Source: an uncultured Cohaesibacter sp. (GTDB taxonomy: Bacteria > Pseudomonadota > Alphaproteobacteria > Rhizobiales > Cohaesibacteraceae). From it: 64,000 bases of DNA. This document shows positions 1 through 64,000 of this stretch, piece by piece. The stretch covers positions 186,001 to 250,000 of the forward strand of contig NZ_OY762934.1 in assembly GCF_963667045.1 (NCBI RefSeq), read 5' to 3'. The position numbers were made by a program, and so were the translations under genes. Under the pieces are notes generated by a model. That model saw nothing but the letters and a program-made list of their open reading frames with translations. It was not told the DNA's origin and made no database searches. How positions within the stretch are numbered: the first letter of the stretch is position 1; every line of letters begins with the position of its first letter.

Positions 1-577
1 TCGTGATCGGGCCATCAAGATCGCCAATGATTTCAACGATACCATCGTTCTGCAGGGCAGTGCGCTTGATCAGGATATTCTGAAAGAAGCCGACATCCGC
101 GAAGCAGACACGATGATTGCGCTGACCAACAATGATCAGGTGAACATTCTGAGCTGTGCAATGGCCAAGCGTCTTGGCTGTTCACGCACGATGGCACTGC
201 TCAATGATTCCCACTATTCTGCGCTGGTGCATGACCTCGGAATCGATTCCAGTGTCAACCCGCGTTCTGTCACCATTTCCAAGATCCTGCAGCATGTGCG
301 GCGGGGTCGTATCCGTGGGGTTCATGCGGTGGAGGACGGCGCAGCCGAGGGCATCGAAGCGGAAGCTCTGGAGACCTCGCCACTGGTCGGCCGGCCGTTG
401 CGCAGCGTTGAATTTCCAGAAGGCGTCCGCGTCGGTGCCATTTACCGTGGTAACGAGGTGCTGATGCCGGATGGCGAGACGACCATTCAGGCTGGTGACC
501 GGGTCATTCTTTTTGCCCTTGCAGATCGCGTCAAGCAGGTGGAACTGCTGTTCCGCGTCAGTTTCGAATTTTTCTGA
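1..577 (+). CDS. trkA: Trk potassium uptake regulatory protein TrkA (C-terminal part)
   Basis: Peripheral NAD-binding subunit that gates the Trk potassium channel on the cytoplasmic side. The frame is open from base 2, so the start lies outside the window; 191 residues are visible. They comprise most of a second RCK-N (Rossmann) domain, then a typical RCK-C domain ending with the AGDRVILFA segment. The gene is followed after about 20 bases by trkH, so channel and gating subunit are probably co-transcribed. In related alphaproteobacteria this pair sits downstream of ntrYX, which would lie to the left. Identity rests on the domain pattern and the trkH neighbour. Confidence 0.9.
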   Translation, partial: RDRAIKIANDFNDTIVLQGSALDQDILKEADIREADTMIALTNNDQVNILSCAMAKRLGCSRTMALLNDSHYSALVHDLGIDSSVNPRSVTISKILQHVRRGRIRGVHAVEDGAAEGIEAEALETSPLVGRPLRSVEFPEGVRVGAIYRGNEVLMPDGETTIQAGDRVILFALADRVKQVELLFRVSFEFF

Positions 578-598
578 TCCCAACGAGGCTGATTGCGG

Positions 599-2062
599 AT
601 GACCGCCATTCTCTACTATCTGTCCATTCTGCTCGGAGCGCTCGGCAGCCTTATGCTGCCGACGGCGCTGGTGGCGCTCAGCGCGGGGGATGTGGAATTG
701 GCCGAGGGGTTTCTGTTGACTTCCGGTCTCACGGGGTTCCTTTCTGGCGGCATCTATTTTGCTCTACGTGGTCAGGAACGGGAGATGGTAAACCAGCAGA
801 CCTTTCTGCTGTGCGTCTTTGCATGGTTTGGTCTGCCGGTGGCAGCGGCCTTTCCCTTTGTTATGTCGGGCCAGATGGCATGGGTCGACGCCTTTTTTGA
901 AGCTGCTTCGGGGATCAGTACCACAGGGGCAACCATTTTCCCGACCCTTGAAGGGGTGCCAAAGGCGATCATCTTCTGGCGGGCCATTCTGCAATGGTTC
1001 GGCGGCTTCCTCACATTGCTGAGTTTTCTTCTTGTGCTGGCACCAAGTGGGGTCGGCGTCATTCGCGATACCTACAGCAAGTTCATGGAGCAGAGTCTGG
1101 GTGATGAAATCGGCTGGACGGCCAATGTCCTGCGACAGGTGGGAACCGCCTATGGGCTGATCACGCTTGCACTTGTTGTGTTGCTGGTCGTGGTGGGAAT
1201 TCCGCCCTTCGATTCCACCTGCATTGCCTTCTCGACCATTAGCACCGGTGGATTCTTGCCCTTTGATGGTGCGATCGGTGAGCACTATGATAACCGGTTG
1301 GCCGAGATCGTCATTGCCCTTGGCATGATCGCCGGGTCGTCAAGCGTCGTCTGGCATCGGATGGCGGTGCGCAAGAAGTTGCAGTTTCTCGTCGAACATC
1401 GGGAAAGCTACATTCTGTTTGCTCTGATGTTTGTGGTCGGCCTGTTCTATTCCATAACCCTCTTTCAGCTCGCCGGTGGCGCGAGCGTATTGGCGCCGAG
1501 CGCTGCGATCCGGCAGGGCTTCTTTGCCGCAATTTCCCTGATTTCGACTACCGGCTTCGAATTGCGCCACGCAGACGTTACGGTCTTTCCGGGGCTTTTG
1601 GTGGTCAGTCTGGCTCTGATGGGGGCGACTTCCTTTTCCACATCTGGCGGGCTCAAGATCTATCGTGTGGTCGCGCTTTTCATGCAGTTGGTGAGTGAAG
1701 TCAGCCGGTTGCTCCACCCCAACAAGATTCACAAGGGGCGGCTCGGTGATGCTCGGCCGACAATCCAGTTCATGAACGGTGTCTGGACCTCGCTGTTCCT
1801 GACACTCACCCTGATCGCCGTTGTAACAGGGGTCGTCACAAGCCACACCGGATATCTGGATGGCAGCATCCTGGCTACCGTTTCGAGTTTTGCCAATATC
1901 GGTCCGCTTTACAGCACCAGTTGGACGCAGACTGCCGACTGGCCCAGCTATTTCGAAATGGCGCCGGTTGTGAAATATGCTCTGGCAGCGACAATGCTGC
2001 TCGGGCGGGTGGAGATCATAGTTCTGCTGGGGGCACTGAGTTTCAGGACCTGGCTCAGATAA
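599..2062 (+). CDS. trkH: Trk system potassium uptake protein TrkH
   Basis: Membrane channel subunit for potassium uptake, 487 residues, close to the family length. It is highly hydrophobic, with repeated membrane-pore-membrane units; TTGATIF, ISTGGF and ISTTGF fit the P-loop selectivity-filter repeats of the TrkH/KtrB superfamily. A TTG at 593 is in frame, but the ATG at 599 has the better-spaced GAGG ribosome site (585-588), so I chose it. It follows trkA closely. The next 346 bases hold no gene and no clear terminator. Confidence 0.92.
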   Translation: MTAILYYLSILLGALGSLMLPTALVALSAGDVELAEGFLLTSGLTGFLSGGIYFALRGQEREMVNQQTFLLCVFAWFGLPVAAAFPFVMSGQMAWVDAFFEAASGISTTGATIFPTLEGVPKAIIFWRAILQWFGGFLTLLSFLLVLAPSGVGVIRDTYSKFMEQSLGDEIGWTANVLRQVGTAYGLITLALVVLLVVVGIPPFDSTCIAFSTISTGGFLPFDGAIGEHYDNRLAEIVIALGMIAGSSSVVWHRMAVRKKLQFLVEHRESYILFALMFVVGLFYSITLFQLAGGASVLAPSAAIRQGFFAAISLISTTGFELRHADVTVFPGLLVVSLALMGATSFSTSGGLKIYRVVALFMQLVSEVSRLLHPNKIHKGRLGDARPTIQFMNGVWTSLFLTLTLIAVVTGVVTSHTGYLDGSILATVSSFANIGPLYSTSWTQTADWPSYFEMAPVVKYALAATMLLGRVEIIVLLGALSFRTWLR

Positions 2063-2408
2063 GCCTGATATTGCAACACATTGGTTGGCTATTGGGCATA
2101 ATGCATAAATTGGTTGCGATTGCGACTTGGCAAGTGATCGGTTTTAGTTAAACTGGTAGCTTGAGAATCGATGTCTTAGAAATGTTCGATTTTTATGAGT
2201 TGGATTGCCAATGCAGTTAGCGGGGGGCTGCCGGGTGATCATTGGCAGAATTCCCCCAAGATATGTGGACAATATCAGTCTAGTGGCATCACGCGATCAA
2301 AAATGGCGTGGCTTAGGCTGGCTTAATCTTTCCGACTACGTCATACTTAAATCACATGACAGGTCTTGATGACCTCATGTTGAATGAAAAGAAAATAAGG
2401 CAGGACAC
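2063..2408. other. Intergenic region trkH-hfq
   Basis: No credible coding sequence. It contains an imperfect G-rich/C-rich hairpin (about 2220-2260; inner stem CTGCC/GGCAG, outer GGGGG/CCCCC) without a U tract, and an AT-rich stretch before hfq that should contain the hfq promoter. The hfq ribosome site (AAGGCAGG, ending about 2404) lies at its right end. I could not place -35 and -10 boxes with confidence. Confidence 0.5.
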
Positions 2409-2663
2409 ATGGCTGAACGCGCCCAGAACCTCCAAGATACCTTTCTCAATCATGTTAGAAAAACGAAGACACCTCTGACCATTTTTCTGGTCAATGGGGT
2501 CAAGTTGCAAGGTGTAGTAACCTGGTTCGATAACTTTTGCGTGCTTTTGCGCCGCGACGGGCATTCGCAGCTGGTTTACAAGCATGCCATCTCCACGATC
2601 ATGCCAAATGGACCGTTGACGCTGTTCGAAGCGGGCGAAAATGGCGAGAAGGCTGAGGGCTGA
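2409..2663 (+). CDS. hfq: RNA chaperone Hfq
   Basis: Sm-like hexameric RNA chaperone that pairs small RNAs with mRNAs. It has 84 residues, the usual short alphaproteobacterial length. The Sm1 segment ([13 protein letters not shown]), the FDNFCVLL strand and the Sm2 signature YKHAISTI are all present. The C-terminal tail is very short and acidic, as in rhizobial Hfq. The stop codon directly abuts the hflX start, so the two are translationally coupled, the widespread hfq-hflX arrangement. Confidence 0.97.
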
Positions 2664-4061
2664 TTGTCAGACTCAGACGAATTTGAAGATCAGGAAACAG
2701 GCAAACGCGCGAGCAAGATGATTGATCGTGGTGCCGTTGTAACGCGTGCTCTGGTTCTGGTTCCCATTCTTTCACAGTATTTGCAGAACAAGGCTGCGTC
2801 GGACGGACGAGTTATCCGACGCACCGATGAGGCGCGTCTTGAAGAAGCCGCCGGGCTTGCTGCCGCCATCGATCTCGATATCATCGACGTATTGCGCGTG
2901 CCGCTCAATGCCATTCGACCATCAACGCTGATCGGCAAGGGCAAGCTGGAGGACATCTGGGAGATCATCGACCGCGAGAAGGTTGATCTGGTCATTATCG
3001 ACCATCCGCTTTCGCCTATCCAGCAACGCAATCTGGAAAAGGAATGGGACACCAAGGTTCTCGACAGAACTGGCCTGATCCTCGAGATTTTCGGTCGTCG
3101 GGCCCAGACCAAGGAAGGCCGCTTGCAGGTCGAGCTGGCTCACCTCAATTACCAGAAGGGTCGCCTTGTACGCAGCTGGACGCACCTTGAGCGTCAGCGT
3201 GGTGGTATCGGCTTCATGGGGGGGCCTGGTGAAACTCAGATCGAAGCCGACCGGCGGGCACTTCAGGAAAAGATAAACCGGCTTGAGAAGGATCTCGAGC
3301 AGGTGCGCCGAACCCGTGGGTTGCACAGGTCCAACCGGCAGAAGGTTCCGCATCCGATCGTGGCGCTTGTCGGCTATACAAACGCCGGTAAATCGACGTT
3401 GTTCAACTATCTCACCGGTGCCGGAATCTTTGCCAAGGATCTGCTCTTTGCAACGCTTGATCCAACCTTGCGGACAATGGTACTGCCGCATGGGCGGTCG
3501 GTCATCCTGTCCGATACGGTCGGGTTCATCTCCGATCTGCCGACCCATCTGATTGCGGCTTTCCGTGCGACGCTGGAAGAAGTCCTTGAAGCTGATGTCA
3601 TTCTGCATGTGCGGGATATCGTGCATGAGGATACCAACGCGCAAGCAGAGGACGTTGCCAGTGTTCTGCATGATCTCGGGATCGATATCAACATTGACCC
3701 ACGCGTCATCGAAGTCTGGAACAAGATAGACCTGCTGCCCGAAGAAGAGCGACAAACTGTGCTCGACAGGGCTGCCAGTCAACAGCCGTCCCGTGCAACG
3801 GGACAGATGCAACCTGTTGCGGTTTCTGCTGTGACTGGTGAGGGCACCAGCGTCCTGTTGGCCGAAATCGAACAAAAGCTGTCTGAAGAAGACGATATCC
3901 TGACGGTTCATCTCGATTTTGAAGACGGGGAAGGACTTGCCTGGCTGTATCGCCATTGCGATGTGCTTGACCGGGCGGACGGCGAAGAGAAGATTGCTCT
4001 TCATGTTCGGACACAGGACAAGATCCAGTCCGAACTGCGCAGCCGTTTCGACGTTGACTAG
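2664..4061 (+). CDS. hflX: Ribosome-associated GTPase HflX
   Basis: GTPase that splits or rescues stalled 70S ribosomes, 465 residues. The N-terminal HflX domain (about 40-200) contains the GGIGFMGGPGETQ motif; a coiled coil follows (about 205-225), then the GTPase domain with G1 GYTNAGKST, G3 DTVGF and G4 NKID. The start is the TTG immediately after the hfq stop; GAGGG just upstream in the hfq tail serves as ribosome site. The next in-frame ATG (2718) would cut 18 residues that vary in the family. A Rho-independent terminator follows at 4088. Confidence 0.95.
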   Translation: MSDSDEFEDQETGKRASKMIDRGAVVTRALVLVPILSQYLQNKAASDGRVIRRTDEARLEEAAGLAAAIDLDIIDVLRVPLNAIRPSTLIGKGKLEDIWEIIDREKVDLVIIDHPLSPIQQRNLEKEWDTKVLDRTGLILEIFGRRAQTKEGRLQVELAHLNYQKGRLVRSWTHLERQRGGIGFMGGPGETQIEADRRALQEKINRLEKDLEQVRRTRGLHRSNRQKVPHPIVALVGYTNAGKSTLFNYLTGAGIFAKDLLFATLDPTLRTMVLPHGRSVILSDTVGFISDLPTHLIAAFRATLEEVLEADVILHVRDIVHEDTNAQAEDVASVLHDLGIDINIDPRVIEVWNKIDLLPEEERQTVLDRAASQQPSRATGQMQPVAVSAVTGEGTSVLLAEIEQKLSEEDDILTVHLDFEDGEGLAWLYRHCDVLDRADGEEKIALHVRTQDKIQSELRSRFDVD

Positions 4062-4087
4062 TCAGACAACTCCATAAATCAGGGCAG

Positions 4088-4124
4088 GGGCTCCGAACGC
4101 TGCTTGCATCCGGAGCCCTTTGTT
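4088..4124 (+). terminator. Rho-independent terminator of hfq-hflX
   Basis: Perfect 8-bp stem GGGCTCCG/CGGAGCCC (4088-4095 with 4111-4118), a 15-base loop and a short T-rich tail (TTTGTT). It sits between the convergent hflX and mazG genes. Confidence 0.75.
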
Positions 4125-4143
4125 CATGATAGACCGGAGACGG

Positions 4144-4989
4144 TCAATCCCGTTCACTCTTGGCTTCCTGCCAGAGATCTTCCATTTCATCGAGCGTGGC
4201 GTTTTCGAGGTTGTCACCGCGTTCGGCCAGCTCGTTTTCGATGTGACCGAAACGGTCCCGGAATTTCTGGTTGGTGTAGGACAGCGCTTCGTCGGGGTCA
4301 ACGTTCAGATGGCGGGCCAGGTTGGCCACGGCAAACAGCAGGTCGCCAATTTCGTTGCGGATGGCCTTTTCGTCAAGCTCATGGTCGATGAGTTCGGCGC
4401 GGACTTCTTCCACTTCCTCGGCGATCTTGTCGAGCACAAGAATGGGGTCGTTCCAGTCGAAGCCGACCTTGCTGGCCTGCTTCTGCAGTTTGACCGCGGC
4501 TTTCATCGCCGGCATGCCGCGCGGTACGGCATCAAGGAAGGTCTGCTCTTTTTCGGTCAGGCCAATGGCTTCGCGTTCCTTGGCGCGTTCGGCCTTTTCC
4601 TCTGCCTTGATGACTTCCCATGCTTCACGCACCATGCCCTTGTTGCGGGCTTCCGTGGTGCCGAAAACGTGGGGATGGCGGCGCAGCATCTTCTTTGTCA
4701 CGGCGAGAACGACGTCGCCAAAGTCGAAGCGGGCTGGATGGTCTTCCATTTCGCTGGCCATTTGGGCGTGGAAGATAACCTGGAGCAAAAGATCCCCCAG
4801 CTCATCCCGCATATCATAGAGGTCGTTCCGCTCGATGGCGTCCTGAACTTCGTAGGCTTCTTCTATGGTATAGGGGATGATGGAGGCGAAATCCTGTTCA
4901 ATGTCCCAAGGGCAACCTGTCTTCTTGTCACGGAGACGGGTCATGATTTCGACAAGCGTTGCTATGTCGCGAGAGGGCTGAAGTGTCAT
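4144..4989 (-). CDS. mazG: Nucleoside triphosphate pyrophosphohydrolase MazG
   Basis: House-cleaning enzyme that hydrolyses (d)NTPs to NMP and pyrophosphate. It has 281 residues and two all-alpha MazG domains. The first carries EEAYEV and DELGDLL, the second EEVEEV and NEIGDLL, the paired acidic Mg-binding motifs. The start at 4989 gives MTLQPSRDIATLVEIM, matching the usual N terminus; an upstream in-frame ATG (5034) would add 15 residues without a good ribosome site. It is convergent with hflX, as often in alphaproteobacteria. Confidence 0.94.
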   Translation of the reverse strand: MTLQPSRDIATLVEIMTRLRDKKTGCPWDIEQDFASIIPYTIEEAYEVQDAIERNDLYDMRDELGDLLLQVIFHAQMASEMEDHPARFDFGDVVLAVTKKMLRRHPHVFGTTEARNKGMVREAWEVIKAEEKAERAKEREAIGLTEKEQTFLDAVPRGMPAMKAAVKLQKQASKVGFDWNDPILVLDKIAEEVEEVRAELIDHELDEKAIRNEIGDLLFAVANLARHLNVDPDEALSYTNQKFRDRFGHIENELAERGDNLENATLDEMEDLWQEAKSERD

Positions 4990-5040
4990 ATCTGAACTCA
5001 AGATTATTTGCGGTGGCACGCTTAACGCATGCAAATTGAC

Positions 5041-5760
5041 TCACCGGGTACCGATGGTCATGTCCCGTTTATGCCCAAAGCCTTTGCGCTTTGCAATGGA
5101 GAAACCTGCTGATTGAAGGGTGCGGCGCACCCACCCGGCCGCGGTGTAGCTGGCAAGGGTCGCGCCGGGGTTGGAAGCGGCAAAGGCGGCTGTCATCAAC
5201 TCCAGAGACCAGAGCTCCGGATTGGTCTTGGGGTTGAAGCCGTCGAGATACCATGCGTCGATTCCATGGGGGATGCTGCTGATTCCGTCGGCGGCATCGC
5301 CGATAAACAGAATGAGCGTAACGGCGCCGAAATGGAGTGTCTGCCATCCATCGGTTTCCGGTTTCCATGCAGCGATCAGCCGCTCTGCCCAGGGAGCGAC
5401 ATCCTGCCAGCACGATAGTGCTCTTTCCAGACTGGTTCTGTCGAGCGGGTATTTCTCGAATGAGATGAAAGTCAGTTGTGCGTCTTGCGGAGTGGTGCCC
5501 GAGGTGCGGAGACCCACTAGTCGGGCAAAATGACTGTCCCATGCCTGCCAGGTGGCGAGAAAGTTGAGCCCGGTGCCGAAGCCGAACTCTCCGATTACCG
5601 GCGACTGGCCCGCCGCCCACCGCTGCTCCAGTCTGTTGCCATTGATGAAGACATGGCGCGTCTCCTCCAGACCGTTGTTACGGGTGTAATAGGTGTCATC
5701 GAAGCGTGTGGATTTAGGGGTCAAATTGTCCAGCCAAACGAGTTCGGGAGGGTTCGCCAT
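5041..5760 (-). CDS. mnmD: tRNA (mnm5s2U34) methyltransferase MnmD (MnmC N-domain type)
   Basis: SAM-dependent methyltransferase expected to complete 5-methylaminomethyl-2-thiouridine at the wobble base of some tRNAs. The 239 residues cover only the methyltransferase half of MnmC. Visible motifs are the SAM-binding GEFGFGTGLN (about 57-66) and the family signature DGFNPKTNPELW. The C-terminal FAD oxidase domain of enterobacterial MnmC is absent; a separate FAD oxidoreductase is encoded divergently 108 bases away and may supply it. Confidence 0.88.
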   Translation of the reverse strand: MANPPELVWLDNLTPKSTRFDDTYYTRNNGLEETRHVFINGNRLEQRWAAGQSPVIGEFGFGTGLNFLATWQAWDSHFARLVGLRTSGTTPQDAQLTFISFEKYPLDRTSLERALSCWQDVAPWAERLIAAWKPETDGWQTLHFGAVTLILFIGDAADGISSIPHGIDAWYLDGFNPKTNPELWSLELMTAAFAASNPGATLASYTAAGWVRRTLQSAGFSIAKRKGFGHKRDMTIGTR

Positions 5761-5868
5761 ATCAATTTTGCCTTTGATCGATTAGGGTACGGCAACCGTA
5801 ACTTTGGAAGCTTCAAAGTGGGGCCTCTGCCGTCATATCGCTTCCCTTCATAAAAAGAAAAGTCTGCC

Positions 5869-7047
5869 ATGCCAAGTGCTCTTAATACCTCATCTGTCTC
5901 TCACAGCGACTGCCTCATCGTGGGAGGCGGCGTGTTCGGGCTCTCCATCGCCAGAGCCTGTCTGGGTGCAGGCATGAGCGTTACGCTCGTTGACAAACAG
6001 GAGATCGGGCAGGGCGCGAGCTATGGTCTTCTGGGTGCGCTCCTGCCGCATATGTCGGAGAGATGGAATGAGAAAAAAGAATTTCAATTCAATGCTTTAA
6101 AGAATCTTTCTGATGTTAAAGTAGAACTTGAAGAAGAGGTCGGACTGTCAATTGGCTACGACCGTTGTGGCCGTGTCGTGCCCCTCGGGACAGCCAACCT
6201 CAGAGAGCGTCACGAAGTGCGTTCCAAGGAGGCTGAAACCCTCTGGCACGGCGCCGAGACTGGATACTATCACAAGGTCATGCCGCAGGACGATCTGGGC
6301 GGATGGCTCAACGCCGACCTTTGTTCCGAGGGCTATGCGTTCGACAATTTCTCTGCTCGCGCCAATCCGCGCGCCTATTGCGAGGCTGCCAGGGCCTCGG
6401 TGATCAAGCGCGGCGGTAAGGTGCTGGAGAATGCCGAGGTGGTCGATATCAAGGATCTGGGCGAGGGGGCCGAGATTACTCTCAGCAATGGCGACAGGCT
6501 CTCTGCCGGCATTGTGGTGCTGTCAGCCGGTTACAAGAGCTTTGCGATGATCGAGGCTCTGACAGGCATGACGGAGCTCGGCCAGGGCGTCAAGGGACAG
6601 GCATTGATTGCACATGTCGGTCAGAAACCGGGTTTGCCGATCCTTTATGACCGCACCGTTTATGTCGTGCCACATGATGACGGAGTTTGTGCGATCGGCA
6701 GTACGACCGAAGAGGTCTGGGAAGACGAGCATAGTACGGACGAGCGCTGCGATGAAATCTGGGCCAAGGCGCTGAACCTGTGTCCGATGCTGGAGGGCGC
6801 CGAGATCCTGCAGCGCTGGGCAGGTATTCGTCCGAAGGCAGAAAAGCGTGACCCGATGGTTGGATTCCTACCGGGATCTTCAAGCATCTATATCGCAACA
6901 GGCGGGTTCAAGATCGGTTTCGGGCTAGCGCATGCCATTGCCCAGGTTTCTGTTGAACGTCTGGCGAAGCTGCCGTCGACCCTGAAATTGCCTGAAAGCT
7001 TCGAAATGGCTTATCATCTCGACGGCAAGGCTTGGGGCAAGCACTAG
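5869..7047 (+). CDS. FAD-dependent oxidoreductase (DAO family), possible stand-alone MnmC oxidase partner
   Basis: A 392-residue flavoprotein of the D-amino-acid/glycine oxidase fold. The dinucleotide motif GGGVFG is at 19-24, followed by VTLVDKQEIGQGASYG, the DAO FAD-binding N terminus. The C-terminal WAGIRPKAEKRDPMVG and ATGGFKIGFGLA are typical of the family's FAD-contact region. Divergence from mnmD suggests a role in removing the carboxymethyl group from cmnm5U34, the reaction done by the C-terminal half of MnmC. The role is inferred from position; a general amine or amino-acid oxidase is the alternative. Confidence 0.8.
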   Translation: MPSALNTSSVSHSDCLIVGGGVFGLSIARACLGAGMSVTLVDKQEIGQGASYGLLGALLPHMSERWNEKKEFQFNALKNLSDVKVELEEEVGLSIGYDRCGRVVPLGTANLRERHEVRSKEAETLWHGAETGYYHKVMPQDDLGGWLNADLCSEGYAFDNFSARANPRAYCEAARASVIKRGGKVLENAEVVDIKDLGEGAEITLSNGDRLSAGIVVLSAGYKSFAMIEALTGMTELGQGVKGQALIAHVGQKPGLPILYDRTVYVVPHDDGVCAIGSTTEEVWEDEHSTDERCDEIWAKALNLCPMLEGAEILQRWAGIRPKAEKRDPMVGFLPGSSSIYIATGGFKIGFGLAHAIAQVSVERLAKLPSTLKLPESFEMAYHLDGKAWGKH

Positions 7048-7073
7048 TCTCATCGCTGACGTATGTGTACGCG

Positions 7074-7106
7074 AAAGCCGCCGGATGAGTGTCTGGCGGC
7101 TTTTCT
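7074..7106 (+). terminator. Rho-independent terminator after the FAD oxidoreductase
   Basis: Stem with GCCGCC/GGCGGC core (7077-7082 with 7095-7100), extended on both sides, followed by TTTTCTTTT. Strong and correctly oriented for the plus-strand oxidoreductase gene. Confidence 0.85.
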
Positions 7107-7847
7107 TTTGCGGCCTGCGAAGATGTGCGTTAGGGACGTTGTCGCAGGACGACAAGATGCGTATCAGGGGGGAGACCTGTGCATTGGACACCGGGAAAGT
7201 GGGGCATGGAGAGTGTGTTCAGCTGAGTTTTCTCTGTCAATCCAAAAGACGCATAATCTATATTATGGAACCAAAATGAAATATGCTGGATATATTGGAG
7301 ACGGTATCTGAATGTGTATTATGGCAAGATTCCAGTGTCTTACAATCACTTTATGGAGTCATGACTCAGGACTTCCTGTGAAATCGCCTTCAGGAGACTG
7401 TCGTTCATGTGCGGACGCGCTATTCTTCGTCCGTTTGACAAGATGATTGAAGACGACGCTAAAAGGACGGGAAATGCGCCACTCTGTGTTGACGTGATGC
7501 CTCACCTGAAGTGTTGCGGCTCGCCACCGTTGGCTTGTCGTGCGATGGCGTTCTTCTATGAGGTGCTGGGGACTGGCGTGGGTGGCATGAGCGCCCACGG
7601 ACAACGCTGTTTTGTCGTCTTGCTGTGTTGTCCGCAAGCGGAACCTGTCGACCCTGGCGAACGGCCTGCGAGAGGCTAATCTGTGGCGACCGTATCGGTG
7701 CGGCATCAAGATGGAGACATGCGCTCGTTGAGATCAGAGTTCTGCTGGCAAATTGAGTTGGTTATCCCGTTCCGGTGTTTATGCGCGGAAGACGCAGGCG
7801 CGGCTTAAGAGCCGCGCAAAGTGGAACTGAGGATCGGAGAAATCTGT
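7107..7847. other. Gene-poor interval of about 740 bases
   Basis: Overlapping open frames on both strands (plus 7407-7679, minus 7359-7709) have unnatural composition, no convincing ribosome site and no family resemblance. The plus frame begins MCGR like SRAP/YedK proteins, but the likeness ends there. I see no RNA gene or repeat. It may be eroded former coding sequence. Confidence 0.4.
7799..7818 (-). terminator. Hairpin downstream of the MBL hydrolase gene
   Basis: GCGCGGCT/AGCCGCGC arms around a short AAG-type loop, about 30 bases after the minus-strand MBL gene ends. There is no U tract on either strand, so it could be a weak terminator or an mRNA 3' end stabiliser. Confidence 0.35.
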
Positions 7848-8657
7848 TTAGAAGGACAGCGTCAGCCCGTCATGGGCCGGAATGACGCCCTCGGGCAATA
7901 TGTGCCGGAGCGTGTCATAGTCCATATCGATGTGCATGTGGGTCAGAATGGTCAGCTTCGGCTTCAGCCGCTCGACCCAGTGCAAAACCTCATCAAGGGA
8001 AAAATGGCTCGGATGTGGCGCGTAGCGCAAGGCGTCGACAATCCAGACATCGAGATCCTGCATCATCGAAATCGTTTCGGCTTCGAGATCATTGACGTCT
8101 GACGAGTATGCCAGGTTGCCAATGCGGAAGCCCAGCGAATGGATATCGCCATGAACCTGATTGTATGGCATCGCCTCGATGCGGCCAGCCGGACCGTCGA
8201 TGGTCACCATGCCACCATGAGCGATGCATTCGGACACAAGAATGGGTGGATAGCTGCTGCCTTCCGGCGTTTCAAAGCAATAGCCGAAGCCCTGATGCAA
8301 ACGCTTGAGCGTCATCTCATTGGCATAGACTTTCACCCGTTCTCGGCGGTTGAACACAAAGGCGCGCAGATCATCGATACCGTGGGTGTGGTCTGCATGA
8401 GGATGGGTATAGAGAACGCCGTCGACCCAGTCGATATTCTCGCGCAACATCTGCTCGCGAAAATCCGGACCGGTGTCAATGAGCGCACGGGTCACCTGAC
8501 CGTCCTGCCATTTTTCGACAAGAGCCGAACAACGGGTGCGCCGGTTCTTCGGGTTGTGCGGATCGCATTTGCCCCAGTCGTTGCCAACCCGTGGCACACC
8601 AGGCGATGATCCGCAGCCCAGAATACGCAGCTTATATCCGTTGTCCTTTGTCATCAC
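7848..8657 (-). CDS. MBL-fold metallo-hydrolase (PhnP-like)
   Basis: A 269-residue metallo-beta-lactamase-fold hydrolase. The metal-binding HPHADHTHG motif is clear, preceded by the strand ending ALIDTGPD and followed by YSSDV and THMHIDMD, all canonical ligand positions. It resembles the PhnP / phosphoribosyl cyclic phosphodiesterase branch, but no phn genes are nearby. It is the last gene of a minus-strand run after metG and tatD, an arrangement conserved in alphaproteobacteria, and lies 25 bases after tatD. The physiological substrate is unknown. Confidence 0.85.
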   Translation of the reverse strand: MMTKDNGYKLRILGCGSSPGVPRVGNDWGKCDPHNPKNRRTRCSALVEKWQDGQVTRALIDTGPDFREQMLRENIDWVDGVLYTHPHADHTHGIDDLRAFVFNRRERVKVYANEMTLKRLHQGFGYCFETPEGSSYPPILVSECIAHGGMVTIDGPAGRIEAMPYNQVHGDIHSLGFRIGNLAYSSDVNDLEAETISMMQDLDVWIVDALRYAPHPSHFSLDEVLHWVERLKPKLTILTHMHIDMDYDTLRHILPEGVIPAHDGLTLSF

Positions 8658-8682
8658 TCATTGCTTTCCGCAATTTGTTGCC

Positions 8683-9459
8683 TTATCGCACGGCCTTGCT
8701 GAACAGGCGGAAGAAATTGTCCGTCGTAATTTTGGAAATTTCTTCCAGCGACACGCCTTTCACCTCGGCCAGAACCTGAGCCGTGTTGACGACATAGGAT
8801 GGTTCGTTGCGTTTGCCACGATATGGCATCGGCGCAAGATATGGCGCGTCTGTTTCGACCAGCAGACGATCAAGCGGCACATCCTTGATGGTATCACGGA
8901 TTTCCTGACTGCGTTTGAAGGTCAGAATGCCGGAGAGGGAGACATACAGTCCCATTTCCAGCGACCGCATCGCCAGCTCGCGATTGGAGGAATAGCAATG
9001 CAAAAGGGCCGGGAAGGCCCCCTCCTCCATACCCTCTTTCAGGATGGCGATGGTGTCGTCTTCCGCGTCGCGGGTATGGATCGACAGAGGCAGACCGGTC
9101 ATCCGGGCCGCCTTGATATGCCTGCGAAAGCCTTCGGCCTGTGCTTCACGCGGGGCGTTGTCGTAGAAATAGTCAAGGCCGACTTCACCGATGGCAACGC
9201 ATTTGGGATGCTCTGCCAGTCTGGCGATGTCTTCGGCGCTGTAGTTCAGTTCTTCATCCGCATTGTGTGGATGGGTGCCGACCGAGCAGAAAACATTGTC
9301 ATATCGCTCGGCGATGGCCTTGATTTCATCGAACTTGTTGATGCGTGTGCATATGGTGACCATATGCCCGACGCCCGCCAGCTTGGCGCGGCGGACGACA
9401 TCGTCCAGCTCTTCCTGAAAGTCAGGAAAATCCAGATGGCAATGGCTATCAACCAGCAT
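8683..9459 (-). CDS. tatD: TatD family metal-dependent deoxyribonuclease
   Basis: TIM-barrel metal-dependent hydrolase, 258 residues, the normal family length. The metal and active-site motifs appear in order: DSHCHLDF at the N terminus, GEVGLDYFY in the middle, IHTRDAEDD, and ETDAPYLAP near the C terminus. It starts 8 bases after metG and is probably translated from the same mRNA. Family members act as 3'-5' exonucleases in DNA repair or quality control. Confidence 0.93.
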   Translation of the reverse strand: MLVDSHCHLDFPDFQEELDDVVRRAKLAGVGHMVTICTRINKFDEIKAIAERYDNVFCSVGTHPHNADEELNYSAEDIARLAEHPKCVAIGEVGLDYFYDNAPREAQAEGFRRHIKAARMTGLPLSIHTRDAEDDTIAILKEGMEEGAFPALLHCYSSNRELAMRSLEMGLYVSLSGILTFKRSQEIRDTIKDVPLDRLLVETDAPYLAPMPYRGKRNEPSYVVNTAQVLAEVKGVSLEEISKITTDNFFRLFSKAVR

Positions 9460-9467
9460 GATCCTGC

Positions 9468-11030
9468 CTATGCCTCGTCTGCTTCAGTTTTCTCGACATA
9501 GCGCGGGAATACCGGGCTTGGCTTGTCGATCGGCGTGCCTGCAGCCAGACGGCCAACTGGGCCAAGAGAGGTGAAATCGCGCTTGTCAGACGGAAGTGCG
9601 AAGAGATCGAGCAGCTTCTCGGCGGAGTCTGGAATATAGGCCTGGGCAAGGATGCCAACCTGACGGATGATCTCGGCCGTTACATAGAGAACGGTGTTCA
9701 TCCGGGCTGGATCGGTCTTGCGAAGGGCCCACGGTTCCTGGCTCGCGAAATAACGGTTTGCTTCGCCCACGACATCCCAGATGACCTCGAGAGCCTTGTG
9801 GATCAACTGCTTGTCCATGAATTCGCGGCACTTTTCAAGCATTGCGTCGGCCTGATCAAGCATTGCCTTGTCTTCGGGGCTGAAGGCCCCCGGTGCTGGC
9901 AGCGTATTGTCGCAGTTCTTGGCGATCATCGAAAGCGAACGGCTGGCGAGGTTGCCAAGGTCGTTGGCAAGATCAGCGTTGGTGCGGTTGACGATCGCTT
10001 CATGGCTGTAGTTGCCATCCTGACCAAACGGCACTTCGCGCAGGAAGAAGAAGCGGGTTTGGTCAAGACCGTATTCCTCGATGAGGCCGAACGGATCAAT
10101 GACGTTGCCAACAGACTTGGACATTTTCTCGCCGCGGTTGAACAGGAAACCATGCGCAAAGACGCGGCCCGGCACATCGACACCTGCCGACATCAGGAAG
10201 GCTGGCCAGTAGACCGCATGGAAGCGGATGATGTCCTTGCCGATGATGTGGGTGGCGTTGCCCCAGAAGGTCTTGAACTTCTCGGCGTCGACATTGGGAT
10301 AGCCAAGGGCGGTGATGTAGTTGGTCAGCGCGTCAACCCAGACATACATGACATGCTTGTCATTGCCGGGCACCGGAATGCCCCAGTCGAAGGTGGTGCG
10401 AGAGATCGACAGATCACGCAGGCCGCTTTTCACGAAGCTGATGACTTCGTTGCGGCGCTCGGATGGGCCCATGAAGTCCGGATGGCTTTCATAGAGAGCC
10501 AGCAGTTTGTCCTGATAGGCGGATAGACGGAAGAAATAGCTCTCCTCTTCGGTCCATTCCACCGGCGAGCCCTGCGGGCCATAACGGACACCGTCTTCGC
10601 GCAGTTCGGTTTCGCCTTCGGCGTAGTAGGCTTCGTCGCGGACGGAGTACCAGCCAGCATAACTGTCCAGATAGATGTCGCCGTTGGCTTCCATCGCCTT
10701 CCAGATCGCCTTGGAGGCTTCATAGTGGCGTGGCTGCGTGGTGCGGATAAAATCGTCGTTGGACAGGTTCAGCGCCTTGGCCATTCTTTCAAAGACCGGA
10801 GCATTCTGGTCGGCCAGCTGGGCCGCCGTCATGCCGAACTTTTCGGCTGTCTGCTGCATCTTCTGGCCGTGCTCGTCGGTGCCGGTCACAAAAAACACCG
10901 GATGACCATCGAGGCGCTTGAAGCGTGCCATCGAGTCCGTTGCCATCATTTCGTAAGCATGCCCGATATGAGGGGCGCCGTTGGGATACGAGATTGCTGT
11001 GGAGATGAAAAACGGAGATTTGTCAGTCAT
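9468..11030 (-). CDS. metG: Methionyl-tRNA synthetase
   Basis: Class I aminoacyl-tRNA synthetase charging tRNA-Met, 520 residues. The HIGH motif occurs as PHIGHAYE near residue 20 and the KMSKS loop as EKMSKSVGN. The C-terminal tRNA-binding (EMAP/Trbp111) extension of E. coli MetRS is absent, as is usual for the shorter alphaproteobacterial form. It sits between holB (186 bases upstream) and tatD (8 bases downstream) in a conserved housekeeping cluster. Confidence 0.96.
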
Positions 11031-11216
11031 GCCGATGGTCGTCTTCTATCAATGGGTGGATTTTGGTCCGCATGGAGCCTTCATGGTTTGATTTGCCATG
11101 AGAACGGCTGTGCAGAGCATGGAATTCTTTCAGAAAGGTTTGTGGGCGAAGGGGCGCGTATCGTCAAGGTTTTTTGTGCAATGACGGTGGACAGAGGCCC
11201 CTTTCGAGCGAATAAT

Positions 11217-12305
11217 CTATTCGCCGCGCGCAGCCTTGGCCACCATACGCATGACTTCGATCACCGTCTGCTTCTTGTCAAGGTTGAACACGCGAGTTTC
11301 CTGTATCTTGTCGCGTGCATCGTCCCAGACCCGAGCCAGTGGAAACAGGTCTTCGCCTCTGATGCCATCCTTCCGGCTGTTGCTGTGCAACTGACGGCTG
11401 AGGAAGCGGTGAACGAGATCGGCGAAGCCGTCAAAACGCTGGTCCTTGCCGCGCAAGGCAACCGTTTCTGCAAAGGCATTGAGGCTTTCGTAATCCGGCG
11501 TATAGGGCGGCGTCAGCAGGCGGTCGAAGGCATGAATGAGCACAAGGCCCTCGTCTGACTGCAGCTCGGCGGCCTTGCGCAGGGACCCATCGCAGCTTTG
11601 GGCAAGCTGGGGGATGGTGTCGCCTTCAGCGATGCCAAGGCCTGCTATCGCCTGAGTGAGATCCGGGCCTTCCAGCGGTGCGAAGTTGAGGCGGCGGCAC
11701 CGGGAGCGGATGGTGGGCAGCAGCCTCCCCGGGGCGTGGGAGACAAGAAAGAAAATCGTCCGCGCAGGTGGCTCTTCGAGAATCTTGAGAAGCGCATTGG
11801 CCGCGTTGTTGTTGAGATCGTCTGCCGGATCGACAATGCAGACACGCCAGGTGCGTTCGCCAGCCGTTGATCCGAAGAAGCGCACCGTCTTGCGCACTTC
11901 ATCAACGGTGATCTCGGTCTTGAAGCGCTTGAGCTTGTCGTCATAGGGCCGGTCGATGACCAGCAGGTTGGGATGTGCCAGATTGCTGACCAGATGCACC
12001 GCGTGGCTGTCTTCCGGGCTGTCAAGGCTGGTTGGTGCAGCGCCCGCCCCAAGCAGGCCTCCTCCGGACAGCTGGGCTGCGCCCTCATTGAAAATGAAGC
12101 GTGCTGCACGATAGGCAAAGGTCGCCTTGCCGATGCCCTTGGGGCCGGTCAGGAGCCATGCGTGATGCAGCTTTCCCGATAGCCAGGAGGCGATAAAGCG
12201 CTGTTCCTCAGCTTTGTGGCCAAAGAAGAGCCTCTGTTTGTGCGGCGGTTCGAGGCCCTCGAGTGCGTCATAGACGGGGCTGTCCTGATCCGTATCAGCC
12301 ATCAC
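11217..12305 (-). CDS. holB: DNA polymerase III subunit delta'
   Basis: Clamp-loader subunit, 362 residues. AAA+ features are visible: a P-loop-like TGPKGIGKAT near residue 55, and the sensor-1 region LLKILEEPPARTIFFL typical of delta'. The start overlaps the end of tmk by 11 bases, so the two are translationally coupled; ATG codons at 12305 and 12302 are both possible. Order tmk-holB-metG-tatD is characteristic of alphaproteobacteria. Confidence 0.93.
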   Translation of the reverse strand: MMADTDQDSPVYDALEGLEPPHKQRLFFGHKAEEQRFIASWLSGKLHHAWLLTGPKGIGKATFAYRAARFIFNEGAAQLSGGGLLGAGAAPTSLDSPEDSHAVHLVSNLAHPNLLVIDRPYDDKLKRFKTEITVDEVRKTVRFFGSTAGERTWRVCIVDPADDLNNNAANALLKILEEPPARTIFFLVSHAPGRLLPTIRSRCRRLNFAPLEGPDLTQAIAGLGIAEGDTIPQLAQSCDGSLRKAAELQSDEGLVLIHAFDRLLTPPYTPDYESLNAFAETVALRGKDQRFDGFADLVHRFLSRQLHSNSRKDGIRGEDLFPLARVWDDARDKIQETRVFNLDKKQTVIEVMRMVAKAARGE

Positions 12306-13008
12306 TGTCCCTTGTGTTCACGTCCGTATTGTTTGCTACTTCCGACGAGGAAGTCCCCTGCTCTGCGTCGATCAGCTCGCTTTCGACAATCTGCCAGATA
12401 TCGTAGGCAATGTCCTCGATGCTCTGGGAGGCGTCAATGACCTTGCAGCGGGCAGGATCGTTATGGGCCAGATGCAGAAAGGCGTTGCGCCGGTTCTCAT
12501 GCACGGCCAGCGCCTCGCGTTCGAAGCGGTCGGCTATCTCCCCCTCGGCACGGCGTTTGTTGGCCCGGGCCATGCCTATTTCTGCCCGCAGGTCGAGAAT
12601 GAACGTCAGATCCGGGCGCACGCCATCAATGGCCAGACGTTCGAGGATATTGACGAGATCCTCCGAGACATCCTTGTTTTCTCCCTGATAGATGCGGGTG
12701 GAATCCATGAAACGATCGCACAACACCCACTGGCCGCTATTCAATGCCGGACGAATTTTCGTGTCAACATGATCGGCTCTTGCGGCAGCAAACAGCACCG
12801 CTTCGCCACTTGGTGGAATGCCCATTCTCTCGACGGTACCGGACAGCAGCAGCTCGCGCACGGCTTCTGCCTTGGGGGACCCGCCGGGCTCCCGCGTCTG
12901 GATGCAATCGACGCCCCGTTGTTGCAGGTGTCTGGCCAGAAGGTTGATCTGGGTCGATTTGCCGACGCCTTCTCCGCCCTCAAAGGTGATGAATTTTCCT
13001 TGCGACAT
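12295..13008 (-). CDS. tmk: Thymidylate kinase
   Basis: dTMP kinase of the dTTP pathway, 237 residues from the chosen start. P-loop FEGGEGVGKST is at about 8-18; CDRFMDST is the DR(Y/F) substrate motif, and a lid follows (about 140-160, ARANKRR). The ATG at 13008 has an AGG site 7 bases upstream; a longer frame to 13053 adds 15 residues without support. It overlaps holB at its 3' end. Confidence 0.94.
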   Translation of the reverse strand: MSQGKFITFEGGEGVGKSTQINLLARHLQQRGVDCIQTREPGGSPKAEAVRELLLSGTVERMGIPPSGEAVLFAAARADHVDTKIRPALNSGQWVLCDRFMDSTRIYQGENKDVSEDLVNILERLAIDGVRPDLTFILDLRAEIGMARANKRRAEGEIADRFEREALAVHENRRNAFLHLAHNDPARCKVIDASQSIEDIAYDIWQIVESELIDAEQGTSSSEVANNTDVNTRDSDG

Positions 13009-13120
13009 GTCGCAACCTGCTCCCGATAAGCTGTCATCCCACCTTTTGCACAAGGCAAGGGACGGAGGGAATCGCTTCCCTCACGCTGGTTTCGAGTTCT
13101 GCTTGTAGCAGGAAGTTTGC

Positions 13121-14290
13121 CTAGAACCAACCTAGCAGGAGTTCTTTCAACGCCCCGATGGCGCGCTGGGACGTGGTGCCACGACCAATGGATTCACCGG
13201 TGATCAGCGGAGCCTCATAGATCAGCTTGTCATCGTTCCAGACCTTGAGCGTTGCCACCTCGACGCCCTCTTCGAGCGGTGCCTGCAGAGGGCCGTCATA
13301 GACGACACGTGCCTTCAGGCTACCTTCCTGGGAGCGTGGCATGAACAGGCTGACCGGGCGCTTGCTTACAAGCATGACCTCGGGCTTGTCACCGCCGAAG
13401 ACATCTGCATAGGCGATCTTTTCATCTGGATCAAAAATGCGTCGGGAGGTAAAAGCCCGGAAGCCCCAGTTCATGATCTTGCGTGCTTCTTCGCGCCGTT
13501 CCTTCTGGGATTTCATGCCCGTCAGAACCGCAATGAGCCGCTCGTCGCCGCGCTTGGCCGACGCGACAAGGCAATAGCCGGCAGCTTCCGTATGGCCGGT
13601 CTTAAGCCCGTCCGCGCCTTCGGTAAAGCCCAGAATCGGGTTGCGGTTCTGCTGGGTGATGTTGTTCCACGTATACTCGGGGATGGCAAAATAGTGATAA
13701 TATTCCGGATATTCCTCGATGATGTGGCGTGCCAACACTGCAAGGTCCCGCGCCGTGACCTTCTGGCCGTCGGCTGGAAGGCCGGTGGAATTGACGAAAT
13801 GGGAACTGGTGAGGCCAATTTCCTCGGCGCGTTTGTTCATCAGCTGGGCGAAGGTCTCTTCGTTGCCAGCCATGCCTTCGGCAACAGCGATACAGGCGTC
13901 GTTGCCAGACTGGACAATGATGCCGTGCAACAGCGCGTCCAGAGGCACCATCGAGCCAAGCTTGGCGAACATGGTGGAGCCGCCGGAGTTCGCGCCCCCT
14001 TCCCGCCATGCATGTTCGGAGATGTAGAATTCCTCATCTAGCTTGAGCTGGCCGGTCTTGAGGGCATGAAACACCACTTCGAGGGTCATCAGCTTGGCAA
14101 GGGAAGCTGGAGGAACCGGTTCGTCTTCCTCTTTGGAAAACAACACCGATCCGGAATTGAAGTCGATCAGATAGGCGTGTTTGGCGGCTGTTTCATAGAC
14201 TTGCGCCATGGCGCCAGCGATCGGCGATAAAGAGGCAATCGTCAGAAAAAGCAAAAGGCAGAAAAATTTTTTAAACATGCCGTTGAGCAT
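13121..14290 (-). CDS. dacA: D-alanyl-D-alanine carboxypeptidase (PBP5/6 family, DacA-type)
   Basis: Peptidoglycan-trimming serine carboxypeptidase exported to the periplasm. The signal peptide begins MFKKFFCLLLFLT and is cleaved near GAMAQ. The penicillin-binding triad is complete: SLAK (SxxK), SGN and KTG. The C-terminal region (from about 285) matches the PBP5 C-terminal domain. The start is either 14290 (GGGGG immediately upstream) or 14278; both keep the signal peptide. It heads the tmk-holB-metG cluster. Confidence 0.92.
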   Translation of the reverse strand: MLNGMFKKFFCLLLFLTIASLSPIAGAMAQVYETAAKHAYLIDFNSGSVLFSKEEDEPVPPASLAKLMTLEVVFHALKTGQLKLDEEFYISEHAWREGGANSGGSTMFAKLGSMVPLDALLHGIIVQSGNDACIAVAEGMAGNEETFAQLMNKRAEEIGLTSSHFVNSTGLPADGQKVTARDLAVLARHIIEEYPEYYHYFAIPEYTWNNITQQNRNPILGFTEGADGLKTGHTEAAGYCLVASAKRGDERLIAVLTGMKSQKERREEARKIMNWGFRAFTSRRIFDPDEKIAYADVFGGDKPEVMLVSKRPVSLFMPRSQEGSLKARVVYDGPLQAPLEEGVEVATLKVWNDDKLIYEAPLITGESIGRGTTSQRAIGALKELLLGWF

Positions 14291-14424
14291 CCTTCCCCCC
14301 AACGTTAGGTTTGGTGGCCGCTACCATATCCGGCGCGAACAGACATCTTCAGAAAAAACACAGGTTCAGGCAATTCACCTTTGCGTGTGCCATTTCCGTT
14401 GGAAGGGATAGTATCTTAACTAGG

Positions 14425-14457
14425 GAAAAAGAAAAAGGAGAGCATGGCACTCTCCTT
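14425..14457 (-). terminator. Rho-independent terminator of the rlpA-type gene
   Basis: Perfect 8-bp stem AAGGAGAG/CTCTCCTT (14435-14442 with 14450-14457), 7-base loop. On the minus strand the stem runs straight into a T-rich tail, as expected for a terminator after the rlpA-type gene. Confidence 0.85.
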
Positions 14458-14496
14458 GAAAAAACTTGATATTTCGGATTTATACGCCGTTGAACC

Positions 14497-15822
14497 CTAG
14501 CTGAGGCCCAACTGTCTTCTCATATCCGCAATGTCGGACCATGTCACACCGGGCTTGAGTTTGCCGATCGCCAGAGAAATGGTCCCGTCATCCTCGTTGC
14601 GGATGTCGACAGCGGCCAGCATGGCAAATTCCTGAGCGAGTCGCATGCCATAGGATGGTTCGAAGCGGCCGATCTGATCCAGTGTTTTCGGTGCAGGAGC
14701 TGCTGCGGCCTGGGTTGCGTCTGTTTCGTTGAAGTCGCGCGCTTTTCTGGCGAGCGCCTCGGCAAGGTCCGGCTGCTTGTTCTGGCCAAGAATGCGGTCG
14801 ATTGCGGCATATCCGGCCTCAACCCGCATGAAGCTGGAGGGTGCATAGTTCAGCTGAATCGGGGCCATGCTGGCCAGTTCGATCGGGGTGCCAAGAGTGC
14901 CCATGCCTTCCGGCGGGAAATAGCCATCTCCCACAAGGTCGACAGGTGCCCAGCCTGCACTTGGGGCAGACGAGGCAAGGTCAAGCGTGCTTGGCGCAAA
15001 GGCTGTTGCATCGGGAGCCGTCAACTGCGGCAATTGCCCCAGCATCAAATCATTGGTTTCAGGCTGCGGTTTGGATCTTGGTACCGAGGCCGACGCGATC
15101 ATGACGGGTGAGGATTCGAAGGAGCCACCACCAGATGGGAGATTCAGCTGGTCGTTGCCGATCGGCTGCCCCCTATCGCGGTAGGAATTTTCAAGAAATG
15201 CCGTGTCATGGCCATCCATGCGCGCCCGGCCCACATACTGAACGCGGACGTTTGTGATTCCATCATTGATGAAACCGAGCTTCTGGGCAACGCGGTGGGA
15301 AAGGTCGATAATGCGGCCGTGGGCATAAGGGCCACGGTCATTGACGCGGACCAGTGTCGACTTGCCATTCTTGAGGTTGGTTACGCGAACGTAGGACGGC
15401 AAGGGAAGCGTCGGATGGGCGCCCGTGAGGGAATTCATGTTGAAGATTTCGCCGTTCGCCGTCAGGCGCCCGTGAAAGTCATCGCCATACCAGGACGCCT
15501 TGCCAACCTTGTTGTAGGACGGCTGTTCCTTGGGAACATAGGTGCGCCCTGCGACCTTGTAAGGTCTGCCGACCTTGTAGACACCGCCACCTTTTTTGAA
15601 ATCGCCGGACTTTGTGGCCACGCGGGCACTGGCCGACACGCCATATTTGGGATCGACCCTGCTCTTCTTTGACGAACCGGAGCATCCTGACAAGGCCAAG
15701 CCTGTCACACTCAACAGCGCGATCAGCATCCCTACCCGAGTATTTTTTGCGATTGAAACCACCACGTCATACCCCGTTGGTTGCTTTGCAGAAAGCAGGA
15801 TTGATTTGTTCTTTTCTAGCAT
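14497..15822 (-). CDS. rlpA: RlpA-family septal-ring lipoprotein (DPBB domain)
   Basis: Outer-membrane lipoprotein of the RlpA family, lytic transglycosylases that cut denuded glycan strands. The segment MLIALLSVTGLALSGC contains a lipobox (LSGC). The double-psi beta-barrel domain includes GKASWYG, GE.FNMNSLTGAHPTLPLPS, VRVNDRGPYA and RIIDLS, with the expected active-site Asp. The C-terminal half is low-complexity with no clear SPOR repeat. With the ATG at 15822 the lipidated Cys is residue 47; a GTG at 15765 would give a more normal 27-residue signal, so the true start may be there. Confidence 0.85.
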   Translation of the reverse strand: MLEKNKSILLSAKQPTGYDVVVSIAKNTRVGMLIALLSVTGLALSGCSGSSKKSRVDPKYGVSASARVATKSGDFKKGGGVYKVGRPYKVAGRTYVPKEQPSYNKVGKASWYGDDFHGRLTANGEIFNMNSLTGAHPTLPLPSYVRVTNLKNGKSTLVRVNDRGPYAHGRIIDLSHRVAQKLGFINDGITNVRVQYVGRARMDGHDTAFLENSYRDRGQPIGNDQLNLPSGGGSFESSPVMIASASVPRSKPQPETNDLMLGQLPQLTAPDATAFAPSTLDLASSAPSAGWAPVDLVGDGYFPPEGMGTLGTPIELASMAPIQLNYAPSSFMRVEAGYAAIDRILGQNKQPDLAEALARKARDFNETDATQAAAAPAPKTLDQIGRFEPSYGMRLAQEFAMLAAVDIRNEDDGTISLAIGKLKPGVTWSDIADMRRQLGLS

Positions 15823-16213
15823 GTCGACAAACTCATTACTCTTCAGCCGACGTCCTCTCAATCGGTATAATCCCATAGCATCAAGGTTAACAGCAAAAGC
15901 TGCACCGACCTTATGGCATCGTAACCTGCAAAAGTTCAATATTTCCGAAACAGGTGGATTTTACCAGAAAATTTAACGCTTTCCAGTTTTCTTGGTGAAG
16001 GAAGTGTAAAGCGATGGTGGCAAAATTGTGGTGCCTGTTAACGGAGGACTGAATTTCAACGATTTTTCGCTCGCCCGCGGTGGCTAATTCGGTCGGGAAT
16101 GAGGCTTTTTAAGGGAGCTTTGCGGTGTTTTCAACAGCATCGGCTGATGAAATGCAAGAAGACTTGCAATTGTCAGAAAATAGCGTCAAAAGGGCCTCCA
16201 ACCACATGACGCC

Positions 16214-16301
16214 GGAGGGGTGGCAGAGTGGTCGATTGCGGCGGTCTTGAAAACCGTTGGGCTTCACGGTCCCGGGGGTTCGAATCCCTCCCCCTCCGCC
16301 A
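16214..16301 (+). tRNA. tRNA-Ser (anticodon UGA)
   Basis: Cloverleaf with acceptor stem GGAGGGG/CCCCTCC, a D arm in TGGCAGAGTGG, anticodon stem GCGGT/ACCGT with loop CTTGAAA (anticodon 16248-16250), the long variable arm of class II tRNAs, T-loop GTTCGAATC, and an encoded CCA (16299-16301). It is flanked by rlpA on the left, a common alphaproteobacterial neighbour. Confidence 0.97.
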
Positions 16302-16570
16302 TTTATTCTTTTAAATCATTGTTATGAAATGATTTTTTGAAATGAATGGATTTCCTTCCCCCAAGGCTTCCCTCATTGTTGCGCTGGTATATTGTGTTTT
16401 TCAGCATGTTTATTGAAAGAGTCGGTTCATTCTCATCGCTCTTTCAAAGCATGTTCAATTTGATCCATCATTGGTTTCACGAGATATGAGAGAACACTGC
16501 GGTAGCCAGTTTGCAGATAACGTGCTCCTGCAGCTCATTCGCGTGGCCAGAGCTGGCGGTCTGTCGCTTC

Positions 16571-18130
16571 CTACAGGCGGCGGTAGCCGAGTTTGCGAGC
16601 CAGCCAGCAACCAAGTGTGATCGCCTTGATGGTGCCATCGTCACCACGGGTCGCCGTGATGGTCCAGTTGCCCGGCGCGGGTGCGTCCATCGAGCGGCGG
16701 GTTACGAACACCCATGTGTCGGGACCGACCGGATGGACACGTTCCATGATGCCGGTTCCCAGAATGCCCTGACAGTAGGCATAGAGGCCGCCATCTTCGG
16801 CAACCACGGTAAATGTCGCGTCGAGTTCGTCCGAATAGTAGCGTCCGGCGAACTCTGCGTCCGGCGTTGTGGGCAATGCCGGTAGGGGTACTAGTTTTGA
16901 GACCAGGTGTTCCCCCTTCCGCGTCATGGTCAGAGTGTCTTCGGTCTTGCTGAGAATGATGCTGGCCGATTTCAAGGTGCCGTCATCGGCTGCAAAGACG
17001 ACATCGTCACCGGTTGAGAAATGGAGATGGGCATTTGTCTTGCCGGTTTCGATGGTGGTCAGAAGGTTGGTCTCGGGGCAGAGCCACTGGCCGTCCCACC
17101 CTTCAGGCATCGGCATGGGCTTTGGTGCTTCATACCCGAGAGCGGCATGGAAAAGGGCTTCGGCTGCGCCATAGGCACTGCCTTCATGGTTGAAGATGAC
17201 GACCACCGACATGCGCTCGGAGGCGCAATGCGCGCGAAAGGCGCGGAAGCCGCGCAGGGCGCCTGAGTGGCCGGTCACCTTGCGCCCGGCCAGCTCCATG
17301 TGGGCCAGTCCGTAGCCATAACCGGCTGGCGTGCCATCCTTGAAGGTCGGTGGCGTGGAAATGCGATTGTAGAGGCTTTCCGGGTCGTCGCGTGTCTGAT
17401 CAATCCAGCATTCATAGGCGAGCATGTCTTCGAGCGAGGCTGAAATGCCGGCATCCCCGAACCAGTAGATGCCATTGTCTGCCGGCATGAAGCCGACCTG
17501 TTCGTTGCCTTCGTAGCCGATGACACCATCGGCGGTTACGCGGCTGTTGGAGAGTAGCGCGGCGGTCTTCATCTTTGCCGGTCCCCAGACGGTTTCCGCC
17601 AGAAGCCCCTGTAGCGAGCGGCCGGTTTCCCGCTCGATCAGCTCGCCAACGATACGGAAGTTGGCGTTGCAGTAGGAATAGCTGGTGCCGGGTTCGAAGT
17701 GGCAGCTCTTCATCCTCTGGAACATCGCATAGGCATCGTTGCGCGCAAAGGTCTGTTCTGCCTTGGCCCCTTCGAGGATGGTCAGCGCCCAATAGTCGCG
17801 CAGGCCCGACTGGTTGTGGCAAAGCTGTTCGATGGTCGGCAACTGGCCTTTGAAATTGGGCAGCAGGTCCGGCAGGCGGGCATTGAGTGGTGCAAAGTCA
17901 TCGAAGGTATGCAGCAGGACGGCGCAGGTGAACTGCTTGGAGATGGAACAGATCGGCAGGCGCGTACCTTTTGTCATCTTGCGGTGGGAGGCAAGATCCG
18001 AGTAGCCCCAGGCGCGGGTGGCGATGATCTTTCCGTCCTTGACGACGCCAGCGACCCCGCCGGGGCCACGGTATGTGTTGGGTAACGCATCTAGAATCTG
18101 GTCTAGTCGGAGAGTATCAATCATCTGCAA
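16571..18130 (-). CDS. dap: D-aminopeptidase (DAP type, serine hydrolase)
   Basis: Penicillin-recognising-fold hydrolase that removes N-terminal D-residues from peptides. The 519 residues match the length and layout of Ochrobactrum anthropi DAP, known from memory. The catalytic motifs fall at the same numbers: Ser62-x-x-Lys65 in CSISKQF and Tyr153 in YSYCN; the His motif is HSG at 288-290. Two small beta-barrel domains follow (from about 330), ending RRSMDAPAPG...GCWLARKLGYRR as in DAP. No signal peptide, so cytoplasmic. It is monocistronic or distal to the ferric-reductase gene. Confidence 0.88.
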   Translation of the reverse strand: MQMIDTLRLDQILDALPNTYRGPGGVAGVVKDGKIIATRAWGYSDLASHRKMTKGTRLPICSISKQFTCAVLLHTFDDFAPLNARLPDLLPNFKGQLPTIEQLCHNQSGLRDYWALTILEGAKAEQTFARNDAYAMFQRMKSCHFEPGTSYSYCNANFRIVGELIERETGRSLQGLLAETVWGPAKMKTAALLSNSRVTADGVIGYEGNEQVGFMPADNGIYWFGDAGISASLEDMLAYECWIDQTRDDPESLYNRISTPPTFKDGTPAGYGYGLAHMELAGRKVTGHSGALRGFRAFRAHCASERMSVVVIFNHEGSAYGAAEALFHAALGYEAPKPMPMPEGWDGQWLCPETNLLTTIETGKTNAHLHFSTGDDVVFAADDGTLKSASIILSKTEDTLTMTRKGEHLVSKLVPLPALPTTPDAEFAGRYYSDELDATFTVVAEDGGLYAYCQGILGTGIMERVHPVGPDTWVFVTRRSMDAPAPGNWTITATRGDDGTIKAITLGCWLARKLGYRRL

Positions 18131-18237
18131 ATCCGCTCGGTTGGGAAAATCCTGATGGTCAACCTAACAACGATTCCGGGCCGGTTTGTAGATGCTATTT
18201 GTTATAGTTGTTATAGGTTTCAGCCATTTGAATGGTA

Positions 18238-18261
18238 GGGGCGCCCAAAGACGCCCCTTTT
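18238..18261 (+). terminator. Hairpin between the ferric-reductase-type gene and dap
   Basis: GGGGCG/CGCCCC stem (18238-18243, 18252-18257) followed by TTTT on the plus strand. Both neighbours are on the minus strand, where no U tract follows, so its role as terminator is doubtful. Confidence 0.35.
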
Positions 18262-18267
18262 CAAGGA

Positions 18268-19611
18268 TTAGCGCATCTCAAAGAGTTCCTGATGGAAGTT
18301 GCTGGGGCTGAGCCCTTCTGCAACGAGTCCCTTGCGCAGCTGTTCGGCAAAGGGGCTCGGCCCGCAGAACCAGAAGCTGGCTTCCTTCCAGTCCGGCACC
18401 ATCGCGGTGAGTTTGGCCACATCGAGACGGCCGTCTCGCTCGCTGATGATGATATGCAGATTGACACCAGCGGCGTCCGCATCGGCCTGCATGCGGGCGA
18501 GTCCCTCTTCGGAAACGTCTCTTGTGGTGTGAAACAGGTCGATTACCTTGTTGGATGGAGAGCGGGCCAGATCACGCATCTTGGCAACGAATGGCGTGAT
18601 GCCAATGCCTGCCCCGATCCAGACCTGTCGCGGCTTCTTGCACTCGAAGTTGAAGCGGCCATAGGGGCCATCGATCTTGACCGGAGTGCCGGGCGCAAAT
18701 CTCTCCCTGATCCTGGCTGTATAGTCGCCCAGTTCCTTGGCGATGATTCCTATGCGACCGGATTCAGGTGACCAATGGGTCGCTAGCGTGAACGGGTGCG
18801 GTCCTTCCTTGCGATCGGTTTCGACAAAAACGAACTGCCCCGGCTTGTGGCCGCGCCATGGCTCCAGCATGTCGAGATCGATTTCAAGCGCCTTGAGTTC
18901 CGGGAAGTAGTGGGTTGAAGCGACAACGGCCTTGGAAGACGGGAAGCCCTTGAAGTGAATGACGAGCAGATAGATGCTTGCAAGGCTCCCGATGACGCTC
19001 AGGGCTACCGTTGACCAGCCAAATGGCGTCGGCCAGTATTCCGGGCGCATCAGGATGACGCTGTGAAACGCCAGAATGACAAAGGCGATTGCCATCACAA
19101 AGTGGACCTTTCTGAAAATCCGATAGGGAATGCGCTTGACGAGTGCCAATGCCAACAGGGCGAACATCAGAAAGAGGATTGGTTGGGCGATGCCGCGAGC
19201 CGGGCCATAAAGGCTAGGGAACAGCGTTTGCGTGGCGATTTGTGCCGGGTCAAAGGTATGAACTGCGGCAATGGTGTTGCCCGCTGCATCTACCGTTGCT
19301 TCAGGATGGTGCCCCTCACCGGTCTTGATCAACCAGTGGGCGAGGATCATCGGCAGAGCACCAATCGCCAGCCACTTGTGCAGGCGATAGATCTTGTCCA
19401 GGCCGCCAAAGACGGGTTCCAGCCAACGAAGCCGAAGGGCGAGGACGATCGCGATCGCCATCATTCCCAGAGACAGGAAGCCGGTCAATTGGGTGAAGGC
19501 CTGAGCCAGGCTCTTTTGATCGGTAAAATCGACTGCGCTCAAGGAGCTGATTCCGAAGATGAGCAACAAGAGTATTACAATCGTGGTCAGGGACAGGATG
19601 ACGCGGCGCAT
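18268..19611 (-). CDS. Ferric-reductase-like transmembrane flavoprotein
   Basis: Membrane-bound NAD(P)H-dependent electron-transfer protein, 447 residues. The N-terminal half holds about six membrane helices of the ferric reductase/NOX b-type haem domain, with histidines in AHWLIKTGEGHH, KVHFVM and AFHSVI as candidate haem ligands. The C-terminal half is a ferredoxin-reductase module: HPFTLA (FAD binding), VKIDGPYG, and the nucleotide-binding GAGIGITPF and FWFCGP. The ATG at 19611 has an AGGA ribosome site; an in-frame GTG at 19659 lacks one. Substrate unknown: ferric chelates, or haem and quinone partners. Confidence 0.82.
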   Translation of the reverse strand: MRRVILSLTTIVILLLLIFGISSLSAVDFTDQKSLAQAFTQLTGFLSLGMMAIAIVLALRLRWLEPVFGGLDKIYRLHKWLAIGALPMILAHWLIKTGEGHHPEATVDAAGNTIAAVHTFDPAQIATQTLFPSLYGPARGIAQPILFLMFALLALALVKRIPYRIFRKVHFVMAIAFVILAFHSVILMRPEYWPTPFGWSTVALSVIGSLASIYLLVIHFKGFPSSKAVVASTHYFPELKALEIDLDMLEPWRGHKPGQFVFVETDRKEGPHPFTLATHWSPESGRIGIIAKELGDYTARIRERFAPGTPVKIDGPYGRFNFECKKPRQVWIGAGIGITPFVAKMRDLARSPSNKVIDLFHTTRDVSEEGLARMQADADAAGVNLHIIISERDGRLDVAKLTAMVPDWKEASFWFCGPSPFAEQLRKGLVAEGLSPSNFHQELFEMR

Positions 19612-19703
19612 TTGGCTATTCCTATTCAATTGACGGCTGGACTGCTGATTGGCAGACACGAATTCTGAAGTAGTTTAGCCAATTCCACCTTACACCAACC
19701 TGA

Positions 19704-19859
19704 AGGCCTGCTGCTTTATGTCCTACCTTTCTGTCGCTGGTCGGTATCGAATTGTATCGAAGTGTGTCCGGCCCTCGTTTCCAGGCGGCTACCCCGATGA
19801 TCTCGCTCGTGGTTTCGGCTCTGGAAGCCAAGCTGCCGATCAGCAAGACCGCTGCTTGA
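19704..19859 (+). pseudogene. Possible C-terminal remnant of a plus-strand gene
   Basis: The plus-strand frame from 19704 to the TGA at 19857 reads like natural protein near its end (MISLVVSALEAKLPISKTAA) and is followed by a strong plus-strand terminator at 19885, yet there is no start region or ribosome site. The neighbours are all on the minus strand. This suggests the tail of a deleted gene. I do not recognise the family; the evidence is compositional only. Confidence 0.25.
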
Positions 19860-19884
19860 GCCTTTGAAAAGGATGTGAAACGGA

Positions 19885-19909
19885 GGGAAGCCCGTGGGCT
19901 TCCCTTTTT
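19885..19909 (+). terminator. Rho-independent terminator (plus orientation) left of the aminotransferase
   Basis: Perfect arms GGGAAGCCC/GGGCTTCCC (19885-19893, 19896-19904) followed by TTTTT on the plus strand. On the minus strand it lies just after the aminotransferase gene but without a U tract. Orientation suggests it once served the plus-strand remnant. Confidence 0.6.
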
Positions 19910-19932
19910 GTCTTCCGGTCTTGTCTTCCGGG

Positions 19933-21297
19933 TTATTTTTCGCCAGCTTCCCTGACTGCCAGCACCTTGTCGAGGGCAATCCTGACAATCGCGAACATCT
20001 CTTCGATCTGTTCGGCGGTGATGATCATTGGCGGGCAGAAGCAGATGGCTTCGGCAATGCTGCGGATGATCACACCTTCTTCCTGCAACTGGGTTGCCAC
20101 GGCCAAAGCGGCTGCCCCTGCGGGCTGATCGTCCCATGGCTTGAGCTCCAGCGCACCGAGCAGTCCGACGCCGCGGGAGGATTGGGCCAGCGGGTGTTCG
20201 GCAAGTTTGGCGAGCCCGGCAAGGAAGGGCGCTTCCAGTCGGGCAACGTTACCCACCAGATCCCGTTCAAGAATGATCTTCAGATTTTCCAGCCCGACAG
20301 CCGTGGCGACCGGATGGCCGGAAGCCGTGAACCCATGAGCGAAGACGCCGATCCGGTCGGATTCGTCAGCGATCGGCTGGTAGAAGGCATCATTCATCAG
20401 AATGGCGGAAAGCGGCATGTAGGATGAGGAAATCTGCTTGGAGGTGACCATGACATCCGGGGTGATGTTGTAGGTTTCGCAGGCAAACATCTTGCCGGTG
20501 CGCCCGAACCCACAGATCACTTCGTCGGCCACCAGCAGGATATCGTATTTCTTCAGAATGGCCTGAACGCCTTCCCAATAGCCTTTGGGCGGCACCAGAA
20601 CGCCCCCTGCCCCGATGACCGGCTCTCCCCAGAAGGCGGCGATGGTTTCCGGGCCCTGCTCCAGAATGAGGTCTTCGAGATCCTTGAGCATGCGGGCGGT
20701 GAAGGCTTCTTCCGTTTCTCCCTCTTCTGCAAAGTGGGTGTAGGACGGACAGGAAGTGTGGACCATTCGGTCCAGTGGCAAGTCAAAGCTCTTGTGGTTG
20801 GCAGGCAATCCGGTGATCGACGCCGAGGCAATGGTTACGCCGTGATAGCCCTTGATGCGGCCGATGATCTTTTTCTTCTCCGGCTTGCCAAGGGAGTTGG
20901 AGCGATACCAGACCATCTTGACGACCAGATCGTTGGCTTCCGAGCCGGACGAGGTGAAATGCACCTTGGACATCGGCACGGGCGCGAGCTTGATCAGCAG
21001 TTCCGCCAGATCGACCGAAGGGCCGTTTACCTTGTAATTGAAGGAATGATAGTAGGGCAGCTTTTCCATCTGTGCCTTGGCAACTTCCGCGAGCCGCTTT
21101 TCGCCGAAGCCGAGGGCGACCGACCACAAACCGGCCAGACCCTCGATGTAGCGCTTGCCGGTGTTGTCATAGACATAGATGCCATCACCGCGTTCGATGA
21201 CCAGCCCGCCGGTCTTTTCGTATTTGCGCAGGTTGACGACCGGATGCATGTGATAGGCAATGTCTCTTGCCTCAATGGAGTTGGCTGAGTCCGTCAT
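19933..21297 (-). CDS. Class III (omega) aminotransferase, PLP-dependent
   Basis: Fold-type I aminotransferase, 454 residues. The PLP features are seen: SSGSEAND, KGYHGVTIAS (substrate loop), ADEVICGFGRTG, and the Schiff-base lysine in VTSKQISSSYMPLSA. The GLWSVALGFG N-terminal pattern is that of the omega-amino acid:pyruvate / putrescine-pyruvate group. It is transcribed in the same direction as pxpA, 103 bases downstream of it. The natural amine donor is not deducible; an omega-amino acid or diamine is likely. Confidence 0.88.
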   Translation of the reverse strand: MTDSANSIEARDIAYHMHPVVNLRKYEKTGGLVIERGDGIYVYDNTGKRYIEGLAGLWSVALGFGEKRLAEVAKAQMEKLPYYHSFNYKVNGPSVDLAELLIKLAPVPMSKVHFTSSGSEANDLVVKMVWYRSNSLGKPEKKKIIGRIKGYHGVTIASASITGLPANHKSFDLPLDRMVHTSCPSYTHFAEEGETEEAFTARMLKDLEDLILEQGPETIAAFWGEPVIGAGGVLVPPKGYWEGVQAILKKYDILLVADEVICGFGRTGKMFACETYNITPDVMVTSKQISSSYMPLSAILMNDAFYQPIADESDRIGVFAHGFTASGHPVATAVGLENLKIILERDLVGNVARLEAPFLAGLAKLAEHPLAQSSRGVGLLGALELKPWDDQPAGAAALAVATQLQEEGVIIRSIAEAICFCPPMIITAEQIEEMFAIVRIALDKVLAVREAGEK

Positions 21298-21400
21298 TAT
21301 GAAATGCTCCTGAATGTATGCTGATAAGTATGAATGAAACTGTCCTGCCGGGTGTGCCGACAGTCAAGGGCCGAGCTCAACGACCGTTCTCGGGGGCCGA

Positions 21401-22174
21401 TCAAGCAGGAAAGGCAAAGGGGCGGACTTCGATCCCATCGTCAAGGAAGGCCGTACGCAGTTGGCCAGCCGTGGCCACAGCGCCGGGCGTGTCGCCATGG
21501 ACGCAAATGGAGGCGGCCTCTACCGGCAGTCTTGTCCCCGCAGTGGTTGGGATAAAGCCATCGCGCACCATGGTAAGGGCCTGTTCCACGGATTGGGCGT
21601 GATCCTTGATGACGGCGCCGGGTTCCTTGCGCGGGGTCAACATGCCCTCTGCCGTATAGGTGCGGTCGGCATAGACCTCACACACCACGGCCATCCCGGC
21701 CTTCTCCGCCGCTTTCATGATCTCGGAATATGGCAGGGCAACGATCACCAGATCAGGATTGACGGCTTTGGTTGCCCGAATGCAGATGGCTGCCAGCTCA
21801 GGATCTTCGGCTGCCATGTTGCCGAGCGCGCCATGGGTCTTCATGTGGGTGATCGGCCAGCCCAGAGCGCGGGCCATGCCGTCGATGGCGGCAATCTGGT
21901 AGACGATCTGGGCTTCCAGATCTTCAGGGCTGTCACCAAGGATGCGGCGACGGCCAAAACCATAGAGATCCATGAAGGACGGATGGGCTCCGATGGAGAC
22001 CTGGCGCTCTTTTGCCGCCAGAATGGTTTCACGCATCACGACAGGGTCGCCAGCATGAAATCCGCATGCGATGTTGGCGGTGGTGACAATGTCGAGCATG
22101 GCGGCCTCGTCTCCGATGCGGTAGGCACCAAAGCCCTCCCCCATGTCACAGTTCAAATCGACGGACTTGCCCAT
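21401..22174 (-). CDS. pxpA: 5-oxoprolinase subunit A homologue (LamB/YcsF family)
   Basis: 257 residues from the ATG at 22174 (AAGGGA ribosome site 7 bases upstream). The family hallmarks are clear: VDLNCDMGEGFG at the N terminus, ANIACGFHAGDP, GAHPSFMDLYGFGRR, KTHGALGN, EVYADRTY and CVHGDTPGA near the end. PxpA works with PxpB and PxpC to hydrolyse 5-oxoproline (pyroglutamate) with ATP. No pxpB or pxpC is in this window, so either they are elsewhere or this protein acts with another partner. A GntR-type operator lies about 127 bases upstream. Confidence 0.88.
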   Translation of the reverse strand: MGKSVDLNCDMGEGFGAYRIGDEAAMLDIVTTANIACGFHAGDPVVMRETILAAKERQVSIGAHPSFMDLYGFGRRRILGDSPEDLEAQIVYQIAAIDGMARALGWPITHMKTHGALGNMAAEDPELAAICIRATKAVNPDLVIVALPYSEIMKAAEKAGMAVVCEVYADRTYTAEGMLTPRKEPGAVIKDHAQSVEQALTMVRDGFIPTTAGTRLPVEAASICVHGDTPGAVATAGQLRTAFLDDGIEVRPFAFPA

Positions 22175-22527
22175 CTTGAGTTCCCTTCTGATCGTCTGGT
22201 GATGCGTGCCGTGCCGTTGTCCCATCCATGTGTGGTGGATCTTTGATGCATGAATGTGACCGGCTGGTTCTTGCTGTTTATCTGATATTACGAATATATT
22301 TGGTATACCGGATTGGCAAGGCAAGCCGACTGGTCCCGGTCGGATTTTCCAACGCCTTGCTCCATCCGTTTCATATAGCAGTGGAATTGGTCTGCCCACG
22401 CGTTGGCTCGGCCATGCGGCCCCCTGTCGTCAGCGCGTGGGCGATCCATTTGCATGCTGGGGTCGGTGGCTTTGAAGGCCATGTCTTCCAGAATGGTGAC
22501 TGCCTGATGCTCAGGCTGTCTGTCTGT
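22175..22527. other. Intergenic region upstream of pxpA
   Basis: No coding sequence. An AT-rich core (about 22271-22300) precedes the TGGTATACCG operator; the pxpA promoter is expected here. I see no terminator for the carbamoylase gene that ends at 22528. Confidence 0.5.
22301..22310. promoter_or_regulatory. Putative GntR (FCD) operator upstream of pxpA
   Basis: TGGTATACCG, one base from the perfect palindrome found upstream of the M24 operon at 24666. The GGTATACC core is typical of FCD-subfamily GntR sites. It lies in the pxpA promoter region. Confidence 0.55.
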
Positions 22528-23844
22528 TCAAAGTGCGGAGATGGGATCGGAAAGGCAAAAGGCCGACAGCAACTCGGCCGCTTTGGTGAAATCGCTCATT
22601 TCCATATGTTCTTCGGGATTGTGGCTGCCGTTGTCATTGCGGATGAAGATCATTCCTGCAGGCACCCCTGCCCCGGCGAACACGGCGGCATCATGACCCG
22701 CCCCGCAGGGCATGGTAAGGGTTTCAAGTCCATGTGCCTTTGCGCATTTTTCGAGCCCCTTGACGATCACAGGTGCCATGATCGCCGGCGTGCTGGTTGA
22801 CACCGTGCCCATCTGGAACAGGACATTCTGTTCCTGTTCGATCTTGGTGACGGTTTCGTGCAGGATCGCCTGCATGCGGTTCAGCGTTTCCTGTTCTTCG
22901 CTGCGCACATCGAGGGAAAAGGCCACCTCTCCGGCGATCTTGCTGAACGCTGCTTCGTCCGGGTCGGTACAGAATTGGCTGAAGGTGACGACCAGATCGT
23001 GTCCTTCTTCGGCCAGTTTCGTCCATGCTTCATCCATGCGCACGACCAGCGTGGAAACGGCGCGGACGGCGTCGGCCCGATAGGTGCGCGGTGTGGCGCC
23101 CGAGTGACCATATTCGCCAAGGCAGCGGGCGGAGCGGAACCGGAAGGAGCCGCGGATGCCTGTCACGATGCCAACGGGGATTTCCCTTTCAACCAGCACT
23201 GGCCCCTGTTCGATGTGGGGCTCGATGAACATGCCGACAGTCTCGGGGGACAGATAGCCCTCACCGGCAGCAATCGCAGCAGCATTGCCGCCATTGGCTT
23301 CGATTGCCGAGAAAAGGGAAACCTTGTCGGACGAACGCTTGAGGGCCGTCAGTTCCTTGCCGTCCATGAGGCCGAAAGCCATGCGGCTGCCAATATAGGA
23401 GGCGCCGAACCAGACGCTTTCCTCTGCGCGGATCGCCATGACCGTAATGTCGCGTTCCGGCGTGATGCCCGCCTTGACGAAGCCTGAAAGGACAGCCAAT
23501 CCCATCAGGACACCCGCAGCGCCATCGAAGTTGCCACCACGGGGCACAGAATCAAGATGGGAGCCGATGACCAGACCGGGACCGCTCTTGCGTCCCTTGA
23601 GGGTCATGTAGAGATTGCAGCCTGCGTCGATCGTCGTCTCAAGACCGAGCTTGCGGGCTTCGCGCCGCACCATGTCATGGGCAATCTGTTCGCCGAGCCC
23701 GAAGGATGGACGGGTAAAACCGAAAGCGTTGCTGGTCCGTTGTTCCAGTTCTTCAAAAAGCCTGCACGCAAGAGCGATGTCGGCGGGTGGCTGGTTGTGT
23801 CCATCCTGATCGAGAGCGACAATGCCCTCCATGTGCGGGGTCAT
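22528..23844 (-). CDS. M20-family amidohydrolase (N-carbamoyl-L-amino acid hydrolase / allantoate amidohydrolase type)
   Basis: Zn-dependent C-N hydrolase, 438 residues, of the hydantoinase/carbamoylase group that splits ureido or amide bonds. Metal-site motifs: GSHLDSVPRGGNFDGAAG, RAEESVWFGASYIGSR, FIEPHIEQGP, and GAGHDAA near the C terminus; the dimerisation domain lies between. The ATG overlaps the stop of the upstream GntR gene by 4 bases (ATGA), so the two are co-translated. The substrate could be an N-carbamoyl amino acid, allantoate/ureidoglycolate or an N-acyl compound. Confidence 0.85.
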   Translation of the reverse strand: MTPHMEGIVALDQDGHNQPPADIALACRLFEELEQRTSNAFGFTRPSFGLGEQIAHDMVRREARKLGLETTIDAGCNLYMTLKGRKSGPGLVIGSHLDSVPRGGNFDGAAGVLMGLAVLSGFVKAGITPERDITVMAIRAEESVWFGASYIGSRMAFGLMDGKELTALKRSSDKVSLFSAIEANGGNAAAIAAGEGYLSPETVGMFIEPHIEQGPVLVEREIPVGIVTGIRGSFRFRSARCLGEYGHSGATPRTYRADAVRAVSTLVVRMDEAWTKLAEEGHDLVVTFSQFCTDPDEAAFSKIAGEVAFSLDVRSEEQETLNRMQAILHETVTKIEQEQNVLFQMGTVSTSTPAIMAPVIVKGLEKCAKAHGLETLTMPCGAGHDAAVFAGAGVPAGMIFIRNDNGSHNPEEHMEMSDFTKAAELLSAFCLSDPISAL

Positions 23845-24500
23845 TGCGGCGTAAGTCTCCGTATAATACTGGCGCGAACGCGGTTCAGATGCTCTCGCAT
23901 CGCTTCCGCCGCCTCGTCGCCCTGGCCTTGTTCAAGCTGGTCGATGAGGGTCAGATGTTCCCGACAGGTGGATGTCAGGCGTTCGGGCATGCTGCGCAGG
24001 TCAAAAATCTGGGTTTGACGTCTGAGAGAGTGAATGATCTGGGCGAGATGGGCATTGCCCGCCATGTTGGCGATAGCGCCATGCAATCCGTCGTCGACAG
24101 CGCGGACTGTTTCGCGATCCGGTCGGGCGGCCCCCTTGTCGGCATCTTCCAGCAACCCTTCAAGGCGCTGACGCAGATCGGCAAGGGTTTCGGCAGGAAT
24201 ACGACCGGCAGCGAGCCTTGCAGCTTCCGGTTCGAGCATCAGGCGAATCTGAAGCACTTCCATATAGTCTTCGATTCGCATTTGCTTGACCTGAAGCCCG
24301 CGACTGCCATGACGCTTCAGGAGGCCTTCGCTCTCCAGCATCAGGAGCGCATCCCTGATGGGGGTGCGGGACATGTCCAGCGTCTCCGCCAGTCGACGCT
24401 CGGTGAGCATTTCACCCGGCTCCGCCTTGCCCGTCAGGATAAGCTCCAGAATTTGTTCATAAGCCTGTTGGGCCAGTCGCTTACTGGTCTCGATCAGCAT
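23841..24500 (-). CDS. GntR-family transcriptional regulator, FCD subfamily
   Basis: 219-residue repressor-type regulator. Winged HTH in the first 75 residues (GEMLTERRLAETLDMSRTPIRDALLMLESEGLL), then an FCD all-helical effector domain whose metal-site residues include the Asp in DDGLHGAI and the His of EHLTLID. The ATG at 24500 gives a normal FCD length; the open frame continues upstream but without HTH homology. Divergent from the M24 operon, with TGGTATACCA in between, so it probably controls that operon, itself with the carbamoylase, and pxpA. Confidence 0.9.
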   Translation of the reverse strand: MLIETSKRLAQQAYEQILELILTGKAEPGEMLTERRLAETLDMSRTPIRDALLMLESEGLLKRHGSRGLQVKQMRIEDYMEVLQIRLMLEPEAARLAAGRIPAETLADLRQRLEGLLEDADKGAARPDRETVRAVDDGLHGAIANMAGNAHLAQIIHSLRRQTQIFDLRSMPERLTSTCREHLTLIDQLEQGQGDEAAEAMREHLNRVRASIIRRLTPQ

Positions 24501-24609
24501 GCTTTTCTCGCTCTTCTCGTTCCGCAGTCGCCTCCAGCTGCCGCCTTTCGGCAGGGATGAGCCTGTACTGCTCTTCTTATACGCATCCAGTTGCCACAAT
24601 TCAAACAGC

Positions 24610-24632
24610 AGAAAATGCGTAATGCATTTTCT
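24610..24632. promoter_or_regulatory. 9-bp inverted repeat in the GntR/M24 divergent promoter
   Basis: Arms AGAAAATGC and GCATTTTCT (24610-24618, 24624-24632) separated by 5 bases, perfectly symmetric. It sits about 110 bases upstream of each divergent gene. It differs in sequence from the GntR-type palindrome at 24666, so it may bind a second regulator. Confidence 0.45.
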
Positions 24633-24665
24633 TGGAAGACAATGTGAATTCCTATGGTCGACCTT

Positions 24666-24675
24666 TGGTATACCA
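24666..24675. promoter_or_regulatory. Putative GntR (FCD) operator in front of the M24 operon
   Basis: TGGTATACCA is a perfect 10-bp palindrome, about 50 bases before the GTG start at 24725. The same core recurs upstream of pxpA (22301). Position and symmetry fit autoregulation by the divergent GntR protein. Confidence 0.6.
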
Positions 24676-24724
24676 TAACTTAAGCTGAATACAACGCGAC
24701 GATCGAAAAAAGGATGAACCATTC

Positions 24725-25903
24725 GTGGAAAGCCTTGCTCAACCAAGCCTCCCCTTTACAAGAGAGGAGCATGCTTCACGTTATAAACGGCTGTGCCAGA
24801 CGGTCGGGGAAGCTGGTTGTGAAGCCATGCTGGTATTTGCTCAGGAGAGCATGTACTGGCTTACTGGCTTTGATACTGGCGGATTTGTCTTCTTTCAGTG
24901 CCTTGTTGTTCCCGCAGATGGCCGCGAGCCGATTCTTCTCACCCGCCGCCCGGATCTGGTGCAGGCCAGACAGACCAGCACGATCACCGACATCCGGATC
25001 TGGTGGGATTCGGAAGAAGCCGATCCGGCCCAGGATCTCAAGGGTATCCTTGCCGAGCTTGGCCTTGAGGGCAAGAAAATTGCCATCGAGCTGAATACAC
25101 ATGGTCTTACTGGCTGGAACCTCTGGCGTGTGCAGACCGCGCTCAATGGCTGGTGCACGCTGGTCAATGACGACCACATGATTCGCCGCCTTCGTGTAAT
25201 CAAGTCTCCCGCAGAAATCGCCTACTCCCGCAAGGCCGCTGAAATTCTCGACAACTCGCTTCTGGCTGTCATCGACGCAGCCAGGCCGGGCGTTCTCGAC
25301 AGTGACCTGAAAGCCGCCTATCTCACCTCGATCCTTGGCCAGGGTGCCGACATGCCGCCCAATGCCCCGATTTTCAATTCGGGCAATCGCGCCGTCTACG
25401 GCCGTGGCGTGTCTGGTCCACGCCGGATCGACAAGCAGGATCAGGTACTGGTGGAATATCCGGTTGCCTATCGTCATTACAACGTCAAGACCGAATGGAC
25501 GATCCTGTTCGGTGACGTCTCCGACGCGCATCGCAAGATGTATGATGTGGGCATGGAGACCCTGTACCGGATGACGGAAATCGCCCGCCCTGGCACCACC
25601 CTTGGCGAGATTTTCGATCTCTATGCCGCTGGTCTGGATGCTGGTGGCTATCGTCGGGCCCGCTATGGCGCGACGGGCTATTCGGTCGGCTGCAATTTTG
25701 CTCCAACCAGCATGGACGTGCCGCCGATGATCTATTCGGGCAATCCGCTCGTCATGCAGCCGGGCATGGTGTTCTTCGTGCATATCATGATCCCCGACAC
25801 GGACACCGGCCTTGTTGCCGGTATCGGCCAGACCTTCGTCATCCGCGAAACCGGGGCGCCAGAGTTTTTTTCCGATCTGCCCATTGAACTATTCCGCTGC
25901 TGA
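24725..25903 (+). CDS. Creatinase-like M24-fold hydrolase (first copy)
   Basis: 392 residues with the pita-bread M24 layout: N-terminal creatinase domain (about 15-150), then the catalytic fold beginning KSPAEIAYSRKAAE. The dinuclear-metal ligands of Xaa-Pro peptidases are replaced: LVD becomes LVE (E244), the second Asp becomes Lys255, the GHGxG His region reads GYSVG, and the EPG Glu region reads VHIM. That pattern is seen in metal-independent creatinase/ectoine-hydrolase relatives, so a small C-N bond is a likelier target than a peptide. GTG start with AGGA upstream. First gene of the operon. Confidence 0.82.
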   Translation: MESLAQPSLPFTREEHASRYKRLCQTVGEAGCEAMLVFAQESMYWLTGFDTGGFVFFQCLVVPADGREPILLTRRPDLVQARQTSTITDIRIWWDSEEADPAQDLKGILAELGLEGKKIAIELNTHGLTGWNLWRVQTALNGWCTLVNDDHMIRRLRVIKSPAEIAYSRKAAEILDNSLLAVIDAARPGVLDSDLKAAYLTSILGQGADMPPNAPIFNSGNRAVYGRGVSGPRRIDKQDQVLVEYPVAYRHYNVKTEWTILFGDVSDAHRKMYDVGMETLYRMTEIARPGTTLGEIFDLYAAGLDAGGYRRARYGATGYSVGCNFAPTSMDVPPMIYSGNPLVMQPGMVFFVHIMIPDTDTGLVAGIGQTFVIRETGAPEFFSDLPIELFRC

Positions 25904-25981
25904 GGCCGGATTTGTCAGGAATTCAGGGCCCTTGTCGGCACAATGACAGGGCCTCCCACAACAACAAGGAATGCCCACACC

Positions 25982-26683
25982 ATGGGTAAACGTCTTCTAT
26001 ATCTGGGCAATGGCCGGTCTTTGCAGTCGGTTGCCAAACTTGACGAACGGTTCGAAACCTGGGGCCTCAACGTCGATCGCTTCTGGGCCTATGACGGCCA
26101 GTTCCCGCTTTCCCTCGATGGCTACGACGGCATCTTCCTGTCTGGCAGCCCGCATGGTGCCTATGAGGACATCGACTTCATTCTGCGTGAGCATGATTTG
26201 ATCCGTGAGGCGGCTGAAAAGAAGATCCCGATGCTGGGCGTCTGCTTTGGCCACCAGATCCTCGCCTCGGCCCTGTGCGGCAAGGATCAGGTCTTCCGGC
26301 GCACCAGCTGCGAGATCGGCTACAAGGATCTACCGGTGACGGAAGCGGCTCGCACCGACAGGATTGCCAAGGATCTGCACGAAACCGTGCACATGTTCGT
26401 CTGGCACAATGACGAGGTGCTTGGCACCCATCCGGACATGACCATTCTGGCCTATTCGGACGATTGCGCCAACCATGTCTGGCGCTACAAGGACGAGGAC
26501 ATCTGGGGCATTCAGGGCCATCCTGAAGTCACCCTGGCGCAGGCCCCGATCTGGTTCGAACAGAACCGCGAGCGGATGGAGCTGGACGGAGCCGACATCG
26601 AAGAGCTGAAAGCATCCGCCCATGAAGCTGACGAGGCAAAGACCATGCTGACCCGTTTCACTGAACTGGTGCTTAACGGCTGA
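25982..26683 (+). CDS. Class I glutamine amidotransferase-like protein
   Basis: 233 residues. The GATase1 nucleophile elbow is GVCFGHQ (Cys88), the oxyanion-side motif FLSGSPHGAYE is present, and the catalytic His/Glu are in GIQGHPEV. No synthase domain is attached. In catabolic operons such stand-alone proteins often hydrolyse gamma-glutamyl amides (PuuD-like) rather than deliver ammonia. The start at 25982 has AAGGAA about 10 bases upstream; an in-frame ATG at 25943 is less well supported. Lies between the two M24 genes. Confidence 0.82.
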   Translation: MGKRLLYLGNGRSLQSVAKLDERFETWGLNVDRFWAYDGQFPLSLDGYDGIFLSGSPHGAYEDIDFILREHDLIREAAEKKIPMLGVCFGHQILASALCGKDQVFRRTSCEIGYKDLPVTEAARTDRIAKDLHETVHMFVWHNDEVLGTHPDMTILAYSDDCANHVWRYKDEDIWGIQGHPEVTLAQAPIWFEQNRERMELDGADIEELKASAHEADEAKTMLTRFTELVLNG

Positions 26684-26819
26684 CCCGTTCGGGCCATCCG
26701 ATCCATCAAGAAGTCAGACTTGCCTCGTCTTGTACGGGGTGAATTCATAGCAAGGATTTGAGAGCCACCCCGGTGGGTCAAGCCCGGTCCATGGTGTATC
26801 GCTCTCAAGGAGTTTTCAA

Positions 26820-27950
26820 ATGCCGACACCTGCCTATTGGTTCCAGCGCGAGGAATATCTCGCCCGTCTTGCCCGCGTTCAGGCCGAACTCAAAAAACGG
26901 GATCTCGATGGTCTTGTGGCCTTTCTACCCGAAACCGTGACATGGGTTACGGGCTATTTTACCCGCGCCTATGGCACGTTGCAGTTTGCCATCATTCCGG
27001 CTGACGGTGAGCCGACCCTCTTTTGCCGCGATGTTGAGGAATACTATCTTGATACGACCTGTGTCTTTGCGGATCGGGTGATGTGGACCGACAGTGATGA
27101 CCGGATGAAGGTGGCTGCCGACGCGATCCGCAGCCGGATGGGGCCGAATGCCAAACTGGGCATCGAATTGTCGGCATGGCCGCTTTCTGCGGGGCGTTTC
27201 GAATATCTCAAGACGGCCATCCCCGGCATTCTCTGGCAAGACGAGAGCAATCTGGCTCCGACCATGCGCCTCATCAAGAGCCCGGCCGAGATCGCCTGTC
27301 AGCGGCTTGCAGCCAAGGCTGCGGAAGCTGGCATGCAGGCTGCCATTGATGCGTCTGAAGTCGGCGTATCCGAACGCGAAATGGCCGCCCAGATCTGTGC
27401 TGCAATGATCCTCGCCGGATCCGACCTGCCGGGACCGGGCGTCATGTCGTCCGGTGAGCGAGCCTTCCACCTGCACGGAGGCTACTCGGACCGTGTTCTT
27501 GAGGCTGGTGATATCGTGCAGATCGAGGTGACCCCGAACGTTCACCACTATCATGCCCGGTTCATGCGTCCCATCCGCATTGCCCCTGCGCGGGATGATG
27601 ATCATGCCATTGTCGAGAAATTGATTGCCATTCAGGATGCGGCGCTTGCAGAAGTACGCCCCGGTGTGGCAGCAACGGTGCCGGACAGCATTTATCGCGA
27701 TGGCATCCTGTCTGCCGGTCTGCGCGAGACCTATACCAACAAAACCTTCTACTCGGTTGGCCTTCTGCTGCAACCGAACGGTGGCGAGCCCCTTGAGGCG
27801 GAGCCAAGCTGCACATGGAAATTCGAACCGGGCCAGACCTTCCATACCTATCTTCTGGCGAGTGGTTACGGTATGTCCGAAACCATCGCCATCACGGAAA
27901 CGGGCTATGAAAGACTGACCAATTTTCCTCGTAAGCTGTTTGTAAAATGA
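26820..27950 (+). CDS. Creatinase-like M24-fold hydrolase (second copy)
   Basis: 376 residues, same layout as the gene at 24725: N-terminal creatinase domain with ETVTWVTGYF, then KSPAEIACQRLAAK opening the catalytic fold. The metal-ligand positions are altered: QIEVTPNVHHYHARF where Xaa-Pro peptidases have two Asp, and YSVGLLLQ in the His loop. The sequence differs widely from the first copy, so this is no recent tandem duplication; the two may form a heteromer or act in successive steps. AAGGAG lies 7 bases before the ATG. Confidence 0.82.
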   Translation: MPTPAYWFQREEYLARLARVQAELKKRDLDGLVAFLPETVTWVTGYFTRAYGTLQFAIIPADGEPTLFCRDVEEYYLDTTCVFADRVMWTDSDDRMKVAADAIRSRMGPNAKLGIELSAWPLSAGRFEYLKTAIPGILWQDESNLAPTMRLIKSPAEIACQRLAAKAAEAGMQAAIDASEVGVSEREMAAQICAAMILAGSDLPGPGVMSSGERAFHLHGGYSDRVLEAGDIVQIEVTPNVHHYHARFMRPIRIAPARDDDHAIVEKLIAIQDAALAEVRPGVAATVPDSIYRDGILSAGLRETYTNKTFYSVGLLLQPNGGEPLEAEPSCTWKFEPGQTFHTYLLASGYGMSETIAITETGYERLTNFPRKLFVK

Positions 27951-27972
27951 TACTGGTCAAAAAGGATGGAAC

Positions 27973-28899
27973 ATGACGCGTCTCAGCAATGACACCAAAG
28001 GTGTTTTCTCGATCTCGGTCACGCCCTTCGACGAACAGGGCGCCATCGATTTTGACAGCCTTGATCGGGTGACAGACTTCTATCTGGAAAAGGGGTCAAC
28101 GGGCATCACCGTGCTGGGGATGATGGGCGAAGCACCCAAGATGACCCAGACCGAAGCCGTTGACATCGCAAGCCGCGTGATCAAACGTGCCAATGGGGCA
28201 CCCATCGTTGTCGGCGTGTCTGCACCGGGGCTCGCTGCCATCTCGGAATTGTCGAAAAAGGTGATGGATCTGGGCGCCGCCGGTGTGATGATCGCCCCTC
28301 CGGGCAACCTCAAGACCAACGAGCAGATCATCGCCTATTATGCCAGTGCCTGCGAAGCGGCCGGGGCCGGTGTGCCTGTGGTTCTGCAGGACTTTCCGCT
28401 AAGCACGGGCGTCAATATCTCAACCGATACCCTTGGCACGATCATCGACCAGAACGAACAGATTGTCATGCTCAAGCATGAAGACTGGCCGGGTCTGGAG
28501 AAGATCAGTGCGGTACGCGAGGCCGAGAAAGCCGGTCGCCGTCGCATTTCGATCCTGTGTGGCAACGGCGCGCTGTTCCTGCCCGAATCCATGGCACGCG
28601 GTGCCAATGGTGCCATGACCGGCTTTGCCTATATCGAAATGCTGCGCGATATCGTCGCCTTCGCCGAAAAGGGCGATCTGGACAAGGCACAGGATATCTA
28701 TGATGCCTATCTGCCGCTCGTCTGCTATGAACAGCAGCCGGGACTGGGGCTTGCCGTTCGCAAATATGTGTTGCAGAAACGGGGTGTGATCGCCTCTGAA
28801 GCGATGCGCAAACCGGGCAAGGGGCTGACGGCTGCTGCCCGCAGTGAGGTCGATCGCATCATTGATCGACAGGAAAAGAGATTGAAGGAGCTTGGCTGA
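27973..28899 (+). CDS. DapA/NanA-family aldolase or lyase
   Basis: 308-residue TIM-barrel of the dihydrodipicolinate synthase superfamily. The Schiff-base lysine is Lys168 in VMLKHED. The usual pyruvate-binding GTTGE is GMMGEAP here, and the catalytic Tyr of the YN.P motif is replaced by Gln139 (LQDFP). It is therefore unlikely to be a real DapA; a deaminase, dehydratase or aldolase acting on a 2-oxo acid is more plausible. Its stop overlaps the start of the SDR gene by one base. Confidence 0.8.
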   Translation: MTRLSNDTKGVFSISVTPFDEQGAIDFDSLDRVTDFYLEKGSTGITVLGMMGEAPKMTQTEAVDIASRVIKRANGAPIVVGVSAPGLAAISELSKKVMDLGAAGVMIAPPGNLKTNEQIIAYYASACEAAGAGVPVVLQDFPLSTGVNISTDTLGTIIDQNEQIVMLKHEDWPGLEKISAVREAEKAGRRRISILCGNGALFLPESMARGANGAMTGFAYIEMLRDIVAFAEKGDLDKAQDIYDAYLPLVCYEQQPGLGLAVRKYVLQKRGVIASEAMRKPGKGLTAAARSEVDRIIDRQEKRLKELG

Positions 28900-29669
28900 T
28901 GGATTTTGGTCTGAAAGGAAAACGCGCGCTCGTATTGGGCGCCAGTCGCGGACTTGGTGCAGCGTCGGCCATTCTGCTGGCCGAGGAAGGCGCTGACGTC
29001 ATTGCCGCCTCACGGTCCGGGGCCTTGCCTGCTGGCTTGCCTGAGGGCCTCAAGGACAGGGTTAGCACCATCAAGCTTGATCTGGCTGATGCCGGATCGG
29101 TGAGCGATGTGATCGCCTTGCTTGGTGAGACGCCAGTGGACATACTGGTCAATAACTGTGGTGGACCGGCTGCCGGTCCGGCCAAGGGCCAGAGTGTGGC
29201 AGCCTGGGTTGCCGCCTTCAACGCCATGGCAACGCCGATCTTCGCCATCACCGACAAGGCTGTGGAAGCGATGGCCGACAAGGGTTGGGGCCGCGTGGTG
29301 ACCATCGGCTCGTCCGGTATTGTCAGCCCCATCCCCAATCTGGCGCTGTCCAATGGTGTGCGCGGCGCGATTGCTGGCTGGTCGAAGACGCTGGCAAGCG
29401 AAGTGGCAGCCTCGGGCATTACCGTCAACATGGTGCTGCCGGGTCGCATTGCGACCGACCGGCTTGCCGAGCTTGATGCGGGCAAGGCCAAGAAGAGCGG
29501 CCAGTCTGTTGATGAGGTCAAGGCTGCGTCACGCGCAACCATTCCCGCCGCCCGTTATGGCAAACCGGAAGAATTTGGTGCCGTCGTCACCTTCCTGTGC
29601 TCGGAACAGGCCAGCTTCATTACCGGGTCGATGATCCGGGTCGATGGCGGCATGATCAAGGGCATGTAG
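28899..29669 (+). CDS. Atypical short-chain dehydrogenase/reductase
   Basis: 256 residues with a Rossmann N terminus (GASRGLG, 14-20) and VNNCGGP in place of the usual NNAG. The catalytic YxxxK is missing: the aligned stretch is NLALSNGVR, so Tyr is Leu148 and Lys is Asn152, although the Ser (138-139) remains. This corresponds to a recognised FabG-like SDR subgroup without the full tetrad. C terminus ITGSMIRVDGGM is normal. Last gene of the M24 operon; terminator at 29707. Confidence 0.85.
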   Translation: MDFGLKGKRALVLGASRGLGAASAILLAEEGADVIAASRSGALPAGLPEGLKDRVSTIKLDLADAGSVSDVIALLGETPVDILVNNCGGPAAGPAKGQSVAAWVAAFNAMATPIFAITDKAVEAMADKGWGRVVTIGSSGIVSPIPNLALSNGVRGAIAGWSKTLASEVAASGITVNMVLPGRIATDRLAELDAGKAKKSGQSVDEVKAASRATIPAARYGKPEEFGAVVTFLCSEQASFITGSMIRVDGGMIKGM

Positions 29670-29706
29670 GCGGCAACGCCATACTGCAGTGTGCTATCTG
29701 AAAAGG

Positions 29707-29732
29707 AAAAGGCGGGATCGGTCCCGCCTTTT
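29707..29732. terminator. Bidirectional Rho-independent terminator
   Basis: Fully symmetric element: AAAA, GGCGGGA, loop TCGG, TCCCGCC, TTTT. It lies between the convergent SDR and BASS-carrier genes and should stop transcription from both sides. Confidence 0.88.
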
Positions 29733-29775
29733 CTGTATCTGGTGCCATGAAGCTCCCGGGTTGCTGCGCGAAACC

Positions 29776-30786
29776 CTATTTGGCCCCTTGGCTGGCCAAT
29801 GCGCCCTGCCGGGTTTCCTCTTCGCGCATGCGCCTGCCCGCTTTTTGCGAGACATAGGCACAGACCAAGAGCTGGCTCATGTGGTAAATCATGATCGGCA
29901 GGACAATCGCTCCCACCTGATCGGCTGCAAACAGGGCGCTGGCAATCGGCAGTCCGCTGGCAAGGCTCTTGGTCGAGCCGCAATAGAACAGCACGGCACG
30001 GTCCGGATAGTTGAGCTTGAAGGTCCGGCCGCCAAGGATCATGGACGCCATGGTCAGCGCAAGGAAAATGAGGATGATCACGAACAGTATGGCAAGGCTG
30101 GACAGCGGTATGGCATTCCAAAGGCCTGACGTGGTGCCGGAGCTGAAGGCCTTGTAGACAATCAGCAGGATGGAGCCACGGTCGACCACCATGGTCAGAA
30201 CCTTGTGTCTTGCGATGAACGAACCGATCAGCGGGCGCACCATCTGGCCCAGAACGAAGGGCAGCAGGATCTGCGTGCTGATCTTGATCACCGCATCAAA
30301 ACTGACGCCGCCGCTGCCCTGATTCATCAGCAGCGCCACGAGTGCCGGTGTCAGGGCGACACCGATCATGTTGGAAACGGAGGCCGCGCAGATGGCGGCA
30401 GGCACATTGCCTCCGGCAATCGAGGTGAAGGCGATGGACGACTGGACCGTGGATGGCAGAACAGCTAGGAACAGCAGACCAAGGGTGACAGTTGTCCCGA
30501 GCAGTGGACCGAAGATTGCCGCCAGTGCCAGACCGATGATCGGGATCACCAGATAGGTCGCCAGAAATGTGAGACCCTGTAGGCGCCAGTTCATCAACCC
30601 GGCCTTCACCGAACTGGCATCCAGCTTGGCCCCGTAGAGGAAGAACAGCAGAGCGACGGCCCAGAAGGTGACATGCCCGAGCCCGGTCATGGCAATGCCC
30701 CGAGCGGGGATCAGCAGGCCAAGACCCACCGTCGCAATCAGCAGCAACATGTATGTGTCGATACCAATGTGCTTGAGAAACTTCAT
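29776..30786 (-). CDS. BASS-family (bile acid:sodium symporter-like) transporter
   Basis: 336 residues, about nine to ten hydrophobic helices. FLYGAKLD near residue 50, the LPSTVQSSIAFT crossover segment and FYCGSTKSLASGLP match the SBF-like/YfeH branch of the bile acid:sodium symporter superfamily. These proteins move small organic anions with sodium or protons. A GGAGGT ribosome site precedes the ATG. It follows the ggt gene by 158 bases on the same strand and may belong to the tct-ggt transcription unit. Confidence 0.85.
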   Translation of the reverse strand: MKFLKHIGIDTYMLLLIATVGLGLLIPARGIAMTGLGHVTFWAVALLFFLYGAKLDASSVKAGLMNWRLQGLTFLATYLVIPIIGLALAAIFGPLLGTTVTLGLLFLAVLPSTVQSSIAFTSIAGGNVPAAICAASVSNMIGVALTPALVALLMNQGSGGVSFDAVIKISTQILLPFVLGQMVRPLIGSFIARHKVLTMVVDRGSILLIVYKAFSSGTTSGLWNAIPLSSLAILFVIILIFLALTMASMILGGRTFKLNYPDRAVLFYCGSTKSLASGLPIASALFAADQVGAIVLPIMIYHMSQLLVCAYVSQKAGRRMREEETRQGALASQGAK

Positions 30787-30944
30787 GTCACCTCCCGAAT
30801 TGTCAAGGCCTCTCTGAAGCGGGCCTGTCTTTTGTCTTTGTGTCTGAATGACCCCTTCTCCGCGCTATGCCGAAAAAGGGGCCATCTGGTCCGGACGTTG
30901 TCCGGCGCGGGGACTTCTTGCTTCCGGTCTTCGGTTCCCGGCGA

Positions 30945-32534
30945 TCAAAAGCCTGCGGCCTGTCCGTCCTTGCGCGGGTCGGACCCTGCAGCGTAGCCGC
31001 CGCCGGGGAGCTTTTGCACCAGTTGGGCACCGCCAAAGCCGAAGGCATTGTCTGGGGCTTCAATCTGGATGCGGTGGCCAAGGTCGACCAGACCTTCAAG
31101 CAGGGCTTCCGGCATCTGGGGTTCGCAGGCGACGTCCAGATTTTCGATCATGCGCCAACGCGGAGCGTCCGCTGCGGTCTGGACATCCTGATCCCAAAGC
31201 TGGGTGCGGAGCAAGAGCTGCATATGACCCTGGGCCTGGATCGGGCCTCCCATCATGCCAAAGGCCATGAGCGGTGCGCCATTCTTTATGGCAAAGCCAG
31301 GTATGATCGTGTGGAACGGACGCTTCTTCGGCCCGACGCAGTTGGGGTGCCCTGCCTCGGTGGTGAAGCCAAAGCCGCGGTTCTGCATGGCGATGCCCGT
31401 GTCGGGCACGACAACACCTGAGCCAAAGCCAGCGTAGTTGGACTGGATGTAGCTGATCATCATGCCCGAGGCATCGGCTGCATTGAGCAAAACAGTGCCG
31501 CCGCGCTTCGGGGCCCCCGGCCCGAGATTCTGGGCGCGATCCATTCTGATAAGCCGGGCGCGGTCCTTGAGATAGCCCGGATCAAGAAGATCCGTTTCCC
31601 GGATATCCTTCATGAAGCGGCGGTCGGCAACATAGCGATGCAGGTCGGCATAGGCGAGCTTGATGGCCTCGATTTGCAGATGCACCGAGGCAAGGTCATC
31701 CGGCCCGTGATCCCTGATCGGGGTATGCTGGAGCATGCCAAGTGCCATCAGGGCGGCGATCCCCTGCCCGTTTGGCGGGATTTCATGCAGATCGACATCG
31801 TCGAAGGACTGGCTGATCGTGCCGCACCAGTCCAGACTGTGCTCGGCCAGATCGGACATCGCCATGGCACCGCCATTGGCCTTGGAAAAGGCAACGATCT
31901 TCTCGGCAATCTCGCCTTCGTAAAAGGCCTTGCCATGGGTCTGGGCGATGGCCTTCAAGGTTCGGGCCAAAGCCCGGTTGACGAAGCGTTCGCCTGCCTT
32001 CGGGGCTCTTCCGTTGGGCATGAAATGGTCGGCAAAGCCAGGCTGGTTTTTCAGCGTTGCGGCCCCGCGTGACCAGAGCTCGCCAATCACCGGGGATACG
32101 ATGAAGCCTTCTTCGGCATAGTGAATGGCGGGGGCCAGCACCTCGGAGAGCTCCAGCTTGCCAAATCGGTCAGACAGTTCGACCCAGGCGCTGACCGCGC
32201 CGGGGACGGTTACACTATCCCAACCATGGGCGGGCATCCCGTTGGGGAAGCGATCCGCAGTCCAGGCGGCCGGTGCGCGACCGGATGCGTTGAGACCATG
32301 CAGTTTCTTGCCATCCCACAGGATGCAGAAAGCGTCGGACCCAAGGCCGTTGCCGGTCGGCTCCACAACTGTGAGGGTTGCAGCCGTGGCGATGGTAGCG
32401 TCGACGGCATTGCCGCCGCGCTGCAGGATCGTCAGGCCTGCCTGCGTGGCAAGAGGCTGGGATGTCGCCACGACATTGTCAGCCAGAACCGGTGAGCGGC
32501 GGGATGAATAAATGGGATCATGACGCAGCTGCAT
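30945..32534 (-). CDS. ggt: Gamma-glutamyltransferase family protein (cytoplasmic, YwrD-like)
   Basis: Ntn-hydrolase of 529 residues that self-cleaves before a threonine: the site is Thr347 in KRGGTVLLN, which begins the small subunit. GNGLGSDAFC replaces the glycine-rich GxGxGGGGF of secreted GGTs. There is no signal peptide, so the enzyme is cytoplasmic, unlike E. coli Ggt. Its start overlaps the end of tctA by 17 bases. Coupling to a Tct importer suggests that the imported molecule is a gamma-glutamyl or related amide compound. Confidence 0.87.
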   Translation of the reverse strand: MQLRHDPIYSSRRSPVLADNVVATSQPLATQAGLTILQRGGNAVDATIATAATLTVVEPTGNGLGSDAFCILWDGKKLHGLNASGRAPAAWTADRFPNGMPAHGWDSVTVPGAVSAWVELSDRFGKLELSEVLAPAIHYAEEGFIVSPVIGELWSRGAATLKNQPGFADHFMPNGRAPKAGERFVNRALARTLKAIAQTHGKAFYEGEIAEKIVAFSKANGGAMAMSDLAEHSLDWCGTISQSFDDVDLHEIPPNGQGIAALMALGMLQHTPIRDHGPDDLASVHLQIEAIKLAYADLHRYVADRRFMKDIRETDLLDPGYLKDRARLIRMDRAQNLGPGAPKRGGTVLLNAADASGMMISYIQSNYAGFGSGVVVPDTGIAMQNRGFGFTTEAGHPNCVGPKKRPFHTIIPGFAIKNGAPLMAFGMMGGPIQAQGHMQLLLRTQLWDQDVQTAADAPRWRMIENLDVACEPQMPEALLEGLVDLGHRIQIEAPDNAFGFGGAQLVQKLPGGGYAAGSDPRKDGQAAGF

Positions 32535-34035
32535 CGAAGAACCTTTCGTCTGTCTTGTGTTTCTTCAGATGTGTCCTGATAGCCCAGACAATCGAGATGA
32601 CGGCAGCAATCAAGAACAAAAGACTGATAGGGCGAGTAAAGAATACGGTCGGATCCCCATCGGTCATCAGGGCCCGGCGCAGGTTGGTTTCAGCAATCGG
32701 TCCGAGAATGACCCCCAGCACCAGCGGTGCCAGTGAATAGCCAAGAGCTCTGAGGGCGTAGCCCGCAACACCGATGAAGCCGAGCAGATAGAGATCGGTA
32801 ATGCGGTTGTGTAGGGCAAAGGCCCCGACCACACAACAGACCATGACCACCGGCACGATGATCCATTTGGGCACTTCGGCCACGCGCAGGAAAAGGCGCA
32901 TGGAGAAGATGGCGACAATCAGCATAATGAAGGAGGAAACGACCATGGCAATGAACATGCCATAGACCAGATCGGAATGATCCATGATCAGGCGTGGACC
33001 AACAGAAATGCCATGGACCATCAGCGAGGCCATGAGAATGGCATCAACCGCTGAGCCGGGAATGCCGAGGCCGATCATCGGGATGAGACCGCCACCGGCT
33101 GTGGCCGAATTGCCCGATTCCGAGGCGACAATGCCGTCCGGGATGCCGGTGCCGAAAGCTTCCGGGGTCTTGGACGAGCGTTTGGCCTGATCATAGGCAA
33201 CGAGGTTGGCAATCGAGCCCCCTGCCCCCGGCAGGGCGCCGATCAGGACGCCGACGATGGACGAGCGGATCAGGTTGACCGGGCGGGAGAGCACTTCCTT
33301 CATCACCTTCCAGGTCTGGAAGTCGATGGTACCGGTGACAAGCTTGCTGCCGGAGCGGACGCTATGGGAATCTTCCACTTCCGAGGCAAGCTGGGAAATG
33401 GCGTAGATGCCGATGAGCACGACAAGGAATGGCAGGCCGGTTTCGAGCATCTCGAAGCCGAAGTCGAAACGGGACCGCCCGAGAATGGGGTCGCTGCCAA
33501 CGGTCGACATGGCAAGACCGATGAGACCGGCGATGAGGCCGCGTATGACGGAGTCGCCAACAAGGCTGGCCACAATCGTCAGGGCAAAGACGATGAGCGA
33601 GAAATATTCCCACGGACCGAGCTTGACCGCTATGAGGGCCAGTGGTGGCGCGGCCACGATCAGCACGATGGTGGAAATGACCGTGCCGAAGAAGGAAGCC
33701 CAGACGCCGAGGGACAGGGCACGTCCGGCTTCACCACCACGGGCCATGGGAAAGGCATCAAAGGTTGTGGCAACGGAGGACGGCGTCCCCGGGATGCCGA
33801 GCAAGGCGGCGGAAATCAGGCCGCCGGTGTAGCCGCCCACATAGACCGAGAGCATGACGGCGATGCCCTGCAACGGCTCCATGGTGAAAGTCAGCGGCAG
33901 GGTCAGCACGATGGCCATGGTCACGGTGAATCCGGGAATGGCTGAGGCGATGATGCCGGCAATCGACCCCGCGATCATGTAGGTGATCGTGGTGAAGGTG
34001 AAAATCTGGGCTGCGCCGATCAGGAAGCTATCCAT
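32518..34035 (-). CDS. tctA: Tripartite tricarboxylate transporter permease TctA
   Basis: Large membrane subunit of a TTT importer, 505 residues, about 11-12 helices. Diagnostic segments: GGYTGGLISAALLGIPGTPSS, and GIPDGIVASESGNSATAGG followed by IPMIGLGIPGSAVDA, the two signature repeats of TctA. Gene order tctC-tctB-tctA with gaps of one base or overlaps indicates one mRNA. The substrate class (carboxylates, dicarboxylates, aromatic acids) cannot be told from the permease. Confidence 0.94.
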   Translation of the reverse strand: MDSFLIGAAQIFTFTTITYMIAGSIAGIIASAIPGFTVTMAIVLTLPLTFTMEPLQGIAVMLSVYVGGYTGGLISAALLGIPGTPSSVATTFDAFPMARGGEAGRALSLGVWASFFGTVISTIVLIVAAPPLALIAVKLGPWEYFSLIVFALTIVASLVGDSVIRGLIAGLIGLAMSTVGSDPILGRSRFDFGFEMLETGLPFLVVLIGIYAISQLASEVEDSHSVRSGSKLVTGTIDFQTWKVMKEVLSRPVNLIRSSIVGVLIGALPGAGGSIANLVAYDQAKRSSKTPEAFGTGIPDGIVASESGNSATAGGGLIPMIGLGIPGSAVDAILMASLMVHGISVGPRLIMDHSDLVYGMFIAMVVSSFIMLIVAIFSMRLFLRVAEVPKWIIVPVVMVCCVVGAFALHNRITDLYLLGFIGVAGYALRALGYSLAPLVLGVILGPIAETNLRRALMTDGDPTVFFTRPISLLFLIAAVISIVWAIRTHLKKHKTDERFFDAAAS

Positions 34036-34036
34036 T

Positions 34037-34552
34037 TCACAACACTCCCTTTGGCAGAAAAACCGTGAAGACCTCCGCGAACAGCAAGTTCAGCCCGTAG
34101 GAAAAGACGACCGAAATGATTGCTGCGATGATGATCGATTTGACGGACCGTGGCAGCAGCGCAAGTTGCACGCCGAAGAGAAAAATGAGGCTGGCAAGGC
34201 TGAAACCAAGCCACGGCATGGCAACAAGATAGAGACCAAGGGCAGCAAGGCACAGGAACACGAGGTGGCATTTGTGTGCCCATTTCGCGGCGAAGCGGAA
34301 GAACTGCCCATAGGCCGCGGCGGAAATCTTGGGAACGGTCAAGACAATCGCAATGGCGCAGATGAAGACGATACCGGCAAAGACAAATTGCGGGAAGGCC
34401 CCTGCTCCCAACCGCTCGAAGCGGGAGGTCGGGATGTCGCCTGCAGCAAAGAACATCCCCGTAGCGACGAGAAGAAACAGGATGTAGCTTACGAGGCGGG
34501 CGATCTCGCCCACCTCCAAAGCCAGTTCTTCGTCAAGATCCGACTGGCTCAC
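34037..34552 (-). CDS. tctB: Tripartite tricarboxylate transporter small permease TctB
   Basis: 171 residues with four hydrophobic helices, the standard TctB topology, starting with a hydrophilic N terminus (MSQSDLDEE). The ATG overlaps the tctC stop by 4 bases and its stop lies one base before the tctA start. TctB is poorly conserved, so identity rests on topology, size and operon position. Confidence 0.88.
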   Translation of the reverse strand: MSQSDLDEELALEVGEIARLVSYILFLLVATGMFFAAGDIPTSRFERLGAGAFPQFVFAGIVFICAIAIVLTVPKISAAAYGQFFRFAAKWAHKCHLVFLCLAALGLYLVAMPWLGFSLASLIFLFGVQLALLPRSVKSIIIAAIISVVFSYGLNLLFAEVFTVFLPKGVL

Positions 34553-35496
34553 GGTGCAAGCACCTCTGCCAGTTCAGAAACCGTCTTGTCGAGTTTGCTG
34601 AGATATTTGTTGTAATCAACCTGACCGCGGAAATCGACTTCGGCGCCCGCATTGTTGGTCTGCTTGATGTAGGTTTCGTCAGCTGCCAGCGCCTTGAGGG
34701 CGGCTTCCATCTTGTCGCGGGCTTCCTGCGGGGTGTCTTTCGGCATGACGATACCACGGGTGACGCTCAACTCGATGTCGGCGCCCAGTTCGGCAAAGGT
34801 CGGTACATCCGGCGCTTCCTTGACGCGTTTGGTCGAACCCACGCCCAGGAAGATCAGATCACCATTGTCGACGAACTGCTTGGACGAGCTGATATCGCCG
34901 ATGGCGGCGTCGAGGTTGGCACCAACAAGGGCGCGGATGCGCTGGCCGGTGCCTTCATAGCCGACGTAGGAGAATTTAAGGCCGAATGCCTGTTCGATCA
35001 TGGCTGCGTGAAGATGCGGCACGCCGCCAAGGGTCACGCCCATGGTGATCTCGCCCGGATGGGCCTTGGCATAGGTCACGAATTCTTCGAAGGTCTTGTA
35101 GGGTGCCTTGCCATTGATGACCAGATACTGCGGCGAAGAGGTCATCAGGGCGATCGGTTCGAAATCGGTCCATTTGAGTTCAGTCAGGCCGATCTGCGAG
35201 GCGACCAGAAGACCTTCATGAACCTGAGAGATGGTGTATCCATCTGCGGCGCGGCGAGAGGCTTCGCGCAGGCCAACAGTACCGCCGACGCCGGGCATGT
35301 TGATGATCGGCATGTCAACGCCGAGATAGGGTTTGATATCGTTGGCAATGAGACGCATTAGCGTATCGGAGCCACCACCCGGTGCCCAGGGAACAATGAA
35401 TTCGACCGGACGCTCTGGATAATCGGCGGCTATGACGGGCGAGGAAAACAGCGAAACGGCTGCAACGAGGGCTGCGAGGCCCGAACGTAGATTCAT
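34549..35496 (-). CDS. tctC: Tripartite tricarboxylate transporter binding protein TctC
   Basis: Periplasmic binding protein (Bug family), 315 residues. Signal peptide MNLRSGLAALVAAVSLF, cleaved near VIAADYP; the mature start YPERPVEFIVPWAPGGGSD is the Bug signature. The ATG at 35496 has GGGAG 8 bases upstream; the longer TTG-started frame has none. First gene of the tctCBA-ggt unit, divergent from a LysR regulator. Confidence 0.93.
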   Translation of the reverse strand: MNLRSGLAALVAAVSLFSSPVIAADYPERPVEFIVPWAPGGGSDTLMRLIANDIKPYLGVDMPIINMPGVGGTVGLREASRRAADGYTISQVHEGLLVASQIGLTELKWTDFEPIALMTSSPQYLVINGKAPYKTFEEFVTYAKAHPGEITMGVTLGGVPHLHAAMIEQAFGLKFSYVGYEGTGQRIRALVGANLDAAIGDISSSKQFVDNGDLIFLGVGSTKRVKEAPDVPTFAELGADIELSVTRGIVMPKDTPQEARDKMEAALKALAADETYIKQTNNAGAEVDFRGQVDYNKYLSKLDKTVSELAEVLAP

Positions 35497-35593
35497 GGAG
35501 CTTACTCCCAATGGAAATATGTAACGGATACCCGTTTTTGTTTATGATTGCGCATCCACTGTAACACAAGGAAAACGCACGCAAAGCTCAGAA

Positions 35594-35614
35594 TTCTTGC
35601 TATTAAAATAAGAA
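35594..35614. promoter_or_regulatory. LysR-type operator (T-N11-A) between tctC and the LysR gene
   Basis: TTCTT and AAGAA arms (35594-35598, 35610-35614) separated by exactly 11 AT-rich bases, the classic LysR-regulator recognition layout. It lies 17 bases before the LysR start and about 100 before tctC. Confidence 0.65.
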
Positions 35615-35630
35615 ATGCTAATGTTATGGC

Positions 35631-36506
35631 ATGGACACACGACAACTCGAAACGTTATTGGCCGTCGTTCAACACGGTGGCTTTGCCGCGGCGGCCGAGG
35701 CCGTCAACCTGACTGCTTCGGCGGTGAGCCAGCAGATTGCTGCGCTGGAATCGGAGCTGCAAACGGATCTGTTCGACCGTTCCCGAAGACCGCCGGTGTT
35801 GACGGCAAAGGGTTCGGAAATGGTGCGGTCGGCACGCACGATCCTGCAGATCGTCACCGAGACCAAGGCGTCGGTCAGTGGAGCCAAGGTACGGGGAACA
35901 TTGGCGTTTGGCACTTTGCGCACGGCCGCCAATTCCTACGTGCCCCGCACGCTGGCGACAATCCGGTCAACCTTCCCCGATCTGACGTTTCGCCTCCGGA
36001 TAGGCATGTCGGAACAGCTGATGAGTGAGGTTGCCTCGGGGCAGCTGGATGCGGCATTGGTTGCCGATCAGGTGACGGTTCCAAGCGGTCTGATCTGGAC
36101 GGAAGTACTAAGCGAGCCTCTGTTGATCCTGTTGCCAGCAGGTGCCAAAGAGCTGTCGTTTGAAGAACTCGTGCGGACCATTCCCTACATCCGCTACCGC
36201 ATTCACGTGCCGCTGGCGCGTCAAATTGACACGGAATTGGCGCGACTCGGGGCGGAGCAACGCCAGCTTGTTTCTGTGAACACCATGCCAGCGGTGATTG
36301 GCTGCGTCGAGGCAGGGCTCGGATTTTCCGTCGTTCCGGAAGTTGCCTTGCATGGCATGGTGACAACCGGCCTTGAGACCATCCCTTTCGGGGTGCCGCC
36401 AATCTATCGGAAACTGGGAGTTGTACGCCGACCAAGTTCCAGCCGTGCAGCTGTTCTAGATGCCCTGACGGACGCTCTGCTCAGTTATCGGATGCCGCGA
36501 ACCTGA
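35631..36506 (+). CDS. LysR-family transcriptional regulator
   Basis: 291 residues. N-terminal HTH (MDTRQLETLLAVVQHGG, then TASAVSQQIAALE) and a periplasmic-binding-like effector domain from about residue 90. Divergently arranged with tctCBA-ggt, so it very likely controls that operon and itself through the box at 35594. The inducer is presumably the transported compound or a breakdown product. Confidence 0.92.
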   Translation: MDTRQLETLLAVVQHGGFAAAAEAVNLTASAVSQQIAALESELQTDLFDRSRRPPVLTAKGSEMVRSARTILQIVTETKASVSGAKVRGTLAFGTLRTAANSYVPRTLATIRSTFPDLTFRLRIGMSEQLMSEVASGQLDAALVADQVTVPSGLIWTEVLSEPLLILLPAGAKELSFEELVRTIPYIRYRIHVPLARQIDTELARLGAEQRQLVSVNTMPAVIGCVEAGLGFSVVPEVALHGMVTTGLETIPFGVPPIYRKLGVVRRPSSSRAAVLDALTDALLSYRMPRT

Positions 36507-36831
36507 GGCCCGTCCGTATTTGCCTGGGCGAGGCGCAGTATTCTGCGCTGGCGATTGCCTTCCTTCCTGCCGGCATTTGCAACCGCGCCTTCGGCCTTCT
36601 CTTTGCAGTGTGTTCGGGCGATATAAACCAGCTTGTTAAAATTGCCCATCGGCAACTCTTCGTAGAAGACCTGATGCGATATGGTCTATTCAACTTAAGG
36701 ATGAATGGCTGGCCTGTGTTTGTTGCGATACTGTTGAACTGGCAAGGTAAACTATCGGTAATCAGGGCAAGGACTTAGTCGCTGGTTTCATTTGATTTCA
36801 TACGTCTTGGATTGAACGTGGAGGATGGTAG
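36507..36831. other. Intergenic region before the TAXI-TRAP genes
   Basis: No credible coding sequence; small open frames look random. Base composition becomes AT-rich after about 36650, where the promoter for the TRAP operon is expected. No clear palindrome was found. Confidence 0.45.
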
Positions 36832-37797
36832 ATGTTCAAGAGAATTGCTGTTGCAGCTGCGCTGGTTTGCGCAACGATCGTATCGGTTCCTGCTAGTGCA
36901 CAGGATCAGCTTCGCTTTTCTGCAGGCCCTCCGGGTGGCAACTGGTTTGCCCTTGGTGGCGCGCTGGCAGAAACCTGGTCAAAGGCTGGCATTCCGACAT
37001 CCAGCGGCACCGGTGGCGGTGTCTCCAACGTGGTGAATGCCGACCGAGGCAAAACCGATCTAGGGTTCTCCGTGACGTCTCTGGTTGGCGCTGCGACAAA
37101 GGGCGAGGACCCATTCAAGAAGGCCTATGAGAATGTCTCGGTATTGGCCAACGTCTATCGTCAGTATACCTATTTCGTGATGCGCAAGGACTATGCCGAG
37201 GCCAATGGCATCAAGTCGGTTGCCGATATCGTCGACAAGAAACTGCCGATCCGCATGGCCACCCTGAAGCCGGGGACTTCTTCCGAATTCGTGATCCGCG
37301 CCGCCTTCGAAAAGGGGCTGGGCGTGGGCTGGAAGGACATTCAGGGCTGGGGCGGCTCGGTTTCCTTCGCATCGTATGATGACGGCTCCAACCAGCTGGC
37401 AGACAATCACCTTGATTGCTTCGCCTTCTCCGTTGGTCGCGCAGCCGCTGTCGTTCTGAAGATCGAAAGCCAGGTGGATGTCGTTCTTCTCCCGGTCGAC
37501 AAGAAAATCCTTGATGCGATGAGCAATGCTCTTGGTACGGTGACCTTCGAGATCGATCCGGAAATCTACAAGTCCGTGACCGAGCCCGTTCCAACAATTG
37601 GTGACTACACCAGTATCGTTGTGCGCAATGATCTGGACGAGGATACGGTCTACAACATGACCAAGGCGCTCTGGGAAAACAAGGCAACCCTGCAGAAGGG
37701 CGTCAAGGCTGTTGAAGAGCTGAACCCGCAGGAAGCTGTTCCTGCTTCTGTTCCTGCACATCCGGGCGCTGTCAAGTTCTGGAAGTCGGTACAGTAA
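36832..37797 (+). CDS. TAXI-family TRAP transporter solute-binding protein
   Basis: Periplasmic binding protein, 321 residues. Signal peptide MFKRIAVAAALVCATIVSV cleaved near ASAQDQ; the mature N terminus LRFSAGPPGGNWFALGGALAE has the TAXI glycine motif. GGAGG ribosome site just upstream. Followed by a fused permease, the normal TAXI-TRAP arrangement; a strong hairpin lies between the genes. The substrate is unknown; glutamate-like compounds and dicarboxylates are known for the family. Confidence 0.9.
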   Translation: MFKRIAVAAALVCATIVSVPASAQDQLRFSAGPPGGNWFALGGALAETWSKAGIPTSSGTGGGVSNVVNADRGKTDLGFSVTSLVGAATKGEDPFKKAYENVSVLANVYRQYTYFVMRKDYAEANGIKSVADIVDKKLPIRMATLKPGTSSEFVIRAAFEKGLGVGWKDIQGWGGSVSFASYDDGSNQLADNHLDCFAFSVGRAAAVVLKIESQVDVVLLPVDKKILDAMSNALGTVTFEIDPEIYKSVTEPVPTIGDYTSIVVRNDLDEDTVYNMTKALWENKATLQKGVKAVEELNPQEAVPASVPAHPGAVKFWKSVQ

Positions 37798-37817
37798 AGC
37801 GCATGTCGGAAGACGTG

Positions 37818-37845
37818 GCGATCCCGGTCTGTTTGCCGGGGTCGC
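37818..37845 (+). other. Intercistronic hairpin after the TAXI binding-protein gene
   Basis: GCGATCCCGG pairs with CCGGGGTCGC (one G-U pair, loop of 8) 20 bases after the stop codon. No U tract follows, and the permease gene begins about 50 bases later. Position fits an mRNA stabiliser or partial attenuator that raises binding-protein yield. Confidence 0.6.
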
Positions 37846-37893
37846 ATCTGCTCCCTCCCCACAATCTCCCTTTCGTGACAGAAGGAAACCGAT

Positions 37894-39768
37894 ATGCGCG
37901 CGACGGGTTCACTGGTTAAACGAATTGTCTATGTCTATATCCTGTGTGTTGGTCTGTTCCATCTCTACACATCGGTTTTCGGCAGTTTCGAGGCCTATCT
38001 GCAACGCAGCCTGCATCTGAGTATGGTCTTCCCCATGGCCTTCATTCTCTATCCGATGCGGGCCGCCGACAAGGATAGTGTCAATGTTCCGTGGTATGAC
38101 TGGATCCTGGCCATTGCGTCCACTCTGCCCGGCCTCTACATCGTTCTCAATTATGAGGAAATCACATTCCGCATGGTGCAGGTCGATGATGTCACCATGG
38201 TCCAGCAGGTGCTCGGACTGGCGCTGGTGTTCTTCCTGCTTGAAGCGACGCGGCGTGTCGTCGGGATGCCTCTGGCCATCATCGTCGGCTTCTTTGCCGG
38301 TTATATGTGGTTTGGCAATTACATGCCCGGAATCCTCAAGGGGCTGCCCTTCAGCTTTGCCGAGGTCATCGAACAGATCTATCTGACCGATGAGGGCGTT
38401 TTCTCCATTCCACTTGGCGTGTCCGCAACATTCGTGATGGTTTTCCTGATCTTCGGCGGATTTCTGGAAAAAAGCGGTGTTGGACAGTATTTCATGGATT
38501 TTGCCCAGGCTTTCACCGGAACGTCTCCCGGAGGCCCGGCCAAGATCTCTGTGGTGAGTTCAGCCCTGTTCGGCTCGATTTCCGGTGCTGCGGTTGCCAA
38601 CGTCTATGGAACCGGCACCTTCACCATCCCGCTGATGAAACGGATCGGCTATCCGCCCTACTTTGCTGCTGCCGTGGAATCGGTTGCCAGTACCGGTGGC
38701 CAGATCATGCCGCCGATCATGGGGGCTGGTGCCTTCATCATGGCGTCTTTCCTCGGCGTTCCCTTCAGTGACATCATCATTGCGGCAATCGTCCCGGCTG
38801 TTCTCTATTATGGTGCTGTGTTGCTCATGGTGCATCTCGGGGCGCTCAAGAACAATCTGCAGGGGCTGAGCGAGGAGGATCTGCCGAGCAAGAAGCGGGT
38901 GCTGAAGCAGTCCTACAAGCTGCTCCCGATTGTCGGCCTTGTCTATATGCTGCTGTCGGGCTTTTCGCCCATGCTGGCGGCGGCTATTGGCATTCTCGGG
39001 GCGTGGCTGGTTTCTCTGCCCGATCCCGAGCATCGCATGGGGCCACGGAAAATCCTCGATGCCATCGTTTCTGGTTCTCGTAACGTGCCGGTTGTCGCCA
39101 TCGCTTGTGCGGCGGCGGGCATTGTGGTCGGGTCGGTGTCCCTCACCGGATTCGGGTTCAAGTTTGTCGGGCTGGTCTTCTCGCTGGCGCAGGGCGTGCC
39201 CTTTGTGGCGCTGTTCCTCATCGCCATCGTGTCACTGATCCTCGGCATGGGGCTGCCAACCACCAGCGCCTATATTCTCGGGGCAGCCCTTGGCGTTCCG
39301 GCTCTGGCTGAGCTGGGCTTCGAGCCTCTGGCTGCGCACATGTTCGTGTTCTATTTCGCGATCGTGTCCAACATCACACCTCCGGTGGCTCTGGCGGCCT
39401 ATGCGGCGAGTTCTCTAGCCCAGTCCGATCCGAACAAGACGGCCATTCAGGCTCTCAAGCTCGGCATCCTCGCCTTCATGGTGCCGTTCGCCTTCTGCTA
39501 TGATCTGGGGCTGCTGTCCAATGCCGGTCTTGTTGGCAACACTCTGGCTATCATTGGCGGGATCGGAGCGCTGTTCGCGATGGGATTTGCCATGCTGGGC
39601 TTTATCCGGGCACCGATACCGGTCTGGCAGCGCTGTGTCTTCGGCATCATGGCGATTGCCTGCCTGTGGCCTCTGGCGATTGTCAAGCTGGCCGGGGTTG
39701 CCGCCACCATCGCGGCTGCGATGATCTGGGGGCGCAAGCTTTCTGATAAGAAGACGGTTTCTGTCTAA
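37894..39768 (+). CDS. TRAP transporter fused permease (4TM-12TM)
   Basis: 624 residues with about 16-18 hydrophobic helices: a DctQ-like small permease (first 4 helices) fused to a DctM-like large permease. GGFLEKSGVGQYFMD, SGAAVANVYGTGTFTIPLMK, STGGQIMPPIMGAGAFIMA and GMGLPTTSAYIL are typical of the TAXI-associated fused family. AGAAGGAAA ribosome site upstream. It works with the binding protein at 36832 in sodium- or proton-driven solute uptake. Confidence 0.93.
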   Translation: MRATGSLVKRIVYVYILCVGLFHLYTSVFGSFEAYLQRSLHLSMVFPMAFILYPMRAADKDSVNVPWYDWILAIASTLPGLYIVLNYEEITFRMVQVDDVTMVQQVLGLALVFFLLEATRRVVGMPLAIIVGFFAGYMWFGNYMPGILKGLPFSFAEVIEQIYLTDEGVFSIPLGVSATFVMVFLIFGGFLEKSGVGQYFMDFAQAFTGTSPGGPAKISVVSSALFGSISGAAVANVYGTGTFTIPLMKRIGYPPYFAAAVESVASTGGQIMPPIMGAGAFIMASFLGVPFSDIIIAAIVPAVLYYGAVLLMVHLGALKNNLQGLSEEDLPSKKRVLKQSYKLLPIVGLVYMLLSGFSPMLAAAIGILGAWLVSLPDPEHRMGPRKILDAIVSGSRNVPVVAIACAAAGIVVGSVSLTGFGFKFVGLVFSLAQGVPFVALFLIAIVSLILGMGLPTTSAYILGAALGVPALAELGFEPLAAHMFVFYFAIVSNITPPVALAAYAASSLAQSDPNKTAIQALKLGILAFMVPFAFCYDLGLLSNAGLVGNTLAIIGGIGALFAMGFAMLGFIRAPIPVWQRCVFGIMAIACLWPLAIVKLAGVAATIAAAMIWGRKLSDKKTVSV

Positions 39769-39784
39769 CCACCGTGCATGTTTT

Positions 39785-39814
39785 TCTCTCTCCCGACGCA
39801 TGTCGGGAGAGAGA
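39785..39814. terminator. Long hairpin between the TRAP permease and FAH genes
   Basis: 13-bp perfect stem (CTCTCTCCCGAC with GTCGGGAGAGAG plus one outer T-A pair), loop GCAT. It lies between convergent genes. On neither strand does a good U tract follow; runs of T precede it on the plus strand. Termination is likely but not certain. Confidence 0.6.
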
Positions 39815-39825
39815 GACTTTGCGAC

Positions 39826-40536
39826 TTAATCCGCAACCACTTTGAAGGACAACTCTGCGATATCTTCGACTGCGCAATGAATGCTGTCACCGATGTCCAC
39901 GGAGCTGACACCGGCCGGTGTTCCGGTAAAGATGATGTCGCCTGCGGCCAGTTCGAACTGTTTGGACAGTTCGCTGATCACTTCTGGCAGCTTCCAGATC
40001 AGGTGATCGAGATCGCTGTCCTGCTGGACTGCGCCGTTCTTCTCGAGCCAGATCCGTTTCTTTGCCAATGAAGGGACTTGCTCCGCAGGAACAATGGCCG
40101 ATACCGGAGCGGAATGTTCGAATGCCTTTGCAGCCGTCCACGGGCGCCCCTGCTTTTTGGCCTCAGCTTGCAGATCCCGGCGGGTGAAGTCCACTCCGAC
40201 GCCGTAGCCGAAGATCTTGTCCATGGCATCGCCAACGGTGATATTGCTGCCGCCGTCCTTCAGAGCAACAATCAATTCGACCTCGAAATGCACGTCACTG
40301 CTCAGGGGTGGATAGGGAAAATCCCGTCCAAACAGAATGTTGTCTGGATTCTTCTGAAAGAAGAATGGCAATTCACGATCCGGGTCGTGCCCCATTTCAA
40401 TGGCGTGGGCGGCATAGTTCCGGCCGACGCAATAGATGCGCCGGATTGGAAAGACCGTGTCGGTGCCAGTCACCGGTAGGGTCGGTATCACGGGCTGAGG
40501 GATCGCAAAGCGAGGGGATGATGCATTGGTGTTCAT
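39826..40536 (-). CDS. Fumarylacetoacetate hydrolase (FAH) family protein
   Basis: 236 residues with the FAH fold: YCVGRNYAAHAIEMGHD, FFQKNPDNI, and metal ligands in VHFEVELIVAL (two Glu) and VGVDFTRRDLQ (Asp), then GDIIFTGTPAGV. Members cleave C-C bonds of acylpyruvates, decarboxylate oxaloacetate or isomerise homoprotocatechuate intermediates. Convergent with the TRAP genes, so not co-transcribed. The N-terminal 20 residues are extra to the core. Confidence 0.88.
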   Translation of the reverse strand: MNTNASSPRFAIPQPVIPTLPVTGTDTVFPIRRIYCVGRNYAAHAIEMGHDPDRELPFFFQKNPDNILFGRDFPYPPLSSDVHFEVELIVALKDGGSNITVGDAMDKIFGYGVGVDFTRRDLQAEAKKQGRPWTAAKAFEHSAPVSAIVPAEQVPSLAKKRIWLEKNGAVQQDSDLDHLIWKLPEVISELSKQFELAAGDIIFTGTPAGVSSVDIGDSIHCAVEDIAELSFKVVAD

Positions 40537-40695
40537 GATGAAGCCTGACGGGAAAAGGGATCAAGAATAAATCAGACCCGATTAAATACCGCAGATTGAA
40601 CGTGCGTCAATACATCGTATGTCGCCCGGGTTTTACCCGCCTGTCTTCATGCCTTGTCCCGGTTCCCCTTGCCGGGGGTCCGTGCATTGGCTACA

Positions 40696-42186
40696 TCAGA
40701 ATCGAACGGTGGCCTCGAACCCTCTGGATGTGCCGGTGATGGGCGACTTCAGCACGAGTGACGCGCCGCTGCCCTTGGTGATGGCCTCGACAATGGCGAG
40801 CCCCACCCCGCTGCCCTTGGCAGAGGTGTTGCCGCGTTCGAAGGGGCGGATCAGGCGTTCCATCACATCTGCGGGGATCGGGTCGCAATCATTGGCCACG
40901 GACAGGCTTTTGTCTCTTGCCAGTGTGATGGTGACGGTGCTTTCCGGGGGGGCGTGCTTGAGGGCATTCTCGACAAGATTGCGCAACAGGATGGCAAAGA
41001 CATTGGCATCAATCAGCAGGGGAAGCGGCTCTGACGGCAACAGAATGTCGAGCCGTTCGGAATCATCTCGGAATTCGTCCAATACCAGTCTGGCAATCGG
41101 CACGATGTCGCGTTCCTGTTCGGACAGCATGGATCCGCCCTCGGCGCGGGCCAACTGCATGAGCTTTTCGGTGAGACGGGAGAGCGACTTGAGCGCAGTT
41201 TCAATCTGATGGGCCCGGTCCCCGATGGTGCCTTCCCCGGCTTCAGAGATGAGGCGTTGGGTCTGTGCCAGCGCTGCGGCTACGGGGGTGCGCAACTCGT
41301 GGGCACTGTTGGCGGTAAAGCTGCGTTCGGCTTCCAGTGTCCTGCGCATGCGGTCGAGCAGATTATTGACGGCATCGGCGATAGGTTCGATTTCAGACGG
41401 CAGATTTTTGGCCCTGATCGGGGTCAGATCCCCTGCCCCACGCGCTTCGATGCCCGCGCGAAAGCCGCGCATCGGCCGCATGGATATGCGCACCAGCAGC
41501 CAGACACCGAGCATGCTGAGCGGCACCAGAATAAACAGCGGCATGGCAAGTGCTTTCAGGGTGTCATGTGCTGCCCGCTGCCGTCGTTCCATGGGGTCCG
41601 CGACGGAGATGATCACGTTGCCCTCAAGGGTGGAGCCGGTGAAAAAACGCTGGTCGTTGAGGGTGATGAAGCCCAATTGATTGATGTCCGGGAAGATTTC
41701 CGGATCGGCATGATTGGACTGCAGCAGGAGCCCGCCCCGGGCGTCTCTCACGATATAGGTGAGATACTGATCACCATCGGTTTTTAGCGACGGCTTTTCG
41801 ACCTTTTCCCGGTCTTTTTTTCGGGCCTTCTCTTCGCCATCATCATCCTCTTCGGTGTCTTTGCGCAGGTGGTGCTTGAAGTCATCGCGGGTGATGCCGT
41901 TTTCCGTGCGCCAGGATTTACCGATACGTCCGATATGGAGGCCATTGACCTTGAGATCCTCCATTTCATCGCTCCGGCCATTGCCCTCGACAATGTCGTG
42001 AATGACCGGTGGCAGCAGACGTTCCACAGCTTCGGCGAGGGCCTGATCAAAGGCGCCATCCAGCTCGTGCTTGACGACCAGTCCACTGACTGTGGTTGCT
42101 GCCAGCCAAAGCAACCCCACCCCCAGTGCGAGGCCGAGGGACAGACGCAGTTGCAGACTGTTTTTGATGAAGGACCTTACTTTCAT
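40696..42186 (-). CDS. Two-component sensor histidine kinase with acidic periplasmic domain
   Basis: 496 residues. TM1 about 17-35, a periplasmic domain to about 210, TM2 in LFILVPLSMLGVWLLV, HAMP, then an H box (SAHELRTP), N box (LRNLVENALKHAP) and G2 box (GSGVGLAIVEA). The periplasmic domain contains an acidic run at 110-119 (DTEEDDDGEE) followed by a Lys/Arg/Glu-rich stretch, unusual for this QseC/PmrB-like family. Overlaps the response-regulator gene by 4 bases. Divergent from the flavin electron-transfer genes, probable targets. Confidence 0.9.
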   Translation of the reverse strand: MKVRSFIKNSLQLRLSLGLALGVGLLWLAATTVSGLVVKHELDGAFDQALAEAVERLLPPVIHDIVEGNGRSDEMEDLKVNGLHIGRIGKSWRTENGITRDDFKHHLRKDTEEDDDGEEKARKKDREKVEKPSLKTDGDQYLTYIVRDARGGLLLQSNHADPEIFPDINQLGFITLNDQRFFTGSTLEGNVIISVADPMERRQRAAHDTLKALAMPLFILVPLSMLGVWLLVRISMRPMRGFRAGIEARGAGDLTPIRAKNLPSEIEPIADAVNNLLDRMRRTLEAERSFTANSAHELRTPVAAALAQTQRLISEAGEGTIGDRAHQIETALKSLSRLTEKLMQLARAEGGSMLSEQERDIVPIARLVLDEFRDDSERLDILLPSEPLPLLIDANVFAILLRNLVENALKHAPPESTVTITLARDKSLSVANDCDPIPADVMERLIRPFERGNTSAKGSGVGLAIVEAITKGSGASLVLKSPITGTSRGFEATVRF

Positions 42187-42842
42187 GACTGCTCCAGCCG
42201 ATAGCCCATACCACGTACGGTTTCGATTACGCCTGCTCCGAGCTTCTTGCGCATGCGGCTGATGTGGACCTCTATGGTGTTGCTCTCGATTTCCGCATCA
42301 AAGGTGTAGAGAGTTTCCTCCAGCTGGCTCTTGGAGAACAGATTGCCCGGATGTTGCAGAAAGGCTTCGAAAAGGGCCCATTCCCTCGCTGTCAGGGTCA
42401 CGGTCTTGCCCGCGCGCATGATGGTGCGGGCGGCGATGTCGATTTCCAGTTCGCCGATCTTGACCAACGGGTTGGGGTTGCCGCTGTAGCGGCGGGCAAC
42501 AGCCTTGAGGCGGGCTGTCAGTTCCTGCAGGTCAAAGGGTTTGACCAGATAGTCATCGGCACCGGCGTTGAGGCCGTCGATACGGTCGGAAATCTGATCG
42601 AGGGCAGTCAGGATGATGACCGGTGTAACATCGCCCGATGCTCTCAGCTTTCTGAGGAAGTTAAGGCCCAAACCATCTGGCAGCATCAGATCGAGCAGCA
42701 CAAGGTCATAGGGCGCGGCGCGCAGATAGTCCCCAGCAGCGTCCAGCCGCTGCACCCAATCCACGCTGTGCCCGTCGGCGGCGATCTGGTCGCGCACCGC
42801 AGACCCGAGCACCATGTCATCCTCGACCAACAAGACCCGCAT
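42183..42842 (-). CDS. OmpR/QseB-type response regulator
   Basis: 219 residues. The receiver domain has LLVEDD at 4-9, the phospho-acceptor Asp in VLLDLMLP and Lys in VKPFD; the C-terminal winged helix ends SNTIEVHISRMRKKL...VRGMGYRL. Translationally coupled to the kinase by an ATGA overlap. It is transcribed away from the 109-residue protein gene with a 184-base gap that should contain its target promoter. Confidence 0.94.
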   Translation of the reverse strand: MRVLLVEDDMVLGSAVRDQIAADGHSVDWVQRLDAAGDYLRAAPYDLVLLDLMLPDGLGLNFLRKLRASGDVTPVIILTALDQISDRIDGLNAGADDYLVKPFDLQELTARLKAVARRYSGNPNPLVKIGELEIDIAARTIMRAGKTVTLTAREWALFEAFLQHPGNLFSKSQLEETLYTFDAEIESNTIEVHISRMRKKLGAGVIETVRGMGYRLEQS

Positions 42843-43026
42843 CAGTCACTCACTTTCCTTCTCATATTTCATGCAACAGCGGCATTTTCCGCGCGCCTGA
42901 AGCCAGCCGCAGTGTCGCTGCGAAACCTTACAGGAAGCTGACGCAAAAAGAAATTCCCAGTCAGGTCGCCTTCAGGCTGGTGAGTGATAGTCCGTCCATC
43001 AAACCAATGGAAGGGAGACCGCAACC

Positions 43027-43356
43027 ATGAAGAAACTTGTAATTGGCGCATTGCTTGTCAGTGGCACCATTCTGGCCGCCACTGCGACCTGGGCTGAAGG
43101 CTATGGTCACGACAAACGCGGATATTATGGCGAGGAGCGCGAACACGGATATTCCGAACATGACAGGGATCGCCGGGACCACCGGGTAAGCCTGTTTGGC
43201 TGGCGCTTGCCTATCGGATGGCATTCCGATGACGATGACGACGATGACAACTATCGGTCTCGCGGCGCGCAGGCCGCAAAACAGGCGCCATCGGGGCCAA
43301 TCAACAACAACAAACTCATCACCAGGGGCTCAGCCCCGAAAGCTTCCATCAACTAG
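43027..43356 (+). CDS. Small secreted Asp/His-rich protein
   Basis: 109 residues with a clear signal peptide (MKKLVIGALLVSGTILA, cleavage near TWAEG). The mature part is hydrophilic, with many His, Tyr and acidic residues (YGHDKRGYYGEE) and seven consecutive Asp at 68-74. No known domain recognised. GGGAG ribosome site upstream. First gene of the flavin electron-transfer cluster and next to the two-component system; the acidic run suggests binding of a metal cation, by inference only. Confidence 0.75.
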   Translation: MKKLVIGALLVSGTILAATATWAEGYGHDKRGYYGEEREHGYSEHDRDRRDHRVSLFGWRLPIGWHSDDDDDDDNYRSRGAQAAKQAPSGPINNNKLITRGSAPKASIN

Positions 43357-43434
43357 AGCCAGACCCTGCGGCATCCTGACGAGCAAACAGATAAAGACGT
43401 CAGGGTGCCGCTTTCCATCAGAAGGAAACCAGCC

Positions 43435-43905
43435 ATGAACAAATATCTTGCCACCGCCACCCTCGCCTCGGTCGTTGCGCTGCCTGCTGTGGCGGAAGCT
43501 GCACCCGTGACCTTCACCACGACCATGAGCAACTATGGTGGGCCGGAAGCCTATATGGTGATGTATGTCACCGATGCCTCGGGTGCCTATCAGGGGTCAT
43601 TGTGGATGTCGGGCGGACGGGCCAAATACTACCGCGACCTGCGCGACTGGGCGCGTGCTACCGGTGCCAATCCTGCCGAAGTGGACGGTGTCACCGGGGC
43701 CAGCGTTGGCAGTGGTCGCACACTGAAGGTGACACTTAATCTGTCAGATGCGCTGTTCAATGCCGGCTATCAGCTGCATATCGACACTGCCGTCGAGAAC
43801 ATGGGCTCTGCACCTTCGGAAGTTGTGGTGCCACTGGCTTCGGGTAACGCAGGCAAGGCTGTGTCCGGCAAGCGCTTTGTCCGGTCCTTCAGCTTCAAGA
43901 TGTGA
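43435..43905 (+). CDS. DUF2271-type secreted protein with flavinylation-like motif
   Basis: 156 residues with a signal peptide (MNKYLATATLASVVALPAVA, cleavage near AEAAP). The body resembles the DUF2271 family found next to PepSY and ApbE genes: YMVMYVTDASGAYQGSLWMSG then KYYRDLRDW. Residues 84-90 read D-G-V-T-G-A-S, which fits the D-x-x-[ST]-G-A-[ST] site where ApbE attaches FMN to Thr; Thr87 would be the acceptor. AAGGAAA ribosome site. Probably a periplasmic electron carrier fed by the next gene. Confidence 0.78.
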   Translation: MNKYLATATLASVVALPAVAEAAPVTFTTTMSNYGGPEAYMVMYVTDASGAYQGSLWMSGGRAKYYRDLRDWARATGANPAEVDGVTGASVGSGRTLKVTLNLSDALFNAGYQLHIDTAVENMGSAPSEVVVPLASGNAGKAVSGKRFVRSFSFKM

Positions 43906-43954
43906 ACCTCCTTTCATTCTCTGACCGATTGCCACGAAAAAGAGATTTTCTGCC

Positions 43955-46168
43955 ATGCAGCAGCTTATTCATAAGATCACCGGCCTCTTTCTTCTGCCGC
44001 TCGTTCTCGTTCTGAGCCTGAGCGGGGCGGCCCTGTCCATTTATCCCGTTCTCGAGCGAAGCAGCCAGCCTCTGGAAAGCGCCGCGACCCTGTCTGTGGC
44101 CGAGTTGGCCGATGTGGTCAAGGAGGCCCATCCGGGCACATCGCAGATTGTCCGGCGCGCTTCTGGCCAGGTTATCGCCTACTACTATGAGAATGGTGTT
44201 TCCGGGGCCGAGCTGTTCGACCCGTCGACTGGTGCGGACCTTGGTTCCTATCAGCCGTCGCAAACCCAGATCTGGCTGACCGATCTGCATCGGTCGCTGT
44301 TTCTGGGTGATGGCGGGCGCATGACCGCAGGGGTTGGGGCTGCGGTGATGGTGCTTATCTGCGTGTCAGGCCTGATCATGCTCAAGCGGCGTATGGGGGG
44401 CTGGAAACAGCTGTTCGGGCCGGTGCGTGGCACCCTCTCCCAGCGGCTGCATCTGGAAGTCGCCCGCATCGCTGTTGCAGGCCTTTCTCTCAGTGCGCTC
44501 ACCGGGCTTTACATGACGGCAGCCACCTTCGGACTGGCTCCGGATGGCTCAGGTGCGGATGCTGCATTCCCGACTGTCAACGGCGGGACGCCAGCACAGA
44601 TCATTTCCCTTGAAGGCTTGCGCGAAACACCCGTCTCGCAACTGCGGGAGCTTTCCTTCCCCTATGAAGGAGATGCCAAGGATGCCTTCACCCTGACAAC
44701 GGCTGATGGCATGGGCTATGTGGATCAGGCTACCGGTGCGCTGTTGAACTATACGCCCAATGGCAGTGCCAAACAGATCTACGAGTTCATCTATATGCTG
44801 CATACCGGCGAAGGACTGGCTCCACTTGCCCTGCTGCTCGGGGTTGCCTCCCTCGGTGTGCCGCTCATGGGAGTGACCGGTGGTCTCATCTGGTGGCGGA
44901 AACGCCAGAGCAAGATCAAGATTGCAGGCAACGCCAAGACACGTGACGCGGACGCTGTCATCCTCGTGGGGAGTGAAGGCAACAGCACATGGGGCTTTGC
45001 CCGCAGCCTGCACGATGGTCTTGTCAAGGCGGGGTTGCGTGTTCACACCAGCGAGATGAATGCCTTTGCCGGGGACTATCCGCAAGCCAGGCTGATGTTT
45101 GTCCTCACCGCCACCTATGGCGATGGCGAGGCTCCGCGTTCTGCCAAGGGTTTTCTGGCAAAGCTCGGCAAATATGCCGGGGCGCAGAAGATACCGGTTG
45201 CCGTGCTTGGGTTTGGTGATCGCCAGTTCCCTAACTATTGTCAGTACGCACAGGACGTGAACCGTCAGCTCGTCCGGGAGGGATGGCCACTGTTCATGCC
45301 GCTTGCCGAGATCAATCGCCAGTCCGCACAGGAGTTTGCCCGCTGGAGTGAGGCACTGTCCAAACGGCTGGTGTTCGAGCTGGACCTCGAGCCGGTGGTC
45401 TCCCGTGTGCAGCAGCATCAACTGACGCTGGTGTCCCGCAAGGACTACGGTCACGAGGTTCAGGCGCCGACCACGGTCTTCCGCTTCAAGCTGGCCGACC
45501 ACAATCACTCGTGGGTTGCCCGTCTGTTCCGTAAGGGGTTGCCTTCCTTTGAGCCGGGAGATCTGCTCAGCATTACGCCGGAGGGAGACAGTGTGCCGCG
45601 CTACTATTCTCTGGCATCGGCCCGCAAGAACGGCTTTGTCGAGATTTGCGTTCGCAATGTGCCCGGTGGGCTTTGCTCGGGGTATCTGCATGGTCTTCAG
45701 CCGGGGGACAGCATCAAGGCTGCCTTTCAGGCCAACCCGGGCTTCCAGCTCAAGAAATCCAGCGCGCCGGTCATTCTCATTGGTGCCGGTGCCGGGATTG
45801 GTCCACTGATCGGATTTGTGCGCAATAACCAAAAGAAAAGGCAGATGCGGCTCTATTTCGGTGCGCGCCATCCGCAATCGGATTTCCTTTATCACAAGGA
45901 GCTTGGGGACTGGCACAAGACGGGGTTCGTTCATTCGGTCAAGCTTGCCTTTTCCCGAACCCACCAGCGGCTCTATGTGCAGGATCGCATCCGGCAGGAT
46001 GCTGCGGAACTCTCGGCCCTCGTTCGTGATGGCGCCCAGATCATGATCTGCGGTGGTCGGGAGATGGCCAAGGGAATTGAGGAAGCCTTCATGGACGTCC
46101 TCAAGTCTTCCGGCATGGACCTGGCCGACCTCAAGAAGGAGGGGCGTTATGTTGAAGATGTCTTTTGA
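43955..46168 (+). CDS. PepSY-flavodoxin-ferredoxin reductase fusion protein
   Basis: 737 residues in three parts. Residues 1-310 form a PepSY-associated membrane domain with four helices (about 7-30, 122-142, 166-186, 284-308). A flavodoxin domain follows (about 332-470: GSEGNSTWGFA phosphate loop, TATYGDGEAP, LGFGDRQFPNY), then a sulfite-reductase-type FNR domain (RYYSLAS for FAD; GGLCSGYLH; GAGAGIGPL and MICGGREMAKG for NAD(P)H). It should pass electrons from cytoplasmic NAD(P)H through FAD and FMN to the membrane side. Related to the PiuB-type flavoproteins. Overlaps apbE by 20 bases. Confidence 0.88.
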   Translation: MQQLIHKITGLFLLPLVLVLSLSGAALSIYPVLERSSQPLESAATLSVAELADVVKEAHPGTSQIVRRASGQVIAYYYENGVSGAELFDPSTGADLGSYQPSQTQIWLTDLHRSLFLGDGGRMTAGVGAAVMVLICVSGLIMLKRRMGGWKQLFGPVRGTLSQRLHLEVARIAVAGLSLSALTGLYMTAATFGLAPDGSGADAAFPTVNGGTPAQIISLEGLRETPVSQLRELSFPYEGDAKDAFTLTTADGMGYVDQATGALLNYTPNGSAKQIYEFIYMLHTGEGLAPLALLLGVASLGVPLMGVTGGLIWWRKRQSKIKIAGNAKTRDADAVILVGSEGNSTWGFARSLHDGLVKAGLRVHTSEMNAFAGDYPQARLMFVLTATYGDGEAPRSAKGFLAKLGKYAGAQKIPVAVLGFGDRQFPNYCQYAQDVNRQLVREGWPLFMPLAEINRQSAQEFARWSEALSKRLVFELDLEPVVSRVQQHQLTLVSRKDYGHEVQAPTTVFRFKLADHNHSWVARLFRKGLPSFEPGDLLSITPEGDSVPRYYSLASARKNGFVEICVRNVPGGLCSGYLHGLQPGDSIKAAFQANPGFQLKKSSAPVILIGAGAGIGPLIGFVRNNQKKRQMRLYFGARHPQSDFLYHKELGDWHKTGFVHSVKLAFSRTHQRLYVQDRIRQDAAELSALVRDGAQIMICGGREMAKGIEEAFMDVLKSSGMDLADLKKEGRYVEDVF

Positions 46169-47162
46169 TATGCCAAAGGTTGAACCGGTTAGCCCCGGTC
46201 TTCATCGCCATGTCTTCAATGGTCCCACCATGGGCACGCGCTACAGTGCCATCATCATGAGTGAGGAGAGCGAGAAGCCGAAGGGCCTTGATCAGGCCCT
46301 GTTCGAGACGGTGGACCGGGTAGACCGGCAAATGTCGACCTGGAACCCGGCATCAGACCTCATGCGGCTCAATCGGGCCGAGCCGGGACAATGGACGCCT
46401 GTGCCGCGTGAGCTGTTCACGGTGCTGACGGAAGCCATGGCGATCAACCGCGCCTCCAGCGGCCTGTTCGACCCAGCCGTCGGCGACATGGTGGATGCCT
46501 GGGGATTCGGGGCTGCGTCGAAGGAGCCCGATCCGCTCGCAATCCGCCAGCAATTGGGGCGCGGCCGTCCCAAGAGCTGTGACTTCATCGAGTTGGACCC
46601 CGACCGTCTGGCTGTCCGCAAGTCGGTGGCCATGAAGCTTGATCTCTGTGGCATTGCCAAGGGCTATGGCGTCGATGCCATGGCAGATGTTCTCGCTGAT
46701 TTCGGGATCGAGAACGGGCTTGTCGGAATTGACGGCGAGATGCGTGCCCTGGGCGCAAAGGCCGGAGACCTGCCGTGGTCGGTGGCGCTGGAAAAACCCG
46801 ATTACACCACCCGTGCGGCTCTGGGCATGTTGCAGCTGAGCGATTGTGCCATTGCCACCAGTGGCGACTATCGCCACTGGGTGAAGGTTGGCAACCAGAC
46901 CTTCAGCCACACGATGGATCCCCGCCGTGGTGGTCCGTTGCAGAATGACGTGGCTTCGGTGAGTGTCATCGCCGATCGCTGCATGACGGCTGATGCCTGG
47001 GCAACGGCGCTGATGGTGATGGGACATGATGCGGGCGTGCATGTGGCGCGCGCCAAAGGGATCAACGCGCTGTTTGTCGTCCGGGATGGCGATCACCTCA
47101 GGCAGGTCGCCGTGGGGCCACTGTTTGGTGCTGCGGCTGCCAGTGTCAAGGATGTTCACTGA
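46149..47162 (+). CDS. apbE: FAD:protein FMN transferase ApbE
   Basis: 337 residues. ApbE family signatures: GTRYSAI near the N terminus, STWNPASDLMRLN, GLFDPAVGDMVDAWGF, LDLCGIAKGYGVD, ATSGDYRHW and HTMDPRRGGP, the last two near the Mg/FAD site. ApbE transfers FMN from FAD to Ser/Thr in target proteins. I see no signal peptide or lipobox at the ATG (46149, preceded by AGGAGGGG), unlike periplasmic ApbE lipoproteins. Overlaps the fusion gene upstream; terminator at 47198. Confidence 0.92.
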   Translation: MLKMSFDMPKVEPVSPGLHRHVFNGPTMGTRYSAIIMSEESEKPKGLDQALFETVDRVDRQMSTWNPASDLMRLNRAEPGQWTPVPRELFTVLTEAMAINRASSGLFDPAVGDMVDAWGFGAASKEPDPLAIRQQLGRGRPKSCDFIELDPDRLAVRKSVAMKLDLCGIAKGYGVDAMADVLADFGIENGLVGIDGEMRALGAKAGDLPWSVALEKPDYTTRAALGMLQLSDCAIATSGDYRHWVKVGNQTFSHTMDPRRGGPLQNDVASVSVIADRCMTADAWATALMVMGHDAGVHVARAKGINALFVVRDGDHLRQVAVGPLFGAAAASVKDVH

Positions 47163-47197
47163 CAGGTCTCTTTGCAACCAGAGCCGTCAAAATTACG

Positions 47198-47232
47198 AAA
47201 GCCGGACCTCAAGGGATCCGGCTTTCTTTGTT
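47198..47232. terminator. Terminator between apbE and the Gfo/Idh gene
   Basis: Perfect 9-bp stem AAAGCCGGA/TCCGGCTTT (47198-47206, 47217-47225) with a T-rich tail on the plus strand; the flanking A and T runs let it act for the converging minus-strand gene as well. Confidence 0.82.
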
Positions 47233-47247
47233 CTACGGAGGAGCGGC

Positions 47248-48492
47248 TCAACTGGCCCCAATGCGGGCCACAACCGGAACATAGTCTTCGAGGTCATCCA
47301 CCGGGAACGAAACCGTTCGGCCAACTTCTGCCGAATAGTAGAGGCCCATCAGCATCTGGACCACGGCAAGACCATCTTCGAATGTTTCGGCCGGGGTTAC
47401 TCCCTTGCGGAAGCATTCCACCATGTGGCGGTTCTCGTCGGTGTAGCCGTAGATGCCGGCCTCGTCTTCCAGCACGGGCATCAGCCCCTGCTCTGCATTC
47501 TGCTTTTCGACCAGATCCTCGCCCTCGGCACCCGCAATCTCGCGGGACATGAAGATCTTGAGGCCCGTGGCGAGCGAGTTGAACTCCATGGAATACTCCG
47601 GTCCAAGCAGTTCGAGCTGAATGCGCAACCCTGCTCCGACATAGGCCCAGGAGGTGGTTGCCTCGATCATCAGTTCCTTGCCCTCGTCGTCTTCCAGTGC
47701 GATGGTGGCGCGGGCGAAGTCTTCCGACGGACGGTTGCGGTAATCGACGTCAGAGCCGTAGCGGTCGGACAGTTGCTGGGCATATTTCGGCAATGTCCAT
47801 TTGAGATTGGCCACCGTGCCGTTCACCGATTTGATCCGCAGAGAGCTACGCGGCTTTGCCGGATCCGTCAGCAGGTGGCGCGCCACTTCGACGCTGTGGC
47901 ACATCATGTCGTTGAGGACACCGCCGCCCTGCTTGTCTCCCTGCCAGAACCATGCGGCATGAGGCCCTGAATGCTCTTCTGCTGCGCGGGCCAGATAGGG
48001 CCGACCGGCGTTGGCGGCGGCCCGCCGCCAGATGATCTCCTTGCCACGCAGCACCGGCGTACAGAATACCTGATTTTCCAGATAGCCGTGGTTGAGTTTG
48101 GCGTCTTCTGCCAGCCGCAGCATTTCGCGGGCTTCGGATATGGTTCGGGCCAGAGGCTTTTCACAGGCGACGGCAAAGACCTTGCTGCGGTTTTCCGTCA
48201 CCGCAGCGTGGATCTGGCGCATGATGTCAAGGCGGGTATAGTTGGGCGAAAGGATCCAGATGGCATCAATGCTGTCGTCTTCCAGCATGGCATCGAGCGA
48301 GGCAAACGACTGGCAAGGTCCCAGACCGAGCTTGGTGGCCACATTGACGATATGCTGGCGATGGGCCTGTGTGCGGCTGAAAACGCCAGATATGCAGACA
48401 TTGCGCACGCCGAGCATCGATTTGAGATGAAATTCGGCGATGAAGCCGGACCCGACAAGGCCGACATTCAGGGTTTCTTTTGGGTGTGTCAT
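47248..48492 (-). CDS. Gfo/Idh/MocA-family oxidoreductase
   Basis: 414 residues. NAD(P)-binding GLVGSGFIAEFH at the N terminus and the CEKPLA motif carrying the catalytic lysine, then an alpha/beta C-terminal domain (YGYTDENRHMVECFRKG). The start at 48492 has a GGGAGGAGC ribosome site; the frame extends upstream without support. Last gene of the LacI-associated sugar ABC cluster; it probably oxidises the imported sugar, polyol or a derivative. Confidence 0.88.
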   Translation of the reverse strand: MTHPKETLNVGLVGSGFIAEFHLKSMLGVRNVCISGVFSRTQAHRQHIVNVATKLGLGPCQSFASLDAMLEDDSIDAIWILSPNYTRLDIMRQIHAAVTENRSKVFAVACEKPLARTISEAREMLRLAEDAKLNHGYLENQVFCTPVLRGKEIIWRRAAANAGRPYLARAAEEHSGPHAAWFWQGDKQGGGVLNDMMCHSVEVARHLLTDPAKPRSSLRIKSVNGTVANLKWTLPKYAQQLSDRYGSDVDYRNRPSEDFARATIALEDDEGKELMIEATTSWAYVGAGLRIQLELLGPEYSMEFNSLATGLKIFMSREIAGAEGEDLVEKQNAEQGLMPVLEDEAGIYGYTDENRHMVECFRKGVTPAETFEDGLAVVQMLMGLYYSAEVGRTVSFPVDDLEDYVPVVARIGAS

Positions 48493-48611
48493 GGTGCTCC
48501 TCCCACTCACAAGGTTCATGACCTTGCTCTCTTGATGCATGGCCCTCACGATTCATCACGGGAACCGGGCATGCGTCCGTTTATGTGCGGTCTCTGGTTT
48601 TGATCCGATGG

Positions 48612-49631
48612 CTATTCCACGAAATGCTTTGGTGGCGCAGTCGTTTCCCTGACCACGATTTCCGTTGGTACGACGATGCAGTCTGTTTGCGGCTTGTCGC
48701 CGGAAAGATGGGCCAGAAGGCGGGTCATGGCGCGTCGGCCGATTTCGAGACAGGGTTGGCGGACGGTGGTCAGGGCCGGAACGAAGGCTTCCGCCAGATA
48801 GGTGTCATCGAAACCGAAAATGGACAGGTCTTCAGGGACCTCCAGCCCCTTGTTCTTGGCCGCTCTTATGGCGCCAAAGGCCATTTCATCGTTGGCGGTA
48901 TAAATCGCGGTTGGGCGGTCTGGCAGATTGAGCAGCTTGCTGGTGGCCATCTCGCCGCTCCGATAACTAAAGTCGCCCTGTTGGACATAGGCCTCGGGCA
49001 GAGAAAGACCGGATGCCTTCATGGCGTGGCGGAACCCGGCAAGCCGCCGCACGCTCATGCCCTCCGGGATCGGTCCTGCGATATAGGCGATCTTTCGGTG
49101 TCCCAGCGCGACCAGATGGTCGATCGCCTCGATGGAGGCATATTCATTGTCGATCACGACATGGGTCAAGTCGACGTTGTCAATCATTTCAAGAGCCACG
49201 ACTACTTTCTGGGCGATGTCGACCGGCAGATCGCAGTCAAGCGGCATTTTGCCGGTCATCAGGATCATGCCGTCGGCGTGGCCGTGGTTGAGCATGTCGA
49301 AATAGTCGGCCTCACGATTGGGGTCATCTTCGGTGTTGGCCATCAGCAGCGAATAGCCCGCGTCATGAGCAACGCTTTCGGCACCCTTGAAGATGTCGAG
49401 ATAGAACGGGTTGCCGATGTCGCGCACGACAACCAGGATGGACATGGTCTTCTGGGTTCGAAGGTTGCGGGCGCTGATGTTGGGCCGGTAGCGCATGGTC
49501 TGGGCGATCTCACGGACATGGCTGAGGGTTGGTTCCGCCACCAGGCCGGAGCCGCTGAGAGCGCGCGAAACGGTGGTCGGCGAAACGCCGGCCTTGAGGG
49601 CAATATCCTTGATTTTCGCTCGTTTGTTCAC
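48612..49631 (-). CDS. LacI-family transcriptional regulator
   Basis: 339 residues with a GTG start (AAGG 6 bases upstream). HTH and hinge KIKDIALKAGVSPTTVSRALSGSGLV, then a periplasmic-binding-like sugar-sensing domain (VVRDIGNPFY, GHRKIAYIAGP). Located within the ABC operon 59 bases after the distal permease gene. The operators at 54304 and 54327 are its likely targets. Confidence 0.92.
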   Translation of the reverse strand: MNKRAKIKDIALKAGVSPTTVSRALSGSGLVAEPTLSHVREIAQTMRYRPNISARNLRTQKTMSILVVVRDIGNPFYLDIFKGAESVAHDAGYSLLMANTEDDPNREADYFDMLNHGHADGMILMTGKMPLDCDLPVDIAQKVVVALEMIDNVDLTHVVIDNEYASIEAIDHLVALGHRKIAYIAGPIPEGMSVRRLAGFRHAMKASGLSLPEAYVQQGDFSYRSGEMATSKLLNLPDRPTAIYTANDEMAFGAIRAAKNKGLEVPEDLSIFGFDDTYLAEAFVPALTTVRQPCLEIGRRAMTRLLAHLSGDKPQTDCIVVPTEIVVRETTAPPKHFVE

Positions 49632-49690
49632 CTGTTGCCTTCTTTCCCACTCACTGTTTTGCTTCGGCCCTTTTCCAATTGCCTTGCTGC

Positions 49691-50683
49691 CTAACCCCGC
49701 AGGGCCTTGCTGCGGCCATAGAACAGCAGCAGGAACAGCAGGGTGATGCCAAACACCACCTGTCTGCCGGATTCGCCGATGCTGAGTGTGGTCAGGATGC
49801 TCTGCATGAGGATCAGCAGGAAGGCGCCTGCCATGGTGCCGGTGTAGCCGCCCTTGCCGCCGGATAGCGGTGTGCCGCCGAGCACCACGGCAATGATCGA
49901 GGACAGCATATAGCTGTCGCCGACATTGGCAAAGGACGTTCCCGCATAGCCCAGAATGCAGATGCCAGCCAGCGCGGCAAACATGCTCGACAGGGCGAAT
50001 AGCATGACGCGGACCCGCCTGACGGGCACACCGGCCATATAGGCGGCGTTTTCATTCGAGCCGATGGCGTAGATCTTGTAGCCGAGCGAGCTGCGCATCA
50101 GCAGGAAGGCCATCAGCAGCCCCACGGCGATCCAGAGCCATAGGATGCCCGGCAGGTTCAAAAGGAAGGGTTTGGAGACGAAATTGGCCAGCGCCGGTGC
50201 CGCAAGGCCGGACGGAATCCCCTGACGGATGACGACCAGAAGCCCCTGCAAGACGCCGAGCATGCCCAGCGTCATGACCAGCGGCGGGATGCCGAAGATG
50301 GTGACGCCGACACCGTTGATGAGGCCGACGAGCCCACCAGCGGCCAGACAGACAAGGATTGCGGTGACGATGTTGGCGTTGTTGCCATCCATCACATTGC
50401 CCGCTAATACGGCGCTCAGGGATACGACCCCTCCGACAGAGAGATCGATCCCCTCGCGTCCCCCCAGAATAACCAGATTTTGCCCGGCTGCGACGATGCC
50501 GAGCAAGGCTGCCACGATGAGCAGGCGCAGGATCTGCTCCATGGAGGCAAAGCCGGGTGACAGTGTTTCACCAGCTATCAGCAACAGGACGATAAGAATG
50601 AACGCCACAAGCAGCGGGTTCTTGAAATAGACGAGGATCGAGGATCGGCTATCCTGCGGATTGGTCGGCTGCATGATGGTCAT
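49691..50683 (-). CDS. Sugar ABC transporter permease (RbsC-like, second copy)
   Basis: 330 residues, about eight to ten hydrophobic helices. GGREGIDLSVGGVVSLSA and the conserved loop VLGGTPLSGGKGGYTGT identify the ribose/xylose/galactose BPD-transp-2 permease family. The ATG at 50683 overlaps the first permease's stop by 4 bases with GGAGG upstream. Forms a heteromeric channel with the 50680 gene product. Confidence 0.9.
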   Translation of the reverse strand: MTIMQPTNPQDSRSSILVYFKNPLLVAFILIVLLLIAGETLSPGFASMEQILRLLIVAALLGIVAAGQNLVILGGREGIDLSVGGVVSLSAVLAGNVMDGNNANIVTAILVCLAAGGLVGLINGVGVTIFGIPPLVMTLGMLGVLQGLLVVIRQGIPSGLAAPALANFVSKPFLLNLPGILWLWIAVGLLMAFLLMRSSLGYKIYAIGSNENAAYMAGVPVRRVRVMLFALSSMFAALAGICILGYAGTSFANVGDSYMLSSIIAVVLGGTPLSGGKGGYTGTMAGAFLLILMQSILTTLSIGESGRQVVFGITLLFLLLFYGRSKALRG

Positions 50684-51657
50684 TGGCTGATCCTCCGCGA
50701 GGCCAGAACTCCGAGCATCAGAACAACAAGGATCGTCGCACCCTGCGCCAGATTCTGCCATTCGGACGGGATACCGGCATAGAAGACCAGCGAGCTGATA
50801 AGACCGATGATGATGGCTCCGATGGCAGAACCGAAAGCTGACCCGATACCGCCCGAGAGCGCAGTGCCGCCCAGCACGACAGCGGCGACACTCGACAGGG
50901 TCATGGCACCGCCAACCAACGGGTCACCACTGGCTGTGTCGCCGGTGATGCAGAAGGCCGCAAGCGCTGCGAACACGCCGCAAATGACATAGCCATAGAT
51001 CCGGATGCGGGTGACCGACAGGCCGGACTGATAGGCTGACAGCTGGCCGTTGCCGACGGCGAGCAGCTTGGTCACCATGCTTGTCTTGGCCAGCACGGCG
51101 AGGATGGCGATGAGGACGACGGCAAAGAAGAAGACATTCGGAATGCCATAGCTGCGACCGCCATAAACCTTCCAGAACAGGCTCGGGGCTGGCTGGCCAG
51201 CAACCGGCAGAACCCACAGGGCGATGCCCGAGAGCAGGATGCTGGTGGCAAAGGTCGCCACAATGGCCTGCATCCTGAGGCCGGAGACCACGAAACCGTT
51301 GACCAGCCCACATAGTGCGCCGATGAGTATGCCCGCCATCAGCGCCAGCAGAACGGCATAAGGCTCGCCGCCAAGCTGGCTCATGATGACCACGATGGAC
51401 ACATTGACCAGCGACAGGATCGCGCCGACGGACAGGTCGATATCGCCGCTGTAGACCACGAAGGTCTGCCCGACCGACAGGAAGACAAGGGCGAGATAGG
51501 TGCTGGCGACGCCCTTGAGCGCCCGAACGGTCATGCTGTTCGGTTCGGCAATGCCATTGAGGACAAACAGCAGCAGCAGCATGCCAAGCGCTGGCAGGAA
51601 CGGAAAACGCCTAAAGAGCGTTGCCATGCGGGTTTTCAATGCGCGTGATTCTGTCAT
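50680..51657 (-). CDS. Sugar ABC transporter permease (RbsC-like, first copy)
   Basis: 325 residues of the same permease family. YSGDIDLSVGAILSLVN and VLGGTALSGGIGSAFG are the matching conserved segments. Overlaps both the upstream ATPase gene and the downstream permease gene by 4 bases, so all are translationally coupled. Confidence 0.9.
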   Translation of the reverse strand: MTESRALKTRMATLFRRFPFLPALGMLLLLFVLNGIAEPNSMTVRALKGVASTYLALVFLSVGQTFVVYSGDIDLSVGAILSLVNVSIVVIMSQLGGEPYAVLLALMAGILIGALCGLVNGFVVSGLRMQAIVATFATSILLSGIALWVLPVAGQPAPSLFWKVYGGRSYGIPNVFFFAVVLIAILAVLAKTSMVTKLLAVGNGQLSAYQSGLSVTRIRIYGYVICGVFAALAAFCITGDTASGDPLVGGAMTLSSVAAVVLGGTALSGGIGSAFGSAIGAIIIGLISSLVFYAGIPSEWQNLAQGATILVVLMLGVLASRRISQ

Positions 51658-53162
51658 TTCGCCCCCGAATATGCTGCCTGATAGAGATTGAAGCGGGTCT
51701 TGTTCTCGCCCACCAGCTCGCGGGAAACCGAGCCGTTGTTGAAGACCAGAATGCGGTCCGAGTGGGCCAGCAGCTCACTGTCTTCCGAAGAATAGAGAAT
51801 GATGGCCATGCCTTCGTCGGCAAGTTTGCGGACCAGTGCGAAAAGCTCGCTTTTGGCGCTGAGGTCGATGCCCTTGGTGGGATCGTCGAGCAGCAGGACA
51901 TCGGGTGGATTGGTCAACCAGCGGGCGATCACCACCTTCTGCTGGTTGCCCCCCGAAAGCGAACTGATGGAAGCGCCAAGGCTTGCATATTTGGTGTTGA
52001 GCGAAGCAAGGGCGGGCTCGATGATGCGTGAAAGCACACGCGGAAAGGCCAGAAACTTGCGGTCCTTGAGAAAATGGATGGGCGAGACATTTTCAATAAT
52101 CGAGCGCCCGGTGATGACGCCATCGCGCACCCGGTCGCCGGACACATAGGAAAAGCCCCGCTTTATGGCGGCTCTTGGACTGGTCGGATGCACCGGTCTG
52201 CCGTTGAGTTCCAGTGTGCCTGTTGTCAGCCGCTCCGCGCCGAACAGGCTGCGCAGCAGCGTCGATTGCCCCTGCCCGTGCAAACCGCCAAGGCCGAGAA
52301 TCTCGCCTCTTGCAAGAGAGAAGCCGACATTGCGGATCTGGACGCCACCAAGGCCTTTTGCCTTGAGGCAGATTTCCGCATTTGCCATCTGGTCATGCGG
52401 GGATGCACTGACTTGCGCCTCGGTTTCGTGTTGTTCGCCGATCATGTCGCGGATGATGGTCGCCTGATCGGTCTCATTGATCGAGCGCGAGGAGACGGTG
52501 GTGCCATCGCGGATCACGGTGATGCGGTCTGCGATGTCGAAAATCTCGTCCATGCGATGGGAAATGAAGATGATCGAACGTCCCTCCTCCTTCAGTTCCC
52601 GCAGGATGGAGAAAAAGCAGTCGACCTGCGACCGGTCAAGCGCCGAGGTCGGTTCGTCAAAGATCAGGATATCGGCTTCGCTGGCCAGTGTCTTCATGAT
52701 CTCGACCAGCTGCTTCTGGTCGGGACGCAGCTTTGCGACCGGGGTGTCGGCGGAAAAATTCTCTCCGACTACCTTCCTGAACTTGTCGATATAGTGCTCG
52801 GCCCGTCTGTCGAGTTCGGCCTCATCGACAAGACCGCCCGCATGGGTCGGCAGATGATAGAGATTGATATTCTGGGCGATGGACAGGCTGTTGGCCAGGC
52901 TGAGTTCCTGATAGAACAGGCAGATCCCCATGTCTCGAGCCGTTTTGGGCCCGAATAGTGTGACGGGCTTTCCGTTCAGTTCAAACAGCCCCCCGTCCGG
53001 GCGTACACTGCCGGCAACGACCTTGCACAATGTGCTCTTGCCGGACCCGTTGGCTCCGATCAGAACATGGATTTCGCCACTTTCCAGAAGCAGATCCCCA
53101 GAGGCCAAAGCAGTCGTTGCGTCGTAATATTTGCAAATCTGCTGCAGCTTCAATCGACTCAT
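51654..53162 (-). CDS. Sugar ABC transporter double ATPase (RbsA/MglA type)
   Basis: 502 residues with two ATPase domains. Domain 1: Walker A GANGSGKST, Walker B LIFDEPTSALD; its signature reads LRPDQKQ rather than LSGGQ. Domain 2: Walker A region GGLHGQGQST and signature LSGGNQQKV, Walker B VLLLDDPTKGID. Degenerate motifs in one half are usual for sugar double ATPases. It follows the binding-protein gene after a hairpin-containing gap of 75 bases. Confidence 0.92.
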   Translation of the reverse strand: MSRLKLQQICKYYDATTALASGDLLLESGEIHVLIGANGSGKSTLCKVVAGSVRPDGGLFELNGKPVTLFGPKTARDMGICLFYQELSLANSLSIAQNINLYHLPTHAGGLVDEAELDRRAEHYIDKFRKVVGENFSADTPVAKLRPDQKQLVEIMKTLASEADILIFDEPTSALDRSQVDCFFSILRELKEEGRSIIFISHRMDEIFDIADRITVIRDGTTVSSRSINETDQATIIRDMIGEQHETEAQVSASPHDQMANAEICLKAKGLGGVQIRNVGFSLARGEILGLGGLHGQGQSTLLRSLFGAERLTTGTLELNGRPVHPTSPRAAIKRGFSYVSGDRVRDGVITGRSIIENVSPIHFLKDRKFLAFPRVLSRIIEPALASLNTKYASLGASISSLSGGNQQKVVIARWLTNPPDVLLLDDPTKGIDLSAKSELFALVRKLADEGMAIILYSSEDSELLAHSDRILVFNNGSVSRELVGENKTRFNLYQAAYSGAK

Positions 53163-53197
53163 CTTGCCCGCACCTTCGTTATCGTCTGTCGATGCTT

Positions 53198-53221
53198 GCC
53201 GCTGGCCGAGGGGCCAGCGGC
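53198..53221 (-). other. Intercistronic hairpin after the sugar-binding-protein gene
   Basis: Perfect 10-bp stem GCCGCTGGCC/GGCCAGCGGC with a 4-base loop between the binding-protein stop (53238) and the ATPase start (53162). No U tract follows on the minus strand. Probably a 3' stabiliser that keeps binding-protein mRNA in excess. Confidence 0.65.
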
Positions 53222-53237
53222 ATCATGATCATCGGGA

Positions 53238-54257
53238 TTATTTGAAGTATGCTTCGGCTTCGTCGATGCTCAGAGAGCTGGTGTAGGAATAGAAACCGGG
53301 TTTGCCTTCCAGTTCCTTGGCAACAGTTGCGACATTGTCGCCGCTGATGAACGGGATTGGCAGATACAAGGCGTTCTTGTACTGCCCCGCAGCAGCCGGT
53401 TCCTTCAGTTCACGCCCCTGCAGCATGAAGACAGCGACGTTGAGTGCGCTGGCCATGACCCCGGGAGGGTTCACGGATGCGCCGGAGTTGAAGTCGTTCT
53501 TGACCCATAGATCGATGAAGTCCTTGCGGATTTCGCCCGTTGCGGCCACTTCACCGGCCTTGCCTGCGTCCATCAGAGAGCGCCATGCACCGGCTGCCAT
53601 GCCATCCTGAACCCAGACGCCGTCAATGTCGGGATAGGTTGCCAGAAGGTTCTGCATGGCCTGCTGGCCCTGTGCCTGATCCCAGTTGGCGTTGACTTCG
53701 TTGACGACCTTGATGTCGGGATACTGGTTGAACACGCTGGTATAACCGGCAATCCGCATTTCATTGGCCGGATGGCCAGCCACGCCATTGATTGCGACGA
53801 CCTGCCCCTTGCCCTTCAGGGTTTCTGCGAGCCACTTGGCGCTGAGGGCTGCCCAATTGGTCTGGTCGATGCCTACATAGAGGGCGTCCTGAGACGAAAC
53901 TTCCGCATCCGTGGAGATGACGAGAATGCCATCTTCCTTGGCTTGTGAGAAGACGGGATCAAAGGCCGTCGGGCTGTTCGGGTTGATGATGATGGCGTTG
54001 ACGCCCTGATTGATGAAATTGCGGACGTGTGCGATCTGACCGGGGACGTCGACATTGGCGCTCTGCACAACGACCTTGACGTCTACACCCTTTTCTTTCC
54101 ATTTTTCAGCAGCTGCCTGAGCTTCTTCGATCATCTGGGTGCGCCATTCCGAGCCGACCCAACCATTTGATAGACCGATGGTGAACTCTTCAGCCTGCGC
54201 TGCCGGAATAGCCAGAGCCATGACGGCCATTCCCAGAAGTGCGTTCTTCAACTTCAT
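53238..54257 (-). CDS. Sugar ABC transporter substrate-binding protein (RbsB-like)
   Basis: 339 residues. Signal peptide MKLKNALLGMAVMALAIPA, cleaved near AQAEEF; the mature protein begins FTIGLSNGWVGSEWR and has the cluster-B pattern NAIIINPNSPTAFDPV and VGIDQTNW. GGGAGGA ribosome site. First gene of the minus-strand ABC-LacI-Gfo/Idh unit. Substrate unknown; ribose-, inositol- or sugar-amide-type ligands are possible. Confidence 0.9.
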   Translation of the reverse strand: MKLKNALLGMAVMALAIPAAQAEEFTIGLSNGWVGSEWRTQMIEEAQAAAEKWKEKGVDVKVVVQSANVDVPGQIAHVRNFINQGVNAIIINPNSPTAFDPVFSQAKEDGILVISTDAEVSSQDALYVGIDQTNWAALSAKWLAETLKGKGQVVAINGVAGHPANEMRIAGYTSVFNQYPDIKVVNEVNANWDQAQGQQAMQNLLATYPDIDGVWVQDGMAAGAWRSLMDAGKAGEVAATGEIRKDFIDLWVKNDFNSGASVNPPGVMASALNVAVFMLQGRELKEPAAAGQYKNALYLPIPFISGDNVATVAKELEGKPGFYSYTSSLSIDEAEAYFK

Positions 54258-54303
54258 CTGCTTCCTCCCTTGTCACAAATGATGAAAGCAGTTTGCTGAC
54301 TTA

Positions 54304-54317
54304 TGAAATCGATTTCA
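54304..54317. promoter_or_regulatory. LacI-type operator 1
   Basis: TGAAATCGATTTCA, a perfect 14-bp palindrome with the central CG step usual for LacI-family sites, 47 bases before the binding-protein start. Confidence 0.72.
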
Positions 54318-54326
54318 ATCGAAAAG

Positions 54327-54340
54327 TGTATTCGATTTCA
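54327..54340. promoter_or_regulatory. LacI-type operator 2 (imperfect)
   Basis: TGTATTCGATTTCA, 12 of 14 bases identical to operator 1, with starts 23 bases apart (about two helix turns). Tandem sites suggest cooperative binding. Confidence 0.5.
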
Positions 54341-54560
54341 TTGGCAGATTTCAGCGGATTTTGGACGCGTATGAGAAATGTTGAAATCTCTGTTTGTAAG
54401 GTCTTGAATATGCTCGCAGTATTTGAGTTGCCACGTGATTTGAAAAAAGCGTGAGTAGGCAAGAAAGGCTCCTTGGGTCGCCTGTCAATGCTACTAAATT
54501 GGTGGATCTCTGTGCAATTCTCGCCGATCGTGCAATATGCGCAGCCATTTTACGCGTGGC

Positions 54561-56075
54561 CTAGTTGGTGAAGATGTCGCGCGGGAGCGTGATCCCAACC
54601 CTCAGGCCTTCATTGCTGTTGCTCAAGGTCATCTCACCCTTGTGGTTGCGAATGATTTCATTGGCGATACTCAGCCCAAGCCCAACCCCTTTGGTCTTGT
54701 GCCCTTCATGACCTCGTTCAAATGGCAGGAAGACCTTCTCGATCTGGTCGCTCGGAATGCCCGGGCCACCATCGACAATGGTGATGACTGTTCGTTCGCT
54801 GCCATCGTAGCCGAGGGACACCTTGGCATAGCGTCCATATTTGAGGGCATTGTCGATGATGTTGGACAAGGCCCGGCGCAACTGTTTGGGGCGCCCGATC
54901 ATGAAGCCCTGTGTGAGGGCCGAGAGTTCTACCGAAGCGGCGACGCTGAAGACCGAAGCCACACCCTCAATCTCTATGGGCTGTTTCGAGTCGAAGGTCA
55001 CATTGAGTTCCATGTCCTGATAGTCGTCGCAGAGGCTGGTGATGAGCGAGCTCAGCGAGAAGCGGTGCCTCTCCTCGTTATTCTTGTGCAGGGAGAGGAA
55101 ATCGAGAGCGCCCTCGACCAGATCATGGATGGATTCAAGATCGTTGGCAAAGCGCTCCCTGATGTCGTCTTCCTTGATCATCTCGGTGCGCAGCAGCATG
55201 CGGGTAACCGGTGTGCGCAGATCATGGGAAATGGCGGCAAGGCCCAGAAGCTGGCGCTCCCTGTCCCGATCGAACCGCTTGACCAGCTCTCGCATGTTGT
55301 CCTGAATGGCCAGTGCCTCGGTCGGCGCGAAGCGCCCCAGAGACTTGCGGGTGAATTTGGTGCCGTTGCTGAGTTTCCTGAACGGGGCCATGAGTGTATT
55401 GGAAAAGGGGAAGCTGACCGAGAGGATAAGGATCGCGAGAAACAGGGTCATGAAGGCCCCTTGCGTTTCGGAAACGCGCACCCGCCATAGTCTGGGCGAG
55501 CTGATTGCCATGACACGGTCATCTTCTCCAAAGATGAAGAGGGTTGCATCAATGTCCTGACGAGCAATGGCCTGGGAAAGCGACGCCATGCGCATGGCGG
55601 CAGGAATGGACGCATTGGGGAACTGGTCGCCACCCTGGCTCTGAAGGGTTGGGGTGTAGATGCTGTCTTCATGCAGGCTGGTGCTATGCCGTTTGGCGCT
55701 CAGGAGCCCCGGCAGCGGTGGGGCTGCCGTGAACCGCACCGCAGCCCGGATCCGCTTGTCATTGAGCGTCAGGATCAGGGGCGACACATAGCTGTCTGTC
55801 TCTTTTGGGAAACTGTCGAGCATGTGAAAGCTGTAGGGTTGCTCGTCGCTGTTGCAAGGATCTTCCTGAAATGTAGCGGTCTCGATGCATTGCTCAATGA
55901 TCTGGGACAGATGCCCGCCGGTCATTTCGGCGATGGTGATCTCGTTTCTGCGGACCAGATAGGTCTCAATCACGATCCACGTCGTCCCGATCCCGGCAAC
56001 AAAGGCAAGGGAGAGCATCGTTGCGATGCGGGCAGCCTGACTGCGCGGGAAGATCGACAGGATGAATTGCCACAT
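54561..56075 (-). CDS. Sensor histidine kinase (GtrS-like)
   Basis: 504 residues. TM1 about 13-38, a large periplasmic sensor domain with a Cys pair (EQCIETATFQEDPCNSD), TM2 in AFMTLFLAILILSVSF, HAMP, H box AAISHDLRTPVTRM, N box SNIIDNALKYG, G1 VDGGPGIP and G2 KGVGLGLSIANE. It lies directly after a response regulator that is divergent from a glucose-type ABC operon, the same arrangement as Pseudomonas gltR-gtrS next to the glucose importer genes, so it probably senses a sugar or sugar acid. Confidence 0.88.
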   Translation of the reverse strand: MWQFILSIFPRSQAARIATMLSLAFVAGIGTTWIVIETYLVRRNEITIAEMTGGHLSQIIEQCIETATFQEDPCNSDEQPYSFHMLDSFPKETDSYVSPLILTLNDKRIRAAVRFTAAPPLPGLLSAKRHSTSLHEDSIYTPTLQSQGGDQFPNASIPAAMRMASLSQAIARQDIDATLFIFGEDDRVMAISSPRLWRVRVSETQGAFMTLFLAILILSVSFPFSNTLMAPFRKLSNGTKFTRKSLGRFAPTEALAIQDNMRELVKRFDRDRERQLLGLAAISHDLRTPVTRMLLRTEMIKEDDIRERFANDLESIHDLVEGALDFLSLHKNNEERHRFSLSSLITSLCDDYQDMELNVTFDSKQPIEIEGVASVFSVAASVELSALTQGFMIGRPKQLRRALSNIIDNALKYGRYAKVSLGYDGSERTVITIVDGGPGIPSDQIEKVFLPFERGHEGHKTKGVGLGLSIANEIIRNHKGEMTLSNSNEGLRVGITLPRDIFTN

Positions 56076-56090
56076 GGTGTTGCGGTCTTT

Positions 56091-56822
56091 CTAGAGATTG
56101 AATTTCAGGTCCCGGGATGCCCTGCCCGAAGATTCTATTTCAGAACAGAATTTGTAGCCCTGATTGCGAACGGTCCGGATGAACTGGGCCTTGCTGTCGA
56201 CGTCGGTGATCTTCTTGCGCAGACGGCTGACAAGAATATCGATCCGCCGGTCACCCGGTTCGATGTCGTGGCCAATGAGCAACTGGGCCAACTCGTCACG
56301 GGAAACCGGATTGGGAGAGGCATGCACCAGTATCGACAGGACGGCATATTCCCTTGTGCTGAGCGGCACCAGCAGGTTGCCAGGTGCGTGCAACTGCTCG
56401 TTGGTCAGATCAAGCAGCCAGCCGCTGAAGGTAAGTTTACCCGTCGTGGCCGAACGCTCGCCGGGACCGGTGCGTCGCAACAGTGCATTGATTCGAGCCA
56501 ATAGCTCACGAGGATTGAATGGTTTTTCCATATAGTCATCGGCGCCCAGTTCGAGACCGATGATCCGCTCGGTGTCTCCCTTGACTGCGGACAGGATAAT
56601 GATGGGAATGCGGGACGTTGCCCGAACCTTCTTGCAGAAAGCGAGGCCGCTTTCGCCGGGCAGCATCAGGTCGACGATCAGCAGATCGAACAGCACATTG
56701 CCACGCCTGTAGGCGGCTTCTGCGGATTCTGACACGACGCACTGAAAATTGCGTGCAACCAGATATGATGACAACAGAGACGAAATCTCGGGATCATCTT
56801 CTATGATGTGGATACGTTGCAC
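56091..56822 (-). CDS. OmpR-family response regulator (GltR-like)
   Basis: 243 residues. Receiver domain with IIEDDPE, phospho-acceptor Asp in LLIVDLMLPGESG and Lys in EKPFNPREL; winged-helix output domain with DRRIDILVSRLRKKI and RTVRNQGYKF. A 15-base gap separates it from the kinase. The promoter region shared with the plus-strand binding-protein gene contains a 23-bp palindrome that is a good candidate for its site. Confidence 0.92.
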   Translation of the reverse strand: MQRIHIIEDDPEISSLLSSYLVARNFQCVVSESAEAAYRRGNVLFDLLIVDLMLPGESGLAFCKKVRATSRIPIIILSAVKGDTERIIGLELGADDYMEKPFNPRELLARINALLRRTGPGERSATTGKLTFSGWLLDLTNEQLHAPGNLLVPLSTREYAVLSILVHASPNPVSRDELAQLLIGHDIEPGDRRIDILVSRLRKKITDVDSKAQFIRTVRNQGYKFCSEIESSGRASRDLKFNL

Positions 56823-56877
56823 CCCTGCTCCTCCCTTATCATACTCTTGAATAATCTGTTTTGTTCAACAAGAGCGA

Positions 56878-56900
56878 GAATGTTACAATTTGTAACATTC
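56878..56900. promoter_or_regulatory. 23-bp palindrome between the gltR-like and gtsA-like genes
   Basis: Arms GAATGTTACAA and TTGTAACATTC around one central T, perfectly symmetric. Additional half sites TTGTAAT (56906) and TTACAA (56934) follow. Located 56 bases upstream of the response-regulator start and 118 upstream of the binding-protein start. Confidence 0.65.
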
Positions 56901-57017
56901 AACGGTTGTAATCACGTTTTCTGATACAAAAACTTACAAAAACCTGCTGCTGCCGTCCGAGATTCCATTTTACTATGATACTGCATATTTGTTTTCATTT
57001 TATCTTGGGAGGAAAAA

Positions 57018-58268
57018 ATGAAATCTTTGAAACTCGCCCTCATGGGCGCAATAGCGTTGGCCGCTATGCCTCTGGCTGCACAGGCCGAACCTGTCGCCGA
57101 AGTCCTGCACTACTGGACATCCGGTGGCGAAGCCAAAGCCATCAAGGAACTGCAACAGGCTTTTGAGAAACGCGGCGGCAAATGGATTGATGCGCCGGTT
57201 GCCGGTGGCGGCGGTGATGCTCAGGCCGCCGTTCTGCGCTCGCGCGTGCTGGCTGGTGATCCACCGGCAGCGGTGCAGATCAAGGGCCCGAACATTGCCG
57301 AATGGGCAGCCGCCGGTGCTCTTGGCGATCTGACCGCAGTGGCAACCACCCAGAAGTGGGATGACATCCTGCCACAGGCTATCAAGGACGTGGTCAAGTA
57401 TGACGGTCACTATGTCGCTGTTCCGGTCAATGTGCATCGTGTGGACTGGATCTGGGCCAATCCGGAAGTGCTGGCCAAGGTTGGCGCCGAAGTGCCAAAG
57501 ACCTGGGACGAATTCAACGCAACTGCCGACAAGCTGAAAGCAGCCGGCATCGTGCCTCTGGCTTATGGTGGCCAGCCATGGCAGGACGCTACCGTTTTCG
57601 AAACGGTTGTTCTCGGTATCGGCGGCGTGGACTTCTACAAGAAGGCCATGGTTGATCTTGATGAAGAGGCTCTTGGCTCTCCGACCATGGTCAAGGTCTT
57701 CGACCAGATGCGCAAGATGCGCGATTATGTCGACCCGGACTATCCGGGACGCGACTGGAACCTTGCCACCGCCATGGTCATGCGCGGTGAAGCGGCCATG
57801 CAGATCATGGGCGACTGGGCAAAGGGTGAATTTGCGGCTGCTGGCAAGAAGCCCGGCGTCGACTATATTTGCGCGCCAACACCGTCTGAAGGCGGCTATA
57901 TCCTGAACTCTGACAGCTTTGCCATGTTCAATGTGAAGGGCGAAGACAAGAAAGAGGGTCAGGCCCTGCTCGCTGAGCTTATCCTTGGCAAGGAATTCCA
58001 GGAAACCTTTAACCTTTACAAGGGGTCCATCCCTGCCCGCATGGACGTTCCCATGGACAAGTTTGATGCCTGTGCCATCAAATCCATGGAAGACATGACG
58101 GCCGCCGCCAAAAACGATACGCTGGTTGGCTCTGTTGCCCACGAAATCGCTCAGGCTGGGGCCGTTCGCGGTGCTTTCCTTGACGTGGTCACGGCTCACT
58201 TCAACTCTGACATGAGCTCTGAAGAAGCAACCAAGAAACTGATTGAAGCGATCAATCTCGCCAAATAG
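57018..58268 (+). CDS. gtsA: Glucose/mannose-type ABC substrate-binding protein (GtsA-like)
   Basis: 416 residues. Signal peptide MKSLKLALMGAIALAAMPLA cleaved near AQAEP; mature start VAEVLHYWTSGGEAKAIKEL, then DAQAAVLRSRVLAGDPPAAVQIKG, matching pseudomonad glucose-binding GltB/GtsA proteins as I remember them. GGGAGGAAAA ribosome site. First gene of a four-gene operon next to a GltR/GtrS-like system, which supports glucose (or mannose/galactose) as the substrate. Confidence 0.85.
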   Translation: MKSLKLALMGAIALAAMPLAAQAEPVAEVLHYWTSGGEAKAIKELQQAFEKRGGKWIDAPVAGGGGDAQAAVLRSRVLAGDPPAAVQIKGPNIAEWAAAGALGDLTAVATTQKWDDILPQAIKDVVKYDGHYVAVPVNVHRVDWIWANPEVLAKVGAEVPKTWDEFNATADKLKAAGIVPLAYGGQPWQDATVFETVVLGIGGVDFYKKAMVDLDEEALGSPTMVKVFDQMRKMRDYVDPDYPGRDWNLATAMVMRGEAAMQIMGDWAKGEFAAAGKKPGVDYICAPTPSEGGYILNSDSFAMFNVKGEDKKEGQALLAELILGKEFQETFNLYKGSIPARMDVPMDKFDACAIKSMEDMTAAAKNDTLVGSVAHEIAQAGAVRGAFLDVVTAHFNSDMSSEEATKKLIEAINLAK

Positions 58269-58283
58269 CAGTTTTCTGGCCTG

Positions 58284-58309
58284 GAGCCGACCGCATCAGC
58301 GGTCGGCTC
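58284..58309 (+). other. Intercistronic hairpin after the gtsA-like gene
   Basis: Perfect 11-bp stem GAGCCGACCGC/GCGGTCGGCTC, loop ATCA, 16 bases after the stop codon. No U tract; the permease gene starts about 90 bases on. Likely mRNA stabiliser, as in the other binding-protein operons here. Confidence 0.68.
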
Positions 58310-58397
58310 AAACGACCATGGGGACTGGTTGTCCAATCCTTTCCAATCCTTGAAAGCGGAATGGTGTCTGGCCTCTAAACTAGAAAGGAGAGCCCAA

Positions 58398-59294
58398 ATG
58401 GCTAGTGTTGCGGCGCGGATGGCGGACAGGCTGGAACGCTGGATTCCCAAGATTGTTATCGCTCCCGGCTTTCTGGCAATTCTGCTGTTTGTCTATGGAT
58501 TCATCATCTGGACGGCCTATATCTCGTTTTCGAAATCGAGGATGCTACCCAATTACGATCTTATCGGCCTGCGCCAGTATGAGCGTCTGTTCCAGATGGA
58601 TCGTTGGAATGTCGCTTTCACAAACCTTCTGATCTTTGGTGCAACATTCATCCTCATCTCGATCGTCATCGGCGTTTTGCTGGCCGTTCTGCTGGACCAG
58701 CGCATTCGCATCGAGGGGGCGATCAGGACCATCTATCTCTATCCCATGGCGATTTCCTTCGTCATTACGGGTACGGCATGGAAATGGATCATGAACCCGT
58801 CTCTCGGGCTGGAAACCGTGGTGCGGTCGTGGGGTTGGGAATCCTTTTCCTTTGGCTGGATCGTCGACCAGAACATGGCTGTCTATGCACTCGTCATGGC
58901 TGCTGTCTGGCAGTCGTCCGGCTTTGTCATGGCGCTGTTTCTGTCGGCCCTGCGCAGTGTCGACCAGGACATCATCAAGGCGGCCAGCCTTGATGGAGCA
59001 TCGACCACGAAGATCTATCTGCGGATCATCCTGCCTTCCATGCGACCGGTGTTCATGAGCGCCGTCGTCATCCTGTCGCATCTGGCAATCAAGAGCTTCG
59101 ACCTTGTCGTCGCCTTGACCAATGGCGGTCCGGGCTACTCTTCCACGCTGCCTGCGAACTTCATGTATGAAATGACCTTCCGGCGTAATGAAATTGGCGT
59201 CGGTGCGGCGTCGGCCATCATCATGCTGGCCACTGTGGTGGCGATCATGGTGCCTTATCTCTATTCGGAATTGCGAGGGTCGAAAAATGTCTAA
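58398..59294 (+). CDS. gtsB: Carbohydrate ABC permease (GtsB-like, MalF type)
   Basis: 298 residues, six helices. The cytoplasmic EAA loop is DQDIIKAASLDGASTTKIYLRIILP. The ATG at 58398 follows AAAGGAGA closely; the frame continues upstream to 58329 without support. Overlaps the second permease gene by 8 bases. Confidence 0.88.
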   Translation: MASVAARMADRLERWIPKIVIAPGFLAILLFVYGFIIWTAYISFSKSRMLPNYDLIGLRQYERLFQMDRWNVAFTNLLIFGATFILISIVIGVLLAVLLDQRIRIEGAIRTIYLYPMAISFVITGTAWKWIMNPSLGLETVVRSWGWESFSFGWIVDQNMAVYALVMAAVWQSSGFVMALFLSALRSVDQDIIKAASLDGASTTKIYLRIILPSMRPVFMSAVVILSHLAIKSFDLVVALTNGGPGYSSTLPANFMYEMTFRRNEIGVGAASAIIMLATVVAIMVPYLYSELRGSKNV

Positions 59295-60174
59295 TCTGGA
59301 TATCGTAAGACCCGAAAATACATCCTTTCATTGGGTCGGGCGGCTGTTGATCTGGGCCATTCTGTTGCTGTTCTGCCTGTGGTTCCTTATGCCCGCCTAT
59401 GTGGTGATCAGTACATCGCTGAAGAACCTTGAGGAAATTCGCGGTGGCTCGCTTCTGGCCCTGCCCCATGAGTTGAATTTCACCGCATGGACCCATGCCT
59501 GGAACGAAGCCTGCATCGGGGTCCAGTGTTCGGGTCTCAAACCCTATTTCTGGAACTCGGTGAAGATGGTGGTGCCTGCGGTTTTTTTCTCGACGATATT
59601 GGGTGCCCTCACCGGTTACACGCTGACGAAATGGCGGTTCCGGGGCAGCAATGTCATCTTTGCGCTGATCCTGTTCGGCTGTTTCGTGCCGTTTCAGGTG
59701 GTCATCCTGCCGATGGCGCAAACCCTTGGCATCCTGAGGCTGACCAACACTGTCTATGGCCTCATTCTGGTGCACTCGATCTATGGGTTGGCTTTCACAA
59801 CCCTGTTCTTCCGAAACTACTATGTAACCATCCCGGATGAACTGATCCGGGCTGCAACAATCGACGGGGCGGGATTCTTTACGATCTTCTTCCGTATCCT
59901 GCTGCCGATCTCGCCTCCCATCATCGTGGTGGCCGTGATCTGGCAGTTCACCCAGATCTGGAACGACTTCCTGTTCGGGGTTAGCTTCACCACGGGGGGA
60001 TCACAGCCGCTGATGGTCGCCCTCAACAATCTTGTCAATACGACCACCGGGGTCAAGCAGTACAACGTAGACATGGCTGCCGCCCTGATCACGGCAACGC
60101 CAACGCTATTGGTCTATATCGTTGCCGGTCGGTATTTCGTGCGTGGCCTGACCGCAGGCTCGGTTAAAGGATAA
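59287..60174 (+). CDS. gtsC: Carbohydrate ABC permease (GtsC-like, MalG type)
   Basis: 295 residues, six helices, EAA loop DELIRAATIDGAGFFTIFFRILLP. The ATG at 59287 lies inside the gtsB end. Partner of the 58398 permease in one channel. The C terminus VAGRYFVRGLTAGSVKG is typical for the last permease of CUT1 sugar importers. Confidence 0.88.
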   Translation: MSNLDIVRPENTSFHWVGRLLIWAILLLFCLWFLMPAYVVISTSLKNLEEIRGGSLLALPHELNFTAWTHAWNEACIGVQCSGLKPYFWNSVKMVVPAVFFSTILGALTGYTLTKWRFRGSNVIFALILFGCFVPFQVVILPMAQTLGILRLTNTVYGLILVHSIYGLAFTTLFFRNYYVTIPDELIRAATIDGAGFFTIFFRILLPISPPIIVVAVIWQFTQIWNDFLFGVSFTTGGSQPLMVALNNLVNTTTGVKQYNVDMAAALITATPTLLVYIVAGRYFVRGLTAGSVKG

Positions 60175-60186
60175 GGAGTAATCAGC

Positions 60187-61302
60187 ATGGCATCCCTGTC
60201 TATCAGAAATGCGGTCAAACGCTTTGGCTCGGTCGAGGTGATCAGGGACGTATCCCTCGATCTGAAGGATGGCGAATTCCTCGTGCTGCTCGGAGCGTCG
60301 GGTTGTGGCAAGTCTACATTGCTCAACATGATTGCTGGCCTTGAGAGCATCACCGAGGGGGAAATTCTCATCGGCGACCGGGTCGTCAACGACGTTCACC
60401 CGAAAGACCGCGACATCGCGATGGTCTTCCAGTCCTATGCGCTCTATCCCAACATGACCGTTGAGAAGAACATTGCCTTCGGGCTGGAAATGCGCGGCAT
60501 TCCCAAGGAAGAACGCAACAAGCTGGTCTCTGAAGTGGCCACGATGCTGCAGATTGATCACCTGATGGATCGCAAGCCTGCCCAGCTTTCGGGCGGCCAG
60601 CGCCAGCGTGTGGCGATGGGGCGGGCGCTGGTTCGGCGGCCGGAAATCTTCCTGTTCGATGAACCGCTGTCCAACCTCGACGCCAAGTTGCGGCTTGAAA
60701 TGCGAACGGAAATCAAACGCTTGCACAAGGAGCTGAACGCAACGATCGTGTATGTGACCCATGACCAGATCGAAGCCATGACACTTGCTGACCGGATTGC
60801 GATCCTCAAGGACGGGGTCGTGCAGCAATATGCGACCCCGGCCGAGATTTACAACCGGCCCGCCAATGTGTTCATCGCCAGCCTTGTCGGATCGCCGCCG
60901 ATGAACTTCCTCAAGGGTCGTCTGGAAAAGACTGCCGATGACATCATCGCCCATGTGCCCCTGACCAGGGATGCCTCGGGCCATACCCTCGATCTGTCGC
61001 TCAAGGGCTATGATTCCGATCTGTCAGCCTATGTCGGCAAGGAGGCCATCATCGGCATTCGACCTGAAAATATCAGCTACACCGAGGAACCGGTGAAGGA
61101 AGGCCATGAGGTGGTGACCGGTGTCGTTGACGTTGTCGAACCAACGGGCGCAGACACTCTTTGCCACATCAAGTGGGGGATCAATTCGGTTCTTGCTCGA
61201 ATAAACAATACCATCGAGGTGGAGATCGGCGACCACTTCAATTGCGCCATCGACATGAAGCGGGCCAATGTCTTCGATCCGGAAACAGAAAAACGGATCT
61301 GA
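60187..61302 (+). CDS. gtsD: Carbohydrate ABC ATPase (GtsD/UgpC/MalK type)
   Basis: 371 residues. Walker A GASGCGKST, Q-loop VFQSYALYP, signature LSGGQRQRV, Walker B FLFDEPLSNLD, switch His in YVTHDQ; the C-terminal TOBE/regulatory domain ends with GIRPENISY and a beta-rich tail. A 12-base gap after gtsC with GATAAGGAG. Energises the gts-like importer. Confidence 0.92.
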   Translation: MASLSIRNAVKRFGSVEVIRDVSLDLKDGEFLVLLGASGCGKSTLLNMIAGLESITEGEILIGDRVVNDVHPKDRDIAMVFQSYALYPNMTVEKNIAFGLEMRGIPKEERNKLVSEVATMLQIDHLMDRKPAQLSGGQRQRVAMGRALVRRPEIFLFDEPLSNLDAKLRLEMRTEIKRLHKELNATIVYVTHDQIEAMTLADRIAILKDGVVQQYATPAEIYNRPANVFIASLVGSPPMNFLKGRLEKTADDIIAHVPLTRDASGHTLDLSLKGYDSDLSAYVGKEAIIGIRPENISYTEEPVKEGHEVVTGVVDVVEPTGADTLCHIKWGINSVLARINNTIEVEIGDHFNCAIDMKRANVFDPETEKRI

Positions 61303-61337
61303 CATAGTCATCCGCTTGTCAACCACCACAAGATACG

Positions 61338-61375
61338 CATCCGGTTGCCGTCGCTGACTCTAGCCGGATGATTTT
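61338..61375 (+). terminator. Weak terminator of the gts-like operon
   Basis: CATCCGG/CCGGATG stem (61338-61344, 61364-61370), long 19-base loop, tail ATTTTA. Correct position for the plus-strand operon but not strong. Confidence 0.45.
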
Positions 61376-61490
61376 ACTGGAAGCTTCCCTTCCATTGGGG
61401 CACTTTCCGGTCTGTGGCCTCTCAAAGGCGTAACAGAGGCAACCTGACAGCACGTGCTCGGTGAAGGGATCGGCAAGATTTGGGCAGCCC

Positions 61491-61528
61491 AAAAAAAATG
61501 AGGCCCGACCGATTGGCTGGACCTCATT
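61491..61528 (-). terminator. Orphan minus-strand terminator-like hairpin
   Basis: AATGAGG/CCTCATT stem (61497-61503, 61522-61528), extended by an inner CC/GG, followed on the minus strand by at least eight T. The nearest minus-strand gene (BMP) already has its own terminator at 61755, so this one lacks an obvious gene. Confidence 0.6.
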
Positions 61529-61754
61529 GACAACAATCTTTAGAACGGGTCCCCCAAATATTCGGCTCCTGGATTGCTGCCCTGGAAACTTCTGGTGATT
61601 AAATATCAACGACTGACATTTTGCTCCAAGATGGCAGAAATTGCAATAAGTCAAGTGTACCAGTGCAATGCACTAGTTCTAACGTATAAGAACTTTCCCC
61701 AAAGTCTTATCTGACGAGGTTTTGGGCGATGCTGCGAAGAGTTGGTCTTTCCGC

Positions 61755-61789
61755 AAAAAAATCTCCTCCGAACGATCATCCGGAGGAGA
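61755..61789 (-). terminator. Rho-independent terminator of the BMP gene
   Basis: Perfect 9-bp stem TCTCCTCCG/CGGAGGAGA (61762-61770, 61781-61789) followed on the minus strand by TTTTTTT. Lies 35 bases after the BMP stop codon. Confidence 0.88.
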
Positions 61790-61823
61790 CACATTCAAGC
61801 CGGTTGTGCAGGCAAAGGCGTTA

Positions 61824-62894
61824 TCATTCCGGTACTTTGCCGTCTATGCCTTTGACATACCAGTTCATGCCAAGCAGAGTGCCGTCGTCAAGGGTTTCGC
61901 CCTCTTTGACAACCAGCGTGCCGTCCTGCTTGTAGATCGGGCCCTTGAACGGATGCAGTTCACCAGACTTGATCTTGGCTTCGGTCTCGGCAGCCATCTT
62001 GGCTACGTCTTCCGGCATGTTGGTGAACTCGGCCATGTGAACCATTTCCTTGTCGAAGCCACCCCAGGTGTCTTCAGACTTCCAGGTACCATCCATGACA
62101 GCCTGGACGCGGGAAATGTAATATTCATCCCAATGGTCGACGATCGCGGTCAACTGGTTTTTCGGCGCAAACTTGATCTGGTCGGAAGCCTGACCAAAGC
62201 CCAATACGCCGCGCTCTGCTGCAACCTGTAAAGGAGCAGCGGAGTCGGTGTGCTGTACGAGGATGTCCGCGCCCTGGTCGATGAGAGCCTTGGCAGCGTC
62301 TGCTTCCTTGCCCGGGTCAAACCAGCTGTTGATCCAGATGATCTTGACCTTGAGGTCGGGATCAATGGACTGCGCGCCGAGCATGAAGGAGTTGATGCCG
62401 CGAACGACTTCGGGAATCGGGGTAGCGCCGATGTAACCAATGGTCTTGGTCTTGGTCATCTTGGCAGCAATCTGGCCGAGGATGTAGCGGCCTTCATAGA
62501 AGCGTGCGCCGTAGGTGGAGACATTGTCTGCACGCTTGTAGCCGGTAGCATGCTCGAACTTCACGTCCGGATATTTGGCAGCGACCTTGAGGGTCGGGTT
62601 CATGTAGCCAAATGAGGTGGTGAAGATGATGTTGTTGCCTGTGCGGGCCAGTTTTTCGATGACGCGCTCGGCATCCGGGCCTTCGGATACGCTTTCGACA
62701 AAGGTGGTTTCAACCTTGTCGCCGAATTTCTTTTCGATAGCCTGACGGCCCTGATCATGCTGATAAGACCAGCCCATGTCTCCGACCGGACCGACATAGA
62801 CAAAGCCGACTTTGGTTTTGTCAGCAGCCTGTGCGCCCAGAGAGGCGGTCAGGCCCAGAGCGACGGCTGCTGCCGCTGCGAATAGTTTACGCAT
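61824..62894 (-). CDS. BMP-family ABC substrate-binding protein
   Basis: 356 residues. Signal peptide MRKLFAAAAAVALGLTASLG cleaved near AQAADK; then KVGFVYVGPVGDMGW and DNVSTYGARFYEGRYILG, standard for the basic-membrane-protein (Med/PnrA) family that binds nucleosides or related purines. The ATG at 62894 has GAGGG at good spacing, better than 62903. Unusually it is downstream of the permease genes. Confidence 0.9.
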   Translation of the reverse strand: MRKLFAAAAAVALGLTASLGAQAADKTKVGFVYVGPVGDMGWSYQHDQGRQAIEKKFGDKVETTFVESVSEGPDAERVIEKLARTGNNIIFTTSFGYMNPTLKVAAKYPDVKFEHATGYKRADNVSTYGARFYEGRYILGQIAAKMTKTKTIGYIGATPIPEVVRGINSFMLGAQSIDPDLKVKIIWINSWFDPGKEADAAKALIDQGADILVQHTDSAAPLQVAAERGVLGFGQASDQIKFAPKNQLTAIVDHWDEYYISRVQAVMDGTWKSEDTWGGFDKEMVHMAEFTNMPEDVAKMAAETEAKIKSGELHPFKGPIYKQDGTLVVKEGETLDDGTLLGMNWYVKGIDGKVPE

Positions 62895-63019
62895 TTGTTG
62901 CATCCCTCTTTCATTGCGTGATCCGGGTTTCGGATCATGTTCTGAGACTTGCTTGCTTTTTCAATGCCCTGTTTTTGGAAATCAGGGCAATGCTTGTTGC
63001 TGTCATGTGAATGACAGAG

Positions 63020-63040
63020 GACGACCAGATGCTGGTCGTC
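63020..63040 (-). other. Intercistronic hairpin between BMP-type permease and binding-protein genes
   Basis: GACGACCAG/CTGGTCGTC stem (63020-63028, 63032-63040), starting within the permease stop codon on the minus strand. No U tract. It separates the permease message from the binding-protein message. Confidence 0.55.
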
Positions 63041-63962
63041 AGCGGTCTGGAACAAAGGATTGTCCCAGACAGGAAGGCGTATTGATCCTAGCGACGGATC
63101 TATTGCGAGAAATGAATACAAGGGCAACGATTGTTGCAAGATATGGTAGCGCCGACAGCAGCTGGGAGGGAACTTCCCAGCCCGCGCCCTGGGCATGGAA
63201 TTGCAGGATGAGCACGGCGCCGAACAGATAGGCACCGGCAATGGTGCGCCATGGCAGCCATGAGGCGAAGACCACAAGCGCCAGCGCAATCCAGCCGCGG
63301 CCAGCCGTCATGTTCTCGATCCAGAGGTTGGTGTAGACCAGCGATAGATAGGCACCGGAAAGGCCCGAGCAGACGCCGCCGAACAGCACGGCATAGAGTC
63401 GAACGCGATTGACGTTGTAGCCAAGGGCATGGGCAGAATTGTGGTTTTCGCCCACGGCGCGCAGGATCAGCCCCCATCGGCTCTTGAACAGCAGCCAGCT
63501 GACGAAAAATACCAGCAGGATCGCAATGTAGAACAGGATATCCTGATTGAACAACGCATCGCCCACCACCGGTAGGTCTGACAGCACCGGAATATCCAGT
63601 GTCGGCAGCTTGACGCCCGGAGTGCCGACGTAATTCTCGCCGATCATGCCCGAAAAGCCAAGGCCGAGCAGACTGAGCGCAAGCCCCGTTGCATATTGGT
63701 TGGCCACCAGCCCGAGCGTCAGGAAGGCAAACAGCAACGACATGGCTGCGCCGCCAAGGATACCGGCAAGGATGCCCAGATAAGGGTTGCCGGTGGTCAG
63801 GGACGTTGCAAAGGCGCAGACGGCCCCCATGATCATCATGCCCTCGACGCCGAGGTTCAGCACGCCGGACCGTTCAACGACCAGCTCGCCAATGGCTGCC
63901 AGCAACAGGGGCGTGGATGCGGTTACGATAGAGACCAGCAAGGCATCAGCAAAATCCATCAT
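63039..63962 (-). CDS. BMP-type ABC transporter permease
   Basis: 307 residues, about eight to nine helices, BPD-transp-2 family. GVLNLGVEGMMIMGAVCAF is the conserved segment of nucleoside/BMP permeases; GENHNSAHALGYNVNRVRL is the typical cytoplasmic loop. The start at 63962 overlaps the end of a further permease gene. With the protein at 61824 it forms part of a nucleoside-type importer. Confidence 0.9.
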   Translation of the reverse strand: MMDFADALLVSIVTASTPLLLAAIGELVVERSGVLNLGVEGMMIMGAVCAFATSLTTGNPYLGILAGILGGAAMSLLFAFLTLGLVANQYATGLALSLLGLGFSGMIGENYVGTPGVKLPTLDIPVLSDLPVVGDALFNQDILFYIAILLVFFVSWLLFKSRWGLILRAVGENHNSAHALGYNVNRVRLYAVLFGGVCSGLSGAYLSLVYTNLWIENMTAGRGWIALALVVFASWLPWRTIAGAYLFGAVLILQFHAQGAGWEVPSQLLSALPYLATIVALVFISRNRSVARINTPSCLGQSFVPDR

Positions 63963-64000
63963 GCGACCTCTTTTACCTGCGTCTTGTTGCTGAAGACGAT
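63959..64000 (-). CDS. C terminus of an upstream gene, probably the first BMP-type permease (partial)
   Basis: The last 13 residues (IVFSNKTQVKEVA) and TGA of a frame that leaves the window at the right edge. Its stop overlaps the ATG of the 63962 permease (ATGA). Position suggests the partner permease of a BMP-type importer; the fragment is too short to prove it. Confidence 0.5.
   Translation of the reverse strand: MVFSNKTQVKEVA

Follow-up and report, generated by a model that had tools for sequence, protein, structure and literature searches.

A two-component-controlled transmembrane electron-transfer module, in which a cytosolic ApbE flavinylates a DUF2271 protein before or during its export, is the best overall explanation of a gene cluster from an uncultured Cohaesibacter sp., and one that we consider reasonably probable. 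The cluster lies in the window analyzed here, a stretch of 64,000 nucleotides (contig NZ_OY762934.1, positions 186,001 to 250,000), and comprises the following features.

40696..42186, minus strand: sensor histidine kinase (HisKA and HATPase_c matches; HAMP below the cut-off)
42183..42842, minus strand: OmpR-type response regulator (Response_reg and Trans_reg_C; conserved together with the kinase)
42927..42975, no strand: 49-bp palindromic element between the divergent genes, a candidate response-regulator site
43027..43356, plus strand: small His/Asp-rich protein, first gene (signal-like N-terminus by eye)
43435..43905, plus strand: DUF2271 protein of 156 aa, predicted FMN carrier (PF10029; Sec-type signal peptide)
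43684..43704, plus strand: flavinylation motif D84-G-V-T87-G-A-S90 (acceptor codon 43693-43695)
43955..46168, plus strand: PepSY_TM-flavodoxin-FNR fusion of 737 aa (Pfam domains over cut-off)
46149..47162, plus strand: ApbE FAD:protein FMN transferase (PF02424; start 46149 or 46158)

The DUF2271 carrier and the electron route

The original prediction placed a DUF2271-type protein carrying D84-GVTGA-S90, a PepSY-flavodoxin-FNR fusion and apbE in one plus-strand run, and both the genes and their Pfam domains confirmed this arrangement. The divergent two-component genes, the small first gene and the lack of a recognizable leader on ApbE were no part of that prediction. The DUF2271 protein matched PF10029 at 114.8 bits against a cut-off of 27.3, and its residues 84 to 90 read DGVTGAS. 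The 5′ end of apbE, as read from the open frame, overlaps the fusion gene. Loss of the motif among close homologues had been named as the outcome that would count against the prediction, and it was not what we observed. The aligned acceptor was Ser or Thr in 62 of the 63 type II loci, the sole exception (L193) being a fragment with a gap at that position, and the full rule, [DN]xx[ST]GA[ST], held in 59; three further loci with a Ser/Thr acceptor departed from it (SGITGAS twice, DGLTGPS once). The motif is thus not a chance match, and by sequence the protein belongs among the ApbE-flavinylated DUF2271 proteins, which combine PF10029 with a conserved [S/T]GA[S/T]. The motif did not prove to be confined to apbE-linked DUF2271 proteins: the rule held in 14/34 type I and 59/63 type II loci with apbE, and also in 8/17 type I, 2/2 type II and 3/5 no-PepSY loci without apbE in the fetched stretch. 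These comparisons drew on 60 of the 61 DUF2271 places listed (all but G199:C300) and on 65 places fetched in a phylum search; partial and sub-cut-off DUF2271 hits were left out, except for three G324 stretches.

The predicted model of the DUF2271 protein was beta-rich, with a mean pLDDT of 70.7 that fell below 50 in the motif loop. No fold in the PDB matched it at an E-value of 0.001 or lower, and the sequence found no PDB relative, the only two rows returned being at chance level (E 0.76 and 0.77). As a separate observation, DUF2271 signal peptides were less hydrophobic with apbE in the cluster (medians 2.47 for 60 type II and 2.17 for 32 type I loci) than without it (2.71 for 17 type I loci; p 0.007 and 8.5e-5, counting only rows in which an ATG leader was scored); this fits slow export, is confounded by descent and was given no weight.

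The fusion protein contains PepSY_TM (residues 5-316), Flavodoxin_1 (336-458), FAD_binding_6 (535-588) and NAD_binding_1 (608-709) domains, all over cut-off, and four transmembrane stretches. His 6, 112, 166 and 283 showed at least 98% conservation across 66 PepSY fusions and, by a FoxB-like criterion, would suit two bis-His haem sites; the structure model of the fusion was poor (pLDDT 41) and was not used. PepSY-like flavinylation clusters have been defined by a PF03929 or PF16357 protein no more than five genes from apbE or DUF2271 (Meheust et al., PMC8238504). The window locus belongs to this class: the fusion gene, flanked by DUF2271 and apbE, matches PF03929 at 126.7 bits.

In the mechanism that we propose, the FNR portion of the fusion would oxidize NAD(P)H in the cytosol, and electrons would pass through the flavodoxin FMN and two putative haems in the PepSY membrane domain to FMN on Thr87 of DUF2271, which would hand them on in the periplasm; ferric iron, free or chelated, is the most likely recipient. 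The predicted route from cytosolic NAD(P)H through the fusion to an ApbE-flavinylated periplasmic carrier is supported by the domains, the four His residues and the motif conservation, and it equals the published model for PepSY clusters (PMC8238504). Flavinylation of DUF2271 by ApbE and a role in iron reduction are carried over from published homologues: a DUF2271 homologue from A. ursilacus was flavinylated by its cognate ApbE at the [S/T]GA[S/T] threonine, and PepSY/DUF2271/ApbE clusters have been proposed as iron reductases (PMC8238504).

The small protein at 43027..43356 had no Pfam match in a family scan of six window proteins and had clear homologues only in loci of the same genus; a PepSY_2 gene takes its place in 38 of the 63 type II loci. 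Matches to 95 plasmid records all showed 60-80% identity, and none reached 80% query coverage. A viral origin was rejected, as a viral-contig scan found no relative of DUF2271.

The two-component system and the terminal acceptor

Kinase and regulator homologues were found in the fetched locus in 57 of the 63 type II loci. The palindromic element consists of CTKAMR-N5-CTKAMR, 15 bp and then an inverted copy. Such an inverted pair, 31-33 bp apart, was present in 56 of the 58 type II loci with a two-component system and in none of 174 Markov-1 randomized loci. Within the window, 42927..42975 was the only match when up to 4 of the 24 fixed positions were allowed to be off, and it differs at 1; the intergenic alignment comprised six of eight Cohaesibacter sequences (L051 and L069 left out). 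In OmpR-type sites, half sites are repeated in the same orientation at a spacing of roughly one helical turn, near the regulated promoter. The 11-bp period of CTKAMR-N5-CTKAMR has this form, making the element a candidate site by sequence through which the neighboring histidine kinase and OmpR-type regulator would govern the operon.

This linkage bears on the identity of the acceptor. It is possible, although we lean against it, that the module works as described with an acceptor other than iron, either as a respiratory or stress-repair reductase or with a different metal to which the two-component system responds. The two-component system and element are unlike the Fur control reported for the Caulobacter and Shewanella PepSY clusters, cytochrome b561 genes occur in 3 type II loci, and PepSY-domain proteins and two-component systems also feature in uranium, zinc and copper responses (PMC8963506). 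No iron gene was recognized among the six scanned window proteins, nor was a known metal motif recognized by eye in the sensor region of the kinase. Against a non-iron acceptor, Fur repression, Tn-seq in EDTA and work on VciB, FoxB and HiuB tie PepSY/DUF2271 clusters to iron (PMC8238504, PMC12004947, PMC13001220).

An ApbE without a recognizable leader

The cluster ApbE matched PF02424 at 271 bits, and the His of its FSHTMDP stretch aligns with that of SHIIDP in 6nxi; the same site reads SGIIDP in 6nxj, which we take to be a catalytic mutant. The protein is thus an ApbE FMN transferase by domain and catalytic His. It has no recognizable N-terminal export or lipid signal of the kind that marks lipoprotein or Tat-exported ApbEs. 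Leaders were called here by a single hydrophobicity rule of our own, not SignalP, from any start codon; across all loci it flagged 125/128 DUF2271 proteins, 0/70 response regulators and 16/105 ApbEs. In the type II set, a leader was present on DUF2271 in 62/63 loci and was flagged on the cluster ApbE in 2/63, neither convincingly: in L093 the start lies inside the overlapping fusion gene, and in L055 a 9-residue stretch scoring 1.66 sits just upstream of the domain. Where in-frame stops lie close to the domain, a hidden longer start is improbable; the open frame begins no more than 30 codons before the ApbE domain in 30/63 loci and no more than 45 in 42/63. An exported target with a leader and an ApbE without a recognizable one suggest that flavin loading takes place in the cell interior and precedes export. 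ApbE, acting in the cytosol, would form the Thr87-FMN bond while the DUF2271 precursor is awaiting or undergoing Sec export, and the periplasm would then need no FAD. We give about even chances to the broader proposal that an entire clade of ApbEs acts in the cytosol in this way, placing FMN on a carrier destined for Sec, which would then pass the FMN-bearing chain.

It is doubtful that the cluster ApbE instead works in the periplasm, exported without a recognizable N-terminal signal and flavinylating exported DUF2271 as in the NQR and RNF systems. ApbEs are as a rule exported, with leaders, many accompanied by a lipobox or RRR stretch, on 47 of 50 control ApbEs chosen from non-cluster places in the same 121 genomes (a selection, not the full set), and an early study found that a thiamine-linked function requires periplasmic ApbE (review PMC12052999). 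In 13 DUF2271 genomes, including that of a type II locus without apbE (L185), the sole ApbE is a leader-bearing one outside the cluster, and periplasmic maturation of DUF2271 therefore probably also occurs. Exported DUF2271-linked ApbEs were present in our set, namely a lipoprotein (L142) and four leader-bearing ApbE-DUF2271 fusions, and at least one more is taken to be exported since the A. ursilacus enzyme was used in signal-peptide-truncated form to prove DUF2271 flavinylation (PMC8238504). Eight further type I ApbEs flagged by the rule were set aside by eye, L191 was rejected as a PepSY-ApbE fusion because it has a separate ApbE with a leader, and matches with fewer than 200 aligned residues were left out of the ApbE tree. 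Against a periplasmic site for the cluster enzyme stand the type II ApbEs themselves, which lack a convincing leader and often the room for one. Moreover, a Tat-like signal was found on only 1/118 DUF2271 proteins, which rejects their export by Tat and leaves no Tat carrier for a partner ApbE. In L096, ApbE is fused to PepSY and flavodoxin with no membrane stretch separating it from the flavodoxin, which is expected on the cytosolic side, and the neighboring DUF2271 bears a leader and DGITGAS.

Genomes with one ApbE bear on its target. In 21 type II genomes the cluster ApbE was the only one found, and FMN_bind, NqrB/RnfD and DUF3570 were each absent (0/21), which leaves DUF2271 as the only ApbE target among those families. 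It is improbable that the leaderless ApbE modifies another cytosolic protein such as the fusion, with DUF2271 unflavinylated or served by another enzyme: known cytosolic ApbEs do serve cytosolic proteins, e.g., Klebsiella fumarate reductase (review PMC12052999), but the only [ST]GA[STAG] stretch of the window fusion, an unlikely target, lies within the first membrane helix with its Ser kept in 64% of 66 rows, DUF2271 retains its motif, and the one-ApbE genomes lack the other families searched. For cytosolic loading of DUF2271 it also counts that a tag of seven residues can serve as an ApbE substrate (PMC12052999).

If flavinylation precedes export, a covalent cofactor can be added to a Sec substrate before it leaves the cytosol. 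Bacteria whose sole ApbE is seemingly cytosolic and whose sole target of known family is exported would allow the place of flavinylation to be tested directly, and the 49-bp element offers a handle on the signal and regulon of a large, little-characterized family of extracytosolic reductases.

Comparison with known systems

Electron relays of this general type, in which electrons cross the inner membrane and reach an exported flavoprotein, are already known from bacteria. The leaderless cluster ApbE, the single-ApbE genomes and the linkage to two-component genes and the element were not met in the portions of published descriptions of such clusters available to us. The PepSY-like flavinylation clusters of Meheust et al. 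2021 (PMC8238504) likewise combine DUF2271 bearing [S/T]GA[S/T], a PepSY membrane protein, in some cases with an NAD-binding domain, and ApbE; the two-component system, the element and the ApbE without a recognizable leader set the present locus apart, and the portions of that paper seen hold no discussion of ApbE location. The FoxB and HiuB siderophore reductases share PepSY_TM and four conserved His positioned so that two haems could bind, but no fused flavodoxin-FNR part is described there, in the sections consulted (PMC13001220; PMC11334425). Caulobacter crescentus CCNA_03155-03159 (PMC12004947) also has flavin reductase, PepSY (COG3295) and DUF2271 genes, together with a DUF4198 gene and a fitness role in EDTA; those genes are reported Fur targets, whereas here a divergent two-component system is present and DUF4198 had no match among the six scanned proteins. 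The Klebsiella pneumoniae ApbE similarly lacks a signal peptide, but acts on a fumarate reductase that is soluble and cytosolic, whereas the target predicted here has a Sec-type signal peptide (PMC12052999). Finally, NqrC and RnfG share covalent FMN, the enzyme family and the motif type with the present system, but their ApbE is an exported lipoprotein (PMC12052999). The window genome also has such an enzyme: its second ApbE is a lipoprotein encoded beside a gene that on visual reading is nqrA, and NqrB and FMN_bind both have matches no more than 5 kb away.

The three-gene module and its relatives

ORF and Pfam searches bore out the three genes of the original prediction, encoding a DUF2271 protein, a PepSY-flavodoxin-FNR fusion and ApbE, and the proposed FMN acceptor motif D84-GVTGA-S90 is present, with the Thr87 codon at 43693-43695. 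The window, C1:186001-250000 in a genome of 5.24 Mb from a Cohaesibacter-like alphaproteobacterium, also contains the following genes next to the module.

43027-43356, small protein rich in His and Asp whose N-terminus looks like a signal, upstream of the three genes
Upstream of and divergent from the three genes, response regulator and histidine kinase genes

By eye, an apparent second two-component pair lies at 54561-56822. The closest named relatives of the DUF2271 protein are from Cohaesibacter haloalkalitolerans (94%) and C. marisflavi (84%). Elsewhere in the same genome, a weak partial PF10029 (DUF2271) match of 26.6 bits was found at G000:C1:4100628-4100774, inside a 232-aa open frame, and several same-genus genomes hold weak partial matches of a like kind.

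PMC8238504 identifies DUF2271 as a substrate of ApbE: one homologue was flavinylated in E. coli, and a Thr-to-Ala change abolished the reaction. The paper also describes 3220 PepSY-like clusters, 2833 of them naming DUF2271, and makes the link to iron. In Caulobacter, Tn-seq and expression data favor an iron role, according to PMC12004947. The finding as first written is thus of an already published type. PMC12052999 reports that ApbE accepts tags of only seven residues. We take the ApbE chemistry, and DUF2271 as its substrate, from the literature.

PF10029 searches gave matches in 62 of 397 genomes of the order and 70 of 398 of the phylum, and a few genomes belong to both sets. We analyzed 129 loci, the window included, and recognized DUF2271 in 128.

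Architectures of the DUF2271 loci
Type II with apbE (DUF2271, PepSY-flavodoxin-FNR fusion, apbE; includes the window): 63 loci
Type II without apbE: 2 loci
Type I with apbE (short PepSY protein; flavodoxin/FNR either on a separate gene or none seen): 34 loci
Type I without apbE: 17 loci
ApbE-DUF2271 fusion: 4 loci
PepSY-flavodoxin-ApbE fusion: 1 locus
No recognized PepSY gene (some at contig ends): 7 loci

One locus classed as type I without apbE, L089, is, to judge from its partial fusion gene and two-component genes, a type II locus truncated by a contig end. The motif [DN]xx[ST]GA[ST] occurs in 59/63 type II loci with apbE, and the acceptor is Ser or Thr in 62/63; the motif is looser in type I loci with apbE (14/34, with a Ser/Thr acceptor in 34/34). 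The ApbE-DUF2271 fusions have an N-terminal leader (export signal) and degenerate acceptor motifs (HGIARET in L174, DGVTRPT in L175, DGVSRPT in L177 and DAMSGPT in L178). A PepSY_2 gene lies within the cluster in 38 of the 63 type II loci (e.g., L081 and L182), and its product is possibly the counterpart of the 43027-43356 protein. Three type II loci have a cytochrome b561 gene in the cluster.

ApbE without a leader and its exported partner

Leaders were called with a single hydrophobicity rule, trying all possible start codons. The rule found a leader in 125/128 DUF2271 proteins, used as the positive set, and in 0/70 response regulators, used as the negative set. It flagged 16 of 105 ApbEs: 2/63 of type II, 9/34 of type I, all four ApbE-DUF2271 fusions and the non-cluster ApbE of L191. 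In one flagged type II ApbE (L093) the start falls inside the overlapping fusion gene, and in the other (L055) the call is a 9-residue stretch, score 1.66, directly before the domain. Among the nine flagged type I ApbEs, only L142 has a plain lipoprotein signal. Six have a proline-bearing stretch of the [RH]VxxP type near the N-terminus, which unflagged members show too, and L134 and L173 have proline-bearing stretches of other kinds; these eight were discounted as leaders by eye. The open frame of the type II ApbE begins at most 30 codons ahead of the domain in 30/63 loci. For Rhodobacter sp. SW2, translation from the earliest start past the in-frame stop gives MSIDLITLNGPTMGT, with no room for a signal. 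As a control, we read 50 chosen ApbEs elsewhere in 121 genomes and found a leader in 47; the three others are L105, which is cut by a contig end, L194 and L196.

In a quick, midpoint-rooted tree of 152 ApbE sequences, the 62 included type II ApbEs and that of L096 form a single clade of 63 rows (SH-aLRT 100), and the type I ApbEs form a clade of 34 (SH-aLRT 95), whose earliest branch is the lipoprotein L142. The leaderless non-cluster ApbEs L194 and L196 fall together.

The fusion protein has membrane stretches at about residues 2-34, 120-145, 172-190 and 286-313. With basic residues after stretches two and four, the positive-inside rule puts both termini in the cytosol. His 6, 112, 166 and 283 are conserved in 98% or more of 66 rows, and the C-terminal half is similar to CysJ and cytochrome P450 reductase. 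At L096 (G027:C1), next to a DUF2271 protein bearing a leader and DGITGAS, ApbE follows flavodoxin in one PepSY-flavodoxin-ApbE protein that is missing the FNR part. We found no membrane stretch between flavodoxin and ApbE, and this architecture, a single case, places ApbE on the flavodoxin side.

We propose that ApbE would flavinylate DUF2271 in the cytosol, that Sec would export it afterwards and that iron would be the electron acceptor. Our literature search, which missed most subscription journals and covered passages only, turned up no account that we recognized of a leaderless ApbE whose target is exported; this pairing may already be on record, for example in the tables of PMC8238504.

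One enzyme and one target among the families searched

The leaderless cluster ApbE is the single ApbE match in 21 type II genomes, 20 from the order and a further one from the class (completeness 93% for G284, 83% for G296 and 97-100% for the rest). FMN_bind, NqrB/RnfD and DUF3570 each gave no match in these 21 genomes at E 0.001; the DUF3570 result adds slightly to the case for cytosolic flavinylation before export. Among the families searched (FMN_bind, NqrB/RnfD, DUF3570 and DUF2271), DUF2271 is thus their one target; PMC11334425 also describes flavodoxin-like targets. The window's genome is outside the 21, with two matches each to FMN_bind and NqrB/RnfD and another ApbE. The latter (L033, G000:C1:1224489-1225343), a lipoprotein (LAGC) adjoining an apparent nqrA by eye, is an exported counterpart of the leaderless enzyme. 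Type I loci with apbE are in single-ApbE genomes in 30/34 cases. Non-cluster ApbEs were read in 20 phylum genomes, and in 13 of these a leader-bearing one is the only ApbE. These 13 genomes, which include that of L185, a type II locus with no apbE in the fetched stretch, are evidence against a leaderless ApbE as a universal rule.

A 49-bp palindrome beside the two-component genes

Two-component genes lie within the fetched stretch in 57 of the 63 type II loci with apbE; the six others are L072, L092, L095, L180, L184 and L193 (a fragment). The intergenic region is conserved across six aligned Cohaesibacter sequences and contains CTTACA-N5-CTGACG. The degenerate form of this box, CTKACR-N5-CTKACR, occurs once in the window, versus 0.05 expected. 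When the box was widened a little, with one mismatch allowed, two opposite-strand copies with centers 32 bp apart formed a 49-bp palindrome at 42927-42975. The box pair is present in 56 of 58 type II loci having two-component genes (exceptions L090 and L185), in 4/70 loci outside that class and in 0/174 Markov-1 random loci, counts that do not come from a box fixed beforehand because it was picked from the Cohaesibacter alignment and widened after hits in other loci. The 32-bp spacing lay outside the box definition; in the 58 loci, 68 pairs had this spacing, and no other distance up to 80 bp had more than two. Two of the four outside loci, L089 and L192, have two-component genes and contig ends. 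The other two, L180 and L184, are type II loci that have the element but lack two-component genes within the fetched stretch, and their regulator may be located elsewhere. We infer regulator binding to the element, and likewise the sign of control. The Caulobacter UzcR site, given as CATTAC-N6-TTAA in PMC8963506, is unlike the element of the window.
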